DNA of 33,746 nucleotides, from the NCBI GenBank assembly GCA_021646405.1, contig SOER01000037.1, forward strand, positions 1 through 33,746, written 5' to 3'. Positions 1 to 33,746 of the stretch are shown here, one piece after another. This stretch comes from Candidatus Loosdrechtia aerotolerans. GTDB lineage: Bacteria; Planctomycetota; Brocadiia; Brocadiales; Brocadiaceae. Position 1 is the stretch's first letter, and the number at the start of each line of letters is the position of its first letter. Under the pieces are notes generated by a model. It was not told where the DNA came from, made no database searches, and saw nothing but the letters and a program-made list of their open reading frames with translations. Made by a program: the position numbers and the translations under genes.

Positions 1-42
1 GGCAACTTTTGCCATAAACGCTGAATTAAAACTCTTTCTCAT
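1..42 (-). CDS. IS3-family transposase OrfA, N-terminal fragment cut by window edge
   Basis: Reading leftward from the ATG at 42, the 14 visible codons give MRKSFNSAFMAKVA. This strongly resembles the start of IS3-family OrfA proteins, which commonly begin with a basic residue, a Phe, then F-K-A-K-V-A-L-E-A before the helix-turn-helix. An in-frame upstream ATG at 69 would add nine residues (MKGGPKEIR). An AGGAGG lies between the two starts, so the downstream ATG is preferred. OrfA normally supplies the DNA-binding part of the OrfAB transposase made by frameshifting. The rest lies outside the window, so intactness cannot be judged. The identification rests on a short but characteristic stretch. 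Confidence 0.6.
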   Translation of the reverse strand, partial: MRKSFNSAFMAKVA

Positions 43-125
43 CCTTATTTCTTTCGGACCTCCTTTCATCATTTATTTTACCAAAAATGACTCTTGATTA
101 CTGGTCCGAAAAACCCAGTCCATTA
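1..125 (-). mobile_element. Probable end of an IS3-family insertion sequence
   Basis: The orfA start near 42 to 69 places one terminus of the element within the next hundred or so bases. Read on the minus strand, the stretch at about 94-123 starts with TGGACTGGG followed by a T-run and TCGGACCAG. This is a plausible IS3-type terminus starting with TG. The exact end and any target duplication cannot be fixed because the other end is outside the window. Confidence 0.4.
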
Positions 126-415
126 TAAGTATCCTTTTGATAAGTTTGTTTATTCAAACTATTACGGTATTGAATATAGAACAATTAATTTATCCCCTCC
201 TAGAGAAAACGAGGTAATTCGCCTCTTCTTAAACCCATGTAAAAAAGTCAATCTAGGAGGGCTTAACAAGGATCACCCTTCTCCTTTAAATGCACAGATT
301 CAGGCGCGCGCTGTTGAATCAAATGTTGATTGGTGTCCACAATTCAACCTAGACAATGCTAAGCCATTAAACTTTTGATTCTAATTTAATAAATTTAATC
401 AAGAGGAATTGTTAA
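120..415. other. Non-coding or decayed stretch between IS end and lipoprotein gene
   Basis: No convincing gene is seen. A TTG-started open frame at 94-378 (+) would begin inside the probable IS end, has no recognisable domain and no ribosome site, and is not called. Two inverted repeats are visible. One has nine-base arms CCCTCCTAG (195-203) and CTAGGAGGG (253-261), with a small GAGG/CCTC hairpin nested inside. The other is GTTGAAT (313-319) with ATTCAAC (342-348). They could be the remains of a structured element. No function is assigned. Confidence 0.35.
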
Positions 416-859
416 ATGTATATAAAAACCTTGGTAGCAGGCTTTTTTATATTAATTATTGTTGGTTGTTCTTCTTTTACAAAAGAGCTGCTGATGGAGA
501 AACATTATAAAAGTTATGGTTATAACATAGACAAAAACTATCAGGACGTGTATAGAACAATATTAAACAAAGCAAAAGAGAAATATCAATCAGAAGAGGT
601 CGTACAACGTATGATAGTGGAAGGCAATCTATATTATGATATTAAACAGGGCGACGTTGCAGTGATCTTCTGCAGCATATATGGGTTTGATACAAAAGTG
701 TATTACAAGATCAATGCGTTGTCTGACGATAAAACAAGTATAGAAGTGTATCATGTTAGGCTATATTATAAGAAGCCAACGTATGATATCGAAGAATGGT
801 TTGGCGTCCAAAAAGTCACCTGTCTCTATTTTATAGAGCCGTTTAGTTCCAACTTCTAA
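416..859 (+). CDS. Small lipoprotein with a chimeric C-terminus
   Basis: A well-placed AAGAGGA ribosome site precedes the ATG. Residues 1-18 form a lipoprotein signal: Lys4, a hydrophobic core, and a lipobox ending I-V-G-Cys18, so the mature protein should be acylated and membrane-anchored. The remainder is a short alpha/beta domain (Y-Q-D-V-Y-R near 42-47; T-Y-D-I-E-E-W near 122-128) without a family I can name. From about residue 131 the frame runs through the antisense strand of truncated hsdS, so the last 15 or so residues are unlikely to be native. I infer that the original 3' end was replaced by a recombination event near 800-815. Whether the product is stable is unknown. Confidence 0.6.
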   Translation: MYIKTLVAGFFILIIVGCSSFTKELLMEKHYKSYGYNIDKNYQDVYRTILNKAKEKYQSEEVVQRMIVEGNLYYDIKQGDVAVIFCSIYGFDTKVYYKINALSDDKTSIEVYHVRLYYKKPTYDIEEWFGVQKVTCLYFIEPFSSNF

Positions 860-1576
860 ACCACTCAGTTCAGGCTTATGAAAAGTACCTTTGCCGAATG
901 ATCTGATTCCAAGTTCTGGATATTTACTATCGATAGTAATTTCAATTGGTCTGCGAGTTATAGGTCCGACTTTTTTCATAAGTTGAAATTCTGCCTTATC
1001 AATTAATTTACTGAAGATAGATAATAATGTGTGTCGCAATTCATTCTCTATTAAACGATTTATAGTTTTTGCTTTTTCGATCTTGCTTGTCAGTTCTTCA
1101 ATCCGTACTATGATACGATATTGTTCTGAAAGGGAGGGAAGAGAGATTTTCGTGGTAAGAAATCGTTCTTCTTTCAACCGGACACGATTTGTAGTTCCTT
1201 CACTAGCGGCCTTACAGAGATCAACAAAAAAGTGTGTTTTACTCATCCAGTCAAGAAATTTCGGAAGAATTCGTAAGGTATTTATTGTGAATACAGGAAA
1301 ATCTGAGCTTACTACAGCGCCGTCAAGAGAATCTGGTATAAGTCCAAAAGCACCGTTACGAGCATCAATACGCGATAATATAAACTGCTGTGGCTTAACA
1401 ACTAAACGTTTTGAAGACGCAATTTCAACGCCACTTACCACACCACGCAGTACAACACCTTTTCCCCAAAGCCGAACTGTCACTTGTCGATATTGTTTTT
1501 CCGGATTTATATCAATCCATTCATTAGATTTGGTGAGGATATCTCCTAACGGTACCATAGGCCAAACTTTACTCAT
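761..1576 (-). CDS. hsdS: Type I restriction-modification specificity subunit HsdS, 3'-truncated
   Basis: HsdS provides DNA target recognition for the HsdM/HsdR complex. The ATG at 1576 is chosen because it overlaps the stop of the preceding DUF1016 gene by 8 nt and gives a typical opening (SKVWPMVPLGDIL). A longer open frame upstream would lie wholly inside that gene. Residues 1-145 form the first target-recognition domain, with the family-typical I-D-A-R-N-G-A-F stretch at 70-77. Residues 146-195 form the central conserved helix (LPSLSEQYRIIVRIEEL). A second recognition domain begins near 200 but stops making sense after the Gly-Asp-Phe at 253-255. The last 16 residues are antisense lipoprotein sequence. 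Normal HsdS is about 400-450 residues and this frame is 271. It keeps one complete recognition half, so it might act as a dimerising half-subunit, or be dead. Confidence 0.85.
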   Translation of the reverse strand: MSKVWPMVPLGDILTKSNEWIDINPEKQYRQVTVRLWGKGVVLRGVVSGVEIASSKRLVVKPQQFILSRIDARNGAFGLIPDSLDGAVVSSDFPVFTINTLRILPKFLDWMSKTHFFVDLCKAASEGTTNRVRLKEERFLTTKISLPSLSEQYRIIVRIEELTSKIEKAKTINRLIENELRHTLLSIFSKLIDKAEFQLMKKVGPITRRPIEITIDSKYPELGIRSFGKGTFHKPELSGLEVGTKRLYKIETGDFLDAKPFFDIIRWLLII

Positions 1577-2858
1577 CGCCTTGTTCTCTTTTCGTTTTGA
1601 TCGCTGCTCTTCCCTCCAGTATCCTGCGAGTCCGCTCAAGTTCTGCTGCAATAGCCTTTTCATCCGGCAGTGCCGTGCGGTACTCTGCTGCAAGCACCTT
1701 GTTAGAAAGCCCTTCCAGGGCATAATGGGCGACGGCGTTATCTTTCTGGGCGCAGAGAATCAAGCCAACAGGTGGATTTTCACCGGCGTGAGTCCAATGC
1801 TCTTTAGCGTAATTAAGATAAAGGTGCATTTGACCGGCATCGGCATGGGTAAATTTGCCAAGTTTTAAGTCGATAACCACAAGACAGCGCAGTCGGCGAT
1901 GGAAGAAGACTAAATCCACACGATACCATTCATCCCCAATCCGCAGGCGACGCTGACGGCCTATAAAGGCAAACTCTCCGCCCAGTTCCAGTAAGAAGTT
2001 CTCCAATTTGAGGATCAACGCCTCTTCAAGGTCATTCTCAGAATATTCGTCTTTCAACCCAAGAAATTCCAGAATGAACGGGTCTTTAATCTCCTCTTCG
2101 GGTGTAACTGAATCTTCGGGGAGCGGCTTGGCTCCTTTTTTGAGCATAGCAGCCTTATTTCTGGATAGGGCGGTGCGTTCATAGTATTGTGTAGAAATTT
2201 GACGTTCCAGTTGCCGTACGCTCCAGCCTCCGCGTAATGCTTCTGCCTCATAGAAAGCACGTGCATCGGCATTTCGAACCCCAAGAAGTTTGATGTAGTG
2301 AGACCAGGGAAGTTGAAATCTCACTGCAAGTGCAGCCAGATATGATTTTGCAGACACTGTCTGCAGTTTTTCTGACAATGTCTGAAGATATGGTTCTCCA
2401 GTGAACTCATATTTTGATTCGCCAGACGGTGTCTGGCGAATCTGGTTATGGTTCATACTCGTGAATATTCCAGACGATGTCTGGAATATTTGAGATGGGC
2501 TCTTATTATTTAATTGTCCAGACGGTGTCTGGACAATTGCTGCGTAAGCCAGATAGAAGGAACGCATTTGAAAAAGATTACTACGCCCAAATCCACGTCC
2601 GAACTTTTTAGTCAAGTCTATGGCTAGATGGTCGATAAGTTTTTTCCCGTAATCAGCTTTGCCGCGCCCACCTTGTTCATACTCTACAATCCTTCTCCCA
2701 ATTTCCCAATATGTAGCTGTCATAATGGTATTGATAGTACGTATTGAGGTTTTGCGGGCTGATTCGAGCAGGTCAACGACTCCGGACAAGATGGCATCAT
2801 AGCCTTTTGCGACGGTGCGGTTATTGACTGGAACGGTTTTCTTTGAATTCTTTTTCAC
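1569..2858 (-). CDS. DUF1016/YhcG-type PD-(D/E)xK nuclease-fold protein inside the hsd operon
   Basis: The start is a GTG overlapping the hsdM stop as GTGA. The 3' end overlaps hsdS by 8 nt, so translation of the three genes is probably coupled. Residues 15-105 are the DUF1016 N-terminal helical/winged region (NTIMTATYWEIGRRIVEYEQ at 43-62; GFGRSNLFQMRSFYLAY at 89-105). Residues 180-235 continue it (LPWSHYIKLLGV; ALRGGWSVRQLERQI). Residues 285-395 are the PD-(D/E)xK-like domain, with Asp315 in V-D-L-V-F-F-H and the Asp330-Leu-Lys332 pair followed by G-K-F-T-H-A-D. Between the domains, residues 108-172 hold five Gln-Thr-x-Ser repeats encoded by palindromes. The family is linked to DNA cleavage and often found in defence islands. 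Its role with this type I system is inferred only from the operon. Confidence 0.88.
   Translation of the reverse strand: MKKNSKKTVPVNNRTVAKGYDAILSGVVDLLESARKTSIRTINTIMTATYWEIGRRIVEYEQGGRGKADYGKKLIDHLAIDLTKKFGRGFGRSNLFQMRSFYLAYAAIVQTPSGQLNNKSPSQIFQTSSGIFTSMNHNQIRQTPSGESKYEFTGEPYLQTLSEKLQTVSAKSYLAALAVRFQLPWSHYIKLLGVRNADARAFYEAEALRGGWSVRQLERQISTQYYERTALSRNKAAMLKKGAKPLPEDSVTPEEEIKDPFILEFLGLKDEYSENDLEEALILKLENFLLELGGEFAFIGRQRRLRIGDEWYRVDLVFFHRRLRCLVVIDLKLGKFTHADAGQMHLYLNYAKEHWTHAGENPPVGLILCAQKDNAVAHYALEGLSNKVLAAEYRTALPDEKAIAAELERTRRILEGRAAIKTKREQGDE
2349..2538. repeat. Five in-frame palindromes encoding Gln-Thr-x-Ser units in the DUF1016 gene
   Basis: Three strong palindromes lie at 2416-2442, 2464-2490 and 2512-2538. 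Each has 12-base arms around a 3-base centre, and their centres are exactly 48 bp apart. All share CCAGAC / GTCTGG inner arms, while the outer six bases differ (GATTCG, AATATT, AATTGT) yet remain perfectly self-complementary. Two weaker members follow toward the 3' end of the gene: 2349-2365 (eight-base arms) and 2370-2386 (mismatched). On the coding strand all five are in the same phase and encode Gln-Thr-x-Ser. RNA hairpins or a palindrome-spreading mechanism would each explain the outer-arm compensation. Confidence 0.9.
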
Positions 2859-4405
2859 GGTTTTATGCCTTCTGCCAGTATCTGTTTGATCTCATTCATG
2901 ATTTCTGTAATCCTGAGTTCTTTCTCAAGTATGGACTCAACTAATTGCTCCGGGGGCAGGTGCTCTAAATCATGCTTGCCGTTTGGGTTTTTGGCGTCAA
3001 GGTTATAACCGTTTTCAATGATTTTTCCGGCAGGAACCTTCCATGTATGCCCATTTTCCTGTCTGTCCTTCCACCACTCAATAACCGGTTTAAATTCCTC
3101 AAACTGCATAGGCTGTGTTTTGGTGTACTGCTTCCGGCCTTCCGGTAAGGGTATCTCGTAATACCAGATTTCTCCGGTAGGACCGTCCCGGTCAAAAAAT
3201 AACAAATTTGTAGGAATTCCTGTGTAAGGTGCAAAGACGCCGTTGGGCAGGCGTACAATGGTGTGTAAATTAAATTCTTCCAGAAGTTCTTTTTTGATGC
3301 GGGCACACACTCCATCCCCAAACAGGGTGCCATTAGGAACAACGATGCCGCATCGACCACCTCTTTTTCCACCTATTGGTCTTCTCAATTTTCTCATAAT
3401 CAATTGAAGAAAAAGCAGCGCCGTTTCGGCAGTCTGTTTGTCCTCCGGAAAATTTGAGAGTATCCCCCGTTCCTCTTCTCCTCCAAACGGTGGATTGGTA
3501 AGTATGACATCCACCCGATCCTTATCCCCTATTTCCCTTAAAGGGAAACGAAGGGAATTCCCCGGATCTATTTGCGGGTACTCAAGACCGTGAAGGAGTA
3601 AATTCATCTGGCATAATAAATATGGTAATGGCTTTGCATCGGAACCAAAAATCGACTCCTTCTGTAATTTCTGAAAATCTTCTGTCCTTTTACACTGTTT
3701 CCTGAGATGTTCAAATGTCTCAACCAGGAATCCTCCCGTACCACAGGCAGGATCAAGCACCACTTCACCTAATTTAGGATCTGTCACTTCAACCATGAAA
3801 CGGATTACCGGACGAGGCGTATAGAATTCCCCTGAATCTCCTGCGGTATCTCTCATCTCTTTTAGCATAGTCTCATAAAGATGAGATAAGGTATGTATTT
3901 CTTCAGAAGCGGTGAAATGGATGTTGTTGACTTTATTAACAACATCGCGCAGGAGATAGCCATTAACCATACGGTTTATTGTTCCTTTAAATACCGTGGC
4001 AATTACATCGCGCCTATCTCCTCCATTTGCACCATGCAAGTCCCTCAAGTAGGTAAACAGACCCGGTCCGTCTGTTCCATCAGGTCTGACTGCTTCCTCG
4101 CTGTTTATAAATGCAATAAGTTCGTCTCCTGTAATACCATCCTCTTTTGCAGCCCAATCTCTCCATCTGTAAGGAGGTTCGATTGCCGGTTTAAACTTTT
4201 TTCCTTCAAGTGTCGCCTCGGTTTCCCTCACCTTCTCCATATCGTCAAGGAATTTTAAGAACATTATCCAGGTGAGCATTGGGAGACGGTCCAGATCGCC
4301 GTTTAATCCCTTATCCTTACGCATAATGTCACGTGCAGATTTGATTAAACTCCCAAGCTGCTGTGCTGTAGTTTTAGGTGTTTCGGTTTTTGATTTTCGT
4401 ACCAT
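2855..4405 (-). CDS. hsdM: Type I restriction-modification system methyltransferase subunit HsdM
   Basis: This is the N6-adenine DNA methyltransferase subunit of a type I restriction-modification complex. Residues 10-165 are the HsdM N-terminal helical domain. Residues 170-440 are the catalytic domain, with the G-E-F-Y-T-P lead-in at 192-197, the AdoMet motif D-P-A-C-G-T-G-G-F at 218-226 and the catalytic N-P-P-F at 304-307. The 516-residue length is normal. The ATG start lies 12 nt after the hsdR stop, and its stop overlaps the GTG start of the DUF1016 gene. It appears intact, so methylation could persist if a working specificity subunit is available, here or elsewhere in the genome. Confidence 0.95.
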   Translation of the reverse strand: MVRKSKTETPKTTAQQLGSLIKSARDIMRKDKGLNGDLDRLPMLTWIMFLKFLDDMEKVRETEATLEGKKFKPAIEPPYRWRDWAAKEDGITGDELIAFINSEEAVRPDGTDGPGLFTYLRDLHGANGGDRRDVIATVFKGTINRMVNGYLLRDVVNKVNNIHFTASEEIHTLSHLYETMLKEMRDTAGDSGEFYTPRPVIRFMVEVTDPKLGEVVLDPACGTGGFLVETFEHLRKQCKRTEDFQKLQKESIFGSDAKPLPYLLCQMNLLLHGLEYPQIDPGNSLRFPLREIGDKDRVDVILTNPPFGGEEERGILSNFPEDKQTAETALLFLQLIMRKLRRPIGGKRGGRCGIVVPNGTLFGDGVCARIKKELLEEFNLHTIVRLPNGVFAPYTGIPTNLLFFDRDGPTGEIWYYEIPLPEGRKQYTKTQPMQFEEFKPVIEWWKDRQENGHTWKVPAGKIIENGYNLDAKNPNGKHDLEHLPPEQLVESILEKELRITEIMNEIKQILAEGIKP

Positions 4406-4417
4406 TGTAGTTTATTT

Positions 4418-6778
4418 TTAATTTGAATATATGAGATTTTGCAACTCTTCCAGGCTATCTTTTAGTGCTGTCGGTCCGCCAAAAAGTCCGGCTATTTCCA
4501 TGAGATTCCCATACCGTGATATAGGAGGTATTTTAAAGATGCTCGTATCTGTAAGCTGTTCTATTCCATAATCTATGTATTTATCAAGGATTTCATGTAA
4601 TACTTGCTTTGCTTCATTTCCGAATTTTTCAAAGAAGTCCTTCTTTTCCTTTTGCACCCTTTCTGCACGTTCTCTTCGGGTTCGCAGCGGGGCACTGTAT
4701 GCAACATGACATAAAAGATCAAAAGGATCGGCATCGTATTGTTTTGTAGCCTCGGCTAATTGCTCAAAGGTGATTCCTTTGTCTTTCAGTATGGACATAA
4801 TCTGTTTGCGCTGCTCCGTATTATTCCACTTTGGCTGAAACTCTGCTGCCGAGGTATACATACCCCTTAACTCCCTTGCCGTATAGTCAGTATATTTGAT
4901 AACTTCGAGTCTTTTACCGTGGGAATCAAGCTCATAAACAATATCTGCCACAATTTCAACGGAACCTCCATTTACATAGTATTTTTTCGGTATTCCTTCT
5001 GAATCATTGGACAGCGGCGGTTCATTGACAATGGATTCGGTTTCTCCTGGAAATTCATTTCCTTGTAACATGTTGGTAGTTTCTGCCGTGATATTGCCAT
5101 TTTGATCAATTTCTTCTTCTGTAATCGCAGCCGGTTCACCATCAAATTCCGGGTCTGCAAATAATCGTGTTGCACTGCCTGTATAATCGAGTATAGTAAA
5201 ATAGAGTTTGCCATAGTCTTCACGAACACGCGTCCCGCGGCCAATAATTTGTTTAAAATCTACCATAGAATTAACAACCTTGAATAGCACGATATTTTTA
5301 CAGGTAGGCGCATCAATTCCTGTTGTTAAAAGCAGCGAAGTGGTTAGTATAACCAGTGTTTTTGTCTCGATCTCCATAAATTTATCAAGATGGCCTCTTC
5401 CTATACTGCCTTCTTCTGAAACCACCCTGCAAACATAGTCAGGATGCTGTTGGGCAAGGTCCAAATTACCATTATTCAGTGCCTTGCGCATATCTTCGGC
5501 ATGTTCCTGATCGACACAGAATACAATAGTCTTCGCAAATCTGTCGGTTTTCATTAAGAAGTCGGTAAGATGTTTTGCCACTGCCTCTGTGCGGGCTTTT
5601 AATGAAAGAACTCGCTCAAATTCAGGTGTCCCATAAATACCATCGGGGATTTCCCGACCGTATTTATCCAGTTCTCCTTTTGTTGGACGCCAGCCAGTTG
5701 CATCAACGCTTGGTACGATACGATGCACGCGGTATGGTGCCAGGAAACCGTCCTCAATACCTTGCCTCAGACTGTAAATATAAACCGGATTTCCAAAATA
5801 CCGGTAGGTATCTCTGTTATCCTCTCTGAGGGGTGTTGCCGTCATGCCTATCTGATATGCTGGCTCAAAATGATCCAGTATTTCACGCCAATTGCTTTCG
5901 TCTTTGGCACTGCCTCTGTGGCATTCATCAACAATGATGAGATCAAAAAAGTCTCCTGGATATTGTTTATAAAGACCCGGTCGCCGTTCATCTTTTGCAA
6001 TTGCCTGATATGTTGAGAAATATATCTCCCTGCTTTTTACAGGCTCACCTTGAATTCGCCATCTCGCATCGCCAAAAGGGGTAAAGGTCTTATCTTTCGG
6101 ATCATCAATCAGAACATTTCTATCAGCAAGGTAAAGTACTTTCGGGCGTCTGTGCTCTCCTGTTCTGTTCCAGCGGGTATGCCACAATTTCCATATGATT
6201 TGAAATGCTATGTATGTCTTTCCTGTGCCGGTTGCCAGGGTTAACAGAATGCGTTTTTTGTTTTGGAGAACGGCCTTGACAGCACGGTTAATCGCAATTT
6301 CCTGATAATAGCGGAGGGTTTTGCCTGGCAGGGTATTGCATGGTATAAGAAGCCTTTCGGTAATCTCAGATATTATACCTTCGGATTGGCTAAGTCTTAC
6401 CCATAGTTCATCCGGAGTTGGAAAGTTTTCGAGATCGGTATCCTGACCAGTAATAAAATCATGCTCAATAATCCCCTTGCCATTTGTGGAATATGCGAAT
6501 TTCAAGCCAAGAATTTCTGCATATTCCTTAGCTTGCTGTAGTCCACCACCAGGAGTCCTGTATGCCGATTTTGCTTCGATAACGGCGATAGTAAAATCCC
6601 TTCTGTATTTGAGTAGATAATCGGCCCTTTTCTGTTTCTTTCGGAAGCAATTATTTCCAGCGATGACAATCCTGCCGTCTGTAAAGGTTTTCTGTTCGCT
6701 GATTTGATCATCATTCCAGCCGGCCACATAAATCTTCGGCAGGATATATTTTCTACAGGTATCAGCTTCAGTTATCAT
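4418..6778 (-). CDS. hsdR: Type I restriction enzyme motor/nuclease subunit HsdR
   Basis: HsdR translocates and cuts unmodified DNA using ATP. The N-terminal nuclease domain shows Asp53 and the Glu68-Ala-Lys70 pair, matching the PD-(D/E)xK layout, followed by the Q-Q-A-K-E-Y-A region. The superfamily 2 helicase core has Walker A A-T-G-T-G-K-T at 182-188, the D-E-C-H box at 284-287, T-A-T at 313-315, and a motif VI-like Q-I-I-G-R-G-T-R-V-R in the second RecA-like domain. The C-terminal part is the helical region that docks on the methylase. At 786 residues it matches the shorter EcoAI-like class. It is the first gene of the leftward operon and appears intact. Confidence 0.95.
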   Translation of the reverse strand: MITEADTCRKYILPKIYVAGWNDDQISEQKTFTDGRIVIAGNNCFRKKQKRADYLLKYRRDFTIAVIEAKSAYRTPGGGLQQAKEYAEILGLKFAYSTNGKGIIEHDFITGQDTDLENFPTPDELWVRLSQSEGIISEITERLLIPCNTLPGKTLRYYQEIAINRAVKAVLQNKKRILLTLATGTGKTYIAFQIIWKLWHTRWNRTGEHRRPKVLYLADRNVLIDDPKDKTFTPFGDARWRIQGEPVKSREIYFSTYQAIAKDERRPGLYKQYPGDFFDLIIVDECHRGSAKDESNWREILDHFEPAYQIGMTATPLREDNRDTYRYFGNPVYIYSLRQGIEDGFLAPYRVHRIVPSVDATGWRPTKGELDKYGREIPDGIYGTPEFERVLSLKARTEAVAKHLTDFLMKTDRFAKTIVFCVDQEHAEDMRKALNNGNLDLAQQHPDYVCRVVSEEGSIGRGHLDKFMEIETKTLVILTTSLLLTTGIDAPTCKNIVLFKVVNSMVDFKQIIGRGTRVREDYGKLYFTILDYTGSATRLFADPEFDGEPAAITEEEIDQNGNITAETTNMLQGNEFPGETESIVNEPPLSNDSEGIPKKYYVNGGSVEIVADIVYELDSHGKRLEVIKYTDYTARELRGMYTSAAEFQPKWNNTEQRKQIMSILKDKGITFEQLAEATKQYDADPFDLLCHVAYSAPLRTRRERAERVQKEKKDFFEKFGNEAKQVLHEILDKYIDYGIEQLTDTSIFKIPPISRYGNLMEIAGLFGGPTALKDSLEELQNLIYSN

Positions 6779-6843
6779 GTGAGTTTCTGATTATAGGATT
6801 TTATTCCTTTTAAAGGTAACAGGTATGGATTTATTGCCGAATT

Positions 6844-6872
6844 AAAGTAACAAACTTACTATTTAACGTCAA
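6844..6872 (-). promoter_or_regulatory. Candidate promoter of the hsd operon
   Basis: On the minus strand a TTGACG -35 (6867-6872) and a weak TACTTT -10 (6844-6849) are separated by 17 bp, about 65 bp upstream of the hsdR ATG. The -10 element matches consensus at only three positions, so this is tentative. Confidence 0.35.
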
Positions 6873-7050
6873 GAACTTTAAAAGGAAAAGGGAGCAAACC
6901 TTAACAGGTTGCCCGAGAACGTTACCAATAAATAAAGAAAAAATAGGGAAAAAATCTTTCGAAATGACAAATTTATCAAAAAAATAAAGATTTGGCCCAT
7001 CATGATTGCTGCGGGATAAGGAACAAAAAAAAAGAGGACGTCAACGGTAA

Positions 7051-7314
7051 GATGCCACATTTTCGATTCCACCGGTAAGCGGAGAATTGCTGGAAAGTTA
7101 TGCTGCCACCCTTGATGAAATCAAAGCACGCATACGGATTAAACGCTTGTATGTCGTTATGGCTGCTAATTGCAGCCATGATTTTATTGTATTGGGACAT
7201 TGGCAAGGCAATTCTTGAAAGGCAAAAAAACGAAGGCTGGGAGCAAAGGTTATTGATCGCCTTTCTGCCGACCTGCGCATAACCTTTCCTGATGTGAAAG
7301 GAAAGAAAAGGTAG
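7051..7314 (+). pseudogene. Decayed N-terminal fragment of a second DUF1016-family gene
   Basis: Three consecutive segments in two frames reconstruct a DUF1016 N-terminus. The frame at 7051 reads IPPVSGELLESYAATLDEIK then ARIR. The next frame, from about 7180, reads LYWDIGKAILERQKNEGW. The original frame resumes at 7243 with AKVIDRLSADLRITFPDVKG and stops at 7312-7314. This matches the family pattern of a Y-W-x-I-G helix followed by G-W-G-A-K-V-I-D-R-L. One frame change lies in about 7140-7185. The second is a missing G near 7241 that breaks G-W-G-A-K. The nuclease domain is absent. It is a different subfamily from the intact copy at 1569-2858. The flanks at 6873-7050 and 7315-7485 show no gene. 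Confidence 0.75.
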
Positions 7315-7485
7315 CCGCATGGCTTCAGGGGGAGGGAAGAACTTGAAAAAGGAAAGAGCATTTGAGAGCACATAAAACGAGCCAAGATTATAAACAGAAA
7401 AATCTGCGTCCCTCCGGGTCCTATTCCTGGTTTTGAAATTAAGCATGTATTTCGGATCTCACCATGAAATAGTTTGACAAAATTC

Positions 7486-9114
7486 TTATGCTATTGCCTC
7501 TTTTGTAAGCCTTTCAGCCGTTTTTATCATATCTCCGAGTTCATCCGGGGATCGTGTCTCTACATAAAACCTCACTTTCGGTTCGGTACCTGAAGGTCTG
7601 ATTAAAAGCCATGATTCGTCCTCAAATACAACCTTTATTCCATCTGCCGTTATCACGTCCTTAATTCTTTTATTATTTTTGCCAATGGCTATTTTGTTGC
7701 CCGTATACAGTCTATCATTAAGAGTAAAAAGCTTCTGCATGAGCGTTGCACCCACCAGATGATGTTCAACGGTTATCGATGCCCTCTCAGGAAAGTAAGC
7801 CCCGAATCTCTCTTCAAGCTCACGAAGATACTCGCTAATATTCTTTTTTGTATCAGCCATCATCTCGATTGCAAGCAAGAGTCCGAACATTGCATCCTTT
7901 TCAAGGGTATTACGGTAGCCAGATATTCCATCGCTTTCCTCATAAGCTACTATAGCCTGCTCTTTTGCATCCGGAAGCATATACGGCCTGAAGTTTTTAA
8001 AGCCGACAGCCGTCTCCTTTACAGGGATCCCAACTTTTTTTGCAATTGCATTTCCAAAATTACTGGTAGCTACCGATTTCACCAGAACACCCGGAATGTG
8101 CTTATATGTGTGCAAAAAATGGAGTGCCATACCTCCAAAATGGTTCATAGAAATATCTGCTTTTCCATCGGTAAATCTTATTCTATCACCGTCGGGATCC
8201 ATGATCACTCCTAACTTAAAACTATACCTGTTCTCTTCTAACCGCTCTAATACCGCCCTCATGTTTCTTGCTGAAGGTTCAGGCGATACCCCTCCAAATA
8301 AATAATCATCTTCTGTTCTTATACACTCTATTTTCGGGCTCTCTCCGAGCAATACCTTCGGTCTCCCTCTTGTAGCGCCGTAAACATAGTCAATACAGAT
8401 AAAACAGTTCTCTTCTCTTATAAAACGCTTTATTTTTTCAAGATCCAGGGTACCGCGTTTTTTCAAAAAATCTTCGTAAAGCCCCATGGTGTCTATTCTG
8501 TGTACGCCCTCCGGCCTTACCTCTTCTATGGTTACCCTTTCAGTCATCAACCGGTTCGCATTTTCTTCTATAGCGTTTGTTATTTCAGCGCCAGCAGGAC
8601 CACCATCCGATGGATTGAATTTGAACCCGGAATAATTCGCTGGATTATGCGAAGGGGTAATATTGATAGAACAGGCCGCACCTAACATATCAATGGCGGC
8701 TGAAATTTCAGGAGTTGTTGTCTCGTCCGCATAGTAAACCTTGATCCCCTCTTTCGTAAGTAATCCCATTACCGATGATGAAAACTGAGGCCCTAAAAAC
8801 CTGTTATCATGACCTACTATTACGCCGCGTCTCTTAATATCATCAAAATCTTTCACACCAAGTGCATTCATCTGCCTTAGCCTGCCTGTTTTAAACATTT
8901 CTATAACGGCAGTAGTAACGACACGAACATTGTGAAAGGTAAAATCTGTACCTATCTCACCTCTCCAACCTGAGGTACCAAAAACAATATTGGCCGGTGC
9001 AGTATTCTCCCTTGCAAATCTTTCAATCTCTTCAAGAAGATAGGCGTTCTTTTTCACATCAGAGAGTATAGCTTTCCAGCATTCTGTTGCATTATTAAAA
9101 CCGTCTCTTTTCAT
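7486..9114 (-). CDS. Phosphoglucomutase/phosphomannomutase-family enzyme
   Basis: An alpha-D-phosphohexomutase that should move phosphate between C1 and C6 of a hexose in the cytoplasm. All four signature loops are present: phosphoserine loop T-P-S-H-N-P at 153-158 (Ser155), metal loop D-P-D-G-D-R at 306-311, sugar-binding E-E-S-D-G-I-S at 392-398, and phosphate-binding R-P-S-G-T-E-P-K at 506-513. The N-terminal G-T-S-G-W-R-G-E (46-53) is also typical. The 542-residue length is long for bacterial ManB/GlmM but suits the phosphoglucomutase branch. Motifs alone do not settle glucose versus mannose specificity. It lies 88 nt downstream of the hybrid kinase gene and may share its transcript. Confidence 0.9.
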   Translation of the reverse strand: MKRDGFNNATECWKAILSDVKKNAYLLEEIERFARENTAPANIVFGTSGWRGEIGTDFTFHNVRVVTTAVIEMFKTGRLRQMNALGVKDFDDIKRRGVIVGHDNRFLGPQFSSSVMGLLTKEGIKVYYADETTTPEISAAIDMLGAACSINITPSHNPANYSGFKFNPSDGGPAGAEITNAIEENANRLMTERVTIEEVRPEGVHRIDTMGLYEDFLKKRGTLDLEKIKRFIREENCFICIDYVYGATRGRPKVLLGESPKIECIRTEDDYLFGGVSPEPSARNMRAVLERLEENRYSFKLGVIMDPDGDRIRFTDGKADISMNHFGGMALHFLHTYKHIPGVLVKSVATSNFGNAIAKKVGIPVKETAVGFKNFRPYMLPDAKEQAIVAYEESDGISGYRNTLEKDAMFGLLLAIEMMADTKKNISEYLRELEERFGAYFPERASITVEHHLVGATLMQKLFTLNDRLYTGNKIAIGKNNKRIKDVITADGIKVVFEDESWLLIRPSGTEPKVRFYVETRSPDELGDMIKTAERLTKEAIA

Positions 9115-9202
9115 ACATTCCTCCAGAGTAAGCCTAAGATAACACTATGCTCAACCGACAATATTGTACTGATTGAAATCTAGCTAAATTTTATCAGAAG
9201 AA

Positions 9203-11269
9203 TTATACTTTATGCCCTTTCAAGGCAGTAATATCCTTAATATCTTTTAAAAAACGCTCTTTAGAATACGTTCCCTTCTGAATAACCAGGGAAACATAGT
9301 GGTTTAAATTATCTTTTTCAGCCTCTGTTAATTCCATAGCAGTAACCACGATAATGGGAATTGCGCTCATTTCCGGAGATGTTTTCAGTTTATCAATAAC
9401 ATCAAATCCGTTTAACTCCGGTACTAACAGATCCAAGAGGATCAAGTCTGGTTTATACTGAAAGGCCTTATTAATTCCATCCTTCCCATCATAGGCCTTG
9501 ATTACCTCATATCCTTCTGAAGCCAAAAAAGTACTAAATAATTCAACTGACTCAGTGTCATCATCAATAATCAACACCTTAGTACGTGAGTTGTTAATAA
9601 CAGGAGATAATCCGTATGATGCCAGTGTCGATAACAGCTCACTTCTACTTACCGGTTTACAGAGGTAATCTGCAGCGCCCAGTCCAAAGCCGATGTCCTT
9701 ATTATCGACAATTGAGACGACAAGAACGGGAATATCTTTAACCTCCTTATCCTCCTTAAGTTCTTTCAACACTTCCCAACCGTCTTTTTTCGGAAGCATT
9801 ACATCTAAGGTAATAGCAAATGGTTTATATTGCTTAGCCTTCTGAAGTGCCTCTTCACCGTCAAAGGCAGTAATTGTTTGATATCCTGCATTATTCAGAA
9901 AGATACACAATAATTCATTTGTCCTGGGATCATCTTCAACAACGAGGACAGTCCGGTCTGCCGGTCTCTCTTCATGTACGGAAACCCGTTTTTCTTCTCT
10001 CTCTGGTTTTACCAAAGGATTCCTGGGCAAGGTAAAGTAAAAGGTACTTCCAACTCCCAGCTTACTCTCAAACCATATTTTACCTCCGTGCAACTCAACC
10101 AGTTTCTTTGTAAGAGTAAGACCGAGCCCGGTTCCTTCGTATTTACGGGAAATGGAGCTGTCAACCTGTTTGAATTCAACAAAGATTTTTGTATAGTCTT
10201 CAGGGGCAATTCCGATACCTGTATCACTCACTGCAATCTCAATGAAATCCAGTTCGTCTTTTAACATCCTTGACCGTATGGTAATATTTCCATTCTCCTG
10301 AGTAAATTTAATCGCATTGGAGAGCAGATTATACATAACTTGTTTGAACTTAACAGAATCTGCAACAATGCGTTCAGCAGGGTCGTGGAGAGATATTTCG
10401 ACCGACAGGTGTTTCTTACTATAAAGCCCCTTTAAGGTGTTCAATACACCCTCGATAACCTTACTAATCTCAAACTCCTCGTATTTTAACTCCAGTTTAC
10501 CTGCTTCTACTTTTGAGAGGTCCAGGATATCATTGATCATCTGCAGGAGATGATGCGCACTGCTGTTTATATCAAGGATAAAATCCATCTGATCCTCATT
10601 GAGATCACCATATAATTTGTCCCGGAGTACCTCAGAAAAACCAATAATTGCATTTAAGGGAGTACGTAACTCATGCGACATATTAGCAAGGAATTCGCTC
10701 TTAGCCTTATTGGCAGCCTCAACCCTTTTACTCTGTACCTCTGCAAGTCTCACTTTTTCCCAGAGTTCGGCACTGTAACTCTGTATATACGTATCTATAG
10801 CCATCTGCATATCCAGGGTCATAATCTTATCCAGGGCCAGGATGTAATCCTTTATTTTGTCGGGATACTCCCTATAGGCTTCAAAAATAATTGGATAAAT
10901 AAGCCGATGATAGAGACAATATGCCCCGATATACCAGGCAGGGAGTAGTTTTATCCGGTTGTGTACCTTTCCAACCTTTAAGCGATGTTCAAAATACTTC
11001 TCGTCAAACACCCCGTCAATAATCATAAGGAGATATTCTTTTTGTGCACGCTTGAGCCTCCTGACTATCTCTTCGTTGGGGAAGAAGGCCCTTGTTTCTT
11101 TAAACCGGGTAAGATGTTCATAAAACTTATTTACAATATCATCTATATGCTGTAAAATGAGCCCTTTTAATTCCTTCAGTAAGGCAACATCCTGTTCGGT
11201 TAAGTCCAGATAATCTTTCCGAAGCTGGCGTTCCTCTTCGCCGGGATATGTATCATCCATAAGAACCAT
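9203..11269 (-). CDS. Globin-coupled hybrid histidine kinase with two receiver domains
   Basis: A soluble sensor kinase with no membrane segment. Numbering is from the ATG at 11269, chosen because GGAAG lies six bases upstream; the ATG at 11293 lacks a ribosome site. Residues 20-170 are a protoglobin-type globin sensor, with the proximal histidine region V-G-K-V-H-N-R-I (His103) and A-W-Y-I-G-A-Y. A short coiled linker leads to the HisKA H-box S-H-E-L-R-T-P (His199). The HATPase domain follows with N-box N-L-L-S-N-A-I-K-F, D-T-G-I-G-I and G-T-G-L-G-L. Two receivers complete the chain, each with acidic pocket (E-D-D; D-D-D) and phospho-acceptor Asp (T-L-D-V-M-L-P; L-L-D-L-L-V-P). Haem sensing of oxygen or nitric oxide is inferred from the family. 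No dedicated output domain is present. Confidence 0.93.
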   Translation of the reverse strand: MVLMDDTYPGEEERQLRKDYLDLTEQDVALLKELKGLILQHIDDIVNKFYEHLTRFKETRAFFPNEEIVRRLKRAQKEYLLMIIDGVFDEKYFEHRLKVGKVHNRIKLLPAWYIGAYCLYHRLIYPIIFEAYREYPDKIKDYILALDKIMTLDMQMAIDTYIQSYSAELWEKVRLAEVQSKRVEAANKAKSEFLANMSHELRTPLNAIIGFSEVLRDKLYGDLNEDQMDFILDINSSAHHLLQMINDILDLSKVEAGKLELKYEEFEISKVIEGVLNTLKGLYSKKHLSVEISLHDPAERIVADSVKFKQVMYNLLSNAIKFTQENGNITIRSRMLKDELDFIEIAVSDTGIGIAPEDYTKIFVEFKQVDSSISRKYEGTGLGLTLTKKLVELHGGKIWFESKLGVGSTFYFTLPRNPLVKPEREEKRVSVHEERPADRTVLVVEDDPRTNELLCIFLNNAGYQTITAFDGEEALQKAKQYKPFAITLDVMLPKKDGWEVLKELKEDKEVKDIPVLVVSIVDNKDIGFGLGAADYLCKPVSRSELLSTLASYGLSPVINNSRTKVLIIDDDTESVELFSTFLASEGYEVIKAYDGKDGINKAFQYKPDLILLDLLVPELNGFDVIDKLKTSPEMSAIPIIVVTAMELTEAEKDNLNHYVSLVIQKGTYSKERFLKDIKDITALKGHKV

Positions 11270-11487
11270 TTGTTTCTTCCGTCTTAAATGCATTAAGAAT
11301 ACATGTATGTTTATTGTATCATAAATTTAATAAGATGATAAGGGAAAGTATTTGATTTACAATCGATGGAATGAAAATTGCCGCTTATAGTTCATGTACC
11401 CTACAGGACAGGTCTTTCTTTGCTATAGGGTTATAAAAAAACGAATCAGGAGGATATGAAAGAAATGCCAAAACGTTCCGGTAATTA

Positions 11488-12522
11488 TCAAAATTGGTCT
11501 AATAACTCCTTTTTCCTCTCATGATAATCCTCCTCAGTAATTAATCCTTCGGATTTAAGCTCTTTTATCTCCCGCAACTGGTCTCTGATACTCATATCAC
11601 CCATGACCTCTCTTAGCAATCTGATTTTCTTATAATCATAATCATTTTCGGAGATGATTCCTTCAGTAACCATTTCCCGCAAAAGCATGAGCTTACTTTT
11701 TATTTCACTATCACCATAAGTTTCACTTGCAGAACTTGAAGGTTCTGCTGTTTCTGACTGGTGGTCTGCAGTATTACCCATACCGTCATCCCTCATCATT
11801 TCTTCCAGCCTCCTCAGGCGGGTATCTATGTCGGCTGTACCCATTTTAATCTTCTCATCCACAATATCAGTCTTCCGTACAATCGGTTTTTGGTACATAT
11901 CATACGATACATCCACAACCAGCCAGTTTTCGTGTTTTGGCTCCAATTGTTGCCCGGCAGAAGGGATTAATCTCCAAAAGTGACTGCGCTTTACTGCAAG
12001 GGGATTCTTCCTTACTAAGGTATATTTTTTCTTGTCTGCTCTATAATCATTATACGTTTGAAGTGTGTGAACGCGGCTGAAAACTATATTCAGGTAATGG
12101 TCTGAAATGAATAAGATACAAAAATTTTGCAGGTCTGTTAAAAACATACGTTCAGAATATGATGAAATGACAACAGCCTGATTTGGTTTTGCAACTGAAA
12201 ACGCTTGTACAATCAGAGGAACCAATGTTCTTATTTCATCATCCTGAAATACCCGTAATGATCCCTTCTTATGTAACAAACCTTTTTTTTCAAAAAAAAC
12301 ATACGATAATATATTCGTGATGGTATTTCCCGGTAACTCAGAAGGATGATCAAATTGAACCGGCTGGCCATCCCTTTTAACAGATAATTCCTCATGCCAT
12401 ACGGCAATTTTACCGCTCTCATAAATCTCAGCATACAGGTTGGGCAGCATGCCGATATATACAATACACGTAATTCCTGCAAATAAAATTATTTGTTTTA
12501 ATCTTTGGTATTTCACGTTCAC
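11488..12522 (-). CDS. Secreted or anchored protein with two C-terminal SHOCT-like segments
   Basis: The start is a GTG one base after the radA stop, so it is probably cotranscribed with radA. Residues 8-31 form a signal peptide or anchor (hydrophobic, ending L-Y-A). Residues 32-215 are a mixed alpha/beta domain I do not recognise. A low-complexity Ser/Glu linker follows. The C-terminus holds two tandem copies of a SHOCT-like helix pair, each with the pattern L-(R/K)-E-(M/L)-x-x-E-G-(I/L)-I-(S/T)-E-(N/E)-D-Y. SHOCT domains are usually oligomerisation or interaction modules. No enzymatic motif is visible. Alternative: a periplasmic assembly or stress protein. Function unknown. Confidence 0.75.
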   Translation of the reverse strand: MNVKYQRLKQIILFAGITCIVYIGMLPNLYAEIYESGKIAVWHEELSVKRDGQPVQFDHPSELPGNTITNILSYVFFEKKGLLHKKGSLRVFQDDEIRTLVPLIVQAFSVAKPNQAVVISSYSERMFLTDLQNFCILFISDHYLNIVFSRVHTLQTYNDYRADKKKYTLVRKNPLAVKRSHFWRLIPSAGQQLEPKHENWLVVDVSYDMYQKPIVRKTDIVDEKIKMGTADIDTRLRRLEEMMRDDGMGNTADHQSETAEPSSSASETYGDSEIKSKLMLLREMVTEGIISENDYDYKKIRLLREVMGDMSIRDQLREIKELKSEGLITEEDYHERKKELLDQF

Positions 12523-12523
12523 T

Positions 12524-13882
12524 TTACCTTATAATTTCTATAGCTTCTGAAAGATAACTGATCTCAACTACTTCTATACCAAATTCTCTCCCCGTGCTCT
12601 TTATACTATCTTTAGGAATAATCGCCTTCTTAAAGCCTAATCTTTGTGCCTCCTTTAGCCGGATCTCAATCTGATTTATACTACGAACCTCTCCCCCTAA
12701 TCCTACTTCACCAATTACAACAGTATCAGGTGGTATTATCTTCTCCATAAAGCTTGAAGCGATTGTCATAGCAATACCAAGATCTGCTGCCGGTTCGCCT
12801 ATCTGAACCCCCCCGACAATATTTACAAAAATATCTTGCCCGCCTAATTTTAAACCTATCCGTTTCTCAAGGATAGCAAGGATCATTGAAACCCGGTTAT
12901 AGTCAACACCACTCACCTTTCTCTCGGGCATACCAAAATTTGCCTTTGTTACGAGTGCCTGGATTTCGACGAGTAAAGCACGGGTTCCCTCTACACAGGG
13001 AATAATAGTAGAGCCGGTGTTAATTCCTCTGCCCTGCGAAATAAATATCTGGGACGGGTTATCTACCTGTTGTAAACCATTTCTTCCCATTTCAAAGATT
13101 CCGATTTCATCCGTAGAACCAAATCGATTCTTAATTGCTCTTAAGATCCGATAACACTGAAACTTCTCACCTTCAAAATATAAAACCGTATCAGCCATAT
13201 GCTCTAATACTTTAGGGCCGGCAATAATACCCTGTTTGGTTATGTGACCAACCAGGAAAAGAGCAGAATCTGTAGATTTAGCAGTAAGAATCAACTCGTT
13301 AGCACATTGCCGAACCTGTGCAACTGTCCCTGGTGAGGACTCAAAATTCGGTTTATAGACCATCTGAATGGAATCAATAACAGCCATCGTAGGACGGGTA
13401 TTATGGATATTTTCGAGGATAAAATCAAGATTTATTTCCGGAACAACAAAAAGATTATCTGATAGAATAGAGAGTCTCTCGGCCCGGAGTTTGATTTGGG
13501 CCATGGATTCTTCGCCGGTAACATAGAGGGTCGTATATCCTTTTTGGCTGATATACTGACATACCTGTAAAAGGAGGGTGGATTTGCCAATACCGGGTGA
13601 TCCGCCAATTAATACTGCAGAACCGGCGACCAATCCCCCGCCCAGGATTCTGTCAAACTCTCTCATTCCTGTTTCTATACGAGAGCATTCCAGTAATTTT
13701 ATTTGTGTGATAGGTTGTGGTAATTCACGGCTGAGGGTATGCGATTTACCCGTAAGGGGAGAGGGAGTGTTTATCTCTTCTACCGTAGAATCCCATTCCC
13801 CGCAACCGCCGCAACGCCCAACCCATTTCAGACTCTTCCAGCCGCATCGCTGACAAACATAAACTGCACCTGTTTTTGCCAT
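12524..13882 (-). CDS. radA: DNA repair protein RadA (Sms)
   Basis: A hexameric DnaB-like branch-migration helicase that processes recombination intermediates. It shows the N-terminal zinc finger (Cys10, Cys13, Cys24, Cys27), the Walker A G-G-S-P-G-I-G-K-S-T at 93-102, the RadA-specific K-N-R-F-G at 251-255, and the C-terminal Lon-protease-like domain (G-G-V-Q-I-G-E-P-A-A-D-L-G). The 452-residue length is normal. The start has no clear ribosome site and lies 20 nt after the terminator that follows clpC, so expression may come from read-through or from a promoter inside the end of clpC. Confidence 0.97.
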   Translation of the reverse strand: MAKTGAVYVCQRCGWKSLKWVGRCGGCGEWDSTVEEINTPSPLTGKSHTLSRELPQPITQIKLLECSRIETGMREFDRILGGGLVAGSAVLIGGSPGIGKSTLLLQVCQYISQKGYTTLYVTGEESMAQIKLRAERLSILSDNLFVVPEINLDFILENIHNTRPTMAVIDSIQMVYKPNFESSPGTVAQVRQCANELILTAKSTDSALFLVGHITKQGIIAGPKVLEHMADTVLYFEGEKFQCYRILRAIKNRFGSTDEIGIFEMGRNGLQQVDNPSQIFISQGRGINTGSTIIPCVEGTRALLVEIQALVTKANFGMPERKVSGVDYNRVSMILAILEKRIGLKLGGQDIFVNIVGGVQIGEPAADLGIAMTIASSFMEKIIPPDTVVIGEVGLGGEVRSINQIEIRLKEAQRLGFKKAIIPKDSIKSTGREFGIEVVEISYLSEAIEIIR

Positions 13883-13902
13883 ATTATCATGAGTTATGGA
13901 AT

Positions 13903-13937
13903 AAAAAAAGGGGAGAGTTTTCTTTCCTCTCCCCTTT
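13903..13937 (-). terminator. Intrinsic terminator after clpC
   Basis: The 11-base arms AAAGGGGAGAG (13907-13917) and CTCTCCCCTTT (13927-13937) enclose a nine-base loop. On the minus strand the stem is followed by seven T residues (13903-13909). It lies 29 nt beyond the clpC stop and 20 nt before radA. Confidence 0.88.
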
Positions 13938-13966
13938 ATTTATATCTTAAATTATTTCATCGTAAT

Positions 13967-16450
13967 TTACAGATCACTTTCAGCATTAGCTAATGCAGGT
14001 TCCGGTGTTTCAGCCTCGTCGAAAACAAGTTTACCGTCCTGAACCCTTGCCTTTACACTTACCTGTTTCTTCCCTTCGAATTTCCCCTGCAATACTTCTT
14101 CAGAAAGCGGATCTTCCAGGTAACTCTCTATTGCTCTTCGCAGCGGTCGTGCACCATAATTCTGGTCATATCCCTTTTCGATTAAGAAATCTAATGCCTC
14201 TTCCGGCAAGGTCACTTCGATATTGAAACTCTCCAGTCTCTTTCTAACACTTTTTAACTCAATATCAATAATCCTCTTCAGATCTTTCTTTGTCAGCGGT
14301 TTAAAGACTATGATATTATCCACCCTATTTAAAAACTCTGGTCTGAAGTGTTTCTCAACCTCTCTCTTTAATTGCTCCTTCATTGTTTCATAGGTGTGTT
14401 CAACCGATGCCTTTTTAAAGCCCAGGGAGGCCTGGTTCTTAATGATTTCCGCTCCGATATTCGATGTCATAATAATAACCACATTCCTGAAATCAACATG
14501 CCTTCCAAAGCTGTCAGTCAACTTTCCGTCTTCCATAATTTGTAGGAGCATATTAAATACATCGGGGTGGGCCTTTTCTATTTCGTCCAGCAACACTACC
14601 GCATATGGACGCCGGCGAATCTTTTCTGTTAATTGACCACCCTCTTCGTATCCGATATAGCCCGGAGGAGCACCGATTAAACGGGAGACACTGTGTTTTT
14701 CCATGTACTCGGACATATCAATCTGTATCAGGGCTTCCTCTTCTCCAAACAGGAACCTTGCCAGCGATCGTGCAAGGTGGGTCTTACCAACACCGGATGG
14801 GCCAACAAATATAAACGATGCGACAGGACGATTCGGATTTTTCAATCCTGCGCGGGAACGGCGTATCGCTTTGGAGATCGCCTTTACCGCCTCTTCCTGG
14901 CTAACCACCATATTATGGAGTTCTTCTTCCATGCGGAGCAGTCTCTTCGCTTCTGCCGATTCAATACGAGTGATGGGGATACCCGTCATTTTTGAAACAA
15001 CCTCGGCTACGACTTCACTATTAACAACACCTTCAATTTCTGCACGGGTTTCGCGCCATTCTTTTTCAATCGTCTCTTTTTTCTTCTTTAACTTATCCGC
15101 CTTATCCCGCAAACGGGCAGCCCGCTCAAAGTCCTGAATAGCCACCGATTCATCCTTGTCTTTTTCTAACTTATTGATCTCTTCCTCTATATGTCTCAGA
15201 TCAAGCGGCTGCGTAGTCGCCTTGAGCCGTACCCTTGCGCATGCTTCATCAATCACATCAATTGCTTTATCAGGCAGGAATCTGCCGGTAATATACCGGG
15301 TTGACAACTCCACCGCCGATTCCAGTGCCTCATCCAAAATTTGGACCTTATGATGCGCCTCGTATCGGTCACGAAGTCCTTTCAGTATTTCGACGGTTTC
15401 CGCCTTTGCGGGAGGCTCAACCACAATAGTCTGAAATCTTCTCTCAAGAGCGCCATCTTTTTCTATATATTTCCTGTACTCATCAAGGGTCGTTGCACCA
15501 ATGCATTGGATTTCTCCTCGTGATAATGCCGGTTTCAGGACATTCGATGCATCAATAGCACCTTCAGCACCACCGGCACCTACCAGTGTATGCAACTCAT
15601 CGATGAACAGAATGATATTTTTTGCCCTCTTTACTTCGGACATTACCGCCTTAATACGTTCCTCAAATTGTCCCCTGTATTTCGTACCTGCAACCATCAT
15701 TGCAAGATCCAGGGCTACAATCCGGCGGTCTCTCAACAGTTCAGGGATATTCCCCTTGACAACTGCTTGTGCAAGGCCTTCGACAATAGCCGTTTTTCCC
15801 ACACCTGCTTCACCTAACAATACGGGATTGTTTTTCGTACGACGGCACAGGACCTGTATAACACGTTCAATCACATCCTGACGTCCTATAACAGGGTCGA
15901 GTTCCTGCTCGCGGGCTTGCTGTGTGAGGTCACGACCAAACGAGTCTAATGCAGGGGTCTTGGACTTACCCTTCTTCTCCTCTTTTTCCTGATTCGCCCC
16001 ACTCTGAACGGCTTCTGAACCCAGTAATCCAATAACCTCTTCCCGGACATCTTCGAGCTTAACACCCAGATTCAGCAACACCTGGGCAGCCACTCCTTCC
16101 TGCTCCCGCAGCAATCCCAACAGTAAATGCTCTGTTCCGATATAATTGTGTCCCAGTGCCCGTGCTTCTTCCATGGCATATTCCAGAACCTTTTTTACCC
16201 GTGGAGTAAACGGTAACTGCCCTACAGAAACAAGATCCGAACCGCTCTGTACAATTTTTTCTATTTCTAAGCGTATCTTTTTCAGTTCTATATCTAAGTT
16301 TTGAAGCACATTTGCCGCAACGCCACTACCCTCTTTTACCAATCCCAGCAGGATATGTTCAGTACCAATGTATTCGTGGTTAAATCGCCTGGCCTCTTCT
16401 CTCGCAAGCGCCATAACCTTTCTAGCGCGGTCAGTAAATCTATCAAACAT
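13967..16450 (-). CDS. clpC: ATP-dependent Clp protease ATP-binding subunit ClpC
   Basis: An AAA+ unfoldase that feeds substrates to ClpP. Residues 1-145 are two Clp-N repeats ([20 protein letters not shown]), which in other bacteria bind phosphoarginine-tagged proteins. The first AAA+ domain has Walker A G-E-A-G-V-G-K-T at 213-220. A UVR-containing middle domain lies at about 420-465, as expected for ClpC rather than ClpA or ClpB. The second AAA+ domain has G-P-S-G-V-G-K-T at 550-557. The start has AGAGGT eight bases upstream. Its position directly after mcsA and mcsB supports a role in arginine-phosphate-directed proteolysis. clpP is not in the window. Confidence 0.97.
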
Positions 16451-16467
16451 AATTTATATACCTCTTA

Positions 16468-17532
16468 TTATTGTAAACTATCTATTTTTTCCAGGCGTTT
16501 CCTTACATACGTTGCACGGATAATATTTCTCTGTGCAGAAGTAAGTTCGCGCCCTTCCAGTTTTTGTAAATGCCCCGGCAATGTGAGTATAAAAAGTTCA
16601 TTGAGTGTTTTCATTTCGATATCAGTAATGATACCCAGATTAACACCCATGCGAACCTGGGATAACAGATGCATGATCTCATCGGAAGAAATCGTTCGCG
16701 CAACCTTAAGCATACCATAAGACCGCCACACACGATCTTCTAATTGCTCCCGATTCTCAGAAATTAATGCCTTCCGTGCCATCCGTTCATAACTCGTTAT
16801 TCTGGGAATTACCCCTTCAATAATCTCAATAATCTCTGATTCAGATTTACCGAGAGTAAACTGATTAGAGATCTGATAGAGATCACCAGCGACCTGCGTT
16901 CCTTCTCCGTAGAGGCCTCTTACTACCAATCCAAGCTTCACAACTGCATTAAATACTTTTTCAATATGATGGGTCATTCCCAACGCAGGCAGATGCAGCA
17001 TGACTGAAGCCCTCATCCCTGTACCTACATTCGTAGGGCAGGATGTTAAATAACCAAAGCGTGAAGAATAAGCGTAGTTTATTTTCTTCTCCAGTTTATT
17101 ATCAATTTCATCAATAGTTTTCCACGTTTCTCTCAACTCGAATCCGGAACGGATTACCTGTATCCTTAAGTGATCTTCCTCATTCACCATCAGGCTCGTA
17201 GTTTCCGATTTACCAAAGGCAACACCTCTTATCCCTTCACCACCTGCATGTTCCTTGCTAATAAGATGGCGTTCTACAAGGAATAACCTATCCACAGGTG
17301 AAACGTCGGCAAGATTGATATAGAAAAGGTCCTGAGTGATTTCAGATTCTCTGATCCTCTCCCGTATTAACCCCTCAATCTCCTTCTTTTGTTTTGCATT
17401 CGCTCTTGACAGAAAGGGATATCGCGCCACGTTTCTCGCAAGACGTATCCTGCTACTGATAACGATATCAGACTCAGGTCCTGTTCCTCTCAGCCATTCA
17501 CCTGTATTATCAGTTAAATCACTAATCTTCAT
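16468..17532 (-). CDS. mcsB: Protein arginine kinase McsB
   Basis: An ATP:guanido phosphotransferase-fold enzyme that phosphorylates arginine side chains of client proteins, marking them for ClpC. The ATG at 17532 gives the family opening MKISDLTDNTGEWLRGTGPE and overlaps the mcsA stop by 11 nt. An in-frame ATG at 17556 is possible but less typical. Nucleotide-binding S-S-R-I-R-L-A-R-N lies at 26-34, the N-E-E-D-H loop at 116-120, and the reactive cysteine in S-C-P-T-N-V-G-T-G-M-R-A-S (Cys164). Near the C-terminus R-N-I-I-R-A resembles the R-D-x-x-R-A allosteric phosphoarginine site with Asp replaced by Asn. Full length. Confidence 0.95.
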   Translation of the reverse strand: MKISDLTDNTGEWLRGTGPESDIVISSRIRLARNVARYPFLSRANAKQKKEIEGLIRERIRESEITQDLFYINLADVSPVDRLFLVERHLISKEHAGGEGIRGVAFGKSETTSLMVNEEDHLRIQVIRSGFELRETWKTIDEIDNKLEKKINYAYSSRFGYLTSCPTNVGTGMRASVMLHLPALGMTHHIEKVFNAVVKLGLVVRGLYGEGTQVAGDLYQISNQFTLGKSESEIIEIIEGVIPRITSYERMARKALISENREQLEDRVWRSYGMLKVARTISSDEIMHLLSQVRMGVNLGIITDIEMKTLNELFILTLPGHLQKLEGRELTSAQRNIIRATYVRKRLEKIDSLQ

Positions 17533-18022
17533 TGCTATTGTCGCCTGAAAGTTCATAAATCTTATCTCTTAAGTCTGCAGCCCTTTCATAATCTTCTTTT
17601 TCTACGGCTTTATTTAATTCATTGCGCAACTGCATAAGTTCATTTTTCTTAATCAATTCTTTTCCGGCCTTTGAGGGCACCTTTCCCACATGTTGGGTAC
17701 TCCCATGCATTTTTTCGAGCAGGGGAATTAAACCCTTCCTGAAAATGGTGTAGTCCATCGGGCAGCCCAGCCGACCGTGAGAACGAAAATCCAGATAAGA
17801 TATCCCGCATACCGGACAGGCAACCTTTGACATTTCATTGATCTCTGGTGCTACCTGGTTAATGAGGCTGGTTAGTATCTCAGTAGGCGAAGGTATTTTG
17901 GTAAGCTGCGCGTTAATATTCTGTGCACATTCCTCACAAAGATGCCGTTCTTTCTTTACCGATCCGACGATCTCTGTCAAATGCACTGTCGCATGCTTCT
18001 TATTACAAGATTCACACTTCAT
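17522..18022 (-). CDS. mcsA: McsB activator McsA, zinc-finger/UVR protein
   Basis: McsA activates the McsB kinase and helps hand clients to ClpC. Cysteine pairs at 3/6, 29/32 and 69/72 plus Cys87 form the zinc-binding sites. A C-terminal UVR helix pair (about 131-160; L-N-K-A-V-E-K-E-D-Y-E-R-A-A-x-L-R-D) is the expected McsB/ClpC contact. At 166 residues the length is normal. It is the first gene of the mcsA-mcsB-clpC run. No ctsR repressor gene, which often precedes this operon in Firmicutes, is present upstream, where the HPS-RraA fusion sits instead. Confidence 0.93.
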   Translation of the reverse strand: MKCESCNKKHATVHLTEIVGSVKKERHLCEECAQNINAQLTKIPSPTEILTSLINQVAPEINEMSKVACPVCGISYLDFRSHGRLGCPMDYTIFRKGLIPLLEKMHGSTQHVGKVPSKAGKELIKKNELMQLRNELNKAVEKEDYERAADLRDKIYELSGDNSNED

Positions 18023-18067
18023 TCAATTATACCTCATTTGAATCTTTAAGATTGCCATCATAGGTAT

Positions 18068-19354
18068 TCATCTTTTCTCCCATTTTAACACATCTATGAC
18101 TTTTCCTAAAGAACTTTTTTCAGATATTATCTCTTCACGTATCCTATTCTCTCTTTCGAGACAATCCATACCATAATTGACCATAACGTCCGCTTCAGCG
18201 AGAGGTATCACCATTAATCCATCGTCATCACCAATAATCCAGTCTCCCGGATTTATCAGAATCCCTGAAATACGAATCGGTACATTAATCTCCCCAAGTC
18301 CTTTCGGTTCACCAGCCGTAGGCGTCACCATCTTTGTGAAGGCCGGAAAATGCAATTCTCTTATCTCTGCTACATCCCGGAGAGCACCATGAATTACCAC
18401 CCCGCTGACTTTCTTCTGTAATGCACTGTGGGTTGCCAGTTCACCCCAAACAGCAGGACCGGTCCCTCCTGCATCTATGATAATAACGTCTCCTTCTTCT
18501 GCACTATCTATAGCTTCAACCGGCTTTGCCCAGTCACCCGGATATGTCCGAACAGTAACTGCTTTTCCCACCAGCTTGATACCGGAATATATCGGGGATA
18601 ATCCTGTAATACTCTCGGCACGGTGACTTCCGTCCGAAACATTTGCTGCGGAGAGTTTCATAAGCGCATCCCGGATATTTTCATGTATTACCCTTTTAAA
18701 AAATACCGTAGGAATCTTCCGGTTCTCTCTAATCGCATCTTTAATACTTTCCGTTGCGACTCTTGCATTCTTTGATTTCGTAATATACCCACCGACAATG
18801 ACAATCGACGCTCCGGCATTTACCATATCTATTACATTTTCAGAATTTATTCCGCCTGCCACAGCAACAGGGATCTTTACCTGACTGCAGATCTCCTGCA
18901 ATATCCCTACCGGTGTTTTCCCTGACATTTGCTCATCTATAGCAGTATGAATGGAGATATAATCAGCCCCCCATTTTTCTCCGTTCATGACCCGTTCATT
19001 TTCATGAGTATTAATAAAATCAACACAGATCTTTATACCATAATTCTTTCCTGCCTGGATGCACTCTCTTATTGTGGCGTCTGATGCCTCTCCCATCACA
19101 ACGGCAATGTTTGCACCTGCTTTGGCGGCCATCTCAACTTCTGCACGACCGGCATCCATTATCTTCATATCTGCAACTAACGTCACACCAGGAAATAATT
19201 TTCTCAAGTGGCGCACAGCATTCATCCCCTCACTTTTAATAAGCGGGGTGCCAATCTCAAGCCAATCAACGCCTCCCTCAATCGCCTCCCGGGCAACCTT
19301 TACCGCCCTGTGAAGATCAACAAAATCAAGGGCTACCTGTACTATTATCGCCAT
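18068..19354 (-). CDS. HPS/KGPDC-type decarboxylase-family domain fused to RraA-like domain
   Basis: Residues 1-210 are an orotidine-5'-phosphate-decarboxylase-like barrel of the 3-hexulose-6-phosphate synthase type, with the metal motif D-M-K-I-M-D at 62-67 and the phosphate-binding G-G-I and V-G-G-Y-I stretches near 165-195. Residues 220-428 are an RraA/aldolase-like domain with G-A-L-R-D-V-A-E-I-R and a closing G-D-D-D-G-L-M-V-I-P. The first domain could condense formaldehyde with ribulose 5-phosphate, or run in reverse to supply pentose phosphate, as proposed for several archaea. The second is either an aldolase/decarboxylase or of unknown function. The usual partner isomerase (PHI) is not next to it. 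The fusion is known in some archaea and bacteria. Its substrate here is not determined. Confidence 0.88.
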   Translation of the reverse strand: MAIIVQVALDFVDLHRAVKVAREAIEGGVDWLEIGTPLIKSEGMNAVRHLRKLFPGVTLVADMKIMDAGRAEVEMAAKAGANIAVVMGEASDATIRECIQAGKNYGIKICVDFINTHENERVMNGEKWGADYISIHTAIDEQMSGKTPVGILQEICSQVKIPVAVAGGINSENVIDMVNAGASIVIVGGYITKSKNARVATESIKDAIRENRKIPTVFFKRVIHENIRDALMKLSAANVSDGSHRAESITGLSPIYSGIKLVGKAVTVRTYPGDWAKPVEAIDSAEEGDVIIIDAGGTGPAVWGELATHSALQKKVSGVVIHGALRDVAEIRELHFPAFTKMVTPTAGEPKGLGEINVPIRISGILINPGDWIIGDDDGLMVIPLAEADVMVNYGMDCLERENRIREEIISEKSSLGKVIDVLKWEKR

Positions 19355-19464
19355 ACTCTGTTTCCAATCAAAGCTGATAACCTTAAGAGTTTAAAATCAT
19401 TATTTGTGTGTTCCAGCAACAATCCAAGCATTGAGAGACTTACCATTCAATTATAAAAGAACCC

Positions 19465-19830
19465 TCATTCAAAATATACCGCTCCACACCGGTCTGATTC
19501 CCATGTTGTTACCCTACCAACCGATATGCCCGCAGGCAGCCTGTTCTTTAACTCGTTATAAAGTATCCTGGAAAGGTTCTCTGTGGTTGGATTCAAAACC
19601 TTAAAATCCGGAAGATCATTTAAATAGGCATGGTCAAATCTCATTATAATATCCTCCGCAATCTCCTTCACTTCCCGAAAGTCCATGACCATACCTATTG
19701 AATTTAGCTTCTCAGCTTTCAAAACAACCTGAACTTTCCAGTTATGGCCGTGAAGATTCTCACACTGCCCCTTATACCCCCTCAGGTTGTGGGCTGCCGA
19801 AAAATCTGTTTCGATAATCAGTTCAAACAC
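19465..19830 (-). CDS. queD: 6-carboxytetrahydropterin synthase QueD
   Basis: A PTPS-family enzyme converting dihydroneopterin triphosphate to 6-carboxy-tetrahydropterin in the queuosine/7-deazaguanine pathway. Zinc ligands His14, His27 and His29 and the catalytic Cys23 (C-E-N-L-H-G-H) are present, as is the F-D-H-A-Y-L-N-D segment and a C-terminal Glu in T-T-W-E-S. The 121-residue length fits QueD. It lies 110 nt upstream of the HPS-RraA fusion on the same strand. No other queuosine gene is nearby. Confidence 0.93.
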   Translation of the reverse strand: MFELIIETDFSAAHNLRGYKGQCENLHGHNWKVQVVLKAEKLNSIGMVMDFREVKEIAEDIIMRFDHAYLNDLPDFKVLNPTTENLSRILYNELKNRLPAGISVGRVTTWESDRCGAVYFE

Positions 19831-20009
19831 GCATCACCTACCCAAAATACCACTCTTAATATTTATCATACTATCCTCCCTCTGCATACTCAGGGACTAC
19901 AAAAATCTTAACACTCAGGGAAATAAAAGTCAAGTGATTTCTGATGGGTCGTGTCATCTTAAACTCTTATAATAAAAAAAGATAAGATAGGTTAAAGCCA
20001 TCAGCGCTG

Positions 20010-21893
20010 TTATTTTCTTTTAAATTGCTTTTCTAACTCACCGAGGGAAAAACTTAGGGTAGTTGGTCTTCCGTGCGGGCAGTTGTTAACATATTCACGT
20101 ATGATTTTTCTCTTCTCAAGAAGTCCTTCTATCTCTTGAAATCCTAATTTCTGACCGGCCTTGACAGCGCCTTTACATGCCATGATACTGATCAACTTTT
20201 GCAAGATTGTATCCTTTCCCCTGGACAAACCCTCTTCGTTCAATTCTGTTAAAAGATGCTCTATAAATTCCTTCACGGGTACATGTTTCAGCATTTGCGG
20301 AAAGGCACGAATCACTATCGTATTCTGTCCAAATTCCTCTGCCTCAATCCCTACCGATCCCAGATAAGCCCCCAGACCGTTAATACGAAAAAAATCCTCC
20401 GGACTCAACTCAATCAGTTCCGGTATCAGCAAACGTTGGCTCAGCGGCTCTGAGGCTTGTATGTTTCTTTCGATTTCATGATAGAGGATTATTTCATGCA
20501 GGGCATGCTGATCGATAATATTCAAGCCATCCTCTGTTTCTTCTATTATATAGGAATTGTGTATCTGAAAGTATGCCCCCTTATTTTTTATACCCCCGGA
20601 GGGAAATACTCCTCCTCTCATATCGGGTCTTTTACTTGCCGGGATCTCATTATCACTTGCCGGGACCTCATTATCAAATGTAGTTCTCTGTTCATACCGT
20701 ACATTCCCTTTTTCTTCGGAAGGATACGATGGTAAAGAACGGTTCCTCTCCTTCTCTGAAGTCATACGGTCTGCGGAGGGTTCCTCTTCTTTTCTCCGGG
20801 AAAACTGCTCCCATAACGACTTTTTTATAAAATCTATTCCTTCCGTCTTTACCTCATCTTTTTCTGGTTTCGAAACAGAAGATGACAGAGAAATCGATTG
20901 TACCGGTGATTTGTTCAAACCTTCTTTTAATGCAGAAAGGACACACTGATAAACCATACCCGTATTTTGAAAACGTACTTCAGTTTTTGTTGGATGAACA
21001 TTTACATCAACCTCCGATGGCTTCACCTGGAGGAATAAAAAAACAATCGGGTACCTCTTATACATTAATTTTCCACGATACGCTTCGGTAATGGCACGGT
21101 AAATAGCATTGTCCTTTATGTAGCGTCCGTTTAAAAATATAAACTGCATGCGGGCATTGGCCTTATCAAAAAAGGGCGGAGCGATATAACCAGAAAGGGT
21201 AAGCATCTCCTCTCTGATGAAAACAGGAATAAGGTGTTTTCTCATCTCTTCTCCGAAGAACGCCTCAACACGCTCAGCGACATCCTGTACCGGAGGAAGA
21301 TTAAATACCGTCCTCTTATTATGTACAAGGATAAAATGAATTCCCGGATAGGACAAAGAGAATCTCGTCAATACCTCAGAAATGTAAGCTATTTCCGTTG
21401 GTATCGTTTTAAGAAATTTTTTTCGAACCGGGGTGTTAAAGAACAGATCCCGTACTTCAACTTGTGTACCTTCAGGCACACCTCGATCCCTGATCTCTCC
21501 AAGGACACCACCGTCATTTCTTGTCTCTGCTCCGTGCAACGCTCCCCTTGCCCGGGATATAATACACGCGCGGGAAACCGCCCCGATACTTGGCAATGCT
21601 TCTCCCCGAAAACCTAAAGTACGGATTAAAAACAAATCGTCTGCGTCCTGCAATTTGCTGGTAGCGTGGCTTTGAAATGCAATTGCGAGGTCTTCCCTAT
21701 CTATCCCGATGCCGTCATCAACAACCCGTATGAGTTTTCTTCCGCCATCTTCCAGACAGGTATCAATCCTCGATGCCCCGGCATCAATAGCGTTTTCAAT
21801 TAACTCTTTTACCACAGATGCCGGACGATCAATCACCTCACCTGCAGCGATTTTATTGATAACAGATAATGGAAGAATTTTTATTCGCGACAT
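20010..21893 (-). CDS. mutL: DNA mismatch repair protein MutL, endonuclease type
   Basis: MutL couples mismatch recognition to strand incision and excision. The GHKL ATPase shows E-L-I-E-N-A-I-D-A-G (near 31-40), D-D-G-I-G-I and G-F-R-G-E-A-L. The C-terminal domain has D-Q-H-A followed by L-H-E, a lysine-rich A-C-K-G-A-V-K-A-G, and N-C-P-H-G-R-P, the motifs of MutL proteins with their own nicking activity. In the first motif the second conserved Glu is shifted by one residue (His-Glu). The inter-domain linker (about 340-440) is low complexity and contains a 21-bp tandem duplication at 20634-20675 encoding D-N-E-(V/I)-P-A-S twice. Full length at 627 residues. mutS is not in the window. Confidence 0.96.
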   Translation of the reverse strand: MSRIKILPLSVINKIAAGEVIDRPASVVKELIENAIDAGASRIDTCLEDGGRKLIRVVDDGIGIDREDLAIAFQSHATSKLQDADDLFLIRTLGFRGEALPSIGAVSRACIISRARGALHGAETRNDGGVLGEIRDRGVPEGTQVEVRDLFFNTPVRKKFLKTIPTEIAYISEVLTRFSLSYPGIHFILVHNKRTVFNLPPVQDVAERVEAFFGEEMRKHLIPVFIREEMLTLSGYIAPPFFDKANARMQFIFLNGRYIKDNAIYRAITEAYRGKLMYKRYPIVFLFLQVKPSEVDVNVHPTKTEVRFQNTGMVYQCVLSALKEGLNKSPVQSISLSSSVSKPEKDEVKTEGIDFIKKSLWEQFSRRKEEEPSADRMTSEKERNRSLPSYPSEEKGNVRYEQRTTFDNEVPASDNEIPASKRPDMRGGVFPSGGIKNKGAYFQIHNSYIIEETEDGLNIIDQHALHEIILYHEIERNIQASEPLSQRLLIPELIELSPEDFFRINGLGAYLGSVGIEAEEFGQNTIVIRAFPQMLKHVPVKEFIEHLLTELNEEGLSRGKDTILQKLISIMACKGAVKAGQKLGFQEIEGLLEKRKIIREYVNNCPHGRPTTLSFSLGELEKQFKRK

Positions 21894-21959
21894 AGGAGGT
21901 ATTCCTTAAAGCAATGAAAATCCTCTCTTGTTTCTTCAGTAATTCCTTATACTGCTTCA

Positions 21960-22013
21960 ATTATAGTAAATTTTTGCTATAGTATGTAGATATTTTCATA
22001 GTTATGGTATAAT
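21960..22013. promoter_or_regulatory. Candidate divergent promoter region between mutL and the CCG-domain gene
   Basis: A TATAAT -10-like hexamer faces right at 22008-22013, and another faces left (reading TATAAT on the minus strand) at 21960-21965. Neither has a good -35 at the standard distance. A small hairpin GTCCC/GGGAC follows at 22025-22037. Tentative. Confidence 0.25.
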
Positions 22014-22122
22014 TTATTCTCTATGTCCCTATGGGACTATTTCTTTATCTCATTAAAATACAGGCAATAAATTGCTTATCCATTAGCGTGTACCCTGTCG
22101 GGGTTAAATGATTTGAAAACGT

Positions 22123-23430
22123 ATGCCAAAGAAAACATGGGAAACCGAAATTAACACGTGTGCCAAATGCGGGAAATGCCGTTCCGTCTGTCCTGTATTT
22201 CTTGAGACGGGTAACGAATCTATGGTCGCACGAGGTCGCATTAGCCTTGCAGAGGCACTCCGCGACGGTGAAATTTTTCATACCGAGCGGCTGAGAGATT
22301 ACCTGCTCTCCTGTAAAAAATGCCTTCGGTGCTCCAGTATCTGCCCCGCCGGTGTTGATTACGATCTCATTATCCAGACCATGCTTGATGATCTCGCGGA
22401 GCGTATCGGAATATGGCTCATACCCCGCATCCTGTTTAGGCTATTCCTCCCGCGAAGATGGCTCTTTGATCTTCTGTTAAAAGCAGCAAGTGCTTTCCAA
22501 CGCCTTGTCCCTTTAAAACGCCATGGGACTATGAGGCACTTGCCGTTCATGTTTCTGAAGAGGAAATGGATCCCGGCACTGGCAAAAAAGTCTGTACTGA
22601 ACAAATACAAACACAGGGAGGTAATCCTCCCTAATCCCTCTTCAAGAAAGAAGAAGATACAAAATTACCCGTCAGCACAGTCCTCCTCCTTTTTCAAGGA
22701 AGAAAGGGGGGATTATCATATGAGGGTGGGTTTTTATATCGGCTGTCTTATTAACTACGTATACACTGATATTGCTGATGCGGTAGTTGAGGTATTACAG
22801 AATCTGGGGGTAGAAGTAGTTATACCTTCACAACAGGTATGTTGCGGAATTCCGGCAAGCTCATTAGGCGATAGAACAACAGCACGAAAGCTGGCAGAAG
22901 TAAACAAAAAGGCATTTGAAGAGGCACATGTCGATTTTATCGTCACTGCCTGTGCTACCTGTGGAAGGACATTAAAAAGAGATTATCCCCGCATTTTAGG
23001 TGATGACTGCACCATGACATTTACCGGTAAGCTCTACGATATAAGCGAGTTTATTGAAAAATATTTCACCTATGAAACAAAACCACTCAATACAAAAATC
23101 ACCTATCATGATCCGTGTCATCTCTCCTGGGGACAGGGCATCACAGGACAACCGAGGGATATCCTCAGACGCACCGGAATATTTCAAGAAATGGAAGACC
23201 CGGAACGATGCTGCGGCGGAGGCGGAGTATTTAACATCCTGCATTACGATCTGTCAATGAAAATTGGTGAACATAAGGCCAGATCTATTGAGAAAAGCGG
23301 CACAGAAGCAGTAGCAACCGGATGCCCCGGATGCCAGTTACAAATTGAGGACCTCCTTGCCTCAAGAGGATCCGGGATCAGATGTATCCACACCATACAG
23401 GTTTTAAGAGATGCAATGCGAACGATTTGA
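22123..23430 (+). CDS. Iron-sulfur CCG-domain oxidoreductase subunit (GlcF/GlpC-like)
   Basis: An electron-transfer subunit resembling GlcF of glycolate oxidase and the HdrD/GlpC group. Two 4Fe-4S ferredoxin sites are visible: Cys13/16/19/23 and Cys64/67/70/74. The C-terminal half has two CCG domains (Q-V-C-C-G-I-P near 242-248; E-R-C-C-G-G-G-G), with G-C-L and D-P-C-H cysteines, that usually bind a non-cubane cluster or quinone. Residues 163-199 form a basic, low-complexity linker encoded by a repeat-like insert (see 22615-22711). No ribosome site precedes the ATG. The flavoprotein partner (GlcD-like) is not adjacent, so the substrate is unknown. It is the only plus-strand gene between 7486 and 25647. 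Confidence 0.88.
   Translation: MPKKTWETEINTCAKCGKCRSVCPVFLETGNESMVARGRISLAEALRDGEIFHTERLRDYLLSCKKCLRCSSICPAGVDYDLIIQTMLDDLAERIGIWLIPRILFRLFLPRRWLFDLLLKAASAFQRLVPLKRHGTMRHLPFMFLKRKWIPALAKKSVLNKYKHREVILPNPSSRKKKIQNYPSAQSSSFFKEERGDYHMRVGFYIGCLINYVYTDIADAVVEVLQNLGVEVVIPSQQVCCGIPASSLGDRTTARKLAEVNKKAFEEAHVDFIVTACATCGRTLKRDYPRILGDDCTMTFTGKLYDISEFIEKYFTYETKPLNTKITYHDPCHLSWGQGITGQPRDILRRTGIFQEMEDPERCCGGGGVFNILHYDLSMKIGEHKARSIEKSGTEAVATGCPGCQLQIEDLLASRGSGIRCIHTIQVLRDAMRTI
22615..22711. repeat. Interspersed-repeat-like insert within the CCG-domain gene
   Basis: A palindrome with seven-base arms AGGGAGG (22615-22621) and CCTCCCT (22626-22632) opens the stretch. It ends in a pyrimidine run and a matching purine run (CCTCCTCCTTTTTC, then GAAAGGGGGGATTA). 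This resembles short C-rich/G-rich interspersed repeats seen between genes in many bacteria, but here it is read in frame as a linker between the ferredoxin and CCG domains. The boundaries are approximate. Confidence 0.45.
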
Positions 23431-23506
23431 TTTTTATTCCTGCCCGAACCGAAAAAACCCGGTCCATATCTATTGGTTTCAGCATCTTTGCAGACAAAGT
23501 CTTTCG

Positions 23507-24523
23507 TTACAACAACCTCTCAGCAATCTGAATGGCATTGAGGGCCGCGCCCTTTCGGATGTTATCGCTTACAATCCATAAATTAATTCCATACTCAATG
23601 GACTCATCCTCACGGATACGCCCCACAAAGACATCATCTCTACCTGCTGCATATACAGGCAGGGGGTAGAGTTGATTAACAGGATCATCCATCAGAGCAA
23701 CACCAGGTGCCCTTGAAAGCAGATTTCTTACCTCCTGCACATCAACCTTCTTTTCCGTCTCTATGTTAACAGATTCGCTGTGACCACGGATGACAGGCAC
23801 ACGTACGGTAGTCGCCGTCACCCCGATACGGGGATCCCCCATAATCTTTTTCGTTTCACTTACCATCTTCATCTCTTCGCTCGTATATCCATTCGGAAGA
23901 AATGCTTTGCTCTGCGGGATCTGGGGTAAGACGTTAAAGGCAATCTGATAGGGAAATAGAGTTCTTTGAAAATCACTTTTACCGGCAAGGATACTCGCTG
24001 TCTCCTTCTGAAGTTCGTCAATTGCCTTTAATCCGGCACCGGAAACCGCCTGGTATGTTGAGACAATAACCCTTTTTATCCTCGCAATATCATGAATTGG
24101 TTTTAACACAACTACCATCTGAATCGTAGAGCAATTGGGATTTGCAATTACGCCTCGATGCCTGACAATCTCCTGCGGATTTACTTCCGGTACCACCAGA
24201 GGCACATCATCATCCATTCTGAAGGCGCTGGAATTATCAACACAAACGGCACCGCTTTCGATGGCATATGGTACATACTCCTTGCTAATACTTGCCCCGG
24301 CACTAAAAAGAGCGATCTTTATTCCATGAAATGAGTGTTTTGTTAATTCCTGTACGGTATACTCTTCTCCGCGAAACGGCACTTTCCTTCCTGCAGACCG
24401 TTTTGATGCCAGAAGTCTTAATTCCTTTATCGGAAAATCTCTCTCCTCCAGTATCCGCAGAAACTCCTCACCCACAACCCCTGTTGCACCCACCACTGCT
24501 ACATTTACAGCCATCTTCTTCAT
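23507..24523 (-). CDS. asd: Aspartate-semialdehyde dehydrogenase
   Basis: It reduces aspartyl phosphate to aspartate semialdehyde, the branch point for lysine/diaminopimelate, threonine and methionine. The NADP-binding G-A-T-G-V-V-G lies at 12-18, and the active-site Cys131 in N-P-N-C-S-T. The family T-Y-Q-A-V-S-G-A-G stretch and R-V-P-V-I-R-G-H with the catalytic-region His are also present. The start at 24523 follows AAGGAG closely; the in-frame ATG three codons later is an alternative. The 338-residue length is typical. It converges on the CCG-domain gene, 76 nt apart. It appears complete. Confidence 0.97.
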   Translation of the reverse strand: MKKMAVNVAVVGATGVVGEEFLRILEERDFPIKELRLLASKRSAGRKVPFRGEEYTVQELTKHSFHGIKIALFSAGASISKEYVPYAIESGAVCVDNSSAFRMDDDVPLVVPEVNPQEIVRHRGVIANPNCSTIQMVVVLKPIHDIARIKRVIVSTYQAVSGAGLKAIDELQKETASILAGKSDFQRTLFPYQIAFNVLPQIPQSKAFLPNGYTSEEMKMVSETKKIMGDPRIGVTATTVRVPVIRGHSESVNIETEKKVDVQEVRNLLSRAPGVALMDDPVNQLYPLPVYAAGRDDVFVGRIREDESIEYGINLWIVSDNIRKGAALNAIQIAERLL

Positions 24524-24582
24524 AAACTCCTTTCATGAACGAAACCTTTTGCCACAGGGTACATGGAAAAAGGCTCGAATAC

Positions 24583-25557
24583 TTATTTATTCCGTATTAA
24601 AATAGTATCCTGAATCGCTTCTCTCTTCCTGATAGAATCTATTTCCGACAGGAATCGTTGCGCATCCTCATAATAGCCCGCAGTTGGTTTTAAGCCGGGC
24701 ATAAATTGAATCCAGTACTGGTTCTCAAGCCGCATAAACAATTCTCTGATATATTTACTGAATATTGAAGCCAGGGCCACTGTCATACACGCGTTTTCAC
24801 CTTTTTTTACAAAAGATATCTGCATCTCTTTTTCTACCTCTGAGATCCTATACACCGAAACCTCAGCACCTTCTTTTAAGACACTTATATCTGCTCCGGG
24901 TAACCGGTCCTTCAGGAGATAAAAATAACTATTCCTGCCACCATGCTTATCAACAACCAACCGTATATCACCATCATAACTATTCCATATACCGGTAATC
25001 AGTGATATACAGTTGTCAAACAGTACCGTAGACTTATTTCCTGATAATTCTACCTGTTCATTCCATTCTTTAACGGTTACGACACGGCAGCCTATAGAAG
25101 GAATCTGTACACCCTGCTCATATAAAACGTATTTTAACAGATTTGCATAAGGTAAAACAGAAGAAACACTTGCTGTTAATGGTAATTGATAATCCTTTTC
25201 AGTATACCAGGGATAACAGTCCAGTATTTTGGTATGATAGCATGAAAGGACATCAAGCAGTTGGCAAAAGGATGCAATTTTTACATCCCTCGACAGCAAA
25301 ACAGAAAAGACAACCTCCTCGAGTGGTTTTAACCCGGTACGTGCACTATATAACTTTTTACTATCTGCTATAGCCAACCGATGCTTTTTACCTTTGAGTG
25401 TATCAGAGACGGCATCTTTCAGGAGTCTCCACAGCGAGCAATCGGCCTTTTCGTCCGGTATATCAAAGGCAACTGCAGAAATTACCAGCGGTCCAAGTAC
25501 AGGACCATATCCAGCTTCATCTATACCTGCCAGGATAGCCATAGTACCGGCATTCAA
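24583..25557 (-). CDS. Extended RNase HII-like nuclease-fold protein
   Basis: The N-terminus matches type 2 RNase H: G-I-D-E-A-G-Y-G-P-V-L-G-P-L at 11-24 with Asp13 and Glu14. It is followed by D-S-K-K-L at 65-69 (the family usually has D-S-K-x-L), V-V-D-K-H-G-G-R at 201-208 (Asp203) and A-S-I-F-S-K-Y-I-R-E at 263-272. At 324 residues it is much longer than usual RNase HII (about 200), with an inserted region at about 85-195. The acidic residues suggest a metal nuclease, but RNA/DNA-hybrid cleavage is not shown. The TTG start at 25557 has AGGA six bases upstream. An ATG at 25542 is the alternative start. Confidence 0.75.
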   Translation of the reverse strand: MNAGTMAILAGIDEAGYGPVLGPLVISAVAFDIPDEKADCSLWRLLKDAVSDTLKGKKHRLAIADSKKLYSARTGLKPLEEVVFSVLLSRDVKIASFCQLLDVLSCYHTKILDCYPWYTEKDYQLPLTASVSSVLPYANLLKYVLYEQGVQIPSIGCRVVTVKEWNEQVELSGNKSTVLFDNCISLITGIWNSYDGDIRLVVDKHGGRNSYFYLLKDRLPGADISVLKEGAEVSVYRISEVEKEMQISFVKKGENACMTVALASIFSKYIRELFMRLENQYWIQFMPGLKPTAGYYEDAQRFLSEIDSIRKREAIQDTILIRNK

Positions 25558-25647
25558 GAGGTTTCCTGTTAAGTTCGCAAATTTCTTGTAAAGGTAAAAT
25601 TCCTTGTATTATATCGCTTTGTGAATGAAAGTCAAAATTCATTTTCC

Positions 25648-25676
25648 TTGACAATATTTTCAGTAAAAAATATAAT
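25648..25676 (+). promoter_or_regulatory. Perfect-consensus sigma70-type promoter of the his operon
   Basis: TTGACA at 25648-25653 and TATAAT at 25671-25676 are separated by exactly 17 bp. Transcription would start near 25683, leaving about 90 nt of leader before hisD. Confidence 0.88.
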
Positions 25677-25731
25677 TTTTGAATCATTGCCAGACTAATG
25701 AAATATATAATTTATCACCAGAGAAAGAGAT

Positions 25732-25757
25732 ACGAGGTTTACAGCCTCGTTATTTTT
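25732..25757 (+). terminator. Terminator-like hairpin in the hisD leader, possible attenuator
   Basis: The six-base arms ACGAGG (25732-25737) and CCTCGT (25745-25750) enclose a seven-base loop and are followed by TATTTTTT. It lies between the promoter and hisD and ends 15 nt before the hisD ATG, so it would cut transcription before the operon. A 20-codon open frame starting at ATG 25698 runs through it and stops at 25758-25760, but it has only one His codon and no clear ribosome site. Attenuation or a roughly 75-nt small RNA are both possible. Confidence 0.6.
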
Positions 25758-25772
25758 TAAGAATTACAAACA

Positions 25773-27122
25773 ATGCGAATCCTCAAGACATGGAAATGTA
25801 ATATTCATAAAGAAATTGGTAAGATTAAGCAAGGTTTAAGTATTTTCAATGGTTTTTCTCATCAGAAAACAACCGTTCGTAAAGTTATTCAAGATGTTCA
25901 AAAACAGGGAGACAAGGCCCTGGTAAACTATGGTAAGCGGTTCGACAAGGTCTCCCTTTTGCCAAAAGAGTTCCGGGTAAAGGACAGGGAGATTGCAGAT
26001 GCATATAAAAAGGTATCTGTCTCTTTTATAAAATCTATTCAGCAGGTCATCACAAACATATGGACATATCAGGAACATATAAGAATTCGTAGCGTTACCC
26101 CAATAAAGGCAAACGGCGTTGTACTCGATACCCTGTATTTACCACTTGATAGTGTAGGGGTATATGTGCCGGGTGGTGCTGCTTCATATCCTTCCACCGT
26201 GCTCATGAATACCATACCGGCGCGAGTAGCAGGCGTTACACGAGTAGTTATGGTTACACCACCGGCAAAAGACGGAAGTATTGCACCGGAAAGACTCGTG
26301 GCAGCAAAAGAGGCAGGCGTTCATGAGATTTACAAACTCGGCGGGGCACAGGCTGTTGCAGCCCTCGCCTTTGGTACTGAAACGATTCCCAGGGTAGATA
26401 AGATTGTGGGCCCCGGGAATATATTCGTAACACTTGCCAAGAAGGAAATTTTTGGATATGCCGGCATCGATATGCTGGCAGGACCCAGCGAAGTCCTGAT
26501 CATAGCAGATGATCTTGCAAACCCATCATTTGTTGCATCAGACCTGCTATCACAAGCAGAGCATGCACCGGGCATATCCATACTGGTCACTTTCTCAGAG
26601 TTACTGGCAGCACAAGTGTTAGAAGAGTTACAAAAGCAAATAGATACGCTTAATCGCCGTACCGATACAAAAAAGTGCCTTGATAAATTTGGTATCATTA
26701 TCATAGCAAAAAATATTGATGAATGTACAGAAATCGCAAATGAAATAGCCCCGGAGCACTTACAAATCATAACACGAAACTCCAGGAATGTATCCTCGAA
26801 CATCAAACATGCAGGTGCAATTTTCCTGGGTCCATACACACCTGTTGCATTAGGAGATTATATTGCAGGACCTTCTCATGTACTCCCGACAAGCGGGACA
26901 GCCCGTTTTTCTTCCGGATTATCGGTAAATGATTTCCTGAAAAGATCCAGCATCATTACCTATTCAAAATCAGCGTTAAGGGATGTACATGATACTTTAA
27001 CAGAAATTTCGAAGGTTGAAGGTTTAGACGCTCATACACGTTCTGTTCAAATCCGATTAAACAAGCAAAAAAAGAATTTACAAAAGCGCAACGGTATAAA
27101 GAAAAAAAATGCAGAGGAGTAA
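25773..27122 (+). CDS. hisD: Histidinol dehydrogenase HisD
   Basis: It catalyses the final two NAD-dependent oxidations from histidinol to histidine. Family signatures are visible: Y-V-P-G-G, G-G-A-Q-A-V-A-A-L-A, K-I-V-G-P-G-N, D-M-L-A-G-P-S-E, the zinc/active-site stretch L-L-S-Q-A-E-H, P-E-H-L, and G-P-S-H-V-L-P-T. The 449-residue length is slightly long because of a lysine-rich tail after about 425. No clear ribosome site precedes the ATG. First gene of the plus-strand his cluster. Confidence 0.96.
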   Translation: MRILKTWKCNIHKEIGKIKQGLSIFNGFSHQKTTVRKVIQDVQKQGDKALVNYGKRFDKVSLLPKEFRVKDREIADAYKKVSVSFIKSIQQVITNIWTYQEHIRIRSVTPIKANGVVLDTLYLPLDSVGVYVPGGAASYPSTVLMNTIPARVAGVTRVVMVTPPAKDGSIAPERLVAAKEAGVHEIYKLGGAQAVAALAFGTETIPRVDKIVGPGNIFVTLAKKEIFGYAGIDMLAGPSEVLIIADDLANPSFVASDLLSQAEHAPGISILVTFSELLAAQVLEELQKQIDTLNRRTDTKKCLDKFGIIIIAKNIDECTEIANEIAPEHLQIITRNSRNVSSNIKHAGAIFLGPYTPVALGDYIAGPSHVLPTSGTARFSSGLSVNDFLKRSSIITYSKSALRDVHDTLTEISKVEGLDAHTRSVQIRLNKQKKNLQKRNGIKKKNAEE

Positions 27123-27126
27123 TAGG

Positions 27127-28200
27127 GTGAATTATTTCCGAGACAATATTGAGCGAATGTTGGGATATATGCCGGGTGAGCAGCCCAGGGATGGTATCTA
27201 TATAAAACTGAATACCAATGAGAACCCGTATCCTCCTTCCCAGGGGGTGTTGCATGCTATCAAAGAGGCCGTAAATAATAGCCTTCGCCTTTATCCAGAC
27301 CCGCTTGCAACAGCAGCAAGGGTAAAAATTGCTGAAATATTAGGTACAAAACCTGAACGTGTTATGGCGGGAAACGGTTCCGATGATTTATTATCAATTA
27401 TTGTACGGAGTTTTGCCGGTCCCGGAGATAAAATCGTCTTTCCGTATCCCTCGTATATGCTTTATCAAACACTCACTGAATTGCAGGATGCAACGGCATG
27501 CATTGTAGACTTCACTGAAGATTATTCCCTCCCCGGTGATTTTATTGTAAAAGATGCAAAGGTAACCTTTCTTGCGAATCCAAATTCCCCTTCAGGGACG
27601 CTGATATCGCCGGATGAAATATCAAAGATCGCTTCACAGATAAACGGTGTACTCGTTATTGATGAAGCATATGCCGATTTTGCAGAAGATAATTGTCTCT
27701 CCCTTGTTGAAAAACACGATAACATCCTTATCCTTCGTACACTCTCAAAATCGTATTCCCTGGCCGGTATCCGATTAGGCTTCTGTATTGCCCAGGAACC
27801 CCTCATTCAGGGAATGATGAAGGTAAAGGACTCATACAACGTTGACCGGCTTAGTATAGCCGCTGTTGTAGCTGCGCTTGATGATCAGGATAGTATGAAA
27901 ATGCATGTAAAAAAGATCAGGACAACAAGAGAGTATCTTACAGAAACCCTGGGGGACATGGGGTTCTTCGTTTACCCATCCCAGGCAAATTTCATACTCG
28001 TTAAATGCACAGAAGGTATTTCTGCTTACAATCTCTATCAGACATTGAAATCGAGAAAGATACTGGTACGATATTTTAATCTCAGAAGGTTAGACGATTG
28101 TTTGAGAATTACCATCGGAACAGAAGAGGAGATCAATACTTTATTAAAAGATCTCAGAGAGCTGGTAAAAAACAATTATGGAAAAGTGAAAACCATTTAA
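27127..28200 (+). CDS. hisC: Histidinol-phosphate aminotransferase HisC
   Basis: A fold-type I PLP enzyme converting imidazole-acetol phosphate to histidinol phosphate. The GTG at 27127 is chosen because AGAGGAG ends seven bases upstream and the start follows the hisD stop by 4 nt. An ATG at 27109 overlapping hisD would add six residues. N-P-N-S-P-S-G lies at 152-158, D-E-A-Y-A-D-F at 179-185, and the PLP lysine in S-K-S-Y-S-L-A-G (Lys208). The N-terminal L-N-T-N-E-N-P-Y is typical of HisC. Complete. Confidence 0.95.
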   Translation: MNYFRDNIERMLGYMPGEQPRDGIYIKLNTNENPYPPSQGVLHAIKEAVNNSLRLYPDPLATAARVKIAEILGTKPERVMAGNGSDDLLSIIVRSFAGPGDKIVFPYPSYMLYQTLTELQDATACIVDFTEDYSLPGDFIVKDAKVTFLANPNSPSGTLISPDEISKIASQINGVLVIDEAYADFAEDNCLSLVEKHDNILILRTLSKSYSLAGIRLGFCIAQEPLIQGMMKVKDSYNVDRLSIAAVVAALDDQDSMKMHVKKIRTTREYLTETLGDMGFFVYPSQANFILVKCTEGISAYNLYQTLKSRKILVRYFNLRRLDDCLRITIGTEEEINTLLKDLRELVKNNYGKVKTI

Positions 28201-28793
28201 TGACAATAGAACGTACAGCGACTATTCAGAGAGGAACGAAGGAAACCCAAATCGAATTAACGATTAACCTTGATGGGAGAGGAAATAGCCAGATTAGTAC
28301 AGGTATCGGTTTCCTCGATCATATGCTTGATCTCCTTACCAAACATGCCCTTTTTGATTTAACTCTTAAAGCAAGTGGTGACCTCCATGTGGACGACCAC
28401 CATACGGTAGAGGATGTGGGCATTTGCCTCGGACAAGGAATAAAAGAGGCATTAGGAAGTAAAAGGGGAATACGGCGTTTTGCAAATACAAGCGTCCCTA
28501 TGCAGGAATCCCTTGCTAATATTGCTCTGGATATTAGCGGAAGGCCTGAACTTGTATTTCATGCAAAATTCTCTACAGGAAAAGTCGGAAACTTTGATGT
28601 AGAACTTATTGAAGAATTTTTAGAAGCGCTGTGTACAAATGCAGGTATTAACCTCCACATAAACGTTCCCTATGGAACCAATACCCATCACATTGCAGAA
28701 GCAATCTTTAAGGGAATCGCAAAGGCACTCGAAAGTGCTGTCCGGATAGATGAACGTATGAAGGATATCCCGTCAACAAAAGGAATACTTTAA
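28200..28793 (+). CDS. hisB: Imidazoleglycerol-phosphate dehydratase HisB
   Basis: It dehydrates imidazoleglycerol phosphate in histidine synthesis. The ATG overlaps the hisC stop as TAATG, which favours coupled translation; the longer open frame from 28098 lies inside hisC. Manganese-ligand motifs H-H-T-V-E-D and the C-terminal H-H-I-A-E-A are present, with G-F-L-D-H-M near the start. The 197-residue length is that of the monofunctional enzyme, so no phosphatase domain is fused. The other his genes are not in the window. Confidence 0.96.
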   Translation: MTIERTATIQRGTKETQIELTINLDGRGNSQISTGIGFLDHMLDLLTKHALFDLTLKASGDLHVDDHHTVEDVGICLGQGIKEALGSKRGIRRFANTSVPMQESLANIALDISGRPELVFHAKFSTGKVGNFDVELIEEFLEALCTNAGINLHINVPYGTNTHHIAEAIFKGIAKALESAVRIDERMKDIPSTKGIL

Positions 28794-28804
28794 GGAACCG
28801 TTGT

Positions 28805-29962
28805 ATGATAAAAAACCCTATGAAAACCCCGGCTTTATCGATAATCATTCTTTTCTTAATCTCCGTTACTGCATCTCCTGCACTTCTTGCCCAGATTGCA
28901 GATACTCCCTGGCCTATGTTCCGTCACGATTTGCAGCATACGGGAAGAAGCCCTTATACGGGTGTCCAAAAACCTGTAGTTAAATGGACATTCCAGACCC
29001 AGGGGGCTGTCACCTCCTCTCCCGCTATCGGAGCAGACGGAACTATTTATTTTGGGTCAAAAGATACGAAATTGTATGCACTCACGAGTGATGGGGAGCT
29101 GAAATGGGCGTTCGGCGCAGAAGGAGAGGTTGAATCATCGCCTGCAGTCAGGGCAGACGGAACTATCCTGTTTGGATCATGGGACGGTTATCTTTATGCA
29201 TTAGACCCGGAGGGAAATCTTCTCTGGAAATATAAATCGGGGGGCGGTATTATTTCATCCCCTGCCGTTAGTGCTGATGGTACAATCTACGTTGGATGCT
29301 GGGATAAGCAGCTCCATGCCATTACTCCTGACGGTAAGGTAAAATGGACACAAAAGACTGCAGATCATATTGTATCATCCCCTGCCATATCACCTGATGG
29401 AACAGTTTATTTCGGTTCCGGAGACTATTATCTTTTTGCCATGGAGCCAGAAGGGAAGGCTGTATGGAGTTTTGGCACAAGGTACCTTTTAGATGCATCT
29501 CCTCTCATAGCACCAAACGGAAACATCTGTTTTGGTTCTGAAGATGCAAGATTTTATATTCTCCGTCCCGGCGGAGATGTAGAATGGATATTTGACACCC
29601 GGTATGATATCGATTCGTCTGCAGCCATAGACACAAAGGGAAATATCTATTTTGGTTCGGGTGATAGTAACCTTTATGCCCTTACACCTGATAAGAAATT
29701 GAAATGGACATTTGAGACAGGTGCATCAATTTATTCATCCCCGGCAGTGGGGGCAGGTGGTACTATTTATTTTGGTTCCAGAGATAAAAAAATATATGCA
29801 CTCAATTCAGACGGGAGTTTAAAATGGGTACTTGAGACAGGAGATGCAATAGAATCGTCACCTGCTATTGACGCCGACGGTACTATTTATATTGGTTCGA
29901 ATGATGGAAAACTTTATGCAATAGGAAATGAACCAACTGCAGCAAAAAGCGAGTCCCCATAA
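28805..29962 (+). CDS. Exported PQQ-like eight-repeat beta-propeller protein
   Basis: An N-terminal signal peptide (residues 1-30, ending L-L-A-Q) indicates export. A P-W-P-M-F-R-H-D lead-in, typical of PQQ/WD40-like propellers, is followed by eight tandem units of exactly 40 residues (about 58-377). Each has (K/W)-W near the start, S-S-P-A near the middle, then D-G-T-I-Y-F-G-S and L-Y-A-L. Eight units would close an eight-bladed propeller. No PQQ-dehydrogenase catalytic residues, haem motif or kinase is seen, so a scaffold or binding role is more likely than redox catalysis. It starts 11 nt after hisB, which suggests cotranscription with the his genes without any evident link to histidine. 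Confidence 0.85.
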   Translation: MIKNPMKTPALSIIILFLISVTASPALLAQIADTPWPMFRHDLQHTGRSPYTGVQKPVVKWTFQTQGAVTSSPAIGADGTIYFGSKDTKLYALTSDGELKWAFGAEGEVESSPAVRADGTILFGSWDGYLYALDPEGNLLWKYKSGGGIISSPAVSADGTIYVGCWDKQLHAITPDGKVKWTQKTADHIVSSPAISPDGTVYFGSGDYYLFAMEPEGKAVWSFGTRYLLDASPLIAPNGNICFGSEDARFYILRPGGDVEWIFDTRYDIDSSAAIDTKGNIYFGSGDSNLYALTPDKKLKWTFETGASIYSSPAVGAGGTIYFGSRDKKIYALNSDGSLKWVLETGDAIESSPAIDADGTIYIGSNDGKLYAIGNEPTAAKSESP

Positions 29963-30072
29963 CAAAAGCGTGGAGAACAGCAGCCGCAGAGAGTAATAGG
30001 CAACTTCCTGTCTCCAAAATTTAGCCACAGGTAACCGCATGGCCCCAGCCTCTTCTATACACTTACGCTCTA

Positions 30073-30621
30073 TTATCGAATTCGCTCCATATAATAAAAC
30101 TTTTCATTACCCACCTCCTTACATGATGCAAGGAAAAGGTCTATTTCTAAATCAGAATGTTTCCTTTTCAGGATATTTCGGATTCGTTTAAGATCATACG
30201 AGGATCTCTCTCCTTCTTTTTTTTCCGATTTAGACTGCCTGGAATAAGTATTATAATCTTTCAGCTCAATAATAATAAGGCGCCTGACACGATGCAGATT
30301 TAAAGAAATATCGATTTCATTGAGGGTAACCTTTGGGATCCCTGGCAAAATACTCTTTATTAAAGATCCCGAAATTGCGATATGGTCATAATTATCCTGT
30401 ATCTTGAGATTTTCAGTTAAAAAAATATGAATAAATGAAACAAACCTGTAATCGTTAGGAGAAATTACGAGGGTAGTAAAATCATTTTTCTTATCATATA
30501 TCCCGGTCCATTTTTCGCCCATCTCGCCTGATTCTGCAAAATAGTCGAGGTAAAAACTACAGGGAAGTAACATGAGGAAAAGTACATACAAAATACGAGA
30601 CAATCTTTTATACACGTCCAT
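30073..30621 (-). CDS. Small protein of unknown function with N-terminal membrane segment
   Basis: The first 25 residues hold a hydrophobic segment (I-L-Y-V-L-F-L-M-L-L-P) that may be a signal peptide or anchor. It contains a Cys after Leu-Pro, but this is not a good lipobox. The rest alternates beta-rich stretches (I-D-I-S-L-N-L; R-L-I-I-I-E-L) and a basic helical region rich in Lys/Arg/Ser at about 128-160. No known family is recognised. No strong ribosome site precedes the ATG. It converges on the propeller gene with 110 nt between, and lies downstream of the terminator that ends the nitrite/formate channel gene. Confidence 0.55.
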   Translation of the reverse strand: MDVYKRLSRILYVLFLMLLPCSFYLDYFAESGEMGEKWTGIYDKKNDFTTLVISPNDYRFVSFIHIFLTENLKIQDNYDHIAISGSLIKSILPGIPKVTLNEIDISLNLHRVRRLIIIELKDYNTYSRQSKSEKKEGERSSYDLKRIRNILKRKHSDLEIDLFLASCKEVGNEKFYYMERIR

Positions 30622-30705
30622 AGTTTTCGTTCAATAAGTCTCTTCGTTTACCACAGGTATATATGGAAACAGATATTACCTGTTTTTTTTATGTACTTCA
30701 ACAAT

Positions 30706-30738
30706 AAAAAGGGCCAGCTTCACGTGCTGGCCCTTTTT
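30706..30738 (-). terminator. Strong intrinsic terminator, bidirectional in form, after the FocA/NirC-type gene
   Basis: The 13-base perfect arms AAAAAGGGCCAGC (30706-30718) and GCTGGCCCTTTTT (30726-30738) enclose a seven-base loop. The A and T runs let it work in either direction. It lies about 80 nt beyond the channel gene's stop. Confidence 0.92.
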
Positions 30739-30819
30739 GATTCAAGGCATGATACTCCCTTATACAACTATACAACCTTTAAACCACCGGTTATCCGGGT
30801 GTTTACCTATCACTTATAT

Positions 30820-31707
30820 TTACGACTTCATTCTCACCTTAACATCTTTAATTTCTTCAGTACTTGGTGGCCGGATGGATTCTGTTGTCAGGTTGGAAGA
30901 TTTTAAGGATTCCAGTTTCCTTGCCCCCTTTTCATCCATGGAAGTAGCAAACCAGTAGAGGAACGTCACGAAAAAGGACCCTCCCACTATATTACCAAGG
31001 GTAACAGGAACAAGATTCCATCCAAACATCTTGCCCCAGGAGATTTCCGGACCATGCGGCAGCATATTTGCGAGTCCCATTATCGTCATGTTTGCAATAC
31101 TGTGCTCCATACCTGTTGTAACAAAGCAGAATAGACACCACCATATCATAATGAGCTTACCTGAGTCGCTTGTGCATCGGAAACTAGACCATACGGCCAG
31201 GCAAACGAGCCAGTTACAAAAAACACCTCGAAAGAACAACTCCCACCAGGGTGCATTCATCTTATAAGTCGCAGCCTTCATGAGGAACGTTCTCCACGGA
31301 TCAACGGCAAATATACCCGTAACAACTAGCATAAGTGCAAACAGCAGCGAACCACCCAGGTTCCCCAGGTATGTCCAGAACCATCCTAACATAGAATCGC
31401 TTAATGTTACGGTACCTCTCAGGGTTCCTTTAAATATCAATAAATTGTATCCTGTAAACAACTCGGCCCCGGCCATAATTACCAGTGCTAATGCAAGACC
31501 AAAGGTTGCACCGGCAACTATTTTTCCAATGCCAGGATTTATTGCCGCAACCGGTGCTGCGCAAATAAAGGCAAGGATAACACCAAATCCGATGTAAAAA
31601 CCAGCCATTACAGAGAGCGTCAAAAATCCTGTCAAGCTGTGCTTCATTGCAGTAGCTTTCTTCAGCGATACCGCTGCAATTGCATCTACATTTCCAGTAT
31701 ATAGCAT
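30820..31707 (-). CDS. FocA/NirC-family formate/nitrite channel
   Basis: An integral-membrane pentameric channel for formate, nitrite or related anions. The ATG at 31707 has AGAGGAG nine bases upstream; an ATG at 31737 upstream of this ribosome site is less likely. About six hydrophobic segments are visible between residues 25 and 265. The family signature A-G-A-E-L-F-T-G lies at 79-86. The second-repeat signature is F-F-R-G-V-F-C-N-W-L-V-C-L-A-V-W at 158-173, and the pore histidine is in G-M-E-H-S-I-A-N-M (His202). The soluble tail after about 265 is charged. In an anammox-like host nitrite is the natural candidate substrate, but motifs do not separate formate from nitrite. It has its own promoter and terminator. 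Confidence 0.92.
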   Translation of the reverse strand: MLYTGNVDAIAAVSLKKATAMKHSLTGFLTLSVMAGFYIGFGVILAFICAAPVAAINPGIGKIVAGATFGLALALVIMAGAELFTGYNLLIFKGTLRGTVTLSDSMLGWFWTYLGNLGGSLLFALMLVVTGIFAVDPWRTFLMKAATYKMNAPWWELFFRGVFCNWLVCLAVWSSFRCTSDSGKLIMIWWCLFCFVTTGMEHSIANMTIMGLANMLPHGPEISWGKMFGWNLVPVTLGNIVGGSFFVTFLYWFATSMDEKGARKLESLKSSNLTTESIRPPSTEEIKDVKVRMKS

Positions 31708-31756
31708 TAAACTGTTCTCCTCTAAAATATTATTCAATAAATTATTTTAAAGCAAC

Positions 31757-31785
31757 ACTATAAGAGTCCTCATCCCGCATTTCAA
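31757..31785 (-). promoter_or_regulatory. Likely promoter of the FocA/NirC-type gene
   Basis: On the minus strand TTGAAA (31780-31785) and TATAGT (31757-31762) are 17 bp apart, each one mismatch from consensus. The start would be near 31750, giving a leader of about 43 nt. The interval to the receiver gene also contains an orphan AAGGAGG-like sequence near 31830 with no reading frame. Confidence 0.7.
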
Positions 31786-31905
31786 ATTCAATCTGTTCGA
31801 CCTTGCTTTCAATCTAATAATTTAACACACCTCCTTTCTCTAATGAGAACCTGAATACTATATTCCTTCTTCCCGCCTCTTAACTATACATTTTGCAATA
31901 TATAT

Positions 31906-32316
31906 CTATCCATCCATATTCATAAACCGTTCCAGATTACGGACCTTATCGGCCAACTGCTTTTTTTCTAATGCCTTCTTCCCCATTTCCACAAGGTCTT
32001 TTTGCTGAAACGGTTTTAGGATATAATCATAGATACCGCAGCGGGTCACCTGGTCGGTATCGTACCCATCTTTGGGAATAATCGCTATAACCTCCGCTGA
32101 AGAGTTGAGAAACTTTATCGCCTTCATTATTTCATACCCATCAACTGACTTTACATACAAATCAACGATAATAAGATCGTACGTATTTTTCTCAAGCAAA
32201 TCCCCCGCTTTTTCCCATCGAATTCCATCGCATACCTCGAAACCCTCTTTCTTGAGACCATCCATTAACGATCTTCGTATTTTTCCCTGCTCTTCTATAA
32301 TAAGAACCCTTGACAT
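31906..32316 (-). CDS. Single-domain response regulator with non-canonical active site
   Basis: A CheY-like receiver without an output domain (136 residues). The phospho-acceptor Asp52 (I-I-V-D-L) and the conserved Lys101-Pro (I-L-K-P-F) are present. The acidic pair is Glu8-Glu9 instead of the usual Asp-Asp. The Ser/Thr switch position appears to be Ile-Pro (A-I-I-P-K near 78-82). Phosphorylation and switching may therefore be altered or lost. It lies 31 nt downstream of the coiled-coil gene and 199 nt before the channel gene, all on one strand. Confidence 0.9.
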   Translation of the reverse strand: MSRVLIIEEQGKIRRSLMDGLKKEGFEVCDGIRWEKAGDLLEKNTYDLIIVDLYVKSVDGYEIMKAIKFLNSSAEVIAIIPKDGYDTDQVTRCGIYDYILKPFQQKDLVEMGKKALEKKQLADKVRNLERFMNMDG

Positions 32317-32347
32317 ACAAATCTTTCATATTTTCACAAAAAGGTGA

Positions 32348-32881
32348 TTATTGAGGGGGGATACTCCATTCTCCAGGTATTTTCGCTTGTTCTTCAAGCT
32401 GTTTTTTTAACAGTTCATTTTCTTTTTCTACCGTTTCCAATCTGTTCCCCAGTTCCTGAATTGTCGTATCCTTGTTACTGATCATCTTCTTTGCCTCCGA
32501 TAAAGCATCCTCTCTCTCCCATATCTCCTTTTGCAGACGTGCTTTTTCCTCCTCCAGTTTTGTCTTTGCATCTTCCAACCTTTTATTCGTAAATTTCAAC
32601 TGTTCTCCCTGCGATTTGAAAGATTCTGCGAGTTTCTCTGCCTCCTCTCTTTGATGGGTAATATCAGCAACCATCTTGTTTAGCTCTTCCATAGAACCGA
32701 AAGCCTTCATTACCCTTTGTTCGAGTTGCTCCTGAAATGTCTTTTCCCTGACATATCCTGCCTCCTTCATTTTGTAATATTGACTAAGCATCTTCGATGC
32801 AAAACCAACATTCACAAATAGCAGTATCAGAATAAGGGTCTTCGCATTTACTGATAAACCCTTTATTGTATCATTTGCCAT
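32348..32881 (-). CDS. Membrane-anchored coiled-coil protein
   Basis: One transmembrane segment lies at about 13-31 (A-K-T-L-I-L-I-L-L-F-V-N-V-G-F-A), followed by an almost continuous coiled coil from 45 to 168, rich in Glu, Lys and Leu heptads. The C-terminus is P-G-E-W-S-I-P-P-Q. No enzymatic domain is seen. It lies between a PAS-repeat protein and a stand-alone receiver in one orientation, so a scaffold linking sensor and receiver is possible. This is inferred from position only. Confidence 0.75.
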   Translation of the reverse strand: MANDTIKGLSVNAKTLILILLFVNVGFASKMLSQYYKMKEAGYVREKTFQEQLEQRVMKAFGSMEELNKMVADITHQREEAEKLAESFKSQGEQLKFTNKRLEDAKTKLEEEKARLQKEIWEREDALSEAKKMISNKDTTIQELGNRLETVEKENELLKKQLEEQAKIPGEWSIPPQ

Positions 32882-32922
32882 AATTTCTACTCCTCATTCA
32901 GTGTATTATTTTAAATAGACAT

Positions 32923-33746
32923 TTATCTTTCTGTTATATCCCTAAATACACCTTCAATCCTTAATGGTTTACCACTTTCGTCGCGTACAAGGTTGCATGT
33001 CCTCTCAGAAATAAACCGCTCGCCGCTTTTCCTCTTACAATATGATGTAAAATCCCTCCATACACCTTCCTTCTCCAGCTTCTCTACGAGCTCTTTCCGG
33101 TCTTCAGGATTTACATACACATCCTTTACTTTTGTTCCAATCACTTCTTCCGGCGAATTAAACCCAAGGATCTCTGCCCCTGCCTGATTGATCCAGGTAA
33201 ATACCCCATCCTCTGTCGGTTCACACTGATAGATACCCTCTTTTAATGAGTTGAGTAATTGTCTGTGATGCCGTTCTGATTCCTGCAATTGTTCCTCTAA
33301 TCTCTTTCGTTCGGTAATGTCTCTGAATATTCCGTCTATCCGAACCGGATGCCCTTTGTCATCTGTTACCAGGCTCGATGTCCGTTCCATATAAAACCGC
33401 TCGCCGTTTTTTCTCTTACAAAATGAGGTAAATCCTCTCCATACCCCCTCCTTCTGGAGTCTCTCAACTACCATTTTCCGGTCGTCGGGATTCACGTAAA
33501 TCTCCCGTACTGGTATTCCGATTGCCTCCTCCGGTGAATTATATCCGAGTATCTCTGCCCCTGCCTGATTAACCCATAAAAATACCCCATCCGCCTCTGG
33601 TTCTGATTGGTATACTCCCTCTTTCAGCGAATCGAATAACAAGCGATACCTCTTCTCCGATTCGATTATCTCTGCCTCTGCCTTTTTCCGTTCCGAGATG
33701 TCTCTGAATACCCCAAAGATTGCCGTTGGAATCCCATTCTCATCCT
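32923..33746 (-). CDS. Multi-PAS sensor protein lacking an output domain, 5' end outside window
   Basis: The frame continues through the right edge, so the start is not visible. From the edge it shows the end of one PAS/PAC unit (F-G-V-F-R-D-I-S-E-R-K-K-A-E), then two closely similar tandem PAS-PAC units of about 120 residues. Each has S-L-K-E-G-(V/I)-Y-Q, N-Q-A-G-A-E-I-L-G, C-K-R-K-x-G-E-R-F and F-R-D-I-T-E-R. The protein stops directly after the last D-I-T-E-R, where a histidine kinase or cyclase domain would normally begin. It may signal through a separate kinase or be truncated. The two units suggest recent duplication. Confidence 0.88.
   Translation of the reverse strand, partial: DENGIPTAIFGVFRDISERKKAEAEIIESEKRYRLLFDSLKEGVYQSEPEADGVFLWVNQAGAEILGYNSPEEAIGIPVREIYVNPDDRKMVVERLQKEGVWRGFTSFCKRKNGERFYMERTSSLVTDDKGHPVRIDGIFRDITERKRLEEQLQESERHHRQLLNSLKEGIYQCEPTEDGVFTWINQAGAEILGFNSPEEVIGTKVKDVYVNPEDRKELVEKLEKEGVWRDFTSYCKRKSGERFISERTCNLVRDESGKPLRIEGVFRDITER

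Follow-up and report, generated by a model that had tools for sequence, protein, structure and literature searches.

A conserved promoter and terminator-like hairpin in the hisDCB leader of a family of anammox bacteria

Why would a promoter that matches the consensus perfectly be followed, shortly before its gene, by a hairpin and a run of T's resembling a transcription terminator? This arrangement precedes hisD in the stretch of DNA analyzed here (the window; 33,746 nucleotides, contig C30), which is part of a 3.26-Mb anammox genome (G000) whose nearest named relatives are Candidatus Jettenia ecosi and Candidatus Brocadia species. The element is flanked on one side by hisD-hisC-hisB (25773-28793; Table 1) and on the other by a divergent gene that begins like an RNase HII gene (24583-25557, minus strand). 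A hisC-type relative lies 3' of hisD in all 29 family loci, and we found no relatives of hisD in viral contigs. The divergent gene, of 324 codons, is kept in relatives at 57-72% identity; the RNase HII model matches it only over the first 26 model positions (protein residues 10-35), and the remainder is unlike the family model. A promoter directed towards this gene (TTGACT-16-TATAAT, 11/12; 25608-25635, minus strand) stands back to back with that of hisD.

Table 1 Coordinates of the hisD element, its operon and two leaders of similar layout
Feature	Position	Strand	Evidence or remark
Promoter TTGACA-17-TATAAT (hexamers 25648-25653 and 25671-25676; flanks TTCATTTTCC 5' of -35 and TTTT 3' of -10)	25638..25680	+	12/12 in 26/29 family hisD leaders; flank identity about 0.7
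Leader, putative transcription start to hairpin, unconstrained spacer	25683..25731	+	identity 0.33 over 24 bases measured; 29-237 nt in 26 leaders
20-codon frame MKYIIYHQRKRYEVYSLVIF, one His; judged fortuitous	25698..25760 (ATG 25698 to TAA 25760)	+	not conserved
Hairpin ACGAGG-TTTACAG-CCTCGT, i.e. ACGAGG(T)..(G)CCTCGT, both arms sequence-conserved	25732..25750	+	27/29 family hisD leaders
U-tract TATTTTTTAA; family consensus TAATTTTTGAG	25751..25760	+	3 T columns invariant in 26 sequences; tail identity 0.82
hisD, histidinol dehydrogenase, gene behind the element	25773..27122	+	PF00815 E 8.6e-161; 449 aa ORF
hisC-type aminotransferase, operon gene 2	27109..28200	+	PF00155
hisB-type imidazoleglycerol-phosphate dehydratase (start codon uncertain)	28098..28793	+	PF00475 E 1.7e-64
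ahb-type gene leader	G000:C44 ~54.0-55.1 kb (L046, L170); relatives L171-L194		near-consensus promoter, variable spacer, conserved hairpin
nusA leader	G000:C27 ~15.1-15.3 kb (L218, L240); relatives L241-L259		near-consensus promoter, hairpin with T-rich tail

Promoter, hairpin and U-tract before hisD

The sole 12/12 promoter match in the window lies at 25648-25676 (0.01 expected in shuffles), and the whole genome holds 11 perfect copies of TTGACA-17-TATAAT against one of the reversed pattern. Both the perfect promoter and the hairpin with its T-run (25732-25758) are where the original prediction, made from the letters of the window, had placed them. The hairpin ends 22 nt before hisD, and the T-run ends at 25758. 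Judged from promoter geometry only, transcription would start at about 25683, and a transcript ending at the T-run would be about 76 nt long. The leader RNA from this position to 25772 folds at -16 kcal/mol, against -7.9 ± 2.5 kcal/mol for shuffled sequences (z = -3.25; none of 200 as good).

As in an intrinsic terminator, a G+C-containing hairpin stands directly 5' of a U-rich tract, at borderline strength: terminator scores fall near or below threshold, and the outcome varies with the variant of the scoring formula. The stem has A-U pairs at its base, the U-tract is broken by AA in most relatives, and five leaders (L009, L015, L019, L022 and L025) have weak stems; in the window and in L006, from the same genus, the T-runs are longer and less interrupted than in most relatives. 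What counts as evidence is thus conservation, since simple terminator-like patterns often turn up by chance (15 found, 8 expected).

Conservation of the hisD leader across the family

The comparison covered 29 family hisD leaders: a hisD search gave 28, and a covariance model of the hairpin and its tail (R1) added G029; L030, whose hisD belongs to a different family of the order, and L029, a leader cut by a contig end, were left out. The original prediction counted the lack of a conserved hairpin among the signs against it; one is present in 27 of the 29, with loops of 4 (14 leaders), 5 (12) or 6 (1) bases. The TTGACA-17-TATAAT promoter is kept in 26, and G029 has identical hexamers with an 18-nt spacer. 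Two genomes, G003 (L026) and G008 (L023), have hisD with neither promoter nor hairpin.

Pairwise identity, computed by region on 26 sequences, is 0.89 and 0.93 in the stem arms and 0.82 in the tail, 0.72 in the 15 bases 5' of -35 and 0.71 in the spacer between the hexamers, which themselves score 1.0 by the way in which the rows were chosen. It is 0.31 in the 5' flank of the hairpin and 0.36 in its loop, and the low value of the leader past the promoter is given in Table 1; four-fold degenerate sites of hisD stand at 0.446, far below the stem and tail. Identity beside the promoter is about 0.7 versus about 0.3 further out, and the region upstream of the hairpin flank is conserved in neither sequence nor length. 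This contrast indicates that two short islands, the promoter and the hairpin with its tail, are strongly constrained, whereas the stretch between them is not.

Natural inserts of about 100-200 nt separate promoter and hairpin in L007, L016, L019 (G030) and G029, and in L025 about 100 nt lie between the hairpin and the hisD start. Promoter and hairpin persist in all five of these leaders, with mismatches in the stems of L019 and L025; the hairpin is therefore tied neither to a particular leader nor to one distance from the start codon. No stem pair has changed on both sides, though the family has diverged, and single changes that keep pairing account for 6 of 18 changed cells by hand count, about the estimate for unconstrained substitution. 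Termination alone would be insufficient to explain stem letters conserved without a compensatory pair; a binding partner or slow turnover of short hairpins, alone or in combination, would account for them. The pattern of substitution fits recognition of the stem by a putative protein, one of the modes of control raised at the outset.

The conserved flank of the -35 hexamer was considered as a hisD-specific operator and rejected. A similar flank, TCATTTTYCTTGACAAC, stands 5' of one unrelated gene at four of the six secondary sites read (L164, L165, L166 and L168, in four family genomes); this conserved gene, with product MKFLTEY.TF.., is presumably YjbQ-like. Because the same unrelated gene is preceded by such a flank in other family loci, the flank is probably a promoter habit.

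With a threshold of E ≤ 0.1, R1 hits 27 of the 33 family genomes, in each case at hisD, with one weak additional match inside an open frame in G020. Since 26 of the 27 matched sequences also built R1, G029 is the sole independent recovery, and the other evidence is the alignment itself. Besides G003 and G008, the genomes with no match (G006, G007, G009 and G027) have no hisD hit or a cut one. A search of 29 genomes from other families of the order, under stricter filters than within the family, gave no match. In its own genome the element has no convincing second site that would suggest a shared operator or regulon: the next R1 match has an E of 0.14 (five of the six weaker matches were read, L064 being left out), and the exact core CGAGG-N3..9-CCTCG occurs at six places, of which the other five have no T-tail. 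Nor is hisG a second member, as the 14 hisG loci viewed lie close behind an apparent upstream coding frame and have no such leader. Among open-licence papers on anammox hisD and leaders, attenuation and terminators, noncoding RNA and promoters, and Kuenenia transcription start sites, we found no title describing the element.

A probable weak leader terminator and its alternatives

We consider it somewhat probable that the element terminates transcription prematurely, within the hisDCB leader. In 26-27 of the 29 leaders a promoter and a hairpin with a T-rich tail enclose sequence that is random, the T's right after the stem are invariant, R1 matches nowhere but at hisD, save for the weak in-frame match, and conserved hairpins with T-tails occupy the same position relative to the promoter before nusA and an ahb-type gene (see below). 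Against this reading stand the marginal scores, the five weak stems, the two genomes devoid of the element and the lack of the compensatory changes expected if only the hairpin fold mattered.

In such a mechanism, RNA polymerase would initiate at the consensus promoter, transcribe, in most genomes, some 30-50 nt of unconstrained leader and arrive at the short hairpin and a U-tract usually interrupted by two A's. Some transcripts may stop there and the rest continue into hisD, so that a strong promoter would carry a built-in brake on hisDCB. The hairpin appears to stand alone, with nothing conserved upstream from which an antiterminator or a leader peptide could arise; any control of read-through must therefore act on the hairpin and U-tract or on the polymerase. 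Possible inputs include the level of NusA or NusG, or a protein or RNA that recognizes the conserved stem.

The original prediction also noted a 20-codon frame reaching the end of the T-run, which we find as described, and suggested its translation as a means of control. Attenuation by a leader peptide encoded in this frame is extremely improbable, even though the frame in the window stops exactly at the T-run. The frame is not conserved even in L006, and ATG frames of at least five codons that start between the putative start site and the hairpin occur in only 7 of 26 leaders, with unrelated sequences, the other 19 having none; we reject the explanation because the frame is not conserved. Its single His codon, together with the want of a conserved frame, bears out the earlier judgement that this is not a classic His attenuator. 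RNAalifold, applied to 23 leaders aligned from the hairpin flank to +60, returned only the one hairpin and no alternative conserved pairing that might serve as an antiterminator.

The other known sensor types that we tested were likewise rejected. Neither a T-box nor any other Rfam family matches the window at gathering score, and no T-box is among the weak matches (E up to 10) in 25560-25900. A HisR regulon is contradicted by the occurrence of the TrpR family (PF01371) in 1 of 33 family genomes, G000 not being that one, and the conserved palindrome, AACGAGGC..GCCTCGTT, differs from the published HisR motifs (PMC9413887), namely the 20-bp palindrome cacTTTAnnnnnnTAAAgtg or TGTAnTArnnnnyTnTTACA.

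Could the element act as DNA rather than RNA? The stem letters are kept with no compensatory pair change, as they would be if AACGAGGC-N-GCCTCGTT were an operator whose bound repressor blocked elongation downstream of the promoter. Such an operator is improbable, since the variable loop lengths place the half-sites 1-2 bp nearer or farther from each other; its flank is conserved only on the T-rich side, its distance from the promoter is free, no second site was found in the genome, and repressors of the TrpR/HisR type are as rare as stated above.

The consensus promoter and terminator-like end would also suit a small-RNA gene of about 75 nt, as the original prediction had proposed, with hisD reached by read-through. 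We hold this to be quite improbable, as only the hairpin of this RNA is conserved, its body varying in both sequence and length. A conserved small RNA at the hisD leader is unlikely because the promoter-hairpin stretch is unconserved and so variable in length (Table 1); an RNA of about 75 nt would be a terminated by-product.

An element of the untranslated region that acts on mRNA stability or translation is a possible if unlikely reading; its hairpin would protect the message on the 5' side, and its U-rich tail, close to the start codon, would aid ribosome binding, with no termination involved. Among the 27 leaders with the element, all but one place the hairpin no more than about 45 nt from the hisD start; at the ahb-type gene, most leaders have about 17-24 nt between hairpin end and start; and the interrupted U-tract may make termination weak. 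However, the gap widens to about 100 nt in L025 and to 67-255 nt at nusA, and invariant T's directly 3' of the stem are the mark of a terminator.

Leaders of similar layout and known systems

We scanned 628 kb of the genome (an 18% sample plus the window; 511 ORFs) and found 11 hairpins with T-tails before genes that have no preceding same-strand gene, and four more behind one. At nusA, a hairpin AAAAGTGGG-N-CCCACTTTT with a tail like TTATTTTAAGG recurs in every one of the 20 leaders examined, out of 29 nusA matches (the script picked up 19, and L242 was read by eye), at a variable distance from the gene, and is a candidate for self-control by NusA. The ahb-type gene, reached via the other perfect promoters of the genome, adjoins the siroheme decarboxylase gene ahbA and encodes 290 residues with similarity to sulfite reductases and ferredoxins below curated cut-offs. 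Its leader hairpin, TTGCCGCAAT..ATTGTGGCAA with tail TTTTATTTTAAGGAG, retains a G-U pair in most genomes; of 25 leaders, 20 gave a hairpin by script; inspection by eye traced the misses in L171, L172, L183 and L194 to imperfect stems, and L174 was read at the wrong place by the script. At carA, which serves as a negative control, the hairpin of the own genome is not conserved: any hairpin with a T-tail occurs in 5 of 20 leaders examined of 32 carA matches, and these differ in sequence. Elsewhere in the genome, an SMC-like gene of 1207 codons has a strong hairpin with a T-tail 47 nt ahead of it (L203, G000:C11 ~267.6 kb; -20.9 kcal/mol).

The hairpins at hisD, nusA and the ahb-type gene are unrelated, and the stems of all three are kept largely letter for letter. 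Given the shared layout, the device is not restricted to histidine; the parallels place the hisD element in a class of conserved putative leader terminators, and it need not sense histidine. A broader proposal is that the family, Brocadiaceae by its named members, uses two-part switches at hisDCB, nusA and the ahb-type gene, each combining a consensus promoter with a gene-specific, sequence-conserved weak leader terminator whose read-through would be set by the NusA/NusG level or a dedicated RNA-binding protein with no leader sensor. We offer this tentatively, as a rather unlikely account.

Several described systems resemble parts of this arrangement. Premature intrinsic terminators in bacterial leaders, for which one survey quotes, in its background, an average of 1.6% of bacterial genes as candidate carriers (PMC2965389), share the order of promoter, leader, hairpin with U-tract and gene; our scan places such a hairpin before 11 of 511 ORFs with no preceding same-strand gene. 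Unlike the attenuators surveyed there, the hisD leader has no conserved upstream sensor or antiterminator, and its stem is conserved by sequence. The his attenuator of Escherichia coli and Salmonella likewise puts a terminator in the leader of a his operon, but the family discussed here has no His-run leader peptide and no antiterminator (PMC3896937). Corynebacterium glutamicum shares the gene order hisD-hisC-hisB and the absence of a His leader peptide; its leader is structured and about 93-196 nt long, and has been proposed to adopt a fold with a His specifier that is T-box-like or sequesters the SD, whereas the hisD leader has one small hairpin only and no Rfam match (PMC3896937).

In Bacillus subtilis, terminators that depend on NusG and NusA typically have weak A-U or G-U pairs at the stem base and an interrupted U-tract (PMC8060035). 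Weak basal A-U pairs and U-tract interruptions also occur in most of the aligned hisD leaders; the non-template-strand TTNTTT of the B. subtilis terminators is found in the tails of the window, L006 and L010, and not in the common family tail TTAATTTTT. By this analogy, the hisD leader terminator may be Nus-dependent. The nusA-infB operon of E. coli offers another parallel, with terminators upstream of rimP and reported control by NusA (PMC6511841): a leader terminator precedes the operon, and nusA of the anammox family has a leader hairpin too, although hisD does not encode a transcription factor. To connect the hisD and nusA leader terminators would be conjecture.

As a premature terminator, the hisD element is ordinary in kind; it is unusual in having no recognizable sensor. 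It constitutes a conserved control element with no Rfam match in an essential pathway of anammox bacteria and, if the terminator works, would be an attenuator that has no sensor and a stem preserved almost to the letter. The parallel nusA and ahb-type cases provide a set on which one hypothesis can be tested. Should the two-part switches be real, this family would couple histidine and haem synthesis to the condition of its transcription machinery and not to the end products of the two pathways.
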